This document shows positions 1 to 64,000 of a stretch of DNA of 64,000 nt, one piece after another; the stretch's first letter is position 1, and each line of letters opens with the position of its first letter. The stretch is from contig NZ_CP144918.1 of assembly GCF_036700095.1 (NCBI RefSeq), positions 2,419,001 to 2,483,000 of the forward strand, in the 5' to 3' direction. The DNA comes from Pelagerythrobacter marensis (GTDB lineage Bacteria; Pseudomonadota; Alphaproteobacteria; Sphingomonadales; Sphingomonadaceae). The notes beneath the pieces are model-generated. The model searched no databases and was not told the DNA's origin. It saw nothing but the letters and a program-made list of their open reading frames with translations. Position numbers and translations under genes: made by a program.

Positions 1-87
1 ACGCGGATCGATCGGGCAGGGGATTCCTGACAATGGCATTGGCAATGCGCAGGACGTGGACCGGCCGGACCGACCCGGCGTTTCGCG

Positions 88-726
88 GTGTCGCCCGGCA
101 ATAGCGCCGGCGCCTTTCCCATGCGCGGACGATCGATTTCGTTTTTCCACGAGCAACGTGTGTTGCGAGCCATTGCCGGAATCGCGCTCTCGCTGATCCT
201 GGTCGGGGCGGTTCCGGGCGGTGTCGCTCCGGCAGTCGGCGCCGCGCCGCGGACTGAGGTGGGGCTTCCGCTGGCCAATGAGGCGAACCCTTACGAGCGG
301 CCGGTCGCGAGAATGATGACGCTCCTGGCCGGCTTTACCCACTGGCCCGACCGCCCCGAGTCGCTGCGTCTGTGCGTTGTGCAGCCGGCCGATCACGCCG
401 GGGGTTTGACAGCATCGGGTTTTGCCCGCGAAACGGGCATCCGCACAACTCTCGTGACGGCGCGCACCGTCGCCGAGGAGAATTGCCAGATCGTCTACGT
501 GGGACGCATGTCGATTGCCGAACAGCGCGCGATTACCGATGCCTTTCGCGACCGGCCGACGCTGACGGTGGCCGAAAACGATCCGGCGTGCCGCAGCCGG
601 GCGATGGTCTGCCTGTTGTTCGGCACCGATTCGCTCTCGTTCCGCCTGAATATCGATGCCGTTTCGAGATCCCGCGTCAGGATCGACCCGCGGGTGCTGC
701 GCATGGGCATGGGGGCGTCGCAATGA
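88..726 (+). CDS. YfiR-like periplasmic regulator (DUF4154)
   Basis: Predicted periplasmic repressor of the diguanylate cyclase encoded next to it. The sequence has a basic N-terminus, a hydrophobic segment with alanine-rich cleavage region (about residues 26-53), then a YfiR-type domain beginning at NPYERPVARMMTLLAGFTHW. The later motif TLTVAENDPACRSRAMVCLLF holds the paired cysteines seen in YfiR. In Pseudomonas, YfiR binds the periplasmic part of YfiN and keeps it inactive; that role is inferred from family and gene order. GTG at 88 gives the full frame, but ATG at 121 would give a more usual signal peptide and is equally possible. The stop overlaps the start of the cyclase gene (ATGA). 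Confidence 0.75.
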   Translation: MSPGNSAGAFPMRGRSISFFHEQRVLRAIAGIALSLILVGAVPGGVAPAVGAAPRTEVGLPLANEANPYERPVARMMTLLAGFTHWPDRPESLRLCVVQPADHAGGLTASGFARETGIRTTLVTARTVAEENCQIVYVGRMSIAEQRAITDAFRDRPTLTVAENDPACRSRAMVCLLFGTDSLSFRLNIDAVSRSRVRIDPRVLRMGMGASQ

Positions 727-1961
727 ACCTCGCCGAACGTGCTCCGGCAGGAAGCCTTCCCTTGCGCCAGATGCTGGCGCGGGGGCATTTCCGCCTCGTT
801 ATTCTGGCCGTCCTGCTGGCGGCTGTGACGCTGACCGTTAGCGGCGTGGTCCTGATTCGCAGCCACGCGGCGGCCAACGCTGCGCTCACGGCGCGCACCG
901 TCAGCTATGCGGTCGAGCCTGCGGTTCTCTTCGGCGATACCGAAGCGATAGACGAAGCGATCGAGACCGTGGGCAAGACCGGCGGCGCGGATCGGATCGC
1001 GGTGATCGACGCGCAGGGCAATCCGCTTGCGGTATGGGAGACCGACCATGACGGTCTCACGGGCTCGATCGAGGCTCTCGCTTCGGGCGCTCTCCGCGGT
1101 CCGGCCGAAGTGGTGCCGGTCACGAGCGGCGGGCGCAGGATCGGTTCGGTGATCGTGCGCAGCAGTCTTGCCGATATGCTGCGCTACGCAACGACGGGCT
1201 TCGTCATTGCGCTTTGCTGCCTCGGCCTTACGATCATCGCCACGCGCGTGTTGGCCCGGCGGCTGGAGGAAGCCGTGGTCGTGCCGCTGGAGCATGTGGG
1301 CGAAATCGCGCACGCCGTCCGTGCGGATCGGACCTTTGGACGCCGCGTGACCGTGTCGGGCATTGCGGAAATCGATCGTCTTGCCCGCGATTTCAACGCA
1401 TTGCTGGCCGAATTGCAAAGCTGGCACGAAGCCCTGCTGTCGGAAAACGTCGAATTGGCGCGGCGGGCGGAGCACGATGCCCTGACCGGTCTGGCCGGAC
1501 GCCGGCGGTTCGAGCGCGATAGCGAGAAGATCATCGAACGGGCCCGGTGCGACGGAACCTCGTTCGCGGTACTCTACCTCGATTGCAACGATTTCAAGGA
1601 GGTCAACGACGATTTCGGCCACGACGTCGGCGACATGGTCCTGTGCGCGATCGCCGATCGATTGCAGAACAGCGTGGGCGATTGCGGGCACGTCTATCGA
1701 TTCGGCGGCGACGAATTCGCCGTGGTCTTGCCCCAGACCGGCGAGGACACGTTCGTCGACGGTATATGCGAAAGCATTCGGAAAGCGATGGCCGAGCCGT
1801 TCACCCTTGCTCTGCGCAAGGAACGGCAGCTCAGCGTAAGCCTTGGACGTGCGGTCTATCCGCGAGATGGCGAGAGCTGGCGCGAACTGCTGCGCGTGGC
1901 CGACAGGCGCATGTATCAGGAGAAGAGGAATGTTCCGAGCGATCCGGCCAGCGCGCGCTAG
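723..1961 (+). CDS. YfiN-like membrane diguanylate cyclase (HAMP-GGDEF)
   Basis: Makes cyclic di-GMP from two GTP. It is 412 residues long with membrane segments at about 24-44 and 157-177, a periplasmic sensor region between them, a HAMP linker, and a C-terminal GGDEF domain with an intact GGDEF at residues 328-332. The inhibitory I-site (RxxD just before GGDEF) is not preserved: the stretch reads SVGDCGHVYRF, so product inhibition may be weak. The start overlaps the stop of the YfiR-like gene and the 3' end overlaps the lipoprotein gene, so the three are probably one operon. Control is expected through YfiR in the periplasm rather than through product feedback. Confidence 0.88.
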   Translation: MNLAERAPAGSLPLRQMLARGHFRLVILAVLLAAVTLTVSGVVLIRSHAAANAALTARTVSYAVEPAVLFGDTEAIDEAIETVGKTGGADRIAVIDAQGNPLAVWETDHDGLTGSIEALASGALRGPAEVVPVTSGGRRIGSVIVRSSLADMLRYATTGFVIALCCLGLTIIATRVLARRLEEAVVVPLEHVGEIAHAVRADRTFGRRVTVSGIAEIDRLARDFNALLAELQSWHEALLSENVELARRAEHDALTGLAGRRRFERDSEKIIERARCDGTSFAVLYLDCNDFKEVNDDFGHDVGDMVLCAIADRLQNSVGDCGHVYRFGGDEFAVVLPQTGEDTFVDGICESIRKAMAEPFTLALRKERQLSVSLGRAVYPRDGESWRELLRVADRRMYQEKRNVPSDPASAR

Positions 1962-2463
1962 TTTCGCCCGATTGCGCGCTCTGATCCTCGCCATCGGCCT
2001 GGGCCTGGTTGCAGCCTGCCAGACGGTGCCGGAACGGCCCGCCTTCACGCCGGAGCAGGTCGAGGCGCTCGAACGGGCCGGATTTTCCCGCGACGGGGAC
2101 AGGTATCTCCTGGGGATTCCCGATCGCCTGCTCTTCGCGTTCGACAGCAGCGACTTGCTGCCCGAAAAACGGGTGGCGCTGAACGAGATCGCGGCGGCGC
2201 TGTCCGATGTGGGGATTCTCGGCGCCCGGATCGAAGGCCACACCGACTCCGTCGGCGCAGAAGAATACAACCGGGCTCTTTCCCATCGGCGAGCCGAAAC
2301 CGTCATGCGGGCGCTGGCATACGGCGGGATGAACGCCGGCGCCATGGAGGTGCTGGGGCTTGGCGAGTCGGACCCTATCGAGACCAACGACACCGAAGAA
2401 GGCCGCAGCCAGAACCGCAGAGTCGTCATCATCGTCACGCCTGGCGCGGCAATCCCGCTCTGA
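1930..2463 (+). CDS. OmpA-family lipoprotein, YfiB-like
   Basis: Outer-membrane lipoprotein that probably binds peptidoglycan and sequesters the YfiR-like protein. The 177-residue product has a signal peptide ending in a lipobox (LVAAC, Cys about residue 30), then an OmpA C-terminal domain with the typical LLFAFDSSDLLP and IEGHTDSVGAEEYN motifs and the later NRRV segment. The start at ATG 1930 has a strong purine-rich ribosome site (AGGAGAAGAGG) and lies 32 bases inside the cyclase gene. YfiB in Pseudomonas releases YfiN from YfiR; the same role here is an inference from the conserved gene set yfiR-yfiN-yfiB. Confidence 0.82.
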   Translation: MFRAIRPARASFARLRALILAIGLGLVAACQTVPERPAFTPEQVEALERAGFSRDGDRYLLGIPDRLLFAFDSSDLLPEKRVALNEIAAALSDVGILGARIEGHTDSVGAEEYNRALSHRRAETVMRALAYGGMNAGAMEVLGLGESDPIETNDTEEGRSQNRRVVIIVTPGAAIPL

Positions 2464-2574
2464 ACGGAAGCCGAAGAAACGCGGCCGCGCGTTCGCATGT
2501 CAGGCACTTGCCAGCGGGTCCGGCGTTCATTAGGGCGAAAGCCAATTCCTAACCCCAATCCAAGAGGGCATAAC

Positions 2575-2811
2575 ATGAGCGATACCGCCGACCGCGTGCA
2601 GAAGATCGTTGTCGAGCATCTGGGCGTCGAGGCCGACAAGGTCACGCAGGATGCGAGCTTCATCGATGACCTGGGCGCCGACAGCCTCGACATCGTCGAG
2701 CTGGTGATGGCATTCGAGGAAGAGTTCGGGGTCGAGATTCCGGACGACGCAGCCGAGAAGATCACCACCGTCGGCGACGCGACGAAGTATATCGAAGAGC
2801 ACAAAGGCTAA
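2575..2811 (+). CDS. acpP: Acyl carrier protein
   Basis: Carrier of fatty-acyl chains in type II fatty acid synthesis. The product is 78 residues, the usual length, acidic, and has the phosphopantetheine attachment motif [11 protein letters not shown] with Ser at about residue 37. ATG 2575 follows a ribosome site (AAGAGGGC) and gives the standard N-terminus [12 protein letters not shown]. The ketosynthase fabF lies 171 bases downstream on the same strand, the usual acpP-fabF order. The G+C-rich intergenic stretch between them holds no evident gene. Confidence 0.97.
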
Positions 2812-2982
2812 GCCGGCGGGAGGTCGCTTCCGTTCGCCTCGTCCCGGCCCCGCGGCTACGCAGGAGGGAACGAGAGGAGGGGAGGATCGGTTTCCGCATG
2901 GGCGGGAACGAGCAGGCTCAGCCCGGGCGGGTTGGGCCTGTTGCTCTATCTGGCGGATTTATTCGGATATTCGGAGATGCAG

Positions 2983-4242
2983 ATGCGCCGTGTGGTCGTT
3001 ACCGGACTGGGTCTCGTCACTCCGCTGGGCGGTGATGTCGAAACAACCTGGGCCAACCTGATCGGGGGTAAAAGCGGGGCGGGGACCATTACCCGTTTCG
3101 ACGCGAGCAATCAGAAATGCACCATCGCTTGCGAGGTGAAGCCCAAGGATCACGCCTGGGGTTTCGACCCCGACAAACGCGTTGACCACAAGGTGCAGCG
3201 GCAGGTCGATCCGTTCATCGTTTACGGTATCGATGCGGCAGGGCAGGCCCTGGAAGATGCCGGCCTGGACGAAATGGGCGACGATCTCAAGCTACGCACC
3301 GGCGTCTCGATCGGCTCCGGCATCGGCGGGTTGCCTGGGATCGAGAGCGAGTCGATCGTTCTGCACGAACGTGGCCCCGGACGCGTTTCGCCGCACTTCG
3401 TTCACGGCCGGCTGATCAATCTGATCAGCGGACAGGTTTCCATCAAATACGGCCTGATGGGCCCCAACCATGCCGTGGTCACCGCGTGTTCGACCGGTGC
3501 GCACTCGATCGGTGACGCGGCGCGGATGATCCGCGACGGTGACGCCGATGTGATGCTGGCCGGCGGGGCGGAATCGACGATCAATCCGCTCGGCGTCGCC
3601 GGATTCGCGCAGGCGCGGGCGCTGAACATGAGCATGAACGACACACCGGAAAAGGCCAGCCGGCCTTACGACCGCGACCGCGACGGTTTCGTCATGGGCG
3701 AGGGTGCAGGGGTCGTCGTTCTCGAAGAATACGAACATGCCAGGGCGCGCGGGGCGAAGATCTATGCCGAGGTGGTCGGATACGGCCTGTCGGGCGATGC
3801 CTATCACGTCACTGCGCCGCACCCGGAAGGGAAGGGCGCGGAACTGGCGATGCGCATGGCGATCGAAAAGTCGGGCTTGCAGCCGGGAGACATCGATTAC
3901 GTCAATGCCCACGGCACCTCGACAATGGCCGACACGATCGAACTGGCGGCGGTGAAGCGCGTGATGGGCGACGATCTGGGCGGCGCCTCCATGTCGAGCA
4001 CGAAGTCGGCGATCGGTCACCTGTTGGGCGGTGCCGGTGCCGTCGAGAGCATCTTCTGCATTCTTGCCATCCGCGATCAGATCGTGCCTCCCACTCTCAA
4101 CCTCGACAATCCCGACGAGGGGACCGAAGGCGTCGACCTGGTGCCCCACACCGCGAGGAAGCGCGAAGTTGCAGCCATCCTGAACAACAGTTTCGGATTC
4201 GGCGGTACGAACGCCAGCCTGGTGATGAAGAAGGTGGACTGA
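2983..4242 (+). CDS. fabF: 3-oxoacyl-[acyl-carrier-protein] synthase II
   Basis: Condenses malonyl-ACP with acyl-ACP to lengthen fatty acids. The 419-residue frame has the thiolase-fold signature with the active-site Cys in VVTACSTGAHSIGDA, and catalytic histidines in NAHGTSTMADT and KSAIGHLLGGAGAVE. I chose ATG 2983 (MRRVVVTGLG) because GGAG at 2973-2976 is spaced six bases before it; ATG 2977 is too close, and a longer frame opens at 2932 without support. mltG begins two bases after its stop, so acpP-fabF-mltG may be co-transcribed. Confidence 0.95.
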   Translation: MRRVVVTGLGLVTPLGGDVETTWANLIGGKSGAGTITRFDASNQKCTIACEVKPKDHAWGFDPDKRVDHKVQRQVDPFIVYGIDAAGQALEDAGLDEMGDDLKLRTGVSIGSGIGGLPGIESESIVLHERGPGRVSPHFVHGRLINLISGQVSIKYGLMGPNHAVVTACSTGAHSIGDAARMIRDGDADVMLAGGAESTINPLGVAGFAQARALNMSMNDTPEKASRPYDRDRDGFVMGEGAGVVVLEEYEHARARGAKIYAEVVGYGLSGDAYHVTAPHPEGKGAELAMRMAIEKSGLQPGDIDYVNAHGTSTMADTIELAAVKRVMGDDLGGASMSSTKSAIGHLLGGAGAVESIFCILAIRDQIVPPTLNLDNPDEGTEGVDLVPHTARKREVAAILNNSFGFGGTNASLVMKKVD

Positions 4243-4243
4243 T

Positions 4244-5215
4244 ATGCGCCGCAGGGGCTGCCTGGCCATCGGGGTGCTCGGCGCCCTTGCGCTGCTGGCA
4301 GCCGTGTTCGGGGCCAGGTTCGCGTTCGGCAGCGCGCAGGTGGACGAGGAAACGGCGTTCGTCGTGCCCTCGGGCTCGACGCTCACCGCAGTCGCGCACA
4401 AGCTGGAAGACGAGGGGCTGATCACGTCGGCGGAAGGGTTCCTCCTGCGGGCAAAGCTGCTCGGCAGTTCCGACCCGATCCAGGCGGGCGAGTTTCTGCT
4501 ACCCGCCGGGATCGGATTGGGCGGTATCCTCGACACGTTCCAGCACGGCGAGGTTATCCGGCGTTTCATCACCATACCCGAAGGCATGCCCTCGATCCTG
4601 GTGCACGAAAAACTGATGGCGGAACCGTTGCTGACCGGCGAGATTCCTGTGCCGGAAGAAGGATCGGTGCTGCCGGATACCTACGATTTCGAGCGCGGAG
4701 AGGCGCGCACCGCGGTATTGGCGCGAATGCAGGCGGCGATGCGCAATTACCTGGCCGAAGCCTGGCCGAGGCGACGGCCCGATATTGCGGTCGACACCGT
4801 CGAAGAAGCGGTGACGCTGGCGTCGATCGTCGAGAAGGAGACTGCGCTGCCCAGCGAGCGCCGGATGGTCGCGGGCCTCTATTCGAACCGTTTGAAAGAG
4901 GGGATGTATCTTCAGGCGGACCCGACGATTATTTACCCGATAACCCGCGGCAAGCCATTGGGGCGCCGGATTCGCCAGTCCGAAATCGCGGCGGTCAACG
5001 ATTACAACACGTACGCCATGGCGGGGTTGCCGAAAGGGCCGATCACCAATCCCGGGCGCGAAAGCATCGCCGCCGTGCTCGATCCGGCCGAGACCGACGC
5101 GCTCTACATGGTGGCGGACGGAACTGGCGGGCATGTCTTCAATTCCGATTACGCCGCGCATCAGGACGCGGTGGACAAGTGGTTCGAACTGCGCCGGAAA
5201 CGCGGGGAGATGTGA
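4244..5215 (+). CDS. mltG: Endolytic murein transglycosylase MltG (YceG family)
   Basis: Inner-membrane enzyme that cuts nascent peptidoglycan strands and sets glycan length. The 323-residue protein has one N-terminal membrane segment (CLAIGVLGALALLAAVFGA, about 5-23), a LysM-like part (FVVPSGSTLTAVAHKLED) and the YceG domain with the motifs ASIVEKETALPSERRMVAGL, where the Glu is catalytic, LQADPTIIYP and GLPKGPITNPG. It follows fabF by one base. The ligase-like gene downstream starts inside its stop codon. Confidence 0.95.
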   Translation: MRRRGCLAIGVLGALALLAAVFGARFAFGSAQVDEETAFVVPSGSTLTAVAHKLEDEGLITSAEGFLLRAKLLGSSDPIQAGEFLLPAGIGLGGILDTFQHGEVIRRFITIPEGMPSILVHEKLMAEPLLTGEIPVPEEGSVLPDTYDFERGEARTAVLARMQAAMRNYLAEAWPRRRPDIAVDTVEEAVTLASIVEKETALPSERRMVAGLYSNRLKEGMYLQADPTIIYPITRGKPLGRRIRQSEIAAVNDYNTYAMAGLPKGPITNPGRESIAAVLDPAETDALYMVADGTGGHVFNSDYAAHQDAVDKWFELRRKRGEM

Positions 5216-5751
5216 GCGGAGGCCTGATAGTCACGGCCGAGCTTCCCCCCGATCTCCACAGCTGGGCCACCCGGTTGCGGACCGCGCATTATCCGGCCGA
5301 GCGCAACCTGCTGGAAGCGCACGTCACGCTGTTTCATGCCCTGCCGCCAGGCAGCGAGCCCGAGCTGAAAGGGCGCCTTGCCGCGATCACGGCAGAATAT
5401 GCGCCGGTTGCCGCGCATCTCGACGGTGTGATGCCGCTGGGTGGGGGTACAGCGTTGCGACTGACCAGTCCCGGCATGCTGGCGCTCCGCGACCGGCTGG
5501 CAGAGGAATTGCACGGGCTGCTGACGCCGCAGGATTGGCAGGAGCCGCAGCTGCATGTCACGGTTCAGAACAAGGTTTCCAACCGCGCGGCGAAAGAACT
5601 GCAGGCGACGCTGGCAGCGCAGATCGAGCCGCGCGGATTCCGCTTTTCCGGTCTTGCGCTGCATCGATATCGGGGCGGCCCCTGGGCGCCTGTGCGACGA
5701 TGGCCGTTCAGGGGCAAAAGCGAGGTTGACCGGGCCACAAGCCGGCCCTAA
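5212..5751 (+). CDS. 2'-5' RNA ligase family / 2H phosphoesterase (ThpR-like)
   Basis: Small 2H-superfamily protein, probably a cyclic phosphodiesterase or RNA ligase acting on RNA 2',3' or 2',5' ends; the substrate cannot be told from sequence. The two hallmark HxTx motifs are present: EAHVTLFHAL and QLHVTVQNKV. The GTG at 5212 overlaps the mltG stop (ATGTGA) and has a GGGGAG ribosome site directly upstream, which suggests translational coupling; a longer frame from 5179 lies fully inside mltG. The product from 5212 is 179 residues, typical for the family. The C-terminus is short and basic. Confidence 0.8.
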   Translation: MSGGLIVTAELPPDLHSWATRLRTAHYPAERNLLEAHVTLFHALPPGSEPELKGRLAAITAEYAPVAAHLDGVMPLGGGTALRLTSPGMLALRDRLAEELHGLLTPQDWQEPQLHVTVQNKVSNRAAKELQATLAAQIEPRGFRFSGLALHRYRGGPWAPVRRWPFRGKSEVDRATSRP

Positions 5752-5818
5752 ATGCGCCGCCTGTCCTTGCTCCGGCAAGGGCGCGCCGAGCTCGCTTCGC
5801 GGTCGGCAGGGCCCATGG

Positions 5819-5895
5819 GGCGGAGTAGCTCAGGTGGTTAGAGCAGCGGAATCATAATCCGCGTGTCGGGGGTTCGAGTCCCTCCTCCGCTACCA
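5819..5895 (+). tRNA. tRNA with CAT anticodon (Met, elongator)
   Basis: The 77-base sequence folds into a full cloverleaf: acceptor GGCGGAG with CTCCGCT (one G-U), D-arm GCTC/GAGC, anticodon stem GCGGA/TCCGC with loop ATCATAA, T-arm GGGGG/CCCTC around TTCGAGT, and encoded CCA. A CAT anticodon outside the initiator context can be elongator Met or the lysidine-modified Ile2. The sequence resembles elongator Met, but the choice is not proven here. Confidence 0.93.
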
Positions 5896-5958
5896 TTTTC
5901 CGGCATAAAGTCAGCGGCTTGAAATATCGCAAGGTTTCCGGCGGTTGGCCGGTTTACA

Positions 5959-6507
5959 ATGCTTCTGCCTTGTCGTCCCTCGAAGCGCCACTTTTTGGCT
6001 TCCCCTCCGTCGCAGACGTGCCAATTTGCGAGGGTGCCGGAATTTTGCATCAGGAAAGCAACTTATGCAGACGCGGTGGAGGGCGCCGAGGTGCTGCGGC
6101 GCTCGATCGCGGAGCTGTGTCAGGCAGACCACAACGGCGATAAAGCGGCAATAGCCGCGTGGAGCGCCAACAAGACACCCGAGATGTGGAAGGTTTGGGT
6201 CGATCAAGAGGCGACCGAGCTTTACGTCGCCGTAGAGGCCGACCGCATTCTGGGTGTCGGAATGCTCGGTCGAACGGGTGAAATAATGCTGAACTATGTC
6301 GCCCCCGACGCTCGGTGGCGCGGGGTGAGCAAGAAGTTGCTCGCACATATGGAAGCCGAAGCCCTCAGCAGCGGCTTGCAGCAATGCACACTGGACAGCA
6401 CCAGGACTGCCCGTGCTTTCTACGAAGCTGCAGGGTATCGTTCCACGGGCGTTGGCAGCGTCATGTTCAAGCACCTGACCGGTGCGGTCGAGCAACGGAG
6501 GCCGTAG
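5959..6507 (+). CDS. GNAT-family N-acetyltransferase
   Basis: Predicted acetyl-CoA-dependent N-acetyltransferase of unknown substrate. The domain begins at FCIRKATYADAVEGAEVLR, the common GNAT N-terminus, and continues through LYVAVEADRILGVGMLGR, the central acetyl-CoA loop region VAPDARWRGVSKKLLAHMEAEA and the C-terminal ARAFYEAAGYRSTG. The frame is open from ATG 5959, but the first 20 or so residues do not look like part of the fold, and GTG 6034 would start just before the domain (157 residues). It lies 63 bases after the tRNA and points toward the convergent helicase gene. Confidence 0.75.
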   Translation: MLLPCRPSKRHFLASPPSQTCQFARVPEFCIRKATYADAVEGAEVLRRSIAELCQADHNGDKAAIAAWSANKTPEMWKVWVDQEATELYVAVEADRILGVGMLGRTGEIMLNYVAPDARWRGVSKKLLAHMEAEALSSGLQQCTLDSTRTARAFYEAAGYRSTGVGSVMFKHLTGAVEQRRP

Positions 6508-6589
6508 GCGGTCCGGGAGCGGGATGGGGTGGCTGCCAGACAGCCGAAACCCCAAGTCCCTCCGCTGCCATTCCTGCCTGGGCTGCTGC

Positions 6590-8383
6590 CTATTTGCGCT
6601 TACCGGCAGGGCCGGGATTGTTCCCTTTGGGCCGCTTGTCCCCCTTCGCGGCGCCATTGTGTGCCTTGCCTCTGCCCTTTTCGAATTTCTTTCCGCCCTG
6701 CCGAGCCTTTGCACGGGGAGGGCCGCCTCGGTCGCGCGGATGGGGACGCTTGCCACCGCCCGCGGCTTCGGGAGGGCCGCCTTGCGACAATGCGATCGTG
6801 ACCGGTTCCTCGTCGCCGTCGTTCCCGGCGGTTCGCGCGGCAGCGGCGGCAAACTTCTCGGCAATATTGCGCGGGATCTGGAAATAGGTTTCGCCCGGAC
6901 CGATACGGATCGCCCCGATCTCGTTCCGGGTTATGTGCCCCCGGCGGCATAGCAGGGGCAGGATCCAGCGCGGATCGGCATTCTGGCGCCGGCCGATGTC
7001 CATGCGAAACCAGACCACGTCCTCGAACCCGGGACGATGCCGTTCCTTCTGCGCCTCCCGCCGTGCTTCGGGCGTATTGGCGATCAGATCTTCCGGCTCC
7101 GGCAAATGCGAACGATGCGAATGGACGAGCATCGCGGCAATCTCCGCCGGCGTGCGCTCGGCGAGAAGGCGTTCGGCCAGTTCCCGATCCCCTTCGTCGA
7201 CGTCGACCGGCTCCAGCAGCTTTGCCAGCAACCGCTCGCGGTCCCTGGCCTTGATCGCATCGCGATCCGGGGTATCGATCCATTCGGCCGCGATGCGGGC
7301 GTGCCGCAACATCGATTCCACGCGCTTGCGCCGGGAGAATGGCACGATGAGAACGGCGGTTCCCTTCCGTCCGGCGCGGCCGGTACGCCCCGAACGGTGC
7401 TGCAGCGTTTCCGCATCGCGCGGTATTTCCACATGCACGACCAGGCTCAGCGAAGGCAGGTCGATCCCGCGCGCGGCGACGTCGGTTGCGACGCAGACCC
7501 GCGCCCGCCGGTCGCGCAGCGCCTGGAGGGCCTGGTTTCTCTCCGACTGCGAGTGCTCGCCCGATAGTGCGACCACGGCAAAGCCGCGTTCGCGAAGCGT
7601 GGCGTGCAAATGCCGGACCTTTTCGCGCGTGGCGCAGAACAGGATCGCCGTGTCCGCCTCGTGATAGCGAAGGAGATTGACCACAGCGTTTTCGATCTCG
7701 GGCGGAGACACGGTGACGGCCCGATAGGCGATATCCCCGTGACCGCGGCTGTCGCCGATCGTCGCGATTCGCAGGGCGTCGCGCTGGTAACGGCGTGCCA
7801 GAGCCTCGATCGGGCGCGGCATGGTGGCCGAGAACAACAGCGTCCGGCGCGCTTGCGGCGTGGCGTCGAGGATTTCCTCCAGCTCTTCGCGGAAACCCAT
7901 GTCGAGCATCTCGTCGGCTTCGTCGAGCACGACCGCCGCAAGCCCCGACAGGTCCAGCGCACCGCGCTCCAGATGGTCGCGCAGGCGGCCCGGCGTGCCG
8001 ACCACGATGGTCGCCCCGGAACGCAGGGCCTGGCGTTCCTGCGATGGATTCATCCCGCCGACGCAGGTCGCGATCCGCGCACCGGTCTGTCCATAAAGCC
8101 AGGCCAGTTCGCGGCTGACCTGCAAGGCCAGTTCCCGTGTCGGCGCAATTGCCAGGGCGAGCGGCGCGCCGGCGGGCGCGACCCGGCCGTTCGCATCGAG
8201 CAGCTCCTTCGCCAGGGCGAGCCCGAATGCGATGGTCTTGCCCGACCCCGTCTGGGCGGAAACGACAAGATCCCGCCCGCGTGCATTCGGTTGGAGAACC
8301 TCGGCCTGAACCGGGGTTGCGGTCGTATAGCCGCGCTCCTGAAGGGCGGCTTCGAGGGTGGGCGGAAGATCTGGAAATGTCAT
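6590..8383 (-). CDS. DEAD-box ATP-dependent RNA helicase with DbpA-type RNA-binding domain
   Basis: RNA helicase for ribosome assembly or RNA remodelling. From the minus-strand ATG at 8383 the 597-residue protein shows Walker A AQTGSGKT (43-50), PTREL, the DEAD box in VVLDEADEMLD (154-157), SAT in LLFSATMPRP (185-187), and the helicase C domain with ARGIDLPSLSLVVH and QHRSGRTGRAG. After about residue 490 comes a DbpA/CsdA-like RNA-binding domain (VVWFRMDIGRRQNADPRWIL), followed by a lysine-, glycine- and proline-rich basic tail. This architecture fits CsdA/DeaD better than RhlE. The frame is open far upstream of 8383 but that extension has no domain. It is divergent from otsB. Confidence 0.9.
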   Translation of the reverse strand: MTFPDLPPTLEAALQERGYTTATPVQAEVLQPNARGRDLVVSAQTGSGKTIAFGLALAKELLDANGRVAPAGAPLALAIAPTRELALQVSRELAWLYGQTGARIATCVGGMNPSQERQALRSGATIVVGTPGRLRDHLERGALDLSGLAAVVLDEADEMLDMGFREELEEILDATPQARRTLLFSATMPRPIEALARRYQRDALRIATIGDSRGHGDIAYRAVTVSPPEIENAVVNLLRYHEADTAILFCATREKVRHLHATLRERGFAVVALSGEHSQSERNQALQALRDRRARVCVATDVAARGIDLPSLSLVVHVEIPRDAETLQHRSGRTGRAGRKGTAVLIVPFSRRKRVESMLRHARIAAEWIDTPDRDAIKARDRERLLAKLLEPVDVDEGDRELAERLLAERTPAEIAAMLVHSHRSHLPEPEDLIANTPEARREAQKERHRPGFEDVVWFRMDIGRRQNADPRWILPLLCRRGHITRNEIGAIRIGPGETYFQIPRNIAEKFAAAAARTAGNDGDEEPVTIALSQGGPPEAAGGGKRPHPRDRGGPPRAKARQGGKKFEKGRGKAHNGAAKGDKRPKGNNPGPAGKRK

Positions 8384-8686
8384 GGCACCGGCTTGCAGAA
8401 GAGGGCGCGCGCAAAAAGCGCCGCAACGGCTGAATGGCTTCTGGGATAGAAGGAGAGGCGCAAATCGCCTGCGTTTCGGGTGTCTCCATAGGCGTGTGAA
8501 TGGCGTTTGGCTTGCCAAAAATGCCCGGCGGCCCGGCCATGCCCGCATTTTCGGGCAAAGGTGCACTTTCACGCCGGTGCATGACCCGGCCGGAAATGCA
8601 GTCCGCCTGCGCCCCCGAGCATTGTCGACGCCGGAAATCGTATTCGGGTTTGACGTGGGAGTTTGCTGGACTAAGACCCGGCGCGG
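8384..8686. other. Intergenic region between divergent helicase and otsB
   Basis: This 303-base stretch separates two divergent genes and should carry both promoters. I see no gene in it. It holds an imperfect inverted repeat with outer arms AAAATGC (8517-8523) and GCATTTT (8545-8551) around a GC-rich centre, which could be a regulator site or a hairpin. No clear -35/-10 pair stands out. Confidence 0.4.
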
Positions 8687-9430
8687 ATGGACGGCGCAAT
8701 CGAACTTCCCCCTCCGCCACCGCTCGTGCGGTTGATGGAAAAACGCGCCCATGCGCTGTTTCTCGATTTCGACGGCACACTGGTCGATATCGCACCGACA
8801 CCGGGCGGGATTGCCGTGCCGGATCGTCTGGCCGATCGACTGCGCGCTTTGTCGCAACGGTTGGACGGGCGGTTGGCCCTGGTCACGGGCCGGTCGCTCG
8901 AAGACCTTGCCGGACACTGCCCGATCGATGGCATAGCCTGCGCGGGCTCGCACGGCGCGGCGCGGCGCGATGCCGAGGGGCGGCCGCTGGGCGCCGCGGC
9001 ACAGCCGCTGCCCGATGCCGTGTTCGAGGCTCTTCACCAGGGTGCCCGCGATCTCGGCGTCGTTCTCGAAGCGAAAACGCATGGCGCGGCGCTGCACTTC
9101 CGGTCCGATCCCGAAAGGGCCGCACAGGCGCACGCTTTCGCAGCGGATCTGGCCGGCCGGCATGCGCTCGCGGTAAAGCAGGGCAAGGCCGTGGTCGAGA
9201 TCACCCAGGCTGGGGCCGACAAGGGAGGGGCGGTGCGCGAGTTCCTGAAGCATCCCCCGTTCGTCGGCGCGGTCCCGATCTTCGTCGGTGACGACGTCAC
9301 GGACGAGGACGGGATGGCCGCCTGCAACGACGCCGGCGGTTTCGGCGTTCTGGTGGGCGACCGTTCGCCCACCGTCGCACGATACCGCTTGCCGAACGTT
9401 TCCTCCGTCTACGAATGGCTCAGCCTTTGA
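8687..9430 (+). CDS. otsB: Trehalose-6-phosphate phosphatase
   Basis: Removes phosphate from trehalose-6-phosphate to give trehalose. The 247-residue HAD-superfamily protein shows motif I FLDFDGTLVDIAPTPGG (nucleophile Asp about residue 27), the TGRS motif LVTGRSLEDL, the OtsB motif CAGSHGAARRD and motif IV IFVGDDVTDEDGM. It is the first gene of the trehalose cluster: its last 16 bases overlap the GH15 gene, which in turn overlaps otsA, so the three are likely one transcript. Trehalose made this way usually protects against osmotic or drying stress. Confidence 0.95.
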   Translation: MDGAIELPPPPPLVRLMEKRAHALFLDFDGTLVDIAPTPGGIAVPDRLADRLRALSQRLDGRLALVTGRSLEDLAGHCPIDGIACAGSHGAARRDAEGRPLGAAAQPLPDAVFEALHQGARDLGVVLEAKTHGAALHFRSDPERAAQAHAFAADLAGRHALAVKQGKAVVEITQAGADKGGAVREFLKHPPFVGAVPIFVGDDVTDEDGMAACNDAGGFGVLVGDRSPTVARYRLPNVSSVYEWLSL

Positions 9431-11229
9431 CACGCAACGATCAATCGTCGCTCGACCTCTGGCCCGTCGGCAACTGCCAGGTAAGCGGGCTGATCGACCG
9501 TCGCGGCGCGCTCGTCTGGGGATGCGCTCCGCGGGTCGATGGCGACCCGATATTCTGTTCGCTGATAAACGGCGATCGTCACGATGTGGGCGAGTGGCGC
9601 TTCGAGCTGGAGGGGCAGATCGCCGCGAGCCAGTATTACGAGCGCAATACGCCGATTCTCGTCACCCGGCTCGAGGCCGACGACGGCAGTGCGGTCGAGA
9701 TCCGCGATTTCTGCCCGCGTTTCGAACGGTCGGGGCGGATGTATCGTCCCGTCGCGTGGGTGCGGATCGTTCATCCGATTGCCGGCGCCCCGCGCATGAA
9801 GGTCGTCCTGCGGCCCACGCGCGGCTATGGCGAGCACGTTGCGGAAACGACCAACGGCACCAACCATATCCGCTATCTCGTCGGCGCACAGGCAATCCGC
9901 CTCAGCACCGACGCGCCGGTGGGCCATGTTCTGGCGGGCCGCGTGTTCCGGGTCGAAAGCGACCAGCACTTCTTCCTCGGTCCCGACGAGCCGTTTTCGG
10001 GCAATCTGCGCGCGGAATTGCGCCAGATGCACGAGCAGACCCGCAAGTACTGGACGCTTTGGGTGCGCGGCCTCCACATTCCGCTCGAATGGCAGGACGA
10101 GGTGATCCGCTGTGCGATCGCGCTGAAGCTTTGCCAGCACGAAGAAACCGGCGCGATCGTCGCCGCGCTGACGACCTCGATACCCGAAGCGCCGCATAGC
10201 GAGCGGAACTGGGACTATCGCTTCTGCTGGATTCGCGATTCGTATTTCACCGTGCAGGCCTTGAACCGGATCGGCGCGCTGGACGTGCTGGAGAAGTATC
10301 TCGCTTATCTGCGCAACATCATCGATTCTGCGCAAGGGGGGCAGATTCAGCCGCTCTATTCGGTGATGGGGGACAGCGAACTCGAAGAGACCACCGCCAC
10401 CCACCTCGCGGGATATCGGGGAATGGGCCCGGTGCGGGTGGGGAACGCCGCTTACTATCAGGTCCAGCACGATTGCTATGGTCAGATCGTCATGCCGACG
10501 GCGCAGGCGTTTTTCGATCGGCGGCTTCTGCGCATGGCCGACGATCGCGATTTCGCCAGCCTCGAGAAAGTCGGGGAGATGGCCTGGAAGATGCACGACC
10601 AACCCGACGCCGGGCTGTGGGAGTTTCGCACGCGCCGGGAAGTTCACACATACTCCGCGGTCATGTGCTGGGCAGCCTGCGATCGCCTGGCGAACGTGGC
10701 GGCCCATCTCGGCAAGGACGATCGCCACGCGCTCTGGCGCGAACGGGCCCAGACCATCCGCGAGAAGATCGAGCGCGAAGCCTGGGTGGACGATGGCGGC
10801 GAAGGGCATTTCGGGGCCAGCTTCGAAAGCGACTATCTCGACGCCAGCCTGCTGCAGATGGTCGAACTGCGCTTCCTGCGGCCCGAAGACCCGCGCTTTC
10901 AGAGCACTTTCGCCGCGGTGGAAAAGGCCCTGCGCCGCGGCGAGCACATGCTGCGCTACGACAGCGAAGACGATTTCGGACTGCCCGAAACCGCATTCAA
11001 CGTATGCACATTCTGGTTGATCGAGGCGCTGCACATGGTCGGCCGCGATGAAGAGGCGCGGGTTCTGTTCGACACCATGCTCGCCCACCGGACCGCCTCG
11101 GGAATGCTGTCCGAAGACATCGATTTCGACAGCGGCGAGCTATGGGGGAACTTCCCCCAGACCTACTCGCTTGTAGGGATAATCAATTGTGCCGGCCTGT
11201 TGTCCAAACCATGGAGCGAAGTCCGATAA
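9415..11229 (+). CDS. Glycoside hydrolase family 15 protein
   Basis: Predicted glucoamylase-like or trehalase-like enzyme of 604 residues with no signal peptide, so cytoplasmic. It carries the GH15 (alpha/alpha)6 barrel motifs NWDYRFCWIRDSYFTVQAL and the C-terminal LLSEDID-like stretch SGMLSEDIDFDSGELWGNFP, where Glu residues serve as catalytic acid/base in the family. An N-terminal beta-domain begins at SLDLWPVGNCQVSGLIDRRG. It is embedded between otsB and otsA with overlaps on both sides, so it probably acts on trehalose or a related glucan. Mycobacterial GH15 proteins are trehalases, but substrate cannot be read from sequence. Confidence 0.88.
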   Translation: MAQPLTRNDQSSLDLWPVGNCQVSGLIDRRGALVWGCAPRVDGDPIFCSLINGDRHDVGEWRFELEGQIAASQYYERNTPILVTRLEADDGSAVEIRDFCPRFERSGRMYRPVAWVRIVHPIAGAPRMKVVLRPTRGYGEHVAETTNGTNHIRYLVGAQAIRLSTDAPVGHVLAGRVFRVESDQHFFLGPDEPFSGNLRAELRQMHEQTRKYWTLWVRGLHIPLEWQDEVIRCAIALKLCQHEETGAIVAALTTSIPEAPHSERNWDYRFCWIRDSYFTVQALNRIGALDVLEKYLAYLRNIIDSAQGGQIQPLYSVMGDSELEETTATHLAGYRGMGPVRVGNAAYYQVQHDCYGQIVMPTAQAFFDRRLLRMADDRDFASLEKVGEMAWKMHDQPDAGLWEFRTRREVHTYSAVMCWAACDRLANVAAHLGKDDRHALWRERAQTIREKIEREAWVDDGGEGHFGASFESDYLDASLLQMVELRFLRPEDPRFQSTFAAVEKALRRGEHMLRYDSEDDFGLPETAFNVCTFWLIEALHMVGRDEEARVLFDTMLAHRTASGMLSEDIDFDSGELWGNFPQTYSLVGIINCAGLLSKPWSEVR

Positions 11230-12626
11230 ACCGTTTAGTCGTCGTTTCGAATCGCGTTGCAGTTCCCAAGGCGCGGGGAGTGGCCGGGGCCCAGGGCGGC
11301 CTGGCCGGCGCTCTCAATGCCGCGCTCAAGAAGCATGGGGGCGTCTGGTTCGGCTGGTCGGGCCAGGAATGCGAGGAATTCACCGGCAATATCAATCTCC
11401 AGCGGCATGAAGGGGTGACCACCGCCACTGTCGACCTCGGCCATCAGGACATCGAAGAATACTACAACGGTTATGCGAATTCGACGCTCTGGCCGCTGTT
11501 CCACTTCCGCCTCGACCTGACCGAGTACGAGCGGGAGACGGGTAAGGGGTACGAGCGCGTCAACGAGCGCTTTGCCGAGAGCGTGGCACCGCTGGTCGAT
11601 CGCGACGATCTGGTCTGGGTCCACGATTACCATCTTCTGCCGCTCGGTGCGCGATTGCGGGAGCGGGGGCTGAGGAACCGGATGGGGTTCTTCCTCCACA
11701 CGCCGTGGCCGCCCACCCGCCTGTTCGTTTCGCTGCCGTATCACGAGCGCCTGGTGCGCACGATGCTGGAATACGACCTGATCGGCTTCCAGACCGATGA
11801 ATGGCTCGAAAGCTTCTGCCATTACTGCAAGAAGGAACTGGGCGCCGAAGTCGACGAGGACAGCGGGCGGATCGCCTATGACGGGCGGGTGACCCATGCC
11901 CGCGCCTATCCGATCGGAATCGATTACGAACACCTGATGGCCCAGGCCGAGACCGGGGAAGCCCGGCAGGCCGGCCAGCGCCTGCTTGCCAGCACCCGCC
12001 GCCGGACGGCGATGATCGGGGTGGACCGGCTCGACTATTCCAAGGGGCTGCCCGAACGGCTGGACGGAATTGCGCGATTTTTCGACAATCATCCAGAACG
12101 GGTGCGCGATGTCGTGTTCATCCAGATCGCCCCGCCGAGCCGCGAGGATGTGGAATCCTATCAGCGCATTCGCGCGACGCTCGAACAGAAGGCGGGCCAG
12201 ATCAACGGCGCCCGTTCCGAAGTCGACGTGGTGCCGATCCGGTACGTCAACAAGGGGCACTCCTTGGCCGAACTCTGCGGATTCTACCGCGCGGCGAAGA
12301 TCGGGCTCGTGACTCCGCTGCGCGACGGGATGAACCTGGTCGCCAAGGAATATGTCGCCGCGCAGGACCCCGAAGATCCCGGCGTGCTGATCCTGTCGCG
12401 CTTTGCCGGCGCCGCGCGCCAGCTCACCGATGCGGTCCTGGTCAATCCGCACAGCCCCGACGATCTGGCGCAAGCGATCGACATGGCGCTGTGCATGCCG
12501 CTGGAGGAGCGCAAGCGGCGGTGGGAGGCGATGATAAAGACCGTGCGCGAGGACAATGTGCAGCGCTGGACGGAGAACTTCACCAACGACCTCGCGGCGC
12601 TCCAGCCGCAAGACCGATCGGGCTGA
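11211..12626 (+). CDS. otsA: Trehalose-6-phosphate synthase
   Basis: Joins UDP-glucose and glucose-6-phosphate to trehalose-6-phosphate. The 471-residue GT20 protein starts at ATG 11211 (MERSPINRLVVVSNRVAVP), inside the end of the GH15 gene. Family motifs are GGLAGALNAAL, VWVHDYHLLPLGARLRERG, FLHTPWPPTRLFVSLP, the GVDRLDYSKGLPERLDG site, and the C-terminal PLRDGMNLVAKEYVAAQ. The gene order otsB-GH15-otsA keeps synthesis and a likely trehalose or glucan hydrolase under the same control. Confidence 0.96.
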   Translation: MERSPINRLVVVSNRVAVPKARGVAGAQGGLAGALNAALKKHGGVWFGWSGQECEEFTGNINLQRHEGVTTATVDLGHQDIEEYYNGYANSTLWPLFHFRLDLTEYERETGKGYERVNERFAESVAPLVDRDDLVWVHDYHLLPLGARLRERGLRNRMGFFLHTPWPPTRLFVSLPYHERLVRTMLEYDLIGFQTDEWLESFCHYCKKELGAEVDEDSGRIAYDGRVTHARAYPIGIDYEHLMAQAETGEARQAGQRLLASTRRRTAMIGVDRLDYSKGLPERLDGIARFFDNHPERVRDVVFIQIAPPSREDVESYQRIRATLEQKAGQINGARSEVDVVPIRYVNKGHSLAELCGFYRAAKIGLVTPLRDGMNLVAKEYVAAQDPEDPGVLILSRFAGAARQLTDAVLVNPHSPDDLAQAIDMALCMPLEERKRRWEAMIKTVREDNVQRWTENFTNDLAALQPQDRSG

Positions 12627-12654
12627 AGCCCACGCTTGTGCCGGGCGCGGGCAC

Positions 12655-13452
12655 ATGGCAGGGCCGGGCGCGATGGATCGAGATCGCGTAATTCCCCTCG
12701 ACGGGATTCACAACTTCCGCGACTACGGCGGATATCCGGTGGCCGGCGGCAGGCGGATGAAGCGTGGCCTGTTGTTCCGTTCGGGGCAGCATGTGGAGGC
12801 GAGCGACGCCGACCTTGCCGCCATCGACCGGCTCGGCCTGCGTCATGTGATCGATTTTCGCGGCGCCAGCGAACGCAAGAGCTATCCGTGCCGTCGGGGA
12901 GAAGGCTTCTGCGCGCAAGTCATCGCGTTCGACGGAGAGACCGCCAATCTCGCCCCTCACATGGAAGCGGCCGACGGCGTCCTGACGTCGGAGGGGGCCC
13001 ATCGGGCGATGGAGCGCATCTACCGCAACCTTCCGGCGCGAGAGCCGGTGCTTTGGGTCATGCGGCAGTATTTCGCGGCCCTTGCCCGCGGGGACGGGGC
13101 GAGCCTCGTGCACTGCCTGGCGGGCAAGGATCGCACCGGCATGGCGGTGGCCCTGCTGCATCATGCCGTAGGCGTCCACCCGGATGATGCGATGGAGGAT
13201 TTCCTGCTGACCAACAGCGCCGGCAATATCGAGGCGCGCATTGCCGCCGGCGGCGATGCCATTCGTGCAAAGTACGGTGCGATAGACGACGATACGATTC
13301 GCGTCCTGATGGGGGTCGATCCGCGCTATCTGCATGCTATGCGCGAAGCTGTGGAGGAAGCGCACGGTTCGCTCGACGCATTCCTGGCCGATGTGCTGGA
13401 AGTGGACGATGCGCGACGCGAGGCGCTGCGCTTGCATTTGACCGAGGGGTAA
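12655..13452 (+). CDS. Tyrosine/serine protein phosphatase, PTP3 type
   Basis: Predicted cysteine-based phosphatase. The N-terminal motif GIHNFRDYGGYPVAGGRRMK is typical of the Y_phosphatase3 family, and the P-loop is LVHCLAGKDRTGMAVALL (HC-x5-R). The substrate may be phosphoprotein or a small phospho-compound such as a phosphoinositide; nothing nearby decides. The start may be ATG 12655 (265 residues) or ATG 12673 (259); neither has a strong ribosome site. It lies 28 bases after otsA, so it could share the trehalose transcript, though no functional link is known to me. Confidence 0.82.
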   Translation: MAGPGAMDRDRVIPLDGIHNFRDYGGYPVAGGRRMKRGLLFRSGQHVEASDADLAAIDRLGLRHVIDFRGASERKSYPCRRGEGFCAQVIAFDGETANLAPHMEAADGVLTSEGAHRAMERIYRNLPAREPVLWVMRQYFAALARGDGASLVHCLAGKDRTGMAVALLHHAVGVHPDDAMEDFLLTNSAGNIEARIAAGGDAIRAKYGAIDDDTIRVLMGVDPRYLHAMREAVEEAHGSLDAFLADVLEVDDARREALRLHLTEG

Positions 13453-13492
13453 CCCACTTCTCCGGTCCGCCCCAACCACACGGAAGGTCCCG

Positions 13493-14473
13493 ATGGCTAC
13501 CCACCGCACCAAGATGCTCATCATAGGTTCCGGCCCCGCCGGGCTGTCAGCGGCGATATACGGCGCACGCGCGATGATGGAACCGATCGTGGTGCAGGGG
13601 CTCCAGCCTGGCGGGCAGCTGACCATTACGACCGATGTCGAGAACTATCCCGGCTTCAAGGACGTGATCCAGGGCCCCTGGCTGATGCAGGAAATGCAGG
13701 CGCAGGCCGAACATGTCGGCACCCGGATGATGTGGGATACGATCGTTTCGGTCGATGTCGAAAACGGCTCTCCGTTCCGCGCGGTCGGTGACAGCGGGGA
13801 CGAATATCTCGGCGATACGCTGGTGATCGCCACCGGTGCCTCGGCGAAATGGCTTGGCGTTCCGGGCGAACAGGAACTGGGCGGCAAGGGGGTGTCGGCG
13901 TGTGCCACATGCGACGGGTTCTTCTATCGCGGCAAGAAGGTCGCGGTGATCGGCGGCGGCAATACCGCGGTTGAGGAGGCGCTCTATCTCACCAACCATT
14001 CGGACGATGTGACCCTGATCCATCGCCGAGACGAATTGCGTGCGGAGAAGATCCTGCAGGAACGGCTGTTCAAGTCGGACAAGATATCGACCCTGTGGAA
14101 CAAGACGGTGGAAAGCTTCGAGGGCGATCCGGCGGCCGGGGGTCTGACGCATCTCGTGCTGCGCGACACCGTGACCGGCGAAAGCTCGAATCTGGAAGTC
14201 GACGGTGCCTTCGTCGCCATCGGCCATGCGCCGGCGACCGACTTGTTCAAGGGCAAGCTGGACATGGACGAGAGCGGGTATCTGGTTGTCGAGCCGGGGT
14301 CCCCGAAAACGGCCGTGCCCGGCGTGTTCGCCTGCGGCGACGTGATGGATCACGTCTATCGGCAGGCCGTCACGGCCGCGGGCACGGGATGCATGGCTGC
14401 GCTCGACGCCGAGCGCTTTCTGGCTGCGCGGGACTTCGCGAAGGAAGAAGTCGAGGTCGCAGCCGCGGAATAG
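13493..14473 (+). CDS. trxB: Thioredoxin-disulfide reductase
   Basis: NADPH-dependent flavoprotein that keeps thioredoxin reduced. The 326-residue protein has the FAD-binding GSGPAGLSAAIYGAR near the N-terminus, the redox pair in SACATCDGFF (Cys137, Cys140), the NADPH motif VIGGGNTAVEEALYL, and the FAD motif GVFACGDVMDHVYRQAVTAAGTG. ATG 13493 gives the normal length. It ends at a strong bidirectional hairpin facing the first MAPEG gene. Confidence 0.97.
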   Translation: MATHRTKMLIIGSGPAGLSAAIYGARAMMEPIVVQGLQPGGQLTITTDVENYPGFKDVIQGPWLMQEMQAQAEHVGTRMMWDTIVSVDVENGSPFRAVGDSGDEYLGDTLVIATGASAKWLGVPGEQELGGKGVSACATCDGFFYRGKKVAVIGGGNTAVEEALYLTNHSDDVTLIHRRDELRAEKILQERLFKSDKISTLWNKTVESFEGDPAAGGLTHLVLRDTVTGESSNLEVDGAFVAIGHAPATDLFKGKLDMDESGYLVVEPGSPKTAVPGVFACGDVMDHVYRQAVTAAGTGCMAALDAERFLAARDFAKEEVEVAAAE

Positions 14474-14474
14474 G

Positions 14475-14509
14475 GGCAGCCCGGCCAGAAGCAGCGGGGC
14501 CGGGCTGCC
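14475..14509. terminator. Bidirectional hairpin after trxB and the MAPEG gene
   Basis: Perfect 12-bp stem: GGCAGCCCGGCC (14475-14486) pairs with GGCCGGGCTGCC (14498-14509) around an 11-base loop. It sits between two convergent stops (trxB and the MAPEG gene on the minus strand), so it can serve both. There is no clear U-run. Confidence 0.6.
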
Positions 14510-14512
14510 TGT

Positions 14513-14950
14513 TCAGGCGAGTTCGAACACCGCTATCGCCGCATTGATGATCAGCGCGATGAGCACGAGGCTCGACAGAGCGAAGAGCACGAACCGCACC
14601 ATGACTTTGTTCGCGGTCGCCTGAACCAGCGAATGGATCACGCGCAGGCCGACATAGATCCACGCGATCAGCGCGTTCATTCCGTCGCCCTGTCCGATCA
14701 GCGCCAGCACCAGACCGACCGCATAGAACAGCGTCGGGGCTTCGTGCAGGTGGTTGTAGTTATGGGCTTTCCACTGGACCCTGTCGGGCACGACGCCGTC
14801 CAGATCCTTGCCAGTGCCGCCCGTCAGGTTCGCGGTGTCGATCTTGGCCCGGCTCATCGCCGGGATCCGCGTGACATACATCCACAGCCACATGATCATG
14901 GTCCAGACCATGAGAGCGATCAGGGGCTGGAGAATCGTCATTCCGATCAT
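14513..14950 (-). CDS. MAPEG-family membrane protein (copy 2)
   Basis: Small integral membrane protein of the MAPEG superfamily, with four predicted membrane segments. It contains HNYNHLHEAPTLFYAVGLVL and RVIHSLVQATANKVMVRF, nearly the same as the adjacent copy. In eukaryotes the family makes glutathione-linked lipid mediators; in bacteria the role is mostly unknown. I prefer ATG 14950 (MIGMTILQPL), with GGAG 9 bases upstream, over a TTG at 14965 right after the neighbour's stop. 145 residues. It is the second of a tandem pair. Confidence 0.82.
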   Translation of the reverse strand: MIGMTILQPLIALMVWTMIMWLWMYVTRIPAMSRAKIDTANLTGGTGKDLDGVVPDRVQWKAHNYNHLHEAPTLFYAVGLVLALIGQGDGMNALIAWIYVGLRVIHSLVQATANKVMVRFVLFALSSLVLIALIINAAIAVFELA

Positions 14951-14965
14951 GTGGTCATTCTCCAA

Positions 14966-15394
14966 TCAATAATTCAGCGTCAGCACGACGGCGCGAACCG
15001 ACAGCACGATGAGACAGATGGTCGAGGCAAGGAAAAGCAGAAAGCGCACCGAAACCTTGTTGACGGTCGCCTGCCAGATCGAATGGATCACCCTGATCGC
15101 GACGTAGGCCCAGGCGAAGGCGATATCGTGCGCCTGCGGCCCCAGAATCGCGAGAATCACAACCACCGCGTAAAACAGCGTCGGCTGTTCGTGCAGGTGG
15201 GTATAGTTGTGCGATTTCCAGTTGATCCGGTCGTCGATCACTCCTTCCAGATCCTGCCCGCGGCCGCCGGGTTTTGCGTTGGCCATTCCGCCGAGATTCT
15301 TCAGCGCAGGCAGCCGCGTCATTGCCATCCAGACCAGCATGACAAGGGTCCACGCCACCAGCACGGCGGCGGGTGCGAGTATCTGAGCCTGCAT
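14966..15394 (-). CDS. MAPEG-family membrane protein (copy 1)
   Basis: A 142-residue four-segment membrane protein paralogous to the next gene: HNYTHLHEQPTLFYAVVVIL and RVIHSIWQATVNKVSVRFLL match its partner almost residue for residue. The pair arose by tandem duplication. Its stop is 16 bases before the start of copy 2, so the two are co-transcribed. btaB ends 54 bases upstream on the same strand, so a longer transcript with the betaine-lipid genes is possible but not shown. Confidence 0.82.
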   Translation of the reverse strand: MQAQILAPAAVLVAWTLVMLVWMAMTRLPALKNLGGMANAKPGGRGQDLEGVIDDRINWKSHNYTHLHEQPTLFYAVVVILAILGPQAHDIAFAWAYVAIRVIHSIWQATVNKVSVRFLLFLASTICLIVLSVRAVVLTLNY

Positions 15395-15448
15395 CGAAGT
15401 GACCCTCCCTTGTTCCCGCGGGGAGATTGCGCCGGAGCGGTTTCGTTG

Positions 15449-16108
15449 TCAAACCTCTCCGGCGCTCAGCGCGAGATGCTGGCAATATCCGAAACGACCC
15501 CGGCGGTACCGACACGACAGCGCCCGGTCCGCCGCGATCCGTTCCCCGACGGCGGCCAGACGGTTCCGGGGTTCGACGTGGAACCTGGCCAGCCAGGCCC
15601 GCAGCCCCCGCGCAAACGGTGATGGCAAGCCCTCCAGGTCGCCGAAATCGACGACGTGGAGCGTGCCCCCGGGCGCAAGCAGGCTCGCGGCATGGTTCAG
15701 CGCCGCTTCCCAGTCGGGGATCATCGACAGCGAATAGGAAAGAACGACGCGATCGAACAGGGCGCGCCCCAGCACTGCCTGCGGATCGAAGCCGCAGGCA
15801 TCGGCGGCCGCCAGAACGGCCCGGTCGCCCAGGCTGGCCTCGGCGGACCGCAGCATTTCCCGCGATATGTCGATCCCGTAGAGCTGTGTGCCCGGCCAGC
15901 GACGTCCCACCTTGGCGAGGTTCCTGCCCGTGCCGCAGGCGATTTCCAGCACTGCGTCGCCCGGCCGGCAGGCGAGATCGGCGATCAGCCGGTCACGCCC
16001 GAGCAGATAGTATTTCCGTGTAAGGTCGTAGATATGCCGCTGGCCGCGATAGACGCGGTCCATCAACGCGGCGTGATCGCGCTCCCTCTGCGGGAAGGGC
16101 GCTTCCAT
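15449..16108 (-). CDS. btaB: Betaine-lipid N-methyltransferase
   Basis: Predicted SAM-dependent enzyme that trimethylates diacylglyceryl-homoserine to the betaine lipid DGTS. The 219-residue class I methyltransferase starts with YDLTRKYYLLGRDRLI, the typical BtaB N-terminus, and has the SAM loop VLEIACGTGRNLAKVG, the acidic GIDISREML and SYSLSMIPDWEAAL. The ATG shares one base with the btaA stop (TGATG), so the two are translationally coupled. Its place directly after btaA is the main reason for the specific name. Confidence 0.88.
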   Translation of the reverse strand: MEAPFPQRERDHAALMDRVYRGQRHIYDLTRKYYLLGRDRLIADLACRPGDAVLEIACGTGRNLAKVGRRWPGTQLYGIDISREMLRSAEASLGDRAVLAAADACGFDPQAVLGRALFDRVVLSYSLSMIPDWEAALNHAASLLAPGGTLHVVDFGDLEGLPSPFARGLRAWLARFHVEPRNRLAAVGERIAADRALSCRYRRGRFGYCQHLALSAGEV

Positions 16109-17322
16109 CAGGCAAGCTCGTAGAGATGGACGCCGCCGTAGATCGACGACCGGTCGCGCGCGGTGAGATCCGATGACAGCTCCTCGCGATAGATCCAGCG
16201 GTCGAGAAGATCGGGGGCGAGGCGACCGGGCAGGAGGGTCGGCGCGGCAGCGGTGCGGAACAGGACCCGTGCACCGGGGCGCGCCGTGCGCGTGATCTGC
16301 GCCCACAGCGCGTTGAGCTGGCCGTCGTCCATCCAGTCCTGCGCATCCAGCAGGACATAGCGGTCGTGACTGGTCGCATCCCGATCCTCGAGATAGTGCA
16401 CGAGGTTCGCATTGCGCAGGTCGATCCGATCGGCGCGCTCGCGCAGGGTTTCCCAGTTCGCGCGCTGCAGATAGGGTGGCAGCGAAGCCTCCGGCCGGCG
16501 ATCGTATCCGCGGGCAAAGGCCTGCCAGGCGAAGTAGTTGTCGGCCACCGAGAAACCGCAAGCGAGCTTTTCCAGCCTCCGGCGGAGCACGGCCGCCATT
16601 CTTTCGTCGCCGGCAAGCACCGTATACTGCGCCGGCGGGATTCCCAGCCCGAACAGAGAAGCCGGATGATCGGTCAGCCAGCGAACGAAGCGCCGGTCGA
16701 ACACCGGGGCCAGCTCGCGCTCGAACACTTCGCGCTGTTCCTCCAGCGTGGCGGCTGCCAGCACCCGCGACAGGTCGATACGGTACAGGCGGGCGAAAAG
16801 ATGCGCGAGGCCGATAAAGCCGCCGAGCAGCCCCTGGCGGTAGATCCCGCGGGTGAAATGGGTGATCCGGCGCCGGCCGGTGATGTCGCGACTTTCCCAG
16901 TACCGGCGGCTCTCCGGGTCGAGGTGGGGGGCGATGAGAGTGTCGTAAACCTCGCGGTTTTCCTTGTGGTCGGCCTCCGCGAAAAAGCGGCGGAAGCGGT
17001 CGTAAGTCGGCAGATGGCGGATCGCCGCGATCTTGAGTCGACCGAGCGCGACATGCGCGCGGTTGAGGTCCACCGCGACCACCTGCGCCGGGTCGGCCAC
17101 AAGGTAGGACAGGGCATTGCAGCTTCCGCTGGCGATGCACAGGACCCGGCTGTCGGGTTCGATCGCCAGACCTTCCATATCGACCACCGGGTCTTCCCAG
17201 ATCTGGGCATAGACCAGCCCCTTGAACGCGAGCGCGAAGGCCCGGTCGAGCAGCCTTTCGCCCGGCTTTGCCGCCTTGCGCACCACTGCATCGTCGATGA
17301 TGCGCTTTGCCTGTACCGTCAT
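16108..17322 (-). CDS. btaA: SAM:diacylglycerol 3-amino-3-carboxypropyltransferase
   Basis: First enzyme of betaine-lipid synthesis: it moves the aminocarboxypropyl group of S-adenosylmethionine to diacylglycerol. The 404-residue DUF3419 protein holds the typical FKGLVYAQIWEDPVVDMEGL, the SAM-binding VLCIASGSCNALSYL, the HFTRGIYRQGLLGGFIGL segment and the C-terminal GARVLFRTAAAPTLLPG. ATG 17322 (MTVQAKRI) fits; a longer frame to 17397 adds no domain. A Pho-box-like sequence lies about 50 bases upstream. Betaine lipids typically replace phospholipids under phosphate shortage, in line with the pho/pst genes 6 kb away. Confidence 0.92.
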   Translation of the reverse strand: MTVQAKRIIDDAVVRKAAKPGERLLDRAFALAFKGLVYAQIWEDPVVDMEGLAIEPDSRVLCIASGSCNALSYLVADPAQVVAVDLNRAHVALGRLKIAAIRHLPTYDRFRRFFAEADHKENREVYDTLIAPHLDPESRRYWESRDITGRRRITHFTRGIYRQGLLGGFIGLAHLFARLYRIDLSRVLAAATLEEQREVFERELAPVFDRRFVRWLTDHPASLFGLGIPPAQYTVLAGDERMAAVLRRRLEKLACGFSVADNYFAWQAFARGYDRRPEASLPPYLQRANWETLRERADRIDLRNANLVHYLEDRDATSHDRYVLLDAQDWMDDGQLNALWAQITRTARPGARVLFRTAAAPTLLPGRLAPDLLDRWIYREELSSDLTARDRSSIYGGVHLYELA

Positions 17323-17370
17323 CTTGCCCGCTTCCCGCTGGTGGTTTCGGGTCGCGATTAGGTCGCCTGC

Positions 17371-17388
17371 ATGTCCGCCGTGTGACGG
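17371..17388 (-). promoter_or_regulatory. Candidate Pho box before btaA
   Basis: On the minus strand the sequence CCGTCACACGGCGGACAT has the CTGTCAT-N4-CTGTCAT layout of a PhoB site (5 of 7 matches in each half). It lies in the short gap between the dehydratase gene and btaA, in the same direction as btaA and about 50 bases before its start. Weaker than the pst site. Confidence 0.5.
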
Positions 17389-17405
17389 TTTCCACAACTG
17401 CCGCG

Positions 17406-18374
17406 CTATCCGGCGGCGGCAAGCGTCTCCGCGAAACGCTGCGGATCGCAGTTCCCCCCGGTCAGCATGACGACGCTGCTGTCATCCACCGTCACTTTCC
17501 CGGCCAGCACGGCGGCAAGTGCAGCCGCACCGCCCGGCTCGACCACCAGCCGCAGCTTCGCGAAGGCGAACCGCTGCGCAGCGCGGACTTCCTCGTCGGT
17601 TACCGTAAGCCCCGGTTCGCTGCGGCCACGCAGGACCGAGAGGTTGATCGGCGCAGTGGCGGTGGGTTGCAGCGCATCGCAGATCGTCTTCGGGGCATCG
17701 TCGCCGGCGCGCACGATCTCGCCGGCGGCGAGGCTGCGTCCGACCACGTCCCACCCTTCCGGCTCGACCGGGTAGATACGCGAGTCGGGGCAGGCGAGAG
17801 CCAGCCCCGCGCTCAATCCGCCGCCGCCGCACGGGACGACGATGCGCGAAGGCGCACGCCCGAGCTGTTCGGCGATTTCGATGCCTGCGCTGCCCTGGCC
17901 CTCGATCACCCATGGATCGGCGAAGGCATGGACCAGCACCGCCCCGCGCCGCTCCACCTCGCGTGCGGCGACTGCGTCGCGATCCTCGCCCGGGCGATCG
18001 TAGAGCACGATTTCCGCCCCCAGTGCGCGCGTGGCGTCGAGCTTCACCCCGGGCGCGTCGTGCGGCATCACGATGGTCGCGGCAATGCCCAGTCGCCGTG
18101 CGGCCCAGGCCACACCCTGCGCGTGGTTGCCGCTCGACACGGCGACCACGCCGCGCGCGCGCTCGTCTTCGTCCAGCGCGTTCAGCCGGTGCCATGCGCC
18201 GCGGATCTTGAACGCACCGATCGGCTGGAGCATCTCGGCCTTGGCCCATATGCGCGAGCCTGCAACTTCGACCGGCAGCAGCGGGGTCGGGGGCAGGATC
18301 GCGGCAATGGCCGAGGCGGCACGAAGCACGCCATCGCGATTCGGGGCGGGGGTCGAGCGGGGCTGGGCGGTCAT
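17406..18374 (-). CDS. Pyridoxal-phosphate serine/threonine dehydratase
   Basis: Fold-type II PLP enzyme that deaminates threonine or serine to the 2-oxo acid and ammonia. The 322-residue protein has the PLP lysine in QPIGAFKIRGAWHRL, the phosphate loop VPCGGGGLSAGLALA and the substrate motif VSSGNHAQGVAWAARR. It lacks a C-terminal ACT regulatory domain, so it resembles catabolic or racemase-like dehydratases more than the anabolic IlvA. It faces away from the carboxyspermidine gene; btaA lies downstream. Confidence 0.88.
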   Translation of the reverse strand: MTAQPRSTPAPNRDGVLRAASAIAAILPPTPLLPVEVAGSRIWAKAEMLQPIGAFKIRGAWHRLNALDEDERARGVVAVSSGNHAQGVAWAARRLGIAATIVMPHDAPGVKLDATRALGAEIVLYDRPGEDRDAVAAREVERRGAVLVHAFADPWVIEGQGSAGIEIAEQLGRAPSRIVVPCGGGGLSAGLALACPDSRIYPVEPEGWDVVGRSLAAGEIVRAGDDAPKTICDALQPTATAPINLSVLRGRSEPGLTVTDEEVRAAQRFAFAKLRLVVEPGGAAALAAVLAGKVTVDDSSVVMLTGGNCDPQRFAETLAAAG

Positions 18375-18636
18375 TTCTGGATATCCTCACGCGAGAGAGG
18401 GACTGCATGGTCGCAGTCCTGAAGCAACACGCCGCGCGCGACGCTGGCAAACCGGTGCCGGAAGGGCGGCGGAACAACGGGCGCGACGCAAGGGCGCATG
18501 CGCACGCCATGCCCAATCCGGGCGGAGTAAGGAACCGATTTCGGATCGTATTGCGATGGCGGCGCATTTCCCTATGTGAGCGGGCATTATCCATGAGCCT
18601 GCGCGAAGGCTCATCAGAAACGAGATTGGAGCAGCT

Positions 18637-19860
18637 ATGTCGAAAGTGCTGGTAATCGGGGCAGGCGGGGTCAGCTCGGTCTGCGTCCACAAGATGGCGA
18701 TGAATCCCGACATTTTCAGCCAGATCCATCTCGCCAGTCGTACCAAATCGAAATGCGACGCGATCGCCGAATCGGTCAGGCAGCGCACCGGGCAGGAAGT
18801 GGCCACATACGAGATCGACGCGGAGGAAGTCCCCGCGATGGTCAACCTGATCCGCAAGCTGGGGCCGAGCCTGGTGGTCAACCTTGCGCTCCCTTACCAG
18901 GACCTGCCGATCATGGACGCCTGCCTGGAGGCCGGCGTCGATTACCTCGACACTGCCAATTACGAGCCGAAGGACGAGGCGAAGTTCGAATACAAGTGGC
19001 AGTGGGCTTATCACGACCGGTTCAAGGAAGCCGGGATCATGGCGCTGCTGGGCAGCGGTTTCGACCCGGGCGTGACCAGCGTGTTCACGATGTGGCTGAA
19101 GAAGCACAAGCTGAAGACGATCCGTCAGCTCGACATCCTCGACTGCAATGGGGGCGATCACGGACAGCACTTCGCGACCAATTTCAATCCCGAAATCAAT
19201 ATTCGCGAAGTGACCGCGCCCGCCCGCCACTGGGAAAACGGCAAGTGGGTGGAAACCCCCGCCATGGCGGAGAAGGTCGAGTTCGAGTTCGAGGGTGTCG
19301 GCCCCAAGAACATGTACATGATGTATCACGAGGAGCTGGAAAGTCTCGCGAAGTTCAATCCCGAGCTGGAGCGGGCGCGTTTCTGGATGACGTTCGGCGA
19401 CGAGTACATCAAGCATTTGACCGTGCTACAGAATGTCGGGATGACGCGGATCGACCCGGTCAAGTACCAGGGGCACGATATCATTCCGCTCCAATTCCTC
19501 GCCGCCGTGCTGCCCAAGCCGGAAACGCTGGGGGAAACGACCAAGGGGAAGACCAATATCGGCGTGATCGCGACCGGCGAGGCGCTCGACGGTTCGGGCG
19601 AGAAGACGTTCTATATCAACAATATCTGCGATCACGAGGACGCCTACGAGGAAACCGGCAACCAGGCCGTGAGCTATACCACCGGCGTTCCCGCGATGGT
19701 CGGTTCGGCGATGATGCTGCAGGGCAAATGGTGCGCGCCCGAAGGCGAGGGCGGCGTCTTCAATATGGAGCAGTTCGACCCCGATCCCTTCCTCGACATG
19801 CTCGGCGAGCAGGGCCTGCCGTGGAACGTGAAAGAGCTGGACGGTCCGGTGGACTTCTGA
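18637..19860 (+). CDS. Carboxyspermidine (carboxynorspermidine) dehydrogenase, saccharopine dehydrogenase-like
   Basis: Condenses putrescine (or diaminopropane) with aspartate semialdehyde and reduces the product with NADPH to carboxyspermidine. The 407-residue protein has the Rossmann motif VLVIGAGGVSSVCVHKMA and family stretches ALPYQDLPIMDACLEAGVDY and GSGFDPGVTSVFTMW. Its partner decarboxylase lies 81 bases downstream, and an ornithine decarboxylase follows 2 kb later, so the substrate here is probably putrescine. ATG 18637 follows a reasonable ribosome site (GGAGCAGCT). Confidence 0.92.
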   Translation: MSKVLVIGAGGVSSVCVHKMAMNPDIFSQIHLASRTKSKCDAIAESVRQRTGQEVATYEIDAEEVPAMVNLIRKLGPSLVVNLALPYQDLPIMDACLEAGVDYLDTANYEPKDEAKFEYKWQWAYHDRFKEAGIMALLGSGFDPGVTSVFTMWLKKHKLKTIRQLDILDCNGGDHGQHFATNFNPEINIREVTAPARHWENGKWVETPAMAEKVEFEFEGVGPKNMYMMYHEELESLAKFNPELERARFWMTFGDEYIKHLTVLQNVGMTRIDPVKYQGHDIIPLQFLAAVLPKPETLGETTKGKTNIGVIATGEALDGSGEKTFYINNICDHEDAYEETGNQAVSYTTGVPAMVGSAMMLQGKWCAPEGEGGVFNMEQFDPDPFLDMLGEQGLPWNVKELDGPVDF

Positions 19861-19941
19861 ACGCACTCGCTTCGCGCGGCGACGCGGACGGGGAATAGTG
19901 CGGGCACAGACCTGCCTTGATTTCCGCAATGAGGCTTGAAC

Positions 19942-21120
19942 ATGGAAACCAGAGCCGGCGATCCGGGCGCTTTCGCCCACTTCGACCTGAACCGGGTCGA
20001 TAGCCCGGCGTTCGTCGTCGACACGGCCAGGCTGCGCGCCAACCTGCAAGTGCTTGCCGACATCCGCGACGCGGCGGAGATCAAGGTGCTCGCCGCGCTC
20101 AAGGCGTTTTCCATGTGGTCCGTCGCGCCGATCGTCGGCGAATACCTCGACGGGGTGTGCACGTCCGGGTTGTGGGAGGCGCGGCTTGCGGGCGAATTCT
20201 ACGACGGCGAGATCGTGACCTATTCGGCTGCGTACAAGCCCGACGAGCTGGAGGAGATCTGCCGCCTTTCGGATCACGTCATCTTCAACACGCCGGGCCA
20301 GCTTGAGCGTGCGGCGCTGATCCTCGAGCAGGCCCGTGCCGGGGGGCAGGATTTCGATGTCGGCCTGCGCATCAATCCACAGGTGCCGACCGGGGACGTT
20401 CCCCGCTACGACCCGTCCTCGCCCGGTTCGCGGCTCGGCTTCCCGATCGACCAGCTCACGCCCGAGATCATGGATCGGGTCGACGGAATCCATTTCCACA
20501 ATCTGTGCGAGCAGGATTTCGAACCGCTGCGCCAGACATGGGACAAAGTGTTCGACGCGATCGAACCGTGGTTCGGCCAGCTCAAATGGATCAACATGGG
20601 CGGTGGCCACCACATCACCCGCGCCGACTACCAGCGTGAGGAACTCGTCGCGTTCCTGCGCGACGCGCGGGAGGATACCGGAGCGGAAATATACCTGGAG
20701 CCGGGCGAGGCCGTGGCGCTCGATGCCGGCATTCTGGTCGGCACAATACTCGATTCGCACTGGAACGGGATGCCCCTCGCCACGCTGGACGTTTCGGCAA
20801 CCTGCCATATGCCCGATGTGATCGAGGCGCCCTACCGTCCGGCATTGATGGGCGAGCGCGCTGCCGATGCGGGTGAGGCAGTGCGCCTCGGCGGCCCGTC
20901 CTGCCTCGCCGGCGACGTAATCGGCGACTATCGCCTGCCCGTGCCCTGCGAGCCGGGCCAGAGGATCGCCTTTCTCGACCAGGCGCACTATTCGATGGTG
21001 AAGACCAACACCTTCAACGGGGTGCAGTTGCCGTCAATCTGGCTTTGGGACAGCGAGACCGATACGCTCGAACAAGTGAAGCGTTTCGGCTACGAAGACT
21101 TTCGCGATCGGCTCAGCTAG
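19942..21120 (+). CDS. nspC: Carboxyspermidine (carboxynorspermidine) decarboxylase
   Basis: PLP fold-type III enzyme that decarboxylates carboxyspermidine to spermidine. The 392-residue protein has the N-terminal VDSPAFVVDTARLRANLQVL, PLP lysine region EIKVLAALKAFSMWSVAPIV, NMGGGHHITRADYQ for the phosphate, YLEPGEAVALDAG, and the C-terminal GPSCLAGDVIGDY with the active-site Cys. ATG 19942 is chosen because GAGG ends seven bases before it; an in-frame TTG at 19936 is less likely. It pairs with the dehydrogenase upstream. Confidence 0.92.
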   Translation: METRAGDPGAFAHFDLNRVDSPAFVVDTARLRANLQVLADIRDAAEIKVLAALKAFSMWSVAPIVGEYLDGVCTSGLWEARLAGEFYDGEIVTYSAAYKPDELEEICRLSDHVIFNTPGQLERAALILEQARAGGQDFDVGLRINPQVPTGDVPRYDPSSPGSRLGFPIDQLTPEIMDRVDGIHFHNLCEQDFEPLRQTWDKVFDAIEPWFGQLKWINMGGGHHITRADYQREELVAFLRDAREDTGAEIYLEPGEAVALDAGILVGTILDSHWNGMPLATLDVSATCHMPDVIEAPYRPALMGERAADAGEAVRLGGPSCLAGDVIGDYRLPVPCEPGQRIAFLDQAHYSMVKTNTFNGVQLPSIWLWDSETDTLEQVKRFGYEDFRDRLS

Positions 21121-21185
21121 GGGTGCCGGCGAGCCCTTTCGCGTTGGCCCTTGGCTATAATTGTTTGGGAAACGGGGGAAATCCG

Positions 21186-21692
21186 ATGCGTAAACTGTCT
21201 GCATGCGCTGCGTCCATTGCGCTGGCCGCGAGCGGCCTGTCCGCTGCTGCGCCGGCCGCGGCGCAAGACTATTCACCCTCGCGCATGATCAGGGCAGTGG
21301 ACACCGCCGATCTCAAGGCGATCGTGACCTCGCTTGGCCACGAGTTGAAGGGCGAGGGCGAGTTCGGGAATGTCAGCGTCTCGGCAAGCTCCGACAGCGG
21401 GACCAACTATCTCGTCGTCGGCACGGCCTGCGACGTGGGCGATATCGCCGGGTGCCAGGGTGTCATGATGCAGGTCCGGTTCGATGCCGACTCCGATATC
21501 ACCGACCAGGCGCTGCTGCAGGCAAACCTGACCCAGGCCGCGGTCAATACGTGGCGCGATTCCAGCGGTACCATCGGTATCACGCGGTATGTCGTTCTCG
21601 ACCACGGCGTCACGATGGCCAACCTGCGCGAGAATGTCGTCGTTCTCCTGAGCCTCACTCCCAGCGTGGTCGAAACCTTGCTGGGCGAATGA
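21186..21692 (+). CDS. YbjN-domain secreted protein of unknown function
   Basis: A 168-residue protein with a clean signal peptide (MRKLSACAASIALAASGL, cleavage likely after AQA-like AAAAQD) and a YbjN-type domain (SRMIRAVDTADLKAIVTSLG to TMANLRENVVVLLSLT). YbjN proteins lack a proven biochemical role. It lies between the spermidine decarboxylase gene and the ornithine decarboxylase gene with the same orientation, so it may share their transcript, but nothing in it points to polyamines. Its ATG is at 21186. Confidence 0.75.
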   Translation: MRKLSACAASIALAASGLSAAAPAAAQDYSPSRMIRAVDTADLKAIVTSLGHELKGEGEFGNVSVSASSDSGTNYLVVGTACDVGDIAGCQGVMMQVRFDADSDITDQALLQANLTQAAVNTWRDSSGTIGITRYVVLDHGVTMANLRENVVVLLSLTPSVVETLLGE

Positions 21693-21815
21693 ATCGATCG
21701 GTCGGGCAGGCGGCGCACGACCTGTCCTGCCGCACGCCCGCTTCGTCCGACCCGATCTTGCGCCGGCAAACGCGAGTTTTCACTTGCGGTTCACGCTGTG
21801 AGCCTTATAGGCGGC

Positions 21816-21855
21816 ACCCCGCTGCCCCAAGGGGACTTCCTGACCGTAAGGCAGC
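21816..21855 (+). promoter_or_regulatory. Structured leader before the ornithine decarboxylase gene
   Basis: A stem GCTGCC (21821-21826) with GGCAGC (21850-21855) encloses CCCCAAGGGG and ACTTCCTGACCGTAA, in a 198-base gap before the decarboxylase. Alphaproteobacterial speF-type decarboxylases are known to have a conserved RNA leader (speF motif). I cannot confirm a match to that consensus by eye. Confidence 0.35.
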
Positions 21856-21890
21856 CTCGTTAGAACTTAACCGTTTGGGGGTCCCTTGAG

Positions 21891-23093
21891 TTGCACATTC
21901 ATCCTGACGCCCGGTCTGTAGTTCGCGCACTGGCGCCGGACGAACCGGTTATCCTCAATCGCCCGCATGCCGCGGAGCGCGCCGCGCGTTTCTTCGTCGA
22001 GAAGTTTCCCGGCAAGTCGCTCTACGCGGTGAAGGCCAATCCTTCGCCCGACCTGCTCAAGGTCCTCTGGGCGGGCGGGATCACGCATTACGACGTCGCC
22101 TCGATCGCCGAGGTGCGCCTGGTTCGCGACGCCCTGCCGCAGGCGACGCTGTGTTTCATGCATCCGGTGAAAACACCGCGCGCGATCCGTGAGGCCTATT
22201 TCGAACATGGCGTGAAAACCTTCAGCCTCGACACGATCGAGGAACTGGAGAAGATCGTTGCCGCCTGCACCAACGAAGCCGGCGAGCCGGCGAAGGACCT
22301 GCGCCTTCTGGTGCGCCTGCGCGTCAGCTCCGACTATTCGGAGCTGAGCCTGGCGTCCAAGTTCGGCGTCGATCTGGCCGACGCGGCGCCGCTGCTTCAG
22401 GCGACCCGTCAGCACTGCGACTGGCTGGGCGTGTGCTTCCACGTCGGCAGCCAGGCGATGACGCCGTTCGCTTATGTTCAGGCGCTGGAGCGGGTTCGCG
22501 TGGCAGTGGCCGAAGCCAGCGTCGTGATCGACGTGGTCGATGTGGGCGGCGGCTTCCCTTCGATCTACCCGGACATGGAGCCGCCTCCGCTGGAGGACTA
22601 TTTCGGGGTTATCCACCGGCATTTCGAAAACCTGCCGATCGCCTACAACGCGGAACTGTGGTGCGAGCCGGGGCGGGCGTTGTGTGCCGAGTATTCCTCG
22701 GTGGTCGTGCGGGTGGAGAAGCGTCGCGGCGACGAGCTCTACATCAACGATGGCGCCTATGGCGCGCTGTTCGATGCCGCGCATGTCGACTGGCGCTTTC
22801 CGGTGACCGCTCTGGCCGAGGATCTGCGCGATCCGCCGCAGGAGTTCGCCTTCTACGGGCCGACCTGCGACGATGCCGATTACATGAAGGGGCCGTTCGT
22901 TCTGCCGGGCGACATTCAGGCGGGCGACTATATCGAAATCGGCATGATCGGGGCCTATGGCGCGGCGATGAAGACCGGCTTCAACGGTTTCGGCAATGCC
23001 GAGCAGATCGTGGTCGCGGACGAACCGATGGCGAGCCTCTATCGCGGTGACCGGGTCATGCCGGCGAGCGACAACGTGGTGAGCCTGCGCTGA
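21891..23093 (+). CDS. Ornithine/lysine decarboxylase, PLP fold-type III
   Basis: Likely converts ornithine to putrescine (possibly also lysine to cadaverine), the diamine feeding the carboxyspermidine enzymes upstream. The 400-residue protein has the PLP-lysine motif SLYAVKANPSPDLLKVLW, the PLP-phosphate segment DVGGGFPSIYPDM, WCEPGRALCAEY and the active-site Cys in YGPTCDDADYMKGP, all as in alanine-racemase-fold ODC. The frame begins at TTG 21891 (MHIHPDARSVVRAL), with no ATG near; the GAG just upstream is weak. A structured leader precedes it. The only stop-to-stop neighbour is phoB, convergent. Confidence 0.88.
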   Translation: MHIHPDARSVVRALAPDEPVILNRPHAAERAARFFVEKFPGKSLYAVKANPSPDLLKVLWAGGITHYDVASIAEVRLVRDALPQATLCFMHPVKTPRAIREAYFEHGVKTFSLDTIEELEKIVAACTNEAGEPAKDLRLLVRLRVSSDYSELSLASKFGVDLADAAPLLQATRQHCDWLGVCFHVGSQAMTPFAYVQALERVRVAVAEASVVIDVVDVGGGFPSIYPDMEPPPLEDYFGVIHRHFENLPIAYNAELWCEPGRALCAEYSSVVVRVEKRRGDELYINDGAYGALFDAAHVDWRFPVTALAEDLRDPPQEFAFYGPTCDDADYMKGPFVLPGDIQAGDYIEIGMIGAYGAAMKTGFNGFGNAEQIVVADEPMASLYRGDRVMPASDNVVSLR

Positions 23094-23105
23094 TCCGGCA
23101 GGAGT

Positions 23106-23139
23106 GTCGCGGCCGGGACGCGATCGTCCCCGCCGCGAC
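23106..23139. terminator. Hairpin between the decarboxylase and phoB
   Basis: GTCGCGGC...GGGACG pairs with CGTCCC...GCCGCGAC across CGAT (about 14 bp in total with small bulges). It sits between convergent stops at 23093 and 23144. There is no U-run, so this is a candidate only. Confidence 0.45.
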
Positions 23140-23143
23140 CGCC

Positions 23144-23833
23144 TCAGACCGCTTCGAAGGCGTAACCGGCCGAACGGACGGTGCGGATCGGATCGGGCGC
23201 ATTGGTCAATTCCAGCGCCTTGCGCAGCCGACGGATGTGGACATCGACCGTCCGCAGCTCGATATCGCTGCCCGTGCCCCAGACGCCGTCGAGCAGCTGG
23301 TTGCGGCTGAACACCCGGCCCGGGCTTTCCATGAAGAACTTCAGCAGGCGATATTCGGTCGGGCCCATCTGCAGGCTCTGGCCGCGCCGGATGACCTTGT
23401 GCGCCACGGGGTCGAGCTTGATATCGCCGACTTCGATCGTCTCGCCCGCAAGCGCGGGGCGAATCCGGCGCAGCACGGCGGCCACGCGGGCCAGCAGCTC
23501 GCGCGGCGAGAACGGCTTGGTCACATAGTCGTCAGCACCGGTTTCGAGACCGCGAATGCGATCGTCCTCCGCCTCGCGCGCGGTCAGCATGATGATCGGG
23601 ACATGTGCCGTCGTCTTGTCGCGGCGCAAGCGGCGGCAGACCTCGATTCCGCTGGTCCCTTCGATCATCCAGTCCAGGATAACGAGGTCGGGAACCTCTT
23701 CGGCCGCGAGCACCAGCGCCTCGTCCCCGTCGGCGGTCGCACGCACGCGATAGCCTTCGTTGGAGAAGCGGTACTCGAGCAGGTCCGAGAGCGCGGGGTC
23801 GTCTTCGACGAGAAGCAGGGTTGCGGTGGTCAT
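23144..23833 (-). CDS. phoB: Phosphate regulon response regulator PhoB
   Basis: DNA-binding response regulator for phosphate starvation. The 229-residue protein has the receiver domain with Asp54 (DLVILDWMIEG) and the conserved Thr and Lys in IIMLTAREAED and ADDYVTKPFSPREL, followed by a winged-helix OmpR-type domain from about residue 130 (EYRLLKFFMESPGRVFSRNQ) with DVHIRRLRKALE. It is last in a six-gene minus-strand cluster phoR-pstCAB-phoU-phoB. Candidate Pho boxes are seen before pstC and btaA. Confidence 0.95.
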   Translation of the reverse strand: MTTATLLLVEDDPALSDLLEYRFSNEGYRVRATADGDEALVLAAEEVPDLVILDWMIEGTSGIEVCRRLRRDKTTAHVPIIMLTAREAEDDRIRGLETGADDYVTKPFSPRELLARVAAVLRRIRPALAGETIEVGDIKLDPVAHKVIRRGQSLQMGPTEYRLLKFFMESPGRVFSRNQLLDGVWGTGSDIELRTVDVHIRRLRKALELTNAPDPIRTVRSAGYAFEAV

Positions 23834-23879
23834 GACGAATTCAAGACACCGCTAATATTTCACTTTGACGACAAAGATG

Positions 23880-24548
23880 TCATAAATCGTCGTCCACCGG
23901 ATATGTGCCGGTGGCGGCGAAGTGGACCATTTCGGCGACATTGGTCGCGTGGTCGCCGATCCGCTCGATATTGCGGGCGACGAACAGCAGTTGCGCCGCA
24001 GTCGAGATGGTCGAGGGATTTTCGACCATGTGGCTGACCAGGTTGCGGAAGATCGAGTTGTAGAAGTTATCGACCTTGCGGTCGGCCGCGATCACTTCGC
24101 GCGCAAGCGCGGCATCGCGCGCGCCATAGGCGGTCAGCACGTCGTGAACCATCTCGGCAGCGAGTTCGCCCATCGCGGGGAGCAGGGTCAGCGGCTCGAA
24201 CCGTTTGCGGTCCGCGATCTCGCGGCTCGCCTTGGCGATCGCCTTGGAATAATCGCCGATCCGCTCCACCACGCCGGCGATCTTGAGCGCGGCGATCACC
24301 TCGCGCAGATCATCCGCCATCGGCGCGCGCAGGGCGATCACCCGGACTGCCAGCTTGTCGACTTCCGATTCGAGCGCGTCGATCTTCTTGTCGCCTTCGA
24401 TGATCTTCTTCGCGAGGGCATCGTCGCCCCTGACCAGAGCGTCCATGGCATTCTGCACCGCGACTTCCGCCAGCCCGCCCATTTCGGCGATCAACCCGCG
24501 CAGGCGGGTGATGTCCTCGTCGAACGCCTTGACTGTATGCTCGGTCAT
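23880..24548 (-). CDS. phoU: Phosphate transport regulator PhoU
   Basis: Links the Pst transporter to PhoR and keeps PhoB inactive when phosphate is plentiful. The 222-residue protein is all-helical with two repeats of the PhoU motif: MDALVRGDDALAKKIIEGDKKIDALESEV and DAALAREVIAADRKVDNFYNSIFR, each holding the metal-cluster acidic/Asp residues. The ATG shares a base with the pstB stop (TGATG). Confidence 0.95.
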   Translation of the reverse strand: MTEHTVKAFDEDITRLRGLIAEMGGLAEVAVQNAMDALVRGDDALAKKIIEGDKKIDALESEVDKLAVRVIALRAPMADDLREVIAALKIAGVVERIGDYSKAIAKASREIADRKRFEPLTLLPAMGELAAEMVHDVLTAYGARDAALAREVIAADRKVDNFYNSIFRNLVSHMVENPSTISTAAQLLFVARNIERIGDHATNVAEMVHFAATGTYPVDDDL

Positions 24549-25336
24549 CAGCCGTACCTGCCCGTAATATAGTCTTTCGTCCGCTCTTCGAGCGGATTGG
24601 TGAATATGTCAGATGTACGGCCGTATTCCACCATCTTTCCGAGGTGGAAGAAGGCCGTGCGCTGCGAGACCCGTGCCGCCTGCTGCATCGAGTGGGTGAC
24701 GATCACGATGGCGTAGCGGCCATTGAGCTCGTCGATCAGCTCCTCGATCTTGGCAGTCGCGATCGGGTCGAGCGCGGAGCAGGGCTCGTCCATCAGGATG
24801 ACTTCCGGGTCGACCGCGATCGCCCGGGCAATGCACAGCCGCTGCTGCTGCCCGCCGGAAAGCGCGGTTCCGCTGTCGTCCAGCCTGTCTTTCACCTCGT
24901 TCCACAATCCGGCCCGCTGGAGGGACGTTTCCACGATGGCGTCCAGTTCCTGCTTCCCTTCGGCCAGGCCGTGGATGCGCGGGCCATAGGCGATGTTCTC
25001 GTAGATCGATTTGGGGAAGGGGTTGGGTTTCTGGAACACCATTCCCACGCGCGCGCGCAAGTGCACCACGTCCATCTTCGAACGATAGATATCTTCGCCG
25101 TCGAGCAGGATCTCGCCTTCGACCCTGGCCGAAGGGATCGTGTCGTTCATGCGGTTGAGCGTGCGCAGGAAAGTCGATTTGCCGCAACCCGAAGGCCCGA
25201 TGAAGGCCGTGACGTACTTGGTCGGAATGTCGATCGAGACGTTGTCGATCGCCCGTTTGTCGCCATAGAACACGGAAACGTCCCGCGTGCTCATCTTGGC
25301 TTCGGTGTCTTCCAGATTGGGATGGACTACGGTCAC
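24548..25336 (-). CDS. pstB: Phosphate ABC transporter ATP-binding protein
   Basis: ATPase of the high-affinity phosphate importer. Walker A is [20 protein letters not shown], the ABC signature is [17 protein letters not shown], and Walker B is [15 protein letters not shown]. The GTG at 25336 overlaps the end of pstA and gives 262 residues, which fits family length. ATG 25294 ([13 protein letters not shown]) is the alternative and is what the conserved domain needs. Longer open frame upstream lies within pstA and is a shadow. Confidence 0.95.
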
Positions 25337-26580
25337 CACTTTTTCTCGAATTTGTTGCGCAGGTAGATGGCCAGCCCGTTCATCACGAGGAGGAAGAGCA
25401 GCAGGACGATAATCGCCGCGGATGTCCGTTCCACGAACCCGCGGTCGATTTCGTCCGACCATAGAAAGATCTGCACGGGAAGGACAGTGGCGGGCGAAGT
25501 GAACCCGTCCGGCGGGCTGGCGACGAAGGCACGCATGCCGATCATCAGCAGCGGCGCGGTCTCGCCCAGGGCACGGGCCATGCCGATGATCGTGCCGGTC
25601 AGGATGCCGGGCAGGGCGAGGGGGAGAACATGGTGGAACACGACCTGCACGGGCGATGCGCCGATCGCCAGCGCGCCGTCGCGGATGGAAGGCGGCACCG
25701 CCTTGATCGCGTTGCGCCCGGAAATCACGATCACCGGCATTGTCATCAACGCCAGCGTCATGCCGCCGATCAGCGGTGCGGAACGCATCGACGGGAACAT
25801 CCACAAGAAGACGGCAAGGCCGAGAAGTCCGAAAATTATCGAGGGGACCGCTGCCAGATTGTTGATCGACACTTCGATCAGGTCGGTCCAGCGGTTCCTC
25901 GGCGCGTATTCTTCCAAATAGAGCGCGGCAAGCACCCCGATCGGGAAGGCGAGGGCGAGGGTGACGATCATCGTCAGAATCGATCCCTTGAGCGCCCCCC
26001 AGATGCCGACCTGTTGCGGATCGGTGGCATCCGCACGGGTCAGGAAGCCCACGTCGAACCCGGTTCCCAGTTTCCCCTCGGCTTCGAGCCGCGCCGCCAG
26101 CGCCTCCATCTCGGGCGCCCCTTCGCCGTTGAGCGCCGCAGCCAGATTGGCGCTTGCCGGGAGGTCGAAAACCGCGCGTCGGTTGAGCAATGCAGGATCG
26201 GCGACAATCGCTTCTCCAACCTCGCGCCAGGCGCCGTTCCCCAGTTCCGCCGCCCCTTCGGGCCCCAGTTCGCGCTCTGCGAAGAACTGCACGACCGCCG
26301 GCAGGCCCTGCGCCTCGAGGTTCTGCAGGCCGCCCGGCTGCGACAGAACGGCAGGGTCGCCGGTAAGTCCCGCTTCGGTAAAATCGATGGGTACGGTCAG
26401 TTCGGTTCGCTGGAAACCGCCGATTCCGTTGAGCGTCATGGTGCCCAGCAAGAAGGCCAGCACCACGATAGAGAACGCGATCGCGCCGATACCCGCCAGC
26501 CGGAAGCGGCGTTCTGCGGCATAGCGCTTCTTCAGCCGTGCCTCGAAGGCTTCGGTCCGAGTGGGAAGACGCTCACTCAT
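25333..26580 (-). CDS. pstA: Phosphate ABC transporter permease PstA
   Basis: Membrane subunit of the phosphate importer. The 415-residue protein has an unusually large region of about 170 residues between the first membrane segment ([21 protein letters not shown]) and the permease core; the core has the EAA-like loop [23 protein letters not shown] 26580 lies eight bases inside pstC. A GTG at 26589 is a less likely start. The enlarged periplasmic region is common to alphaproteobacterial PstA proteins. Confidence 0.93.
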
Positions 26581-27958
26581 AGGCTTCACGGAACCTCTTG
26601 ACCACGCGCAGGGCGATAAAATTCAGGCCGAGGGTGACCAGGAACAATACGAAGCCGAGCGCGAAGGCACTCAGCGTGGCGGGATGGTCGAAGCTTCCCT
26701 CGCCCGTCAGCATGGCGACGATCTGCACGGTGACCGTGGTCATCGCTTCCAGCGGATTGGCGCTGAGATTGGCCGCAGTGGACGCGGCCATGACCACGAT
26801 CATCGTTTCGCCGATCGCACGGCTGATCGCCAGCATGACGCCGGCGACGATGCCGGGCAGGGCGGCAGGCACCAGCACACGGCGGATGGTTTCCGACGTG
26901 GTCGCGCCCATGGCCAGGCTGCCGTCGCGCATGGCCTGCGGAACCGCGGCGATCGAATCGTCGGCCATCGAAGAAACGAACGGAATGATCATTACGCCCA
27001 TGACCAGGCCCGCGGCGAGCGCGCTTTCGCTGGATGGGTTGGACATCCCGGCCGCAACCGCGAGATCGCGGATGAAAGGCGCCACCGTGAGCGCGGCGAA
27101 ATAGCCGTAAACCACCGTCGGCACGCCGGCGAGAATCTCCAGCGCCGGCTTGACCCACGATCGCACCCGCGGATCGGCATATTGGGTCAGGTAGATCGCG
27201 CTCATCAGGCCCAGCGGGATCGCTACGATCATGGCAATGATCGCGCCGATGAAGATTGTGCCCCAGAACAGAGGGATCGCGCCGTACCGGCTGGGATCGG
27301 GATTGGCCGCATTGGCCATCGGATCGGGGCCCCAGTGCAATCCGAAGAGGAAATCGATCGGATTGACCATGCCGAAGAACCGGATGGTCTCGAACACCAG
27401 GCTGACGAAAATGCCCAGCGTGGTCAAAATCGCCACCAGCGAAGCCAGTAGCAGGATCACCATGACCGTTCGTTCGACACGGGTGCGCGCCGTGAAATCC
27501 GGCTTGATCCGCAGGAACGACCAGACCCCGCCGATGAAGCCGAGTATCAGCGCGACGACGATGCCGATCGTCTGATACCGTCCGATCGCCTCGCGATAAG
27601 GTTCCACCAGAGCGGCCGCCTCCTGATTGAAGACCGCAGTGGCCGCTCCGGTGGCGACGGCACGCGCCTCCGACAGCAGCGATTCGCGTTTGAACCCAAA
27701 TTCAGGCAGGTCGGCTGCCGCGGGCGATGCCAGGACATGCTGGCTGATGAGCTGGGGCGCAATCACGCTCCAGGCGGCGATGAAAATGATCATCGGCACG
27801 ACGATCCATAGCGCGACGTACCAGGCATGATAGCTGGGCAGGGCGGCGAGGCTGCCGGCCCCCGCACTGCGACGGAAGCTCCAGGCGCGAGCCCGTCCGG
27901 CGAGCCAGCCAGCCAGTCCGAGGCCCAGCGCGAGCAGTAGGAGGATAGTGAGAGACAC
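26573..27958 (-). CDS. pstC: Phosphate ABC transporter permease PstC
   Basis: Second permease subunit. The 461-residue protein has a long N-terminus with two extra membrane segments (about 3-22 and 44-66), a periplasmic part, and a core with the loop VPQAMRDGSLAMGATTSETIRRV and the segment IMVVMAASTAANLSANP. Its first gene-start is preceded, about 100 bases upstream, by a good Pho box. No pstS is present in the operon. Confidence 0.93.
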   Translation of the reverse strand: MSLTILLLLALGLGLAGWLAGRARAWSFRRSAGAGSLAALPSYHAWYVALWIVVPMIIFIAAWSVIAPQLISQHVLASPAAADLPEFGFKRESLLSEARAVATGAATAVFNQEAAALVEPYREAIGRYQTIGIVVALILGFIGGVWSFLRIKPDFTARTRVERTVMVILLLASLVAILTTLGIFVSLVFETIRFFGMVNPIDFLFGLHWGPDPMANAANPDPSRYGAIPLFWGTIFIGAIIAMIVAIPLGLMSAIYLTQYADPRVRSWVKPALEILAGVPTVVYGYFAALTVAPFIRDLAVAAGMSNPSSESALAAGLVMGVMIIPFVSSMADDSIAAVPQAMRDGSLAMGATTSETIRRVLVPAALPGIVAGVMLAISRAIGETMIVVMAASTAANLSANPLEAMTTVTVQIVAMLTGEGSFDHPATLSAFALGFVLFLVTLGLNFIALRVVKRFREAYE

Positions 27959-28059
27959 GCGGATCGGGACCTAGATCGCCTGGATTACGACGGCCCGGGA
28001 TTCCTGCGCCGTCCGAGCCGCGGGCTGAATGCCCGCTGCAGACGCCCTGTCGAAGTTTT

Positions 28060-28077
28060 GTGACAAATTCATGACTG
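28060..28077 (-). promoter_or_regulatory. Candidate Pho box before pstC
   Basis: On the minus strand CAGTCATGAATTTGTCAC matches CTGTCAT-N4-CTGTCAT in 11 of 14 positions (6/7 then 5/7), with a further partial unit CTTCGACA four bases on. It points toward pstC and lies about 100 bases before it. The site overlaps the phoR stop codon. Confidence 0.7.
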
Positions 28078-29277
28078 CCCCTCCGATACCGATTCCCCGT
28101 CGCTGTCCACCGCCGGGATACGCACTGTAACCGTCGTGCCTTGGCCAAGCTTGCTGGCAATGTCGAGCCGCCCGCGATGCCGTTCCACGATATGCTTCAC
28201 TATCGCGAGCCCCAGCCCGGTGCCGCCCGAGGCGCGGCTGCGGCCGGGATCGGTGCGATAGAAGCGCCGGGTGAGGTGCGGCAGGTGTTCGGGGGCGATA
28301 CCTTCGCCCCGGTCGGTGACCGTGAGTTGGGCTTCTCCTTCGGGCAAGCGGCGGAGGCTCACCCGGACTTGCTCGTCGGCGGCACCGTATTTCAGTGCGT
28401 TGTCCACCAGGTTGCGGACAAGCTGTTCGATCTGGCGCGCATCGCCCCGGATCGCGATTTCCTGCTCGCAGTCGAGCGTCACGCGATTCTGCCGATCGGG
28501 GCCGGCCGCGTCGCGGGCCGCTGTTTCGACCAGTTTCCGCAGCGGCAGATGCTCGTCGGGCAGATCGTGCTTTTCCGCCTCGACATGCGACAGCGACATC
28601 AGGTCGCTGACCAGGTTCTGCAGCCGCTTGGCTTCGCTCAACACGGTATCGAGGAATTTGCGGCGCATCTCGGGCGGCGCCTGGGCCCCGTCTTCGCGCA
28701 GCGTTTCGACATAGCCGATGATCGAGGAAAGCGGCGTGCGCAACTCGTGGCTGGCATTGGCCACGAAATCGGTATGCGCCCGGCTGATATCGGCCTCGGC
28801 CGTCTGGTTGAGCAGTTCGATCACGCCCAGCCCATCGGCCAGGCGTTGAAAGTTCAGGATCCAGATGTCGCGCCGGCGGATGAGGCCTTGCACCACGGCC
28901 TGCCCGCTCGCGCCCCGCTCGAGCAGTGAAACCGCCTCAGGATGGCGAAAGGCGACGCGGATATCCTGGCCCAGAACGTGGGCGCCCAGCAGGTTCCGGG
29001 CGGACTTGTTGGCAATGGAGATCCGGCCGTTTTCGGCAACGAGCAGCGGGGTCCCCGCGTGTTCGATAAATTCGCCCATGTCGTCGCGGTTGAAAGTGCC
29101 GTTGGTGGTCGGCTCCATCGCTCGCGGAGGAGCGGCTACCGCGAGCCAGAGCGATCCTGCCCAGACCAGGAACACGGCGAAGGCAAGCCACAGCGGCGTA
29201 CCGGCGAATCCCATTGCAACTGAAGCGACGGCCGCAAGCGTCAGGGAGGCGACGGGGAAAGCGCGATCCTGCTCCAT
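28069..29277 (-). CDS. phoR: Phosphate regulon sensor histidine kinase PhoR
   Basis: Sensor kinase that phosphorylates PhoB. The 402-residue protein has two short N-terminal membrane segments (about 10-27, 29-48), a PAS-like linker, the dimerisation box FVANASHELRTPLSSIIGYV with His177, and an ATPase domain with LVRNLVDNALKYG (N box), VTDRGEGIAPEHL and GGTGLGLAIVKHI. It is first in the pho/pst cluster, ahead of the Pho box that overlaps its stop, so it may be expressed partly on its own. Two tRNA-Glu genes lie just upstream. Confidence 0.93.
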   Translation of the reverse strand: MEQDRAFPVASLTLAAVASVAMGFAGTPLWLAFAVFLVWAGSLWLAVAAPPRAMEPTTNGTFNRDDMGEFIEHAGTPLLVAENGRISIANKSARNLLGAHVLGQDIRVAFRHPEAVSLLERGASGQAVVQGLIRRRDIWILNFQRLADGLGVIELLNQTAEADISRAHTDFVANASHELRTPLSSIIGYVETLREDGAQAPPEMRRKFLDTVLSEAKRLQNLVSDLMSLSHVEAEKHDLPDEHLPLRKLVETAARDAAGPDRQNRVTLDCEQEIAIRGDARQIEQLVRNLVDNALKYGAADEQVRVSLRRLPEGEAQLTVTDRGEGIAPEHLPHLTRRFYRTDPGRSRASGGTGLGLAIVKHIVERHRGRLDIASKLGQGTTVTVRIPAVDSDGESVSEGQS

Positions 29278-29358
29278 TGCGGCGCGTGCTTAGCCGCCGA
29301 ATGTGACATCGGCCAGACGCGATTGATGCAAGCGCCGGATTTTTTAATCGTGCCGGGA

Positions 29359-29433
29359 TGGTGACCCCTACGGGAATCGAACCCGTGTTTCAGCCGTGAG
29401 AGGGCCGCGTCCTGACCGCTAGACGAAGGGGCC
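29359..29433 (-). tRNA. tRNA-Glu (CTC)
   Basis: The 75-base minus-strand gene starts with GGCCCCTTCGTCTAGCGGTC and folds into a standard cloverleaf with T-arm ACGGG/CCCGT and encoded CCA. The anticodon loop reads CTCTCAC, giving anticodon CTC. Nearly identical to the next copy. Confidence 0.93.
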
Positions 29434-29473
29434 ATGCCGCGAAGCGATGGCGCACCACGGCGATCTTTGCCGG

Positions 29474-29548
29474 TGGTGACCCCTACGGGAATCGAACCCG
29501 TGTTTCAGCCGTGAAAGGGCCGCGTCCTAACCGCTAGACGAAGGGGCC
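29474..29548 (-). tRNA. tRNA-Glu (TTC)
   Basis: Differs from the CTC copy only at a few positions (GGTTAGG in place of GGTCAGG, and CTTTCAC in the anticodon loop), so it carries TTC. The two were probably made by tandem duplication followed by the anticodon change. Confidence 0.93.
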
Positions 29549-29653
29549 AGACCGTCAGGTGCCGGTGGCGTGGCGGCGCACTTAGGGGCGCTGCCACCTG
29601 CGGTCAACCCTGTGTTGCGGTTTGGCCCCGTCGTGCGGCTTTGGCACAGCGCA

Positions 29654-31450
29654 TCAGTCGGCCCAGGCCGCGTCTTCCAGATGAAGCTCGGCTGCGGGGC
29701 GCGCGCCCCAGTCGTCGATCTTTGCACGGCCGGCGAGCCAGAGGCGCCTGCCCCGGGCGCCATGGAGCAGCGACTGGCCCAGATCGCTTTCCGCCATGCG
29801 AAAACCGATCGCCTTGAACGATCGCCCGTCGTCGCCGCCGGCGATCAGGCGAACGTGATCGCTCCCGACCAGATCGGCCTTGATCAGGCGAACCGGCCCG
29901 ATCGCGAGTTTCGGTCCCGGCCAGCCGACGCCGAAAGGCCCCGCACGCTCCAGCGTTTCCACCAGCTCCGGGGTCAGCCCGCCCGGCGCCAGCGAAAGGT
30001 CGAGCGACAGCGTCCGTTTCGCGCTGGCGCGCTGCACGGCCCCGGCGAGCCGGGCGTCCAGCCAGTCGGCAAACGATTCGAGCCGGTCCGATTCGATCGT
30101 CAGCCCTGCCGCCATCGCGTGGCCGCCCCCGGCCACCAGCAGGCCTGCCTCGCGCGCCGCGATGATCGCCGCGCCGAGGTCGACGCCCGATATGGAGCGC
30201 CCCGAACCTTTGCCCTGGCCCTGGGCTTCGTCGAGCGCAACCACGATCGCGGGCTTGCCCGTCTTTTCCTTTATCCGCCCGGCGACGATGCCGATGACGC
30301 CGGGATGCCATCCGGTCCCTGCCAGAACGCAGACCGCGCGATTGTGCTGGCCCGCAAGCTGCGCCTCGGCCGATTCCTGGACTGCCGCTTCGATCGCGCG
30401 ACGTTCATCGTTGAGTGCGGAAAGCTGCGCTGCAATCGCCTGTGCTTCGTGCGCATCTTCGGTCGTGAGCAAACGCACGCCGAGCGTCGATTCGCCCACC
30501 CGTCCCCCGGCATTGATCCGCGGACCCAATGCGAAGCCGAGGTCGCTGCACACCGGCGCCCGGGTCAGCCGGCTGGCATCGATCAGCGCGGACATGCCCA
30601 CGTTCTGCCGCTTTGCCATGACCTTGAGCCCCTGGGCCACGAATGCACGGTTGAGACCGTGAAGCGCGGCAACGTCGGCCACGGTGCCGAGCGCGACAAG
30701 ATCGAGCAGCCCGCGCAAGTCCGGCTCGGGCCGCGATTCGAAATAGCCGCGCGCGCGCAGCGTGCGAACGAGCGCGACCGCGAGCAGGAAGGCCACGCCC
30801 ACTGCCGCGAGGTGCCCGTGCTGCGCCGCCAGGTCGCTTTCGTCGAGGCGATTCGGGTTCACCAGGGCCGCCGCCCTGGGCAGTTCGGATGCGCACTTGT
30901 GATGGTCGACCACGATCACGTCGACCCCGGCGTCGTGCGCCATCGCCAGTGCCTCGTGCGCCATCGCCCCGCAGTCGACGGTGACGATCAGGCTCGATCC
31001 CTGCTCTGCCAGGCGGACCAGGGCTTCGCCGCTCGGGCCGTAGCCTTCCAGCAGGCGGTCGGGAATGTAATGCCCGGCATCGTGGCCGAGCATTCGCAGC
31101 AGGCGAATCAGCAGAGCGGAACTTGTCGCTCCGTCGACGTCGTAGTCGCCGTAAATCGTGATCGTTTCCCCGCCGAGAACGGCCTGCGCGATCCGTTCGG
31201 CCGCCACCTCCATGTCGCGGAATGCTGATGGATCGGGAAGGAATTCGCGCAAGGTGGGCATGCGATGGCGCTCGAGATCGTCGCGCGCGACGCCGCGCGA
31301 CAACAGCAGTCGCGCGACGATGTCGTCGTCGAACGCTGCGCCGTCGCTGCCGAGCGCCATGTTTCCCCCGCGCCAGCGCCAGGCCTTGCCCGAAAGCGAG
31401 CGTTCGATCCCGAAGACGCTGGAAAGCGAGTGCGACGCCATGGGCTGCAT
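29654..31450 (-). CDS. recJ: Single-stranded-DNA exonuclease RecJ
   Basis: 5'-to-3' exonuclease used in recombination and mismatch repair. The 598-residue protein has the DHH-family metal motifs TIYGDYDVDGATSSALL, SLIVTVDCGAMAHEAL and VIVVDHHKC, and DHHA1 GGGHAMAAGLTIE, then a C-terminal OB-fold part. It begins at ATG 31450. It is divergent from the flavodoxin-like gene. Length is normal for the family. Confidence 0.95.
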   Translation of the reverse strand: MQPMASHSLSSVFGIERSLSGKAWRWRGGNMALGSDGAAFDDDIVARLLLSRGVARDDLERHRMPTLREFLPDPSAFRDMEVAAERIAQAVLGGETITIYGDYDVDGATSSALLIRLLRMLGHDAGHYIPDRLLEGYGPSGEALVRLAEQGSSLIVTVDCGAMAHEALAMAHDAGVDVIVVDHHKCASELPRAAALVNPNRLDESDLAAQHGHLAAVGVAFLLAVALVRTLRARGYFESRPEPDLRGLLDLVALGTVADVAALHGLNRAFVAQGLKVMAKRQNVGMSALIDASRLTRAPVCSDLGFALGPRINAGGRVGESTLGVRLLTTEDAHEAQAIAAQLSALNDERRAIEAAVQESAEAQLAGQHNRAVCVLAGTGWHPGVIGIVAGRIKEKTGKPAIVVALDEAQGQGKGSGRSISGVDLGAAIIAAREAGLLVAGGGHAMAAGLTIESDRLESFADWLDARLAGAVQRASAKRTLSLDLSLAPGGLTPELVETLERAGPFGVGWPGPKLAIGPVRLIKADLVGSDHVRLIAGGDDGRSFKAIGFRMAESDLGQSLLHGARGRRLWLAGRAKIDDWGARPAAELHLEDAAWAD

Positions 31451-31509
31451 CTAGCCCACCCCGAGGCCCGGCGCAAAGCAGGCGGTTTGACAATCGACAG
31501 GCGGGTGCG

Positions 31510-32013
31510 ATGCTCGTGCCGATGAACGACGAACCCGGCAGACTTCTGATCGCCTGGCACAGCCGGACCGGTGCGAGCGAGGCTATGGCGCAGGCGGCTG
31601 CGGAAGGGGCGGGGGATGTCGCACGGCTGATGCCGGCCGACGCGGTCGCGCCGGACGACCTGCTGGCGGCTGCCGCCTACCTGTTCGTCTGCCCCGAGAA
31701 CCTGGCCGCGATGAGCGGCGCGATGAAGGAAATGTTCGATCGCTGTTATTACCCGGTGCTCGGCCGCATAGAAGGCCGGGCCTACGCCACGATAATTGCT
31801 GCAGGCTCGGACGGGGAGGGCGCGCAGCGGCAGATCGACCGCATCGCCAAGGGGTGGCGCCTGCGCCGGGTGCAGGACCCGGTGATCGAATGTTTCGACG
31901 CCCAGACCCCGGAAGCCATCCTGGCCCCCAAGACGGTATCGCAGGACCGTCGTGATCGCTGCCGCGAAATGGGTGCCGCACTGGCCGAGGGGATTGCGCT
32001 GGGGGTATTCTGA
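31510..32013 (+). CDS. Flavodoxin-fold / NAD(P)H-dependent FMN reductase-like protein
   Basis: Predicted FMN-binding electron-transfer protein of about 167 residues. The N-terminus LLIAWHSRTGASEAMAQAAAEGA is a flavodoxin-type phosphate-binding loop, and LFVCPENLAAMSGAMKEMFDRCYYPVL is the later flavin-contact loop of the flavodoxin/WrbA group. ATG 31510 or 31522 may be the start; neither has a good ribosome site. Partner and substrate are unknown. It is divergent from recJ. Confidence 0.75.
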   Translation: MLVPMNDEPGRLLIAWHSRTGASEAMAQAAAEGAGDVARLMPADAVAPDDLLAAAAYLFVCPENLAAMSGAMKEMFDRCYYPVLGRIEGRAYATIIAAGSDGEGAQRQIDRIAKGWRLRRVQDPVIECFDAQTPEAILAPKTVSQDRRDRCREMGAALAEGIALGVF

Positions 32014-32136
32014 TCGGGGTCAAATCGGCTCCGAATCGGATGCGAGTGCCTCTCGGCGCACTCGACCTTGCAAGCGATTCGCGCCAAGAAGCACGCGACG
32101 AAGCCGAAGGGACGCTCCATTACCGATAGCCCGGCC

Positions 32137-32895
32137 ATGGCAGGAGATCGACGATCGCCCGGGCTGCTGCTGCTGTTTCGTGCAGGGGAGCGGCCGGGCG
32201 TCGCCGCACTTCGCCGTGCGCTCGCCGCTTCCGGGCGGGTTGCGATCAGTCATGAATCCGCACCTGCCAGACCCGGCGCCGCCGATGGGACGGTGTGGGT
32301 GGAGCTTCTTATCGACGGGATGACGTTCGATCTGGACGGCCTGGCGCCCGGTCCGGGGTTTCCGGCACAAGAAGTGCGCCACCGGTTCGAAGTGGCGGAA
32401 ACCGTTGCCGACAACCCGGGGGAGGGCCTGTCGCTGTCTCCCGGCCCCCACATCGGCGGTGCGCGCGCGACGATGCCGGTTGTTCGCGTGCAGGTTGCGC
32501 TGGCCGCCGAACTCCTCCGCGCTTTCCCTGGCGCGACGGCGGTTGTCTGGACTCCGGCGCGGAGTGCGATGGGGCGGTCGTTCTTCCTTTCGCTGGCCGA
32601 CGAATGGCTGAAGGGCGGGGCATTTCCCGCGCTCGGCCTTACCGCCTTTCGGCGCGCCCTGGACGGTGCGGTCCAGTCCGACGGACTTGCCTTTTTCACC
32701 GGACAGGAACTGCATTTCGATGCGATCGCGTTTCCCGATCCGGTCGAAGCGACCCGGATCGGCATCCGCCTGATCAACGAACTGGTCGATCTGGACGCGC
32801 TGGAGGAGCCGGTCGACCTGACGGCGCCCGACGGTTCGGGGTTGAGGCTGCGGCCATCGCGCAACGGGCGGTTCGTCCGCGTCGACCGGGGCTGA
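32137..32895 (+). CDS. Hypothetical protein, possibly DUF4261-like
   Basis: I do not recognise this family with confidence. The 252-residue product has no signal peptide or membrane segment and an alternating alpha/beta composition; GLLLLFRAGERPGVAALRRAL suggests a domain start, and FFTGQELHFDAIAFPDPVEAT suggests the second half. Some features recall DUF4261. The frame is open from 32068; ATG 32137 fits the domain. Its stop lies five bases before the AHH nuclease gene, so the two are probably co-translated. Confidence 0.45.
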   Translation: MAGDRRSPGLLLLFRAGERPGVAALRRALAASGRVAISHESAPARPGAADGTVWVELLIDGMTFDLDGLAPGPGFPAQEVRHRFEVAETVADNPGEGLSLSPGPHIGGARATMPVVRVQVALAAELLRAFPGATAVVWTPARSAMGRSFFLSLADEWLKGGAFPALGLTAFRRALDGAVQSDGLAFFTGQELHFDAIAFPDPVEATRIGIRLINELVDLDALEEPVDLTAPDGSGLRLRPSRNGRFVRVDRG

Positions 32896-32900
32896 CGCCG

Positions 32901-33455
32901 GTGCGCGAACCCGCGGGGCAACGTCGTGCGATATCCTTTGCCTCCGTCAATCGCCGGCAGTCGCCCGGACACGATCCGGCGCTGCAACGGCATCACCTTC
33001 TTCCGCGCCAGCTGCACACGGTGCGCAGCTTCGCGCGCATGTTCGCGGAACTGGGGGCCGGGCGGATCGGGCTGGAGGACTTTCGCCGCAACGGGATGCT
33101 GCTCCCGGCGCGCGAGCAGGCTGCACTGCGCCTGGCGCTGCCGCTGCACCGCGGACCGCACCGGGCGTACAACGAACTGGTTGCGCAGCGGGTCGGGCAG
33201 ATCGAACGGCGCTGGGCCGTCCTTCGCGCAGCCGGTTCCGAATGCGCCGGGGTGGAGGCGCTGATGCGGCTGGGCCTGCTTCAGCGGGCGCTGCGTCGGC
33301 GATTGCTGGACGGGCGCCGGCGGTTCGTCCTCAACCGGCGCGATCCCGTCGGCAGCGGCTTCGACTTCGCCACCATGGATGCGCTGGCCGAAACGCTCTG
33401 GAGCGCGACCGAGCCTCAAGCCGATCTGGCGGCAAGCGCTTCTTTCGCAGCGTGA
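32901..33455 (+). CDS. AHH-type (HNH/EndoVII superfamily) nuclease domain protein
   Basis: Predicted metal-dependent nuclease of 184 residues. The signature fits AHH: RHHLLPRQL (His31-His32), then DFRRNGMLLP and the late LPLHRGPHRAYNELVAQRV. The first residue of the triplet is Arg rather than the usual Ala. AHH domains are common as the toxic tip of secreted polymorphic toxins, but this protein has no secretion domain or repeats. GTG 32901 begins it, five bases after the preceding stop. Its 3' end overlaps the convergent monooxygenase gene by 40 bases. Confidence 0.7.
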   Translation: MREPAGQRRAISFASVNRRQSPGHDPALQRHHLLPRQLHTVRSFARMFAELGAGRIGLEDFRRNGMLLPAREQAALRLALPLHRGPHRAYNELVAQRVGQIERRWAVLRAAGSECAGVEALMRLGLLQRALRRRLLDGRRRFVLNRRDPVGSGFDFATMDALAETLWSATEPQADLAASASFAA

Positions 33456-34384
33456 TATTCGCGTTCGAGCCGGTCGACTCTTTCGGCCACCGTGTCCACT
33501 GCATCGACCATGCCCACGCCCTGGCCGGAGCCCCAGATATCCTTCCAGGCCTTGGCCTTCGTGTTGCCGCCGGAACCGAAGTTCATCTTGCTCGGATCGC
33601 TGCTCGGCAGGTTTTCGGGGTCGAGCCCTGCCGCCTCGATCGAGCCGCGCAGATAGTTGCCGTGCACCCCGGTGAAGAGATTGGTGTAAACGATATCGGC
33701 CGCGCGGCTTTCGACGATGCTCTGTTTGTAGCGATCATCCGCGTTCGCCTCCTTCGTCGCGATCCATGGCGATCCGATATAGGCGAAGTCGGCCCCCATC
33801 GCCTGCGCCGCCAGAACCGAGCGGCCGTGCGCGATCGAGCCGGACAGGGCCACCAGCCCGTCGAACCACTGGCGGATTTCCTGCATCAGCGCGAAAGGCG
33901 ACTGCACGCCCGCATGGCCGCCCGCACCGGCGGCGACCGGGATCAGCCCGTCGGCCCCTTTCTCGATCGCCTTGCGCGCAAAGCGGTCGTTGATCACATC
34001 GTGCATCGTGATCCCGCCCCAGCCGCGCACCGCGGTGAAGATCTCCTCTCGCGCGCCAAGCGAAGTTATCACCATCGGCACCTGCCACTTGGCGCAGACC
34101 TGCATGTCCTCTTCCAGCCGATCGTTCGACTTGTGCACGATCTGGTTGACCGCGAATGGGGCCGCCGGCCGATCGGGATTGTCGCGGTTGTGGGCCGCCA
34201 GTTCCTCTGTGATGCGGTGCAGCCATTCGTCGAGCACGCCCGAGGGGCGGGCGTTGAGCGCCGGGAAAGCGCCGATAATGCCCGCCTTGCACTGGGCGAT
34301 CACCAGGTCCGGCCCGGAGACGATGAACAGCGGAGAGCCGATCACCGGAAGGCGCAGGCGGTTGAAAGGGGCGGGCAGGGGCAT
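33416..34384 (-). CDS. Nitronate monooxygenase / 2-nitropropane dioxygenase-like flavoenzyme
   Basis: FMN-binding TIM-barrel enzyme that oxidises alkyl nitronates, such as propionate-3-nitronate. The 322-residue protein has the family motifs LPVIGSPLFIVSGPDLVI, GAGGHAG (about 174-180), ALSGSIAHGRSVLAAQAMGAD and GSPWIATKEA. ATG 34384 is chosen because GGAG sits six bases upstream; a TTG at 34408 gives eight more residues. Its end overlaps the AHH gene, convergent. It could also act as a general enoyl or quinone reductase-type protein. Confidence 0.85.
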   Translation of the reverse strand: MPLPAPFNRLRLPVIGSPLFIVSGPDLVIAQCKAGIIGAFPALNARPSGVLDEWLHRITEELAAHNRDNPDRPAAPFAVNQIVHKSNDRLEEDMQVCAKWQVPMVITSLGAREEIFTAVRGWGGITMHDVINDRFARKAIEKGADGLIPVAAGAGGHAGVQSPFALMQEIRQWFDGLVALSGSIAHGRSVLAAQAMGADFAYIGSPWIATKEANADDRYKQSIVESRAADIVYTNLFTGVHGNYLRGSIEAAGLDPENLPSSDPSKMNFGSGGNTKAKAWKDIWGSGQGVGMVDAVDTVAERVDRLEREYHAAKEALAARSA

Positions 34385-34419
34385 CCGTATCTCCGTTGTC
34401 GATTGCAACTTTATACGGG

Positions 34420-35505
34420 CTATCGGGCGCGGACGGGCTTGTCGAGATTGCCGTTACGTAAACGTAAGGCGAGCAGGGCCTCCAGGCCGTAGACCCGCGC
34501 GGCCGTTCCGGCGAACAAGTCGCGCTTTTCCGTCTCGCTCGCGCCTGCGGCAAGCCGCTTGAAGGCGTTCCACAGCACCGGGTAGGTCGCGCCCCAGCGA
34601 TCGACGGGGTAGTTGCTTTCGAACATCGCCCTGGCGGGGCCGAAGGCTTCGATGCAGGTTTCGACGTAGGGCTGCCACAGCCTCGCCAGCGCTTGCGAAT
34701 CGAGGCCCGCCGCGGGCCCTTCTTCCGGCATACCGCAGAAGGCCATGGCCAGCCCGCCCAGCTTGACGGTCACATTCTCGCACGCGGCCAATGCGCGGAT
34801 ACTCTCGCGCCAGTGGGCGAACCGTTCGGGGAGCTTTCCGCGATAGCTGGCGATGCCCAGCGGCGTGCCGCAATGGTCGAGCACGATGGGCTGGTCGGGG
34901 AAGGCGCGGGCGAGCGCAATCACGTCGCCGAGCTGCGGTTCCAGCACCCAGGCGTCGAAAGTGAGGCCGCGCCGCCCCAGTTCGGCGAAGCCTTCGCGGA
35001 AACGCGCTTCGCCGAAAAGACCTTCCGGCGCGTGGAAGGGCGGGCCGAGGACTTCGGGATCGGCGTCCCACGCCCCGGAATGGCGAATGCCCACGAAACG
35101 GGACGAGGCGGCCTGCAGAGCATCGAGCACTTCGCCCGCCGCGGCGCCGCGCGTGAGGTCGGCATGGCCGACGATCGCCGCGCAGGGGCGCCAGGCGCCA
35201 TAGGCTCCGCTTGCCCCCTGGGCCGCCACGCCGTTCACGAACTCGACTTCGCCGACCGGCCTGAACGGTTCGCTGCGCCCCGCGTCGTAGAAGGCTCCGC
35301 ATTCCATGAACACGGTGGCGAGCACGTTATGGCCGCTGGCGGTATCGGCGTGAAGCTGGTCGAAAGTGTAGTAGGCCGCGCCCGCGATCGCCTCGAGAAA
35401 GGGGTGGCGCGGTTCGGGGAAGGCGGGGAGCAGCGGCCGCAGGTCCCACAAGTGGTGATGCGGATCGATAATCGGCAGGTCGGGATCGAGAATCGCTTCG
35501 GTCAT
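34420..35505 (-). CDS. Amidohydrolase (TIM-barrel, amidohydrolase 2 family)
   Basis: Predicted metal-dependent hydrolase or decarboxylase-type enzyme of 361 residues. It begins with the metal-binding IIDPHHHLWDLRPLLP motif (His-x-His) and has the typical later motifs GIRHSGAWD, IVLDHCGTPLG, and C-terminal MFESNYPVDRWG with the metal Asp/Glu. The family often acts on lactones or carboxylated rings; substrate is not readable. ATG 35505 is supported by the domain start. It and the monooxygenase may be one operon. Confidence 0.85.
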   Translation of the reverse strand: MTEAILDPDLPIIDPHHHLWDLRPLLPAFPEPRHPFLEAIAGAAYYTFDQLHADTASGHNVLATVFMECGAFYDAGRSEPFRPVGEVEFVNGVAAQGASGAYGAWRPCAAIVGHADLTRGAAAGEVLDALQAASSRFVGIRHSGAWDADPEVLGPPFHAPEGLFGEARFREGFAELGRRGLTFDAWVLEPQLGDVIALARAFPDQPIVLDHCGTPLGIASYRGKLPERFAHWRESIRALAACENVTVKLGGLAMAFCGMPEEGPAAGLDSQALARLWQPYVETCIEAFGPARAMFESNYPVDRWGATYPVLWNAFKRLAAGASETEKRDLFAGTAARVYGLEALLALRLRNGNLDKPVRAR

Positions 35506-35700
35506 CGCGGCACTCCGTTCATCGCGGCCGGGGAAAAGATGGACCGCATGTCGCACAGTCCGGGAGCGAAAAAGTTTGGCCGCCGGGAGCGGCCTGAAAA
35601 CGGGGTGGGGAGGGGGTGCGAGCGGTCCATCACCGGGATGCTAGCGTCCCCGGGGGCCTGTAGGAAAGAAGCGATTGGGGGAGCTGAATCTGCCAATCCC
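35506..35700. other. Intergenic region before the repeat
   Basis: About 195 bases upstream of the minus-strand amidohydrolase gene. I see no gene in it; it should contain that gene's promoter. It leads into the palindromic repeat at 35701, so the whole gap between genes runs 334 bases. Confidence 0.4.
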
Positions 35701-35790
35701 GTCATGCTGAACTTGTTTCAGCATCCATCGCGCCGCCTCGTGCGGGCGGTAGTGGAGGCGAAATGGACCCTGAAACGAGTTCAGGGTGAC
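35701..35790. repeat. Palindromic intergenic repeat, sphingomonad type
   Basis: The outer halves are inverted copies: GTCATGCTGAACTTGTTTCA at 35701 and, read on the other strand, GTCACCCTGAACTCGTTTCA ending at 35790. Inside each half, TGCTGAAC/GTTTCAGCA and CCCTGAAC/GTTTCAGGG are smaller palindromes. I recall such elements as common in sphingomonad chromosomes; no other copy of this one is seen here. Confidence 0.75.
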
Positions 35791-35839
35791 AGTGAAGCAG
35801 GGAAAGGCACATCGACGCACTCCCCCTGCCGGCAGGTCA

Positions 35840-37528
35840 TCAGCTCTCCGCGCGCTCCACCGCGCCGTTGGCCGCGCTCAGCACGGCGCGGACGCTGGCC
35901 GTCGCCACGTCCTCGTCGATCCCGCAGCCCCAGACACGCTCGCCGGAGGGCAGGGCGCATTCGAGATAGGCTGCGGCGCGCGCGTGCGAGCCGGTGGAGA
36001 GCGCGTGTTCGGTGTAATCGCACACCTCCAGCTCGACGCCGAAGCTTTCCCTCAGCGTCGCGACGACCGACGAGATCAGGCCGTTGCCGCGCCCCGAAAC
36101 GCTCTGCACCTGGCCGTCGACCTCGATCGTGCCGGCAAAGACGCGGGTGCCGTCTGCCGCGCGGCTCTCCTCGTAATCGACGAGCTGGAAGTGCTTGGGC
36201 CGGACCTGCACGTGATAGGTGCGCTTGAACACCTCCCAGATGTCCCCCGCGTTCAGCTCGCGGCCCATTTCGTCGGCCATGCGCTGGACCTGGCGGGAGA
36301 AATCGGCCTGCATCTTCTTGGGCAGTTTCAGCCCCTGGTCCTGCTCCAGCACCCAGGCGAAGCCGCCCTTGCCGCTCTGCGAATTGACGCGGATCACCGC
36401 CTCGTAATTGCGGCCGAGGTCGGCCGGGTCGATCGGCAGGTAGGGGACGCGCCAGCGTTCGTCGTTCTGCCGCTCGTGCGCCTCGAAACCCTTCTTGATC
36501 GCATCCTGATGGCTGCCGGAAAAGGCCGTGAAGACCAGTTCGCCGCCATAGGGATGGCGCTGGTGCACCGGGATCTGGTTGCAGTATTCGACCGTCTCGA
36601 TGACCCGGTCGATGTCCGAAAAGTCCAGCCCCGGATCGACCCCCTGGGTATAGAGGTTCAGCGCCACGGTCACGAGGCAGCAGTTGCCCGTTCGCTCGCC
36701 GTTGCCGAACAAGCAGCCTTCGACCCGGTCCGCGCCGGCCATCAGGCCCAGTTCCGCCGCGGCGACTCCGGTCCCGCGGTCGTTGTGGGTGTGCAGGCTG
36801 ATCACCGCGCTTTCGCGGTTCGGCAGGTTGCGGCAGAAATATTCGATCTGGTCGGCGTAGATATTGGGCGTCGCCGCCTCTACCGTCGCCGGCAGGTTCA
36901 GGATGATCGGCCGTTCCGGCGTGGGGGCGAGCACGCCCATCACTGCCTCGCAAACCTCGATCGAAAAATCGAGCTCCGCGGTGGAGAAGGTTTCGGGCGA
37001 ATACTGGAAATGCCAGTCGGTCGCCGGGCGGCTGCCCGCCTCGTCGCGCATGATCTTCGCCCCGGCGACGGCGATCTCGCGCACTTCTTCCCGGCTCATG
37101 CGGAACACGATGTCGCGCCACGCCGGGCTGACCGCGTTGTAGAGATGGACGATTGCCGCGCGTGCGCCGTCGAGACTGGCGAAGCTCGTGCGGATCAGAT
37201 CCTCGCGGCTCTGCGTCAGGACCTGGATGGTCACATCCTCGGGGATGCGGCCGGAATGGACGAGCGAGCGGATAAAGTCGAATTCGGTCGCCCCTGCGCT
37301 GGGGAAGCCGACCTCGATCTCCTTCACGCCGATTTCGACCAGCAGGTCGAAGAACCGGTTTTTCTTCACCGCGTCCATCGGATCGACGATGGCCTGGTTG
37401 CCGTCGCGCAAATCGGTGGAAAGCCAGCGCGGCGGGGCGGTGATCGTGCGGTTCGGCCACTGCCGGTCGGGCAGGGGCACCTGGGGGAAAGCGGTGTATT
37501 TGCGCGAAGGTTCGCGGAGCATGGGCAT
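35840..37528 (-). CDS. leuA: 2-isopropylmalate synthase (long type)
   Basis: First committed step of leucine synthesis: joins acetyl-CoA and 2-oxoisovalerate. The 562-residue protein is the long LeuA type 2 form with catalytic STDLRDGNQAIVDP, SLHTHNDRGTGVAAAELGL and a C-terminal regulatory domain (LRESFGVELEVCDYTEHAL). ATG 37528 is preceded by GAGAATCACC; a longer frame adds nothing. Upstream is a 16-residue Leu-rich leader and a hairpin, an attenuator. Leucine feedback would act on the C-terminal domain. Confidence 0.95.
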   Translation of the reverse strand: MPMLREPSRKYTAFPQVPLPDRQWPNRTITAPPRWLSTDLRDGNQAIVDPMDAVKKNRFFDLLVEIGVKEIEVGFPSAGATEFDFIRSLVHSGRIPEDVTIQVLTQSREDLIRTSFASLDGARAAIVHLYNAVSPAWRDIVFRMSREEVREIAVAGAKIMRDEAGSRPATDWHFQYSPETFSTAELDFSIEVCEAVMGVLAPTPERPIILNLPATVEAATPNIYADQIEYFCRNLPNRESAVISLHTHNDRGTGVAAAELGLMAGADRVEGCLFGNGERTGNCCLVTVALNLYTQGVDPGLDFSDIDRVIETVEYCNQIPVHQRHPYGGELVFTAFSGSHQDAIKKGFEAHERQNDERWRVPYLPIDPADLGRNYEAVIRVNSQSGKGGFAWVLEQDQGLKLPKKMQADFSRQVQRMADEMGRELNAGDIWEVFKRTYHVQVRPKHFQLVDYEESRAADGTRVFAGTIEVDGQVQSVSGRGNGLISSVVATLRESFGVELEVCDYTEHALSTGSHARAAAYLECALPSGERVWGCGIDEDVATASVRAVLSAANGAVERAES

Positions 37529-37573
37529 AGGGTGATTCTCGTAACGGATCGGTCTGCTTCGGATGGGCGGTCG

Positions 37574-37604
37574 GTCCCTTGGGCGCGGCGCGCGCCCAGG
37601 GGAC
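37574..37604 (-). terminator. Attenuator-type hairpin before leuA
   Basis: On the minus strand GTCCCCTGGGCGC pairs with GCGCCCAAGGGAC (13 bp, one G-U) around a 5-base loop. No U-run follows. The 3' arm can also pair, over 10 bases, with CCCTTGGGCG at the end of the leader peptide gene, which would stop the hairpin from forming. Confidence 0.65.
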
Positions 37605-37614
37605 ACGCGTCAAT

Positions 37615-37665
37615 TCACGCCCAAGGGCGAATAAGTCGAAGCAGGATTAGTCCGTTGCGTGCCAT
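37615..37665 (-). CDS. leuA leader peptide
   Basis: Sixteen-residue open frame MARNGLILLRLIRPWA on the minus strand, about 90 bases before leuA. Four of its residues are Leu (codons CTA, CTG, CTT, CTT; CTA and CTT are rare in this GC-rich window) and two are Ile. Stalling at these codons when leucine is short would leave the 3' part of the leader free to pair with the 3' arm of the hairpin at 37574-37604, letting transcription continue. The role is inferred from layout, but the match to classic leucine attenuation is good. Confidence 0.75.
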   Translation of the reverse strand: MARNGLILLRLIRPWA

Positions 37666-37715
37666 GCGCCCGGCAATGGGCGAAAATTGCCCGAAAGGCA
37701 AGGCGCACTCTCGCA

Positions 37716-38381
37716 TCACTGCGTGTCGCGTTTCTCGAAGGCCACGCTGAATTCCAGTTCGACGTCGTCGCCGACCATCGGAACGCCGAAGCCGAGGCCG
37801 AAATCCGAACGCCGGATCGTGGTGCGCCCCTCGAACCCCACGGTTTCGTATTCGGTTTGCGGCGCGGTGCCGGCGCCGGTGAAGCGCGTTTCCAGCGTAA
37901 CCGGCTTCGTCACGCCGTTGAGCGTCAGATCGCCGGTAACTTCCGCCGTCATGCCGCCCGGGCTGACCTTCACGGCGGTCGAGGCGAAGCGTGCGGGCGC
38001 CGGCTCCGGGCCGAAGAAATCGGGATCGCCCCCGTCCTTGCCCGGCCGCAGCAGGTGTTCGCGCAGGCCCGCACTGGGCACGGTCACGCTGGCAACGGGG
38101 ATCGTCACTTCGACCGTTGCCTGGCCGGGATCCGCGGGATCGAGTTCCAGCGTGCCCTCGACATCGCCGAATATACCGAAATAGTCGTTGAAGCCCAGGT
38201 GATCGATCCGCCACCCGACCATGCTGTGCGCGGCGTCGGCCTGATAGGTTCCGCCGGTGATCCGCGTGGGATCGACCCGGCCCGGGGCTTCGCTGGGCAT
38301 CCCCTGGGCGATTAGCGTGGTTGTGGCCGCCAGCCCGAGCGTGGCGGCGCCGATGGTAGCAATCACGGTTTTCTTGCGCAT
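37716..38381 (-). CDS. YceI-family periplasmic protein
   Basis: Secreted lipocalin-like protein that may bind isoprenoid lipids. It has 221 residues with a signal peptide (KTVIATIGAATLGLAATTTLIAQ), then the YceI beta-barrel: GTYQADAAHSMVGWRIDHLGFNDYFG, DLTLNGVTKPVTLETRF and RSDFGLGFGVPMVGDDVELEF. The gene lies between ilvC and the leuA leader on the same strand; nothing in it links to amino-acid synthesis. Confidence 0.88.
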   Translation of the reverse strand: MRKKTVIATIGAATLGLAATTTLIAQGMPSEAPGRVDPTRITGGTYQADAAHSMVGWRIDHLGFNDYFGIFGDVEGTLELDPADPGQATVEVTIPVASVTVPSAGLREHLLRPGKDGGDPDFFGPEPAPARFASTAVKVSPGGMTAEVTGDLTLNGVTKPVTLETRFTGAGTAPQTEYETVGFEGRTTIRRSDFGLGFGVPMVGDDVELEFSVAFEKRDTQ

Positions 38382-38418
38382 TTCCGGTCCCCTTGGTTCT
38401 CGGGCGGGAAGTCTGCCT

Positions 38419-39530
<1,112 letters not shown>

Positions 39531-39552
39531 AAGAGGTTTTTCTAGGGTCGGC

Positions 39553-40068
39553 TCAAGCCCCCTGCGCCCCGCGCATCATCCCCACGATCCCGGTGCGGCC
39601 GACCTCGACCAGCCCCAGCTCGCGCATCAGGCCGACGAAGCTGTCGACTTTCTCCGGCGGGCCGGTGATCTCGAAGATGAAGCTGCCGGTGGTCGTGTCC
39701 ACCGGGCGGGCGCGGAAAATGTCGGCCAGGCGCAGCGCCTCGACCCGCTTTTCCCCGGTGCCCGCGACCTTGACCAGCGCCAGCTCGCGTTCGACGTGCG
39801 GGCCTTCCTCGGTCAGGTCGACGACCTTGTGCACCGGAACCAGCCGGTCGAGCTGGGCGTGGATCTGGTCGATCACCGCGGGCGGGCCGTTGGTAACGAT
39901 GGTGATGCGGCTGACCGCATGGTTTTCCGTGATGTCGGCCACGGTCAGGCTGTCGATGTTATAACCGCGCGCGGTGAACAGCCCGGCGATTTTCGCCAGA
40001 ATTCCGGCTTCGTTGTCGACCGTTATCGCCAGCACGTGGCGCTGCGATTCTTCCTGCTTGATTTGCAT
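39553..40068 (-). CDS. ilvN: Acetolactate synthase small (regulatory) subunit
   Basis: Feedback-sensing subunit of acetolactate synthase; it binds valine through its ACT domain. The 171-residue protein has the ACT fold LAITVDNEAGILAKIAGLFTARGYNIDSLTV, and C-terminal GSFIFEITGPPEKVDSFVGLM. ATG 40068 gives the usual MQIKQEESQRHVLAITV. It ends the ilvB-ilvN pair; ilvC follows after the repeat pair. Confidence 0.95.
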   Translation of the reverse strand: MQIKQEESQRHVLAITVDNEAGILAKIAGLFTARGYNIDSLTVADITENHAVSRITIVTNGPPAVIDQIHAQLDRLVPVHKVVDLTEEGPHVERELALVKVAGTGEKRVEALRLADIFRARPVDTTTGSFIFEITGPPEKVDSFVGLMRELGLVEVGRTGIVGMMRGAQGA

Positions 40069-40081
40069 CGGTGCGGCGCCC

Positions 40082-41830
40082 CTAGACCAGTGCCTTGGCT
40101 TCATCGTTCATCGTCCCGCTGACCATATCGCCGTAAAGCAGCATCTCGGTATGCGCTGCGCCGCTGGGGATCATCGGGAAGCAGTTTGCTTCCTTCGACA
40201 CCAGGCAATCGACCATGACCGGCCCGTCGTGCGTAATCATTTCCGCGATGCCGGCGTCCAGCCCCGCCTCGTCCTCGATCCGGATGCCCTTCCACCCGTA
40301 CGCTTCGGCGAGCTTCACGAAATCGGGCAGGCTGTCGGAGTACGAATTGGAATAGCGGCTTTCGTAAGTCAGTTCCTGCCACTGGCGGACCATGCCCATA
40401 TATTCGTTGTTGAGGATGAACACCTTGACCGGCAGGCGATACTGGCTGGCCGTGCCCAGTTCCTGGATATTCATCTGGATCGATGCCTCGCCCGCGATAT
40501 CGATCACCAGCGCTTCGGGATTGCCCAGCTGCGCACCGATGGCCGCAGGCAGGCCATAGCCCATCGTGCCCAGCCCGCCGCTGGTCAGCCAGCGGTTGGG
40601 GCCGGTGAAGCCGAAATATTGCGCCGCCCACATCTGGTGCTGGCCGACTTCGGTCGAGACGATCGGGCTCCGCTTGCGGGTGAGGGCGAAAAGCCGCTCG
40701 ATCGCCTTTTGCGGCATGATCGCTGCGGGGTTGGGCGGGTAGGCGAGCGATTCGCACGCGCGCCAGCCGGCCACGCGCGCTTTCCATTCGCCGAGGTCGG
40801 CCGCCTTGCGGTTGCCCCAGACCCCGACGAGCTGTTCCAGCACGCTCGCACAATCGCCCAGGATTGCCAGGTCCACCGGCACTGTCTTGTTGATGGAGCT
40901 GCGATCGATGTCGATGTGAATCTTCTTCGAATCAGGCGAGAAAGCGTCGAGCCGCCCGGTCACGCGATCGTCGAACCGGGCCCCGATGCAAACCATCAGG
41001 TCGCACCGGTTCATGGCCATGTTCGCCTCGTACGTGCCGTGCATCCCGACCATGCCCAGCCAGTCCGGGTGGTCGTGAGGAAAGGCGCCAAGCCCCATCA
41101 GCGTGCTGGTGACCGGTGCACCGGTGAGATCCTGCAGCCGACGCAGCAGTTCGCTTGCCCGCGGGCCCGAGTTGATGACGCCGCCGCCGGTGTAGAACAG
41201 CGGCCGCTCGGCCTGCGCCAGCATCTCCACTGCCTGGGCCACGGCCGCTTCGTCCCCACGGGTTTGCGGCGCATACCGGGTGGAGGGGAGGGCGATATCA
41301 TCCTGCCCCGACCAGGTCGCGAGCGCGATCTGCACGTCCTTGGGAATATCGACCACGACCGGGCCCGGCCGCCCGGTGGTGGCGATGCGGAACGCTTCCT
41401 CGATCGTGGCGCGCAGCTCCACCGGGTCCTTCACCAGGTAATTGTGCTTCGTGCAGTGGCGCGTGATGCCAACGGTGTCGGCTTCCTGGAACGCGTCGGT
41501 CCCGATCAGCGTGGTCGGGACCTGGCCGGTGATGACGACCATCGGGATCGAATCCATGAAGGCGTCGGCAATGCCGGTCACGGCATTGGTCGCCCCCGGG
41601 CCGGAGGTAACGAGGACGACGCCGGGCTTGCCGGTCGAGCGGGCATAGCCTTCCGCCGCGTGGGCCGCGCCGGCTTCGTGCCGCACGAGGATGTGGCGAA
41701 TACGCTCGTCGGAAAAGAGTTCGTCGTAGATCGGCAGCACCGCCCCGCCGGGGTAGCCGAATACGAACTCGACCCCCTGCTTGACCAGGCATTCGATCAG
41801 GATGGACGCGCCGCTGCGCTCCTCCGCCAT
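40082..41830 (-). CDS. ilvB: Acetolactate synthase large subunit
   Basis: Thiamine-diphosphate enzyme that condenses two pyruvates, or pyruvate and 2-oxobutyrate. The 582-residue protein has the N-terminal [20 protein letters not shown], the catalytic-glutamate [21 protein letters not shown], and ThDP-binding GDIAGE-type segment [23 protein letters not shown] 41830 is preceded by GGAAGGG; the frame is open further but holds only the promoter and hairpin. It overlaps nothing and is followed 13 bases on by ilvN. Confidence 0.96.
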
Positions 41831-41867
41831 TGTTCGACCCTTCCGTCTTCGTTTCATCGACTGCCGG

Positions 41868-41904
41868 AAAAAGATCGACCCGGCGCGAGGGGGAGCGCGC
41901 CGGG
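41868..41904 (-). terminator. Hairpin between miaA and ilvB
   Basis: On the minus strand CCCGGCGCG (41904-41896) pairs with CGCGCCGGG (41887-41879) around 8 bases; six bases later comes a run of five T. It lies after the miaA stop and before ilvB. It could end miaA or act on ilvBN transcription; there is no leader peptide, so an attenuator is less likely. Confidence 0.5.
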
Positions 41905-41950
41905 CCAGGTTCCTTCCGTTGCCCGATCGACTATGCGACAGAATATGATA

Positions 41951-41956
41951 TGTCAA
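41951..41956 (-). promoter_or_regulatory. Candidate -35 element before ilvB
   Basis: TTGACA on the minus strand in an AT-rich patch, with CATAGT 15 bases downstream as a poor -10. It lies just past the miaA stop and would drive the ilvBN transcript. Evidence is weak. Confidence 0.3.
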
Positions 41957-41959
41957 GGC

Positions 41960-42919
41960 TTAATCAGGTAATAATGATGCAAATATCTGATCTATGGAAT
42001 CCAAATATGATTCTATGCGATGCCAATCTTGCGGTGGTTGATGGCGAAACCAGGTATACTGCCGCTTGGCATATTGCCGCGTCGCCTGTTGACCGGCGGC
42101 GATCGCCTGTTCGCGTGTGAGCTTCCCCGCAAGCCAGGCGGCAATCTCGCGCACCCCGATCGCGCGCATCACGGGCAGGTCGGGATCGAGCTTGCGGGCC
42201 AGGAGTGCCTCCACCTCGGCAACCGCTCCGCCATCGAGCATTGCCGAAAACCGCCGATCGCACCGGTCGTAGAGCCATTGGCGATCGGGCAGGAGGACCG
42301 CCGGATGGAGCGTCACATCGCCGCCGATCCCCCCCTGCCGATTCGCCTGCCAGTGGGCCAGCGGTTTGCCGGTCGAGAGTACGACTTCGAGTGCGCGGGC
42401 GACGCGCGTCGTGTCGGTGGGGGAGAGCTGCGCCGCGCGTTGGGGGTCGAGCTTGCGCAGTTCCTCATGCGCTTCGCCGACCGGCTTTGCCCGAACCGCC
42501 GTGCGGACATCGGGGTCGATCGGTGGCACCGGTGCGATTCCGTCGATCAAGGTGCGCAGGTACAGGCCCGTTCCGCCCACCAGGATCGGAACGCCGCCGC
42601 GCGCGTGGGTCGCCGCGATCTCGCGCCGCGCAGCAGCGGCCCAGTCTGCCGCCGAGCACGGCTGCGCTCCGTCCCAGGTGCCGAACAGGCGATGCGCCAC
42701 GCCGCCGGTTTCCTCTGGCGAGGGGCGCGCGCTGAGCACGCGCAAGTCGCGATAGACCTGCGCGCTGTCGGCGTTGATCACGCAGGCCTCGCGCCCGCTC
42801 GCGATCAGGGCTTGCGCCAGACGCACGGCCAGATCGCTCTTGCCGCTGGCGGTAGGCCCTGCAATGAGCGCGACCGGCGGCCGCCCGTCGCCGGCAAGCG
42901 GAGGAATCTCGGTGCTCAT
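41960..42919 (-). CDS. miaA: tRNA dimethylallyltransferase
   Basis: Adds the dimethylallyl group to adenine-37 of tRNAs reading codons that start with U. The 319-residue protein has the P-loop [56 protein letters not shown] and the C-terminal [13 protein letters not shown] 42919 is chosen from the family start. The last 40 codons are more AT-rich than the rest. The 5' end overlaps serB by eight bases on the other strand. Confidence 0.95.
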
Positions 42920-43796
42920 CGCCCGGCTGATAGCAGACCCGGCCAAGCTGGAAACACGCCTCGACCGCGCGACCGTCGCGCTGGAGGGGGAGGGCATGCG
43001 CGTTGCGCTTGCTCAGATGCTCGATTTCTGCGGCGATGTTCTCCAGCTCAGCCTGCCCGAGGGCGACGCCGCCACCCTGCGCGCCGTGCTCGACGAGCAC
43101 TTTTCGCCCGCCGACCTGCTGGTTTCGGAACGGGATATTGCCGTGCCCGACCTGTTCGTATCCGACATGGATTCGACCATGATCGGGCAGGAGTGCATCG
43201 ACGAACTGGCCGATTTCGCCGGTTTCAAGGAGCGTGTCGCGCAGATTACCGAGCGGGCGATGCAGGGCGAACTCGATTTCGCCAGTGCGCTGGCCGAACG
43301 GGTCGCTCTCCTCGCCGGTCTGAGCGAGGAAACGGTCGAGACCTGCCTTGCCGAACGTATCCGGCCGATGGACGGAGCGCGAACGCTGGTCGCCACGTTG
43401 AAAGCGCGCGGCTGCCGGACCGTGCTGGTCACCGGGGGGTTCCATCACTTTGCCGATCCGGTGGCGGAGCAACTCGGCTTCGACCGCGTCGTCGGCAACC
43501 GCCTGGCCGTCGCGGACGGAAAGCTCACCGGTGCCCTGACCGGTACCGTTACCGACAGTTCGGTGAAGGAGCGCGTCCTGCGGGAGGAGGCCGACCGCCT
43601 CGGCCCCGATACGACCAGCCTCGCGACCGGCGACGGGGCGAACGACATTCCCATGCTTCGGGCGGCGACCTGGGGTATCGCCTTCCGCGCCAAGCCCAAG
43701 GCGCGCGCCGCAGCCACAGGATGGATCGACCGCGGCGACCTGACCGCTCTGCTCGACCTGTTCGGCATCCCGCGCGACGAATGGACAAGCCGATAG
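42912..43796 (+). CDS. serB: Phosphoserine phosphatase
   Basis: Last step of serine synthesis: removes phosphate from phosphoserine. The 294-residue protein has an N-terminal ACT-like part and a HAD domain with the motif [17 protein letters not shown] (Asp85), [19 protein letters not shown], and [24 protein letters not shown] 42912 is supported by GGAGG at 42900-42904, which lies inside the miaA coding sequence on the opposite strand. The start of miaA (42919-42917) and serB (42912-42914) overlap, so each gene's promoter sits inside the other. Confidence 0.94.
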
Positions 43797-43873
43797 GCCG
43801 CGCCAGCCCAGCCTTCCTCCGCGATCGGCGAAAAGCGCCAACTGCCTTTCAATTGGCAACCTGCCTGCTATAT

Positions 43874-43887
43874 TGACATTCATGTCA
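43874..43887. promoter_or_regulatory. Palindrome before the coq4-like gene
   Basis: TGACATTCATGTCA is a 14-bp perfect inverted repeat in the short region before the gene at 43905, and overlaps TTGACA. The shape fits a TetR/MarR-type operator. The binding protein is unknown. Confidence 0.5.
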
Positions 43888-43904
43888 GTACAGGATGCGA
43901 TGCA

Positions 43905-44750
43905 ATGACCCGACCGCAACCCCTTTCCTGCCCCGATGCGAGCGCCGAGCGCGCTGCCGACGGCACGCCGTTCCGCAATCCCGCGCGGCCGCAGCCGAGG
44001 CGCAATGTGCGCAAGGCGCTCCATCACTTTCGCGAGCTGGTGAAGGACAAGGAAGACACCGAGCAGGTGTTCCACATCTACGAGGCGCTGCCATCGAAAA
44101 CGTTCATCCCGCGCGCACGCGCGTTGACGCTGAGTGCGGAAGGCGAGGCGCTGCGTGCCAGCGAACCGTTCCTTCCCCCGATCCTCGACGATCACGAGGC
44201 GCTGCTGAAACTGCCGAAGGGCAGCGTCGCCCACGCCTATGTCGATTTCATGCGCAAAGAAGGGCTGAGCGCGGCGGGTCTGGTGGCCGAGTCGGAAAAG
44301 ATGGGGCGACCGAAATACGGCGACTTGATCGAATGGTTCGCCTTTCGCCAGCGCGACACCCACGATCTGATGCACGTGCTGACCGGATATGGTCGCGATG
44401 CCTTGGGGGAGCAATGCGTGCTGCTGTTCACCCACGGGCAAAGCCCGAGCCACGGGCACCTTCTGCTCGGCTATGCCGGCGCGTTCAATATTCGCAAGCA
44501 AGTGTCCAGCGCCGCGCCGGTCTTTCGCGCCGTGCGCGAAGCGCACCGGATCGGCAAGGCGTGTCCGCCGATCGTGGCCATGTCCATCCGCGAACTTCTG
44601 GCAACGGATCTGGCCGAGGCGCGGCGCAGGCTGCGGATCACCGAACCGACATGGTATCGCCGCTGTCACGAAGTCTGGCGCAGCGAGGGAATCGACCCCT
44701 ACGACCTTCTCGCCAGCAGGCGAACGGATGGGGAGCCGGCGACCGCCTGA
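43905..44750 (+). CDS. Ubiquinone biosynthesis protein Coq4-like
   Basis: Predicted ubiquinone synthesis or assembly factor. The 281-residue protein has the Coq4 metal motif HDLMHVLTGYGRDALGE (His153, Asp154, His157, Glu169), set in an all-helical protein. It has no other coq genes beside it. A 14-bp palindrome lies just upstream. Bacterial Coq4 homologues have an uncertain role, and recent work on yeast ties Coq4 to decarboxylation and hydroxylation of the ring; the bacterial function is not shown. Confidence 0.85.
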   Translation: MTRPQPLSCPDASAERAADGTPFRNPARPQPRRNVRKALHHFRELVKDKEDTEQVFHIYEALPSKTFIPRARALTLSAEGEALRASEPFLPPILDDHEALLKLPKGSVAHAYVDFMRKEGLSAAGLVAESEKMGRPKYGDLIEWFAFRQRDTHDLMHVLTGYGRDALGEQCVLLFTHGQSPSHGHLLLGYAGAFNIRKQVSSAAPVFRAVREAHRIGKACPPIVAMSIRELLATDLAEARRRLRITEPTWYRRCHEVWRSEGIDPYDLLASRRTDGEPATA

Positions 44751-44781
44751 CGCGGTCGTCAACCTCGCGCAGCGGCGAAGA

Positions 44782-46974
44782 TCAGGCTTCCATCCATTCG
44801 CGGAAAAAGCTTTCGTGCGCGGCGCGTAAGTCGGCCAGCGGGACGCCTGCGACCTCGTCCCCGCCGACGGTGCCGATCCGGTGCATCGGGATGCCTGCGG
44901 CCTGGATGCGGTCGGCCCGGCTGCTGGTGACGATATAGCGCCCCTGGTCTTCGCCGAAGGCCGTGAAGTGGTCGCCCACCTGCTCCAGCGAACAGCCGAT
45001 GTTCCCCGCCAGCGCCATTTCGGCGAGCGCCACCAGCAGGCCCCCGTCGGACACGTCGTGGACCGCACTCACCAGTCCGTCGCCGATCAGCCGCCGCACG
45101 AATTCGCCCCGCTGGCGTTCCTGCGCGAGATCGACCGGCGGCGCGTCGCCGGCCTCGTCGCCGTGCAGCACGCGCAGCCACAGCGACTGGCCGAGGTGAC
45201 CGTTGTTGTCTCCGATCACGAAAATCGCGTCGCCTTCCGCGGCGAAGCCGATCCGCGCCATCCTGGCATAGTCTTCGAGCACGCCGACGCCGCCTATGGC
45301 CGGGGTGGGCAGGATCGCGCTGCCGCCGCCGGTCGCCTTGCTCTCGTTGTAGAGGCTGACGTTGCCGCTGACGATCGGGAAGTCGAGCGCGCGACAGGCC
45401 TCGCCCATCCCTTCCAGGCAGCCGGTGAACTGCGCCATGATCTCGGGCCGCTGGGGGTTGGCGAAATTGAGGCAGTTGGTCACCGCCAGCGGACGCGCAC
45501 CGACCGCGCAGAGGTTGCGGTAAGCTTCGGCAATCGCCTGCTTTCCGCCTTCATAGGGATCGGCATAGCAATAGCGCGGCGTGCAGTCGGTCGTCATCGC
45601 CAGCGCCTTGCGCGTGCCGTGGACGCGGACCACGCCGGCATCGCCGCCGGTCTGGAGCGTGTCGGCGCCGACCTGGCTGTCGTACTGCTCTGCAATCCAG
45701 CGGCGCGAGGCGAGGTCGGGGCTGGCCATCAGCTTGAGCAGGTCCGCGCCGAGATCGGTGCTCGGCGGCACGTCATCGAGCGGTTTGACCTTCGCCCAGG
45801 CCTTGTAGTCCTCGCGGCTCATCGCCGGGCGGTCGTAAAGCGGAGCGTCGGCGGCGAGGGGGCCGAGCGGGATGTCGCACACGACTTCGCCGTCGAACTC
45901 GAGCACCATGTGCCGGGTATCGGTGACTTCGCCGATGACCGCGAAATCCAGCTCCCACTTGCGGAAGATCTCTTCGGCCATCTTTTCCTTGCCGGGCTTG
46001 AGCACCATGAGCATCCGCTCCTGGCTTTCGCTCAGCATCATTTCGTAAGGGGTCATGCCCTCTTCGCGGCAGGGCACCTTGTTCATGTCGAGCCGGATGC
46101 CGGCCTTGCCGTTGGTCGCCATCTCCACGCTGGAGGAGGTGAGGCCCGCCGCACCCATGTCCTGGATCGCGACGATCGCATCGGTCGCCATCAGCTCGAG
46201 GCAGGCTTCGATCAGCAGCTTCTCGGTGAAGGGGTCGCCGACCTGAACCGTGGGCCGCTTGGCGTCGGCATCTTCGGCGAAGTCGGCGCTTGCCATGGTC
46301 GCACCGTGGATGCCGTCGCGCCCGGTCTTGGAGCCGACGTAGACGATCGGATTGCCTACCCCGGTCGCGGCGGAATAGAAGATCTTGTCCGCATCGGCGA
46401 CGCCCACGGTCATCGCGTTGACCAGAATGTTGCCGTCGTAGGCCGGGTGGAAATTCGTCTCCCCGGCCACGGTCGGCACGCCGACGCAGTTGCCGTATCC
46501 GCCGATCCCCGCGACGACGCCCTTTACGAGGTGCTTCATCTTCGGATGATCGGGCCGGCCGAAGCGCAGGGCGTTGAGGTTCGCGACGGGCCGCGCGCCC
46601 ATTGTGAAGACGTCGCGCAGAATGCCGCCCACGCCGGTCGCCGCGCCCTGGTATGGCTCGATATAGCTCGGGTGGTTGTGGCTCTCCATCTTGAAGATGG
46701 CAGCCTGGCCGTCACCGATGTCGATCACGCCCGCGTTCTCGCCCGGCCCGCAGATGACCCAGGGCGCCTCGGTCGGCAGCTTCTTCAGGTGCAGGCGCGA
46801 GGATTTGTAGGAACAATGCTCCGACCACATGACCGAGAATATGCCGAGTTCGACCAGGTTCGGCTTGCGTCCCAGTGCATGCAGCACGCGCTCGTACTCT
46901 TCGGGGCTGAGGCCGTGCTGCTCGACGACTTCGGGGGTGATCGCGGACTCGGTGCGGGACTCGGGGGTAGCCAT
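44782..46974 (-). CDS. purL: Phosphoribosylformylglycinamidine synthase subunit PurL
   Basis: Fourth step of purine synthesis, forming the amidine with ATP and glutamine-derived ammonia. The 730-residue protein is the small PurL type that works with PurS and PurQ. Motifs are [55 protein letters not shown] with [16 protein letters not shown], and C-terminal [20 protein letters not shown] 46974 is preceded by AAGGG. No purS/purQ lie here. It faces the coq4-like gene, convergent, with 31 bases between stops. Confidence 0.96.
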
Positions 46975-47029
46975 GCGCGCGCCCTTACGTTTCAATCCCG
47001 GCAAGGGCAACGATCCTTGCGCGATCCGG

Positions 47030-47710
47030 TCAGCGGCGCCAGGTCGGCACGGCCAGCCCCATCTCGCGCTTGTGCCATCGCGTCTCGCCGACCCACCACG
47101 CGGCCCAGGTGGCCGCTCCGAAGGCGACGAGGGCGAGCAGGTGAAATCCGGCCCCCGCGGACTGCGGCTGCGGGCCGAACCAGTTGACGGCCTGCATTGC
47201 CAGCAACAGCGCCAGCAGAACGATCGGCGGCCCGGCCGGTCCGCGCGTGCGCCGCAGATAGATCGCGAACGCCCCCACCGTCAGCGCAAGTTCCAGCGGG
47301 ATGGCGATCTGGGGGTGATCCCACAGGCCGAAGCCCAGCTTCCGCTCCCCGCCGGCAAGGGTGAGATCGGGGCGATGCACGAGCAGGTCGAGCAGCCAGT
47401 GCGACAACACGACCGCACCGCCGATCAGCGCGGTCGCGGCATCGCGCCGCCACACGAACAGCGCCAGCGCGAAGGCGAGCGCCCACAGTGCATTGCCGGC
47501 AAGGCTGTGCGTATAGGGCATGTGGTAGAGATCGAGCGGGTTCATCGCCGTGGCTCCGGGGACGATCCGCAGCTTCTCTATCCCCACGATCGCGAAGGCG
47601 AAGAACGCCCAGTCGACCAGCTGGGCGGCGACGAACAGGGTGCCGAGCTTCGGCGCCCGCCTGCTGGCGGCACCGGCGATAAAGGCGGCGGACCAGTGCC
47701 CGATGAACAT
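47030..47710 (-). CDS. Multi-pass membrane protein, possibly YdjM/DUF457-like metal-dependent hydrolase
   Basis: I do not recognise this family with certainty. The 226-residue protein has six or so membrane segments. Conserved-looking polar residues lie near their ends: [29 protein letters not shown] and [16 protein letters not shown]. This His/Asp pattern recalls membrane-bound metal-dependent hydrolases (YdjM/DUF457). It lies after purL on the same strand with a 55-base gap and is convergent with nothing; the xseB operon starts 157 bases to the right on the other strand. Confidence 0.55.
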
Positions 47711-47867
47711 CTAGCGGCGCCCGGTCGAACCTGTGGCTTCCGAATGCGGCGCATCTGGAAGCCCGAGGCACATGACCGCTCTGCCGGTCGAGATCCCCGC
47801 CATTCCCCGTTCCCCTTTTCGCTGTCAACTTGACCAAGCTCCGGGCGGGCGTCAATGCTCTATCGCC

Positions 47868-48119
47868 ATGACCAAGGACGCACCCGATATTGCCGGCATG
47901 ACCTTCGAAGACGCGCTGAAAGCGCTGGAGGAAATCGTCAGGAAACTGGAAGGGGGCGAGGCGGCGCTGGACGAATCGATCGCGCTCTACGAACGGGGCG
48001 AGCAGTTGCGACAGCATTGTCAGGCCCGGCTGGATGCCGCGCAGGCCCGGATCGAAAAGATCGTCCAGGGCGCGGACGGTCAGGCACGCGGAACCGCACC
48101 CTTCGACGCGGCGAGCTGA
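47868..48119 (+). CDS. xseB: Exodeoxyribonuclease VII small subunit
   Basis: Small subunit that assembles with XseA to degrade single-stranded DNA. The 83-residue helical protein shows the family pattern TFEDALKALEEIVRKLEGGEAALDESIALYERGEQL and LDAAQARIEKIVQG. ATG 47868 gives the standard length. ispA begins one base past its stop. The xseA gene is not in this window. Confidence 0.94.
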   Translation: MTKDAPDIAGMTFEDALKALEEIVRKLEGGEAALDESIALYERGEQLRQHCQARLDAAQARIEKIVQGADGQARGTAPFDAAS

Positions 48120-48120
48120 G

Positions 48121-49029
48121 ATGCAGCTCGTCGGCGATCGGGCCAACCTGCTGGCCGATGGCCTCGCCCGCATACAGCGAGAGGTCGACGACCTCTTCGA
48201 CGAACTGCTGCCGATCCCCGACGACGCGCGAGCCCGCCTGGTGGAGGCGATGCGCTACGCCACGATCGGCGGCGGCAAGCGCGTGCGCCCGCTGCTCCTT
48301 GCGGCGACGGCCGGGATGTACGGGGTCGCTCGCGAAACCGCGGTGCGTTGCGGCTGTGCGATCGAGGCGATCCATGTCTATTCGCTGATTCACGACGACC
48401 TGCCGTGCATGGACGATGACGATCTGCGCCACGGCAAGCCGACCCTGCATCGCCGGTTCGACGAGGCGACGGCCGTGCTTGCGGGCGACGCGCTCCACGC
48501 CTTCGCCTTCGAAGTGCTGTCGATGCCTGAAACCGTCGGCGACCCGTTCGTGCGCGCCGAGCTGGTCGCGACGCTGGCTTCGGCCAGCGGCATGGGCGGC
48601 ATGGCGGGTGGGCAGATGATGGACATCGCCGCCGTCGGCCAGGATTACGATCTGCACGCGATCACCCGGCTGCAACAGCTCAAGACCGGGGCCTTGCTGT
48701 CCGCCGCAGTGGAAATGGGCGCCATTCTCGGCCGTGTGCCGGGCGATTCCCGCGCGCCGTTGCGCAACTATGCCCGCGATATCGGCCTTGCCTTCCAGAT
48801 TGCCGACGATCTGCTCGATCACGAGGGCGACGAGAACAAGGCAGGCAAGGCCCTGCGCAAGGACGACGAGCAGGGCAAGCAGACTTTCGTGACGCTGATG
48901 GGCGTCGAAAAGGCGCGCCACCAGGCGCATGCGCTGATCGAGCAGGCGGTCGGCCACCTCGCGCCCTATGGCACCGAGGCGGACCTGCTGCGCGCTCTGG
49001 CGCGGTTCATCGTGGAGAGAGACAGGTGA
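48121..49029 (+). CDS. ispA: Polyprenyl (farnesyl) diphosphate synthase
   Basis: Makes farnesyl diphosphate from isopentenyl and dimethylallyl diphosphate, feeding quinones, carotenoids and cell-wall lipids. The 302-residue protein has the first aspartate-rich motif LIHDDLPCMDDDDLRHG and the second IADDLLDHEGDENK, with GGKRVRPLLLAAT and MAGGQMMDIAAVG. ATG 48121 follows the xseB stop by one base. coaD starts within its last codons. Because of the bulky residues before the first motif it fits short-chain FPP synthase. Confidence 0.94.
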   Translation: MQLVGDRANLLADGLARIQREVDDLFDELLPIPDDARARLVEAMRYATIGGGKRVRPLLLAATAGMYGVARETAVRCGCAIEAIHVYSLIHDDLPCMDDDDLRHGKPTLHRRFDEATAVLAGDALHAFAFEVLSMPETVGDPFVRAELVATLASASGMGGMAGGQMMDIAAVGQDYDLHAITRLQQLKTGALLSAAVEMGAILGRVPGDSRAPLRNYARDIGLAFQIADDLLDHEGDENKAGKALRKDDEQGKQTFVTLMGVEKARHQAHALIEQAVGHLAPYGTEADLLRALARFIVERDR

Positions 49030-49553
49030 GTGCCAAGGAAATGGGGGAGCGGATCGGTGTCTATCCGGGCACGTTCGATCCGATAACGCTGGGCCATGCC
49101 GATATCATCCGGCGCGGCAGCAAGCTGGTGGACCGCCTGATCATCGGCGTGACCACCAATCCTTCCAAGGATCCGATGTTCACACCGGAGGAACGGATGG
49201 CGATGGTCCGGCGCGAAGTCGATGCGCTCGGGCTCGACAACGTCGACGTGGTGGGATTCAACGCGCTGCTGATGAAATTCGCGCGCAAACAGGGGGCCAG
49301 CGTGATCGTGCGCGGACTGCGCGCCGTCGCCGACTTCGAGTACGAATACCAGATGGCGGGCATGAACCAGCAGCTCGACGACCGGATAGAAACCGTCTTC
49401 CTGATGGCGGATGTCTCGCTGCAGCCGATCGCTTCGAAGCTGGTCAAGGAAATCGCGGTGTTCGGCGGCGACATTTCGCCTTTCGTCAGCCCGGAAGTCC
49501 GCGACGAGGTCGTGGCGCGTGTCGAGAAACTCGGGCGCAGGGGGGACTATTGA
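49026..49553 (+). CDS. coaD: Phosphopantetheine adenylyltransferase
   Basis: Fourth step of coenzyme A synthesis: joins AMP to 4'-phosphopantetheine. The 175-residue protein has IGVYPGTFDPITLGHADII (HxGH-type nucleotide motif), VGVTTNPSKDPMFTPEERM and VIVRGLRAVADFEYEYQMAGMN. GTG 49026 overlaps the ispA stop (GTGA), and ATG 49041 is an alternative that keeps the domain. A single acyl-type cyclase is not needed; it is a housekeeping gene in the xseB-ispA operon. Confidence 0.95.
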   Translation: MSAKEMGERIGVYPGTFDPITLGHADIIRRGSKLVDRLIIGVTTNPSKDPMFTPEERMAMVRREVDALGLDNVDVVGFNALLMKFARKQGASVIVRGLRAVADFEYEYQMAGMNQQLDDRIETVFLMADVSLQPIASKLVKEIAVFGGDISPFVSPEVRDEVVARVEKLGRRGDY

Positions 49554-49677
49554 TTGCGGGTAGTGCCTGCCGCATCATTCATTGAACCGACAGTCCCCCG
49601 CCGCTAGATGCTGGCGGCCAATCGTCTATTTCCATTTTCTGTTTCGACGTCTTTGCCAATTCGACCACGGGAATTCC

Positions 49678-50403
49678 ATGTCCAGATGCCTGATTGCCGC
49701 CGCGGCCCTGCTGTCGCTGGTCGCCGCCCCCCCGATCGCTTCCGCACAGGACAACCCGTTCGAGGAGAGTGTCGGGACCGAGGAGGAGGCGGTCTCGAAC
49801 ACCCAGTCGGCGCGGGTCTACCAGCCGATCAACTACAACGTTGAGGAAGATCGCGAGAATATTCTCCTGCTCGACTTGTCGACCGGGGAGCGGGTCGCGA
49901 TCCGCCTGATGCCGAGCTGGGCGCCCAACCATGTCGAACGGATCAAGACGCTCACCCGCCAGGGCTTCTACGACGGCGTGATCTTCCACCGCGTGATCGA
50001 CGGGTTCATGGCGCAGACCGGCGACCCGACCGGCACGGGGCAGGGCGGTTCCAATCTCCCCGACCTGGAAGCGGAGTTCAACCCGATGCCGCATGTTCGC
50101 GGCACGGTCGCGATGGCGCGCGCGCAGGACGAGAACAGCGCCAACAGCCAGTTCTTCATCGTCTTCTATCCGCGTTTCGCGCTGGACAAGCGCTATACCA
50201 ATTTCGGTCGGGTCATCGGAAACATGGCAGCGGTCGATGCGATTGCGCGCGGCGAACCGCCCGCCAATCCCACGCGCATCCTTCAGGCATCGATCGCAGC
50301 CGACAACAAGGGCCGGCCCGCCGCGCAAGCGCCGGCGGCGCCACAGGAAGAGATCACTGCCGAGATGCTCGGCGCGCCGGTTGAGCAGGTCGAGGGGCAA
50401 TAG
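49678..50403 (+). CDS. Periplasmic peptidyl-prolyl cis-trans isomerase (cyclophilin)
   Basis: Folding helper for proline peptide bonds. The 241-residue protein has a signal peptide (SRCLIAAAALLSLVAAPPIASA, cleaved near residue 23) and a cyclophilin domain with FYDGVIFHRVIDGFMAQTGD, GTGQGGSNLPDLEAEFN, and NSANSQFFIVF. The active-site Arg lies in FHRVIDGF. C-terminal extension is Pro/Ala-rich. It sits between coaD and queA on the same strand. Confidence 0.92.
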   Translation: MSRCLIAAAALLSLVAAPPIASAQDNPFEESVGTEEEAVSNTQSARVYQPINYNVEEDRENILLLDLSTGERVAIRLMPSWAPNHVERIKTLTRQGFYDGVIFHRVIDGFMAQTGDPTGTGQGGSNLPDLEAEFNPMPHVRGTVAMARAQDENSANSQFFIVFYPRFALDKRYTNFGRVIGNMAAVDAIARGEPPANPTRILQASIAADNKGRPAAQAPAAPQEEITAEMLGAPVEQVEGQ

Positions 50404-50477
50404 CGCCGCCATCGGCGTTGCGGGGCGGCCGGTGCGGTTCTCCGGCCGTGACGCGCCGGACACGGGATTGACGTCGC

Positions 50478-51506
50478 ATGCGCATCGACCTTTTCGATTT
50501 CGAGCTGCCGCAGGACCTGATCGCGCTGCGTCCTGCCGTGCCGCGCGATTCGGCACGGATGCTGGTGGTCGACGGCGATAGGGACTTTGCCGATCGCATA
50601 GTGCGCGATCTGCCCGATATTCTCGCTCCGGGCGATGTCCTGGTGTTCAACGACACGCGCGTCATTCCGGCACAGCTTGAGGGGCGGCGTGGCGATGCGC
50701 GGATCGGCGTGACGCTCCACAAGCGAGTCGACTTGCGCCGCTGGCAAGCCTTCGCACGCAATGCGAGGCGATGCCGCGAGGGCGATCGGGTGGAGTTCGG
50801 CGGTGACGTCGCCGCCATCGTCGAGGAACGCCATGCCGACGGCAGCCTCACCTTTGCCTTCGAAGGGGACGAGCCGGTCGAAGTGCTGCTGGAGCGTGCC
50901 GGACGTATGCCGCTGCCGCCCTATATCGCCGGCAAGAGGCCCCCGGACGAGCGCGATGCGAAGGATTATCAGACGATGTTCGCCGCGCACGACGGAGCGG
51001 TTGCCGCCCCGACCGCCGCGCTCCACTTTACGCCGGAACTGATCGCCGCGCTCGACGCGCGTGGTGTCGCTCGCGAGACATTGACGCTGCATGTCGGCGC
51101 GGGGACGTTCCTGCCGGTCAAGGTGGAGGATACCGACGACCACCGGATGCATAGCGAATGGGGCCGGATCGAGGCCGCGACCGCCGATCGGCTCAACGCT
51201 GCACGGCGCGAGGGGCGGCGTGTGATCGCCGTCGGCACGACGAGCCTGCGCCTGCTCGAAAGCGCGGCCGATTCCGAGGGGACGATCCGGCCTTTCGAAG
51301 GGGACACCGCGATCTTCATCACCCCCGGATATGTCTTTCGCGCGATCGACGGGTTGATGACCAATTTCCACTTGCCGAAATCCACGCTGTTCATGCTCGT
51401 CAGCGCGTTGATGGGGCGCGAGCGGATGCAGGCCGTCTATTCCCACGCGATAGAGCGGAAATACCGGTTCTACAGCTACGGTGATAGCAGCCTCCTCTTG
51501 CCCTGA
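50478..51506 (+). CDS. queA: S-adenosylmethionine:tRNA ribosyltransferase-isomerase
   Basis: Adds the epoxycyclopentanediol ring in queuosine formation, using the ribosyl part of SAM. The 342-residue protein starts at ATG 50478 with [19 protein letters not shown] and holds [62 protein letters not shown] and [16 protein letters not shown]. Tgt, the next enzyme in the pathway, lies 5 kb away, with an unrelated block in between. Confidence 0.96.
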
Positions 51507-51572
51507 GGACACTTCGTCTCCTGCCTTGGGATGAGGCGGCGGGGAATAGCCGCGCCGCGGGCCGGTGCCGTC

Positions 51573-52172
51573 TCAATGAAACCGATTCTGGCGCGAAGCT
51601 GCACCAGGGAAGAGCGTTTCGGGGTCGATCACGCGGTCTATCAATGTCTCGTCGGCGGGCAACCGCCCATCGAGCATGAGCATCGCCAGCCCGTGGACGA
51701 TCGACCACGCCTGCAGTGCAAGGCGCTCGGCCGCCGGCCCTTCGCCCGCGAGCGCAACGGTGCTTCGCTTCAGCAGGTCCCAGGCGGGATCGGTCTTGTC
51801 CCTCTGCGCGGATCCCGTCTCGCCATGGGTGAAAATCAGCCGGAACAGCGCCGGATTCGCAAGGGCGAAGCGGACATAGGCCCGGCCGGTCGCTGCGAAG
51901 CCGGCGCGATCGCCGCCTGCCGCGGCACAGGCCTGTTCCTGCGCGGCACCGAGCCTGGCGAGCCCGGCTTCTCCCAGCGCCGCGAGAAGGGCGCTCTTGT
52001 TGGGGAAGTGGCGATAGACCGCGGCCGGCGAAACGCCCACTTCGCGGGCCAGTTCGCGCAGGGAGATCGCGCCGCCCTCCGCCGCCTCGAGCGCGCGCAA
52101 GCCGGCTTCGATCAGAGCTTCGCGCAGGGCGCCGTGATGGTAGGGGGATTGCGATGTTGACACTGTTGACAT
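51573..52172 (-). CDS. TetR-family transcriptional regulator
   Basis: Ligand-responsive repressor. The 199-residue protein has an N-terminal helix-turn-helix: ISLRELAREVGVSPAAVYRHFPNKSALLAAL (residues about 33-63), and a C-terminal ligand domain whose WSIVHGLAMLMLDGRL pattern is common in the TetR_C group. It is divergent from the carotenoid oxygenase gene; the 48 bases between them carry two copies of a 19-bp operator, one of which overlaps its own start codon. It probably represses itself and the operon to its right. Confidence 0.9.
   Translation of the reverse strand: MSTVSTSQSPYHHGALREALIEAGLRALEAAEGGAISLRELAREVGVSPAAVYRHFPNKSALLAALGEAGLARLGAAQEQACAAAGGDRAGFAATGRAYVRFALANPALFRLIFTHGETGSAQRDKTDPAWDLLKRSTVALAGEGPAAERLALQAWSIVHGLAMLMLDGRLPADETLIDRVIDPETLFPGAASRQNRFH
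52154..52172. promoter_or_regulatory. TetR operator copy 1
   Basis: ATGTTGACACTGTTGACAT follows the layout ATGTTGAC-N3-GTTGACAT, an imperfect inverted repeat. It overlaps the start codon of the TetR gene. Likely autoregulatory. Confidence 0.6.
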
Positions 52173-52179
52173 AGCCGAT

Positions 52180-52198
52180 ATGTTGACGCTGTTTACAT
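52180..52198. promoter_or_regulatory. TetR operator copy 2
   Basis: ATGTTGACGCTGTTTACAT, the same layout as copy 1 and 26 bases further right, which is about 2.5 turns of helix. It lies just before the carotenoid oxygenase start and would block that promoter. Confidence 0.6.
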
Positions 52199-52220
52199 GG
52201 ACTAGCCATCGGAGTCGGGC

Positions 52221-53645
52221 ATGACAAGCGTTCTGGAAAAGACCATCCGCGGCGCGGTGACCGCGGGTATCGGCAAGCTGGCCGGAATCAATCGCATCGG
52301 GCTCAAGTCCGACAATCCCTTTACCGCCGGCCTGCACGCCCCCATGCGCGAGGAGCTGACGCTGGAAGACCTGCCGGCGACGGGCACGATTCCCGCGCAG
52401 CTCGACGGTCGCTATGTTCGCATCGGTCCGAACCCGCAATTTGCCGATCCGCGCGGTCATCACTGGTTCGTCGGCGAAGGCATGGTGCACGGCGTGCGTC
52501 TGTCGGGTGGTCGGGCCGAGTGGTATCGCAATCGCTATATCCGGTCCCGCGCGCTGGAGGATGTCGCCGGCTTGCCGGCGGCACCCGGGCCGCGCCGGGG
52601 GATGAGCGATAACGTCAACACCAATGTGATCGCTTTCGGATCGCAAATCCTGGCGCTGGTGGAAGCCGGGTCGTACCCGGCCGAGCTTTCGGGCGATTTG
52701 GAGACGGTGGCTTACAGCGATTTCGGCGGCGGGCTGGCCGGATCGTTCACCGCCCATCCGCATCGCGACCCGGCCACCGGGGAGTACCATGCGATCTGTT
52801 ACGACGCCGGCAATCCGGGCTGGATAACCCATGTGGCGCTCGACCCTGCGGGCAAGGTGATCCGCGAATTGCCGATCGCGGTAGAGCACGGCCCTTCGAT
52901 CCACGATTGCGCGCTCACACCGTCCTACGTCGTGATTTTCGATCTTCCGGTGACCTTTTCGATGAAAGCGCTGATCGCCGGCCACAGGTTCCCCTATCGC
53001 TGGAATCCTTCCCACACTGCGCGCGTGGGCCTGCTGCCGCGTGCGGGCGATGCCGATGCGATCACCTGGCACAGCGTCGATCCCGCCTATCTCTTCCATG
53101 TCGCCAACAGCTTCGAGGACGAGGCGGGCCGGGTCGTGGTCGATTGCTGCCCATACGAAACGATGTTCGACGGGCCGATGGCCGGGCCCTTCGGCCGCAA
53201 CCTGGGGCTGGAGCGCTGGACGATCGATCCCGCTGCCATAGCGGTGGAACGCCGCATTCTGAGCGGCGTGCCGCAGGAGTTTCCCCGGCCCGACGAACGC
53301 TTCTTCACGCGCCCATATCGCTATGTCTGGACCGTGGGCCTGCCCGACGATGCGAGCGCGGAGTTCTTCGCAGCCGCGCCGCTCTATCGCCACGACCTCG
53401 CAAGCGGAGACACGATCTCCCGCTCGTTCGGCGAGAACGCAGTGCCCGGCGAATTCGTATTCGTGCCGCGCGGGCCGGATGCGCCGGAGGGCGATGGCTG
53501 GATGATGGGCCTGGTGATCGATCGCGCCAACTGCGTGACGGACCTTGCAATTCTGGACGCGAGCACGCTGGAAGATGTCGCGCGGGTGCATATTCCGCAC
53601 CGCGTTCCCCCCGGTTTTCACGGCAACTGGATGCCGGTCGTTTAG
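52221..53645 (+). CDS. Carotenoid oxygenase (RPE65/CCD family)
   Basis: Iron(II) dioxygenase that cleaves carbon-carbon double bonds in carotenoids or stilbenes such as lignostilbene. The 474-residue protein has iron-ligand histidines in FTAHPHRDP, SIHDCALTPS, YLFHVANSFE and the C-terminal FHGNWMP. N-terminal GRYVRIGPNPQF and GEGMVHGVRL are family motifs. The ATG is at 52221 behind the operator. Its regulator is divergent; an ABC transporter follows on the same strand, so substrate or product movement is likely. Confidence 0.9.
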   Translation: MTSVLEKTIRGAVTAGIGKLAGINRIGLKSDNPFTAGLHAPMREELTLEDLPATGTIPAQLDGRYVRIGPNPQFADPRGHHWFVGEGMVHGVRLSGGRAEWYRNRYIRSRALEDVAGLPAAPGPRRGMSDNVNTNVIAFGSQILALVEAGSYPAELSGDLETVAYSDFGGGLAGSFTAHPHRDPATGEYHAICYDAGNPGWITHVALDPAGKVIRELPIAVEHGPSIHDCALTPSYVVIFDLPVTFSMKALIAGHRFPYRWNPSHTARVGLLPRAGDADAITWHSVDPAYLFHVANSFEDEAGRVVVDCCPYETMFDGPMAGPFGRNLGLERWTIDPAAIAVERRILSGVPQEFPRPDERFFTRPYRYVWTVGLPDDASAEFFAAAPLYRHDLASGDTISRSFGENAVPGEFVFVPRGPDAPEGDGWMMGLVIDRANCVTDLAILDASTLEDVARVHIPHRVPPGFHGNWMPVV

Positions 53646-53686
53646 CACTTGGCAATCGCGGACAAGGCGGCGATTGTCCGCCGCCT

Positions 53687-54640
53687 ATGGAACCGATTCA
53701 CGAACCGATCCTCGATATCAACGGGTTGACCAAGGTCTATCCGGGCGGGCTGAAAGCCCTCGACAATGTCGACCTGACCATCCGGCGCGGAGAAATCTTC
53801 GCTCTCCTCGGCCCAAACGGCGCGGGCAAGACCACGCTGATCGGGGCCGTTTGCGGTATGGTGCGCGTCACTTCGGGGACGATCCACGCATTTGGCGAGA
53901 ACTTGTCCGACAGTTGGCGGACTGCACGCAAACGCATCGGGTTGGTGCCGCAGGAACTGGGTTTCGACATGTTCGATACGGTGGAACGCCAGATCGGCTA
54001 TTCGCGCGGATTGTTCGGCCGCGCTCCCGATCCGGCCCGGATCGAGGAAGTCCTGCGCTCGCTCAGCCTGTGGGACAAGCGCGACGAGGAAATCCGCAAG
54101 CTCTCGGGCGGGATGAAGCGCCGCGTGCTGATCGCCAAGGCGCTGGCGCATGATCCCGAGTTGCTGTTTCTCGACGAGCCGACAGCCGGCGTGGACGTGG
54201 AGCTTCGGCGCGACATGTGGCGCCAGATAGACAGCCTGCGCGAACAGGGCGTCACCGTGATCCTTACGACACATTATATCGAGGAAGCCGAGGAAATGGC
54301 CGATCGGGTCGGCGTGATCGACAAGGGCCGCCTGCTGCTGGTCGACGAGAAAGCCGAGATGATGAAGCGGCTGGGCCGGACGGAGGCGCATTTCATCCTC
54401 GCCAGCCCGATTGCGCAGATACCCGACGCGCTCGGTTCCTATCCGGTCACTCTTGCCGACGATGGCGCAATCTTGTGTTATCGCGGCGGCGACGGGACCG
54501 GAAAAGGCAAGGCGGAAGTCGCGGCAATCGCAACCGCGCTGGTCCATAGCGGGGTCGCCTTCACCGCGCTGGAGCAGAAGGAATCGAGCCTGGAAGACAT
54601 CTTCGTCGACCTGGTCGAACGGCAGGGGCTGGCAGCATGA
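53687..54640 (+). CDS. ABC transporter ATP-binding protein (ABC-2 type exporter)
   Basis: ATPase of an efflux or export system. The 317-residue protein has Walker [20 protein letters not shown], the signature [18 protein letters not shown] and Walker [17 protein letters not shown], with the H-loop [11 protein letters not shown]. The first gene after the carotenoid oxygenase, 41 bases away. It starts at ATG 53687; longer frames lie inside the upstream gene. It is paired with the permease that overlaps its stop. Confidence 0.9.
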
Positions 54641-55397
54641 TCAATTGGCGTTCCACGCTCGCAATCTACCGCAACGAGCTTTCACGTTTTCGCCGCACCG
54701 TGTTCGGCTCGATCGTCTCGCCGGTCCTGACCACGAGCCTTTATTTCATCGTGTTCGGAGCCGCTATCGGCGGGCGCATTTCCGAAGTCGGCGGGGTCGA
54801 TTACGGCGCCTTCATCGTGCCCGGCCTGCTGATGCTGACGCTGCTGTCGGAAAGCACCAGCAATGCAAGTTTCGGCATTTACATGCCCAAGTTCACCGGG
54901 TCGATCTACGAACTGCTGTCGGCCCCCGTCGGAGTGGTCGAGACGCTGCTGGGCTTCGTCGGGGCGGCCGCGACCAAGAGCCTGATCCTGGCCGCGATCA
55001 TCCTGGTCACCGCCATGCTGTTCGTCGACTATTCGATTGCCCATCCTTTGTTCGCGTTGGTCTATATCATGCTGGTCGCGGCCAGTTTCTCGTTGCTCGG
55101 CTTCATCCTCGGCGTCTGGGCAGAAGGGTTCGAGAAACTGCAGATGGTCCCCCTTCTGATCCTGACCCCGCTCACCTTCCTCGGCGGGACTTTCTATTCG
55201 ATCGACATGCTCCCCTCGCCGTGGGACAAGATCGCGCTCGCCAATCCGATCGTCTATCTCGTCAGCGGACTGCGCTGGACGTTTTACGGCGAGTCCGACG
55301 TATCCATCGGCATTTCGTTCGGCCTCACACTGGGTTTCCTCGCAGTTTGCGTGGCAATCATCGCAGTGATCTTCCGCACGGGCTGGCGTCTCAGGAC

Positions 55398-55401
<4 letters not shown>
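54637..55401 (+). CDS. ABC-2 type transporter permease
   Basis: Membrane part of the exporter. The 254-residue protein has six membrane segments and the ABC-2 motif [18 protein letters not shown] 54637 overlaps the stop of the ATPase gene by four bases (ATGA), so the two are coupled. It resembles YadH/DrrB-like permeases for lipids, drugs or polysaccharides; the cargo is not readable. Confidence 0.9.
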
Positions 55402-57511
<2,110 letters not shown>

Positions 57512-57587
57512 CCGGTATTCGGCTTGCAAAGCGCCGTCGCTCTTTGCAACTATGCTCCAAAGCACACCGCTATAGGGGGGACTTTCG

Positions 57588-59576
57588 GTGCAATATCTTG
57601 GGGGTATAGTCGCGATCGCGGCCGCGCTGCTGCTTGCCGGAACGGCGAGAGCCGAAACGGCGGAAGAGGCGGCCCGCATCTTCGGGGCACGCCAGTCGGT
57701 CGAGCATATCAGCCTTAGCCCATCAGGCTCGAAGATCGCCTATATCGCGCCGCACCAGGACAGCGGCGAAATCCTCTACATCGTGGACCTCGAAGGCGAT
57801 GCAGTGCCGCGGCCGATCGCTCGCAATACCGAACCGCGTCTTGATCTGCTCAACTGCAAATGGGTTACCGACGACCGTCTCGTCTGCCGCTTCTACGGTA
57901 TCGGCCAATCCAGCAACGCGCTGCTGGGGTATACGCGAATGATCGCCATCGGAGCCGACGGAAGCGATCTCGACCTGCTTTCGCGATCCACGACATGGCG
58001 GGCGCTGGGGCCGATGCAGCACGGCGGGACCGTGCTCGCGCTCGATATCGAAGGGAGCGACAGCAAGATCCTGATGACCCGCCAGTGGGTGGAGGAAACG
58101 ACGATCGGCACCCGGTTGGCAAACAAGGACAGCGGGCTGGGGGCCGAGGAGGTCGATATCAACACGCTGGCCAGGCGTCGGGTCGAACCGCCGGACGACG
58201 GTGCGGTCGGCTATATCGCAGACGAAAACGGCCGCGTCAGGATCAAGGCCAGGCGCCCACTCGATTCGTTCGGCAGGCTGTCGCAAGACGCGATCTATTA
58301 CTATCGCACCCGCGATTCCGATCGATGGGAGCGGCTCTCCAGTCCGGAAGGGGAAGACAAGATTCTGGCCGAGTTTCACCCGGCCGCGGTCGATACGGCA
58401 AAGGATGTCGCTTACGGCTTCAGCGAGGTGGATGGGTACGATGCCATCTTCTCGGTCGCCCTGGACGGATCGCTCGCCAGCCAGAAGGTTCTGGGGCGCG
58501 ATGATGTCGATGTCGACAGTCTCATCCGTATCGGCCGCAAGAACCGCGTGGTCGGTGCGAGCTATGCCACCGAGAAGCGCGAAGTCGTCTATTTCGATCC
58601 GGAACTGGCGGCGCTTGCCGAAAGCCTTTCCGCCGCGCTGCCAGGCAAGCCACTGATCGATATCGTCGATTCCAGCGCCGACGAGAGCAAGCTGCTGCTT
58701 ATCGCATCGAGCGACGTCGATCCCGGCATGTCGTATGTTCTCGACCGGCACAAGGGGGAGCTCAATCCGATCCTGCCCATGCGCGAAGAGCTGCACCAGC
58801 GGCCCATGGCCACGATGTCGCACATCCAGTTCCCCGCCGCGGATGGAACGATGATACCCGGTTATCTGACGATGCCGGTGGGAGGCGGCGACAAGCGGAA
58901 TCTTCCCGCCGTAGTCCTGCCGCACGGCGGCCCCGGCGCACGCGACGAATGGGGGTTCGACTGGATCGTGCAGTTCTTCGCGGCGCGCGGCTATGCAGTG
59001 CTTCAGCCCAACTTTCGCGGCTCGGCCGGATATGGCGCGGCCTGGTTCGGTCGCAATGGTTTCCAGGCCTGGCGAACCGCAGTCGGCGACGTGAACGATG
59101 CGGGGCGCTGGCTGATCGCGGAAGGAATTGCCGACCCCGATCGCCTGGCAATCGCCGGATGGTCCTACGGCGGATATGCGGCGCTGCAATCGCAGGTTCT
59201 CGATCCGCAGCTCTACCAGGCCGTCGTTGCCATCGCTCCGGTAACCGACCTCGACGAGCTGCGCGCGGAGGCACGCCATTTCACCAATTATAGTCTCGTC
59301 GACAATTTCATCGGCGACGGGCCGCATGTGGAGGCGGGCAGTCCTGCACGCAATGCCGAATCTTTCAACGCACCGGTGCTGCTGTTCCACGGCACGCTCG
59401 ACCAGAACGTCGGCGTCCGTCAGTCGCGGCAGATGAAGGATCGCCTGGAGAAAGCGGGAAAGTCGGTGCAATACACCGAGTTCGAAGATCTCGATCACTA
59501 CCTCGATTCCAGCTCGGCCCGTCAGCGCATGTTGCGTGAGATCGATGCCTTTCTGACCGCCGCTCTGGACGGGTAA
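57588..59576 (+). CDS. S9 family prolyl oligopeptidase-type peptidase
   Basis: Secreted serine peptidase of 662 residues. It has a signal peptide (GIVAIAAALLLAGTARA), a beta-propeller-like N-terminal part, and an alpha/beta hydrolase C-terminal domain with Ser526 in AIAGWSYGGYAAL, Asp in LFHGTLDQNVGV and His in EFEDLDHYLDSS. GTG 57588 follows GGGGGG, a good ribosome site. It resembles dipeptidyl peptidases or acylaminoacyl peptidases. A strong terminator lies after it, shared with rpsD. Confidence 0.9.
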   Translation: MQYLGGIVAIAAALLLAGTARAETAEEAARIFGARQSVEHISLSPSGSKIAYIAPHQDSGEILYIVDLEGDAVPRPIARNTEPRLDLLNCKWVTDDRLVCRFYGIGQSSNALLGYTRMIAIGADGSDLDLLSRSTTWRALGPMQHGGTVLALDIEGSDSKILMTRQWVEETTIGTRLANKDSGLGAEEVDINTLARRRVEPPDDGAVGYIADENGRVRIKARRPLDSFGRLSQDAIYYYRTRDSDRWERLSSPEGEDKILAEFHPAAVDTAKDVAYGFSEVDGYDAIFSVALDGSLASQKVLGRDDVDVDSLIRIGRKNRVVGASYATEKREVVYFDPELAALAESLSAALPGKPLIDIVDSSADESKLLLIASSDVDPGMSYVLDRHKGELNPILPMREELHQRPMATMSHIQFPAADGTMIPGYLTMPVGGGDKRNLPAVVLPHGGPGARDEWGFDWIVQFFAARGYAVLQPNFRGSAGYGAAWFGRNGFQAWRTAVGDVNDAGRWLIAEGIADPDRLAIAGWSYGGYAALQSQVLDPQLYQAVVAIAPVTDLDELRAEARHFTNYSLVDNFIGDGPHVEAGSPARNAESFNAPVLLFHGTLDQNVGVRQSRQMKDRLEKAGKSVQYTEFEDLDHYLDSSSARQRMLREIDAFLTAALDG

Positions 59577-59593
59577 CCTCGACGCCCGAACGA

Positions 59594-59623
59594 GAAAGGG
59601 CGGCCCCGCGGGACCGCCCTTTC
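59594..59623. terminator. Bidirectional terminator between the peptidase and rpsD
   Basis: GAAAGGGCGG (59594-59603) pairs perfectly with CCGCCCTTTC (59614-59623) around 10 bases, between two convergent stops. The A-rich and T-rich flanks of the arms favour use in both directions. Confidence 0.75.
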
Positions 59624-59645
59624 GCTTGTTCGGTATCGAACCGGA

Positions 59646-60260
59646 TCAGCGCGAGTAGAACTCGACCACCAGGTTCGGTTCCATCGTCACCGGATAGGGC
59701 ACTTCGTCGAGCGTCGGGACGCGCGTGAAAGTGACCTTGTCGGTGCCGTCGGGGGCCACGTAGTCGGGAATGTCGCGCTCGGGCAGGCTCTGCGCCTCGA
59801 TCACCAGCGCCATTTCCTTGGCCTTGTCCCCCAGGCTGACGACGTCGCCGACGTTGATGCGGCGGCTCGCGATGTTGCACTTCACGCCGTTGACGCGAAT
59901 GTGCCCGTGGCTGACGATCTGGCGCGCAGCGAAGATCGTCGGCGCGAACTTGGCGCGATAGACGACCATGTCCAGACGCTGCTCCAGCAGGCCGATCAGG
60001 TTCTGGCTGGTGTCGCCCTTCATCCGGGACGCTTCCTGATAAGTGCGCTTGAACTGCTTCTCGGTCACGTCGCCGTAGTAGCCCTTGAGCTTCTGCTTGG
60101 CGCGCAGCTGCAGGCCGTAGTCGCTCATCTTGCCCTTGCGGCGCTGGCCGTGCTGGCCGGGGCCGTAGGAACGCTTGTTGACCGGGGAGTTCGGGCGACC
60201 CCAGATGTTTTCGCCCATCCGGCGGTCGAGTTTGTACTTGGCGCTCTTGCGCTTCGACAT
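59646..60260 (-). CDS. rpsD: 30S ribosomal protein S4
   Basis: Primary rRNA-binding protein of the small subunit. The 204-residue protein has [38 protein letters not shown] and the S4 RNA-binding domain [27 protein letters not shown], with [12 protein letters not shown] 60260 gives the standard start. It is alone here, not next to the S11/S13 operon, as in other alphaproteobacteria. Divergent from the chorismate mutase. Confidence 0.97.
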
Positions 60261-60525
60261 ATGTCGTATCCTTCGATTTGCTGGATCGCCTCCCGCACCG
60301 ACCATCGGGGCGGGACCGACCATTGAACCCGGCATCGCACCGCCTGAGCAAAAAACCTCAGACGCGGCCGCCGCTTCACCGGGATGCGGAGCCAATTCGC
60401 GAAGGCGCGCCATTAGCAGGATCGGATGCGCGGTCAAGGGGCGGATCGGAATATGGGGCGAATGCGCCGGCGCAACCCGCCATGGGTGCTCGACAAGCGA
60501 AGCAACGCAAGGCAGGGCGCTCTCC

Positions 60526-60837
60526 ATGACCGATACGTTCAAACAACCCGACGCCTGCACCGACATGGGCGAGGTGCGCGCGGGCGTCGATGCCACCGAT
60601 CGCGAACTGATGGCCCTGCTCGCGAGGCGTTTCGGCTATATGCGCGCGGCGGCGCGGATCAAGGCGTCGCGCGACGCCGTTCGCGACGAAAGGCGCAAGG
60701 CGGCGGTCGTGTCCGCCGCCGTTGCGGATGCCGCGGCGCGCGGGCTTCCGGCCGAAGCGATCGGGGATATCTGGGATCGGCTGGTGGAAACCTCGATCGC
60801 CTACGAGTTCGAGGAGTGGGACCGCCTGCGCAGTTAG
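60526..60837 (+). CDS. Chorismate mutase (AroQ/PchB-type)
   Basis: All-helical enzyme that rearranges chorismate to prephenate for Phe/Tyr synthesis; isochorismate-pyruvate lyase is a possible alternative. The 103-residue protein has [41 protein letters not shown], with the Arg/Lys spacing of AroQ. ATG 60526 has a GGCAGGGC ribosome site. Its stop overlaps the trmJ stop by four bases, convergent (TTAG). Confidence 0.85.
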
Positions 60838-61595
60838 TCGCGCGGCGGCCTGGCGAGGCTCGACAGAACGCCGCGCATCGTGCGGACCTCGAGATGGTTC
60901 CACCCGGGCTTGGTCAGCATCGATCGCAGCGTGCGCCGCGTGGCGGCGGCACGGCTCTCTGGAAGGAAATAGCCGCGCGGCGCCAGCATGCCCTCCAGCT
61001 GCGCGATCATCCCTTCCAGGTCCGCTTGCGGGGCGGGAGGGAGGCTTTCTTCGTCGGTCGGCTGGACCAGCGTACCGCGCTCCGCCTGGGTCTTCGACCA
61101 TTCGTAAGCGCACAGAATCACCGCCTGGGCGAGGTTGAGCGAGCCGAATTCGGGATTGATCGGAACGGTCAGAATTGCGCGTGCCAGCGCGACATCGTCG
61201 GTTTCGAGACCGGACCTCTCGGGCCCGAAAACGATGGCCGAGCGACCTTGTGCGCCCGCGATCGCCACCGCGGCCTGTGCCGGGGTGACGACCGGCTTGG
61301 TCACCCCCCGTTTCCGTACGGTCGTTGCATAGACATGCGCGCAGTCCGCCACTGCGTCGGCCAGGGTGTCGTGGACGGTCGCGTGTTCCAGCACGATGTC
61401 GGCCCCGGCAGCCGCCGGACCGGCGGCCGGATTGGGCCATCCGTCGCGAGGCGCCACCAATCGCATTTCGGTCAGCCCGAAATTGAGCATGGCCCGCGCG
61501 GCCTTGCCGATATTTTCCCCCAGTTGCGGGCGGACGAGCACGATGACGGGGCGTTCGCACCCTTCGCCGGTTTCATTCATGCGAATGTTCGACAC
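60834..61595 (-). CDS. trmJ: tRNA (cytidine/uridine-2'-O-)-methyltransferase TrmJ
   Basis: SPOUT-class enzyme that methylates tRNA at position 32. The 253-residue protein has the trefoil-knot motifs VIVLVRPQLGENIGKAARAMLNFGL, IVFGPERSGLETDDVAL and PINPEFGSLNLAQAVILCAYEW. It starts at GTG 61595, next to the nrdR stop; ATG 61580 is possible. It is the last gene of the rpiB-glyA-nrdR-trmJ operon and overlaps the chorismate mutase stop. Confidence 0.93.
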   Translation of the reverse strand: MSNIRMNETGEGCERPVIVLVRPQLGENIGKAARAMLNFGLTEMRLVAPRDGWPNPAAGPAAAGADIVLEHATVHDTLADAVADCAHVYATTVRKRGVTKPVVTPAQAAVAIAGAQGRSAIVFGPERSGLETDDVALARAILTVPINPEFGSLNLAQAVILCAYEWSKTQAERGTLVQPTDEESLPPAPQADLEGMIAQLEGMLAPRGYFLPESRAAATRRTLRSMLTKPGWNHLEVRTMRGVLSSLARPPRD

Positions 61596-62072
61596 TCAAT
61601 CGTCGCCTCTGTCGCGCGTGCCGGCATCGTGGATCGAGCTGGCGAATTCTTCGAAATCGCGCGCTTCGCTGAAATCGCGATAGACGCTGGCGAAGCGGAT
61701 ATAGGCGACGCTGTCGATCTGGCGCAGCCCCTCCATCACCAGTTCGCCGATTCTCGTGGAGGGCACTTCGCTTTCGCCGGCGGTTTCCACCTGGCGCTGG
61801 ATCCCCGAAACGAGCTGGTCGATCCGTTCCTGCTCTATGCCGCGCTTGCGGCAGGCGAGGGCGACCGAATGTTCCAGCTTCGACCGGTCGAAAACCTCGC
61901 GCCTCTCGCCGCTCTTGACGATCGTGACCTCGCGCAGCTGCACGCGTTCGAACGTGGTGAAGCGCGCGCCGCAGCTGGTGCACTGGCGCCGGCGGCGAAT
62001 GGCCGAGCCGTCCTCCGCCGGGCGGCTGTCCTTTACCTGGCTGTCGTCATGCGCGCAGAAGGGGCATCGCAT
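61596..62072 (-). CDS. nrdR: Transcriptional repressor NrdR
   Basis: Zinc-ribbon and ATP-cone repressor of ribonucleotide reductase genes. The 158-residue protein has N-terminal [15 protein letters not shown] and [13 protein letters not shown] (four Cys), and an ATP-cone domain ([21 protein letters not shown] to [20 protein letters not shown]). It is in the usual position after glyA and before trmJ. No nrd genes lie in this window. Confidence 0.96.
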
Positions 62073-62078
62073 CGCGCA

Positions 62079-63389
<1,311 letters not shown>

Positions 63390-63397
63390 CGGCGTTC

Positions 63398-63835
63398 TCA
63401 GCAGCTTGGGTTTGAAAGTTTGTCGACACGGCGCTGATGGCGGCCGCCGCCGAAGTCGGTGCCGATGAAGGCCGCCACGCAGGCCTTGGCCTGTTCGATC
63501 CCGATCAGGCGGGCACCCAGGGCAATCACATTGGCATCGTTATGCTCGCGCGCGAGCCGGGCGGAAAGCGGTTCCGACACGAGCGCGCATCGCACGCCGG
63601 GGTTGCGGTTGGCGGCGATCGAGATGCCGATGCCGGAACCGCACAGTGCGATCCCGCGCTCGGCCGTGCCTTCGGCGACAACTGCCGCCAGTTTGTAGCC
63701 GTAGTCGGGGTAATCGACGCTGTCGTGACTGTCCGGTCCGAGGTCGGCGACTTCGTGGCCTTCCTCTATCAACCATTCGCGCAGGGCGGCTTTCATGTCG
63801 ATGGCCGCGTGGTCGGAAGCTATGGCAATACGCAT
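63398..63835 (-). CDS. rpiB: Ribose-5-phosphate isomerase B
   Basis: Interconverts ribose-5-phosphate and ribulose-5-phosphate. The 145-residue protein has [18 protein letters not shown], the [18 protein letters not shown] active-site loop, [17 protein letters not shown] with the Cys, and [21 protein letters not shown] 63835 fits; a longer frame adds no domain. It is the first gene of the operon rpiB-glyA-nrdR-trmJ. Confidence 0.95.
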
Positions 63836-63967
63836 GGCCGGCCCCATAAGGCTTTCGGCCGCAGTGTGCCACCGCAAAGCGACAGTTCTCCCGAGTTCGT
63901 TCGCCCTGCACCTGCTCGACGCAGCCGGAACGCGGCGAACGCCCGGCCCGCCGGGGCGGCGCCGCCC

Positions 63968-64000
63968 CTACTGATCGAGGAAGCTGCGCATCTTGCGGCT
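63968..64000 (-). CDS. C-terminus of an unidentified gene cut by the window edge
   Basis: The last 33 bases on the minus strand read SRKMRSFLDQ then TAG. The family cannot be told from ten residues. It would be transcribed in the same direction as rpiB, with 132 bases between, so it may lie upstream in the same operon. Confidence 0.3.
   Translation of the reverse strand, partial: SRKMRSFLDQ

Follow-up and report, generated by a model that had tools for sequence, protein, structure and literature searches.

The leu and trp leaders of enterobacteria are attenuators that combine regulatory codons with a U-tract terminator, and an ilvIH attenuator in Alphaproteobacteria was reportedly predicted by Vitreschak in 2004. 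In the accessible parts of its description, the actinobacterial LEU element is a leucine-coding leader situated before leuA, without a terminator and with a conserved pseudoknot, whose Leu codons are able to pair with the Shine-Dalgarno box of leuA (PMC1262725); mutations in an actinobacterial leuA leader had some effect, though not one that matched classical attenuation, a point that counts against a translational model (PMC1262725). Excerpts of other reports describe the leuA leader mRNA of S. lividans as leaderless (PMC8079986), the Caulobacter ilvBN attenuator as containing Ile and Val codons and a rho-independent terminator (PMC4117421), and rnTrpL/peTrpL of S. meliloti as a leaderless leader ORF, i.e. 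a Trp attenuator that doubles as a small RNA (PMC10117765). Among the literature matches listed, open-access sources describe no leuA leader from Alphaproteobacteria, an earlier prediction being possible, and the available excerpts of PMC8632094, PMC4833913, PMC2965389, PMC1273637 and PMC4046766 contain no description of the leader element analysed here.

Judged from these partial descriptions, the LEU element is the closest known system to the leader found upstream of leuA in the window (the whole 64,000-nucleotide stretch of Pelagerythrobacter marensis DNA that was analysed), the likeness being one of layout rather than of demonstrated kinship. Both have a leader ORF with Leu codons directly before leuA (here in 59 of 59 loci across the class and 86 of 87 regions from near relatives), lack a terminator, and contain leader codons complementary to the leuA Shine-Dalgarno sequence. 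The present leader differs from what is described for LEU in a helix (A:B) formed by its 3' codons around the stop and in the LRLxRP motif. Pairing of the Leu codons themselves with the Shine-Dalgarno sequence gave a mixed picture: it exceeds swapped controls in 44 of 58 class sequences, and in the window's own family the complementarity lies in different leader codons, the Leu-codon segment not exceeding swapped controls. With the enterobacterial leu and trp attenuators it shares a leader peptide with regulatory codons and, in the clade whose leaders end in RPWA, mutually exclusive structures; unlike them, it has no U-tract terminator, and control is predicted at the leuA ribosome-binding site. 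Compared with the excerpts on Caulobacter ilvBN, the leader peptide, the branched-chain pathway and the alphaproteobacterial host are common to both, whereas here the codons are those for Leu, a rho-independent terminator is absent and the operon is different. As described in part for S. meliloti rnTrpL, an alphaproteobacterial amino-acid gene is preceded here by a leader ORF that is leaderless (in our case by prediction); the Trp attenuator and the small RNA role are particular to rnTrpL.

The leader and leuA lie on the minus strand, which the initial annotation had not specified. The 187-base gap between a YceI-like gene and leuA holds the leader frame followed by segment B, and the features of the locus are as follows.

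38381-37716, minus: YceI-like gene (NF002994, 95 bits, below the cut-off of 232)
37696-37701, minus: TTGCCT, -35-like element in the promoter predicted for the leader (sequence and aligned relatives)
37673-37678, minus: -10-like element CATTGC of the predicted leader promoter (sequence and aligned relatives)
37665 (ATG) to 37615 (TGA), minus: leader ORF MARNGLILLRLIRPWA, 16 codons (LRLxRP-type frame in relatives)
37652-37659, minus: 5' arm of helix P1, CGCAACGG, leader codons 3-5 (partner 37547-37540, beside the leuA Shine-Dalgarno sequence)
37650-37648, 37644-37642, 37641-37639 and 37635-37633, minus: leader Leu codons CTA, CTG, CTT and CTT, respectively
37637-37644, minus: 5' arm of helix P2, CTGCTTCG, Leu codons (partner 37561-37554, from the fold)
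37618-37629, minus: segment A, CGCCCTTGGGCG, codons RPWA (A:B covariation)
37574-37604, minus: hairpin T; its 3' arm shares bases with B and is a competitor of A (from the fold; clade-specific)
37576-37585, minus: segment B, CGCCCAAGGG, complement of A (best complement of A)
37554-37561, minus: 3' arm of P2, CGAAGCAG (sequence)
37538-37547, minus: 3' arm of P1, CCGTTACG, with the weak Shine-Dalgarno-like CGAG of leuA (37541-37538)
37528-35840, minus: leuA, encoding a TIGR00970-type (leuA_yeast) 2-isopropylmalate synthase (818.4 bits, cut-off 697.4)

The best-matching solved chain for the LeuA encoded in the window is 1sr9, a 2-isopropylmalate synthase from M. tuberculosis. The genes ilvC, ilvH and ilvB are found upstream of leuA, likewise on the minus strand, so that the YceI-like gene (37716-38381, minus) interrupts a branched-chain amino acid cluster in the order ilvB, ilvH, ilvC, yceI-like, leuA. 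Before ilvB, just past the upstream reading frame, we observed a promoter-like TTGACA - 15 bases - CATAGT (41930-41956, minus).

The initial annotation had described a leucine attenuator in this gap, and its statements about the sequence hold. The 16-codon frame carries four Leu codons (CTA, CTG, CTT, CTT), three of which are CTA or CTT, and these were correctly called rare, as they make up 0.6% and 8.2%, respectively, of the Leu codons in 34 long ORFs of the window. The leader end CCCTTGGGCG (37627-37618) is an exact 10-base complement of segment B (37585-37576), the strong hairpin reported after the leader, GTCCCCTGGGCGCG-CGC-CGCGCCCAAGGGAC (37604-37574), folds with -24.9 kcal/mol, and it is indeed not followed by a U-run, scans for intrinsic terminators listing no site in the leader. 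The RNA from the leader to leuA is predicted to fold at -59.6 kcal/mol, a stability that none of 200 dinucleotide shuffles attains (z -4.96).

To compare near relatives, we took the leuA upstream regions of seven genomes of the window's genus (including its own) and of the best 80 loci among genome contigs, mostly named Sphingomonadales. A motif search found an LRLxRP-type frame in 86 of these 87 regions; the sole relative without it, L047, was left out of all leader counts. The leaders fall into a clade of 68 (including that of the window) with RPWA, or something close to it like RPRA or RPWAA, before the stop, hereafter RPWA, and a group of 18 that stop after RP, hereafter RP*. The annotation's suggestion of conserved Leu codons amid variable sequence is borne out in the N-terminal codons, which differ among relatives, and fails at the 3' end, where LRLxRPWA as a whole is conserved, partly because its codons make up segment A. 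A 24-base pattern from the 3' end of the leader (at most two mismatches) was matched in 329 of the 397 family genomes, against about 10 of 397 for the reversed pattern; its matches at L095, L097 and L100 in the class resembled chance and were set aside. On these sequence comparisons, the leader frame and its structure are not a product of chance.

Upstream of the leader ATG, with positions counted from the nearest in-frame ATG, the aligned relatives have A at -12 in 63 of 84, and T at -36 and -35 in 56 and 49 of 84, respectively. Given sigma-70 spacing, transcription is predicted to start at or beside the leader ATG; the sequence thus suggests a leaderless transcript that begins at the ATG or 1 nt before it.

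The presence of Leu at two of the leader codons is not free evidence for leucine sensing, because both the LRLxRP search and the covariance model described below (R1) were built to select it; the free evidence lies in the third bases, in the CGA codon and in the variation elsewhere in the leader. Among the 86 family leaders, the Leu codon preceding CGA is CTT in 38, CTG in 28 and CTA in 20, and the last Leu codon is CTT in 84 and CTA in two, a codon choice that leans towards rare Leu codons. All 86 have CGA as their Arg codon, while CGA accounts for 3.4% of the Arg codons in the 34 ORFs of the window. In 58 leaders from the wider class (L139, for which the leuA start was not found, was left out of the class codon, pairing and opening tests), CGA is exchanged for a Leu codon in five, and the residue before Pro is R in 28, C in 11, G in 10, S in five, H in two, and N and T in one each; with seven kinds of residue at this position, no peptide motif is kept.

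Segment A corresponds to the RPWA codons, or to RP-stop-GCG in RP* leaders. When segment B was located as the best complement of A, 81 of the 86 leaders scored at least 18 of 20 points, a value reached by only 1% of the best matches in shuffles that preserved base composition only. When 43 sequences were aligned, 30 chosen from the 86 near leaders and 13 from other families, 97.4% of the cells in the A:B helix are paired, against at most 64% in slid registers; six of the ten pairs are changed on both sides, a number met by five of 500 shuffles, and the covariation score is equalled by none of the 500. The hairpin within the A-B loop is more stable than in shuffles (mean z -1.8 in RPWA, -2.3 in RP* and -1.7 in the class). 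The hairpin that shares B is far less general. Compared with shuffles preserving base composition only, it is in excess as a group in RPWA (68 sequences, p 1e-6), with individual p values of 0.05 or less in only five of the 68, and it is not above shuffles in the 18 RP* or the 58 class sequences. At least five T in the eight bases after B occur in three of 86 leaders, so that hairpin T was rejected as a general terminator by the rarity of U-runs together with its restriction to RPWA. Eight-base stretches with 5 or 6 T are found anywhere between leader and leuA in 29 of 86, an observation that counts against a translational model.

The leader is also complementary to the region in which leuA translation would start. 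In the window, codons 3-5 (CGCAACGG) can pair with CCGTTACG, overlapping the weak Shine-Dalgarno sequence CGAG; this helix, P1, has seven of eight pairs in the window and all eight in the G002 copy (L004), and among relatives two of its pairs are changed on both sides (C-G/U-A and A-U/U-A exchanges). A second helix, P2 (CTGCTTCG with CGAAGCAG), was spotted by eye in near relatives only. In other genera, different leader codons pair with the same leuA site. We evaluated P1 and the leader by Shine-Dalgarno duplex by permutation, omitting 15 of 66 RPWA sequences without CGAG near the start, as well as L025 (no ATG start) and L029 (its only ATG far upstream). In the register of the window, 18 of the 51 remaining RPWA sequences form at least six of eight P1 pairs, and permuted partners reach the observed mean in none of 5000 trials. 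The native duplex averages -10.81 kcal/mol against -8.34 for permuted partners (0 of 20000) and is stronger than the swaps in 42 of 51 sequences; without the own genus and its four nearest relatives (40 left) the count is still 0 of 20000, although these and the following p-values are inflated, since many of the leaders are related. Against shuffles that preserve base composition only, the mean z of the duplex is 1.52 in the 51 RPWA, 1.26 in the 18 RP* and 1.13 in the 58 class sequences (1.28, n=15, and 1.16, n=45, in sets de-replicated to leaders less than 70% identical), and behind these means stand misses, with z below 0 in nine, one and 10 sequences, respectively. For the class, leuA starts were assigned with a simple criterion that may have misplaced some of them. 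Here, pairing between the entire leader and the 5' region of leuA exceeds that of swaps in 42 of 58 (p 1.8e-5), a 15-nt segment around the Leu codons exceeds swaps against the leuA leader in 44 of 58 (p 4e-7), and the Leu-codon pairing falls on the Shine-Dalgarno region (-14 to -8) in 31 of 58. In the own family the Leu-codon segment alone is not above swaps (p 0.12 in RPWA, 0.86 in RP*), which eliminates Leu-codon:Shine-Dalgarno pairing as the sole rule there.

The predicted consequence of ribosome stalling was estimated from the cost of opening the leuA site in folds with the ribosome footprint held open. In 67 RPWA sequences (L029 left out) the opening cost amounts to 7.75 kcal/mol for a ribosome that has reached the leader stop and to 5.28 for one stalled at the penultimate Leu codon, being lower by more than 0.5 in 48; in the 18 RP* sequences the values are 9.66 and 7.79, with a decrease of that size in 11, and in the own genus the cost drops from 9.7-13.7 to 3.8-5.6. 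The change is larger for native than for swapped leaders in 65 RPWA (2.46 vs 0.93, p 9.7e-6; L070, with a short leader, was also left out here) and in the 18 RP* (1.87 vs 1.14, p 0.037), with a modest excess in the class (2.26 vs 1.17; 34 of 58, p 0.015). A stall at the last Leu codon lowers the cost in RPWA from 7.75 to 6.83 only (p 0.15 in RP*); in these model folds, a stall at the last and best conserved Leu codon is predicted to open the leuA site little, which speaks against a simple reading. Scanning the stall position in the seven own-genus leaders gave 4.4-4.6 at codons -2 to -5 from the last Leu, 8.6 at that Leu itself, and 11.4 and 12.0 at the two final sense codons, TGG and GCG, respectively. 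The corresponding values are 5.0 at codon -2, 6.4 at the last Leu and 7.0 at the last sense codon in 30 other RPWA leaders (every second one outside the own genus); 8.2, 9.5 and, at the stop, 10.0 in the 18 RP*; and 7.2, 8.2 and, at the stop, 10.6 in 23 of the 58 class leaders (every second one with a tail of at most 75 nt). Across these four sets the stall contrast is largest in the own genus.

These computational comparisons thus show the conserved leader, its choice of Leu codons, the A:B helix, the complementarity between leader and Shine-Dalgarno sequence and the link to leuA; from them we infer that the leader is translated, that ribosomes stall in it and that stalling works a switch in the direction set out here. 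We are highly confident that a widely conserved leucine leader is real and mediates ribosome-dependent leucine control in some form, and we think it probable that the leader uORF governs leuA through ribosome-mediated attenuation, with translation initiation as the likeliest step of control. In the proposed mechanism, the transcript would begin at or beside the leader ATG, as predicted from promoter spacing, and in the closed state leader codons would pair with the leuA Shine-Dalgarno region (P1, aided by P2 and A:B). With leucine plentiful, the ribosome would pass the Leu codons and reach the stop beside A, P1/P2 would re-form behind it, and leuA would be poorly translated. When charged tRNA-Leu is short, the ribosome would wait at an upstream Leu codon, covering the P1/P2 arms, A:B would form ahead of it, and the leuA site would be left open so that leuA is made. 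The attenuation layout proposed by the initial annotation therefore survives in part: the leucine leader, its varied N-terminus, the changing third bases of the Leu codons and the conserved A:B helix agree with it, while the hairpin competing for B turned out to be clade-specific and U-runs follow it in three of 86 cases only. Its fallback, action through the start of translation, fits best, given the leader/Shine-Dalgarno complementarity and the predicted opening by an upstream stall.

The main rival, next after translational control, is Rho-dependent transcription attenuation, in which the same stalling would decide whether Rho loads on a free, untranslated, C-rich and G-poor stretch between B and leuA. 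In this stretch C outnumbers G in all 68 RPWA sequences (C 0.37, G 0.19), compared with C 0.33 and G 0.30 in a control region 400-280 nt upstream of leuA in 87 sequences, and the absence of a U-run after B in 83 of 86 leaders also agrees with Rho; but the excess of C is less marked in RP* (16 of 18; C 0.32, G 0.25) and is not seen in the class (32 of 58), and the complementarity to the Shine-Dalgarno sequence is left unexplained, so that we regard this route as rather unlikely. Classical transcription attenuation, with hairpin T (37604-37574) as terminator and A:B as antiterminator, draws on the window species, where the folds predict that B pairs inside T when the ribosome is at the stop (0.88) and that A:B forms when it is at the penultimate Leu (0.96), and on the group excess of T stems in RPWA. 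That same lack of a U-tract, the ordinary T stems of RP* and the class and the empty terminator scans make it improbable.

The remaining explanations dispense with leucine starvation as the signal, and we give each of them very little chance. TnaC ends in RP-stop, as do 18 of the 86 leaders, and LRLxRP is near-invariant in the family, so that arrest of the nascent peptide at the LRLxRP(WA) C-terminus, the peptide instead of Leu starvation acting as sensor, had to be weighed; the seven kinds of residue before Pro in the 58 class leaders, where A is nevertheless preserved by the third base of that residue's codon and by the Pro codon, and the replacement of CGA by a Leu codon in five of them point to constraint on the RNA and the Leu codons rather than on a peptide motif, and on these grounds this reading was rejected. 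A purely structural 5' UTR, in which the open frame is fortuitous and leucine is not sensed, would be compatible with leader translation being deduced from sequence instead of proven directly, but it does not account for an ATG at a set distance from the -10-like A (63 of 84), for Leu third bases that vary with a leaning to rare codons, or for leuA being next in 59 of 59 class loci.

The reach of the element was assessed with R1, a covariance model comprising the Leu-Arg-Leu codons (CTNCGACTT), A and B, at a match threshold of E 0.001. R1 matches 63 of 385 genomes of the class, once each, with five matches in the own family and 58 in about 36 other families, the latter including its 13 non-family training sequences. 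At the 59 loci checked (46 outside the training set and 13 inside; own-family loci L114-L117 were left out), leuA is always the next gene, within about 200 bases downstream. The LeuA behind 56 of them is of a type about 23-29% identical to that of the window, and behind three it is of the window's type (58%, 58% and 77%); the element therefore accompanies leuA of either type. The same leader thus stands before two LeuA types about 25% identical to each other (L152, L157 and L139 vs the rest of L118-L176), which suggests that leuA was exchanged behind a kept regulator, or else that the leader moved. In a sample of the phylum, R1 was found in 23 of 349 genomes, every match being inside Alphaproteobacteria.

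A still wider reading, in which the codons of a leaderless ORF serve as the anti-Shine-Dalgarno sequence of leuA in a widespread alphaproteobacterial sensor, retained across leuA exchange and convergent with LEU, is offered tentatively, as a serious possibility that falls just short of an even chance. If it is true, the ribosome waiting for leucine would itself uncover leuA, and a large bacterial class would gain a defined, testable mechanism by which leucine governs the first committed enzyme in its own biosynthesis. It would also provide an independent parallel to the actinobacterial element, whose describers, in the available excerpts, left the mechanism open, and an example of a regulator that outlives replacement of the gene it regulates. 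R1 is a searchable model, and the exact base pairs are given here for mutation.

The 24-base pattern is absent from 68 of the 397 family genomes (e.g. G011, G024, G058, G082, G049, G064), and R1 matched four of 30 of these. The N-terminal 156 residues of the LeuA encoded in the window served as query against 15 of the other 26, and this LeuA type was absent from all 15, six having only matches of 27-30% identity and nine having no match; genomes of the latter kind may possess another LeuA or be leucine auxotrophs. As for second copies of the leader, R1 gave a single match in the window's own genome and one each in eight family genomes, where the pattern had given two in five and one in three. 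In an Rfam 15 scan of the window only three tRNAs reach the gathering score and zero families do so over the leader element, the best sub-threshold match there being P17 (15.6 bits vs a cut-off of 45, E 0.095). The same scan of 16 related loci returned one unrelated match, a terC RNA (RF03067, 57.7 bits) at positions 555-615 (minus) of L108, the locus of one leader relative. Finally, most of the 18 RP* sequences (e.g. L046, L048, L058) possess a second conserved stretch just 5' of leuA, CTTGCCG ... GCGATAAGG, which may alone sequester the leuA Shine-Dalgarno sequence.
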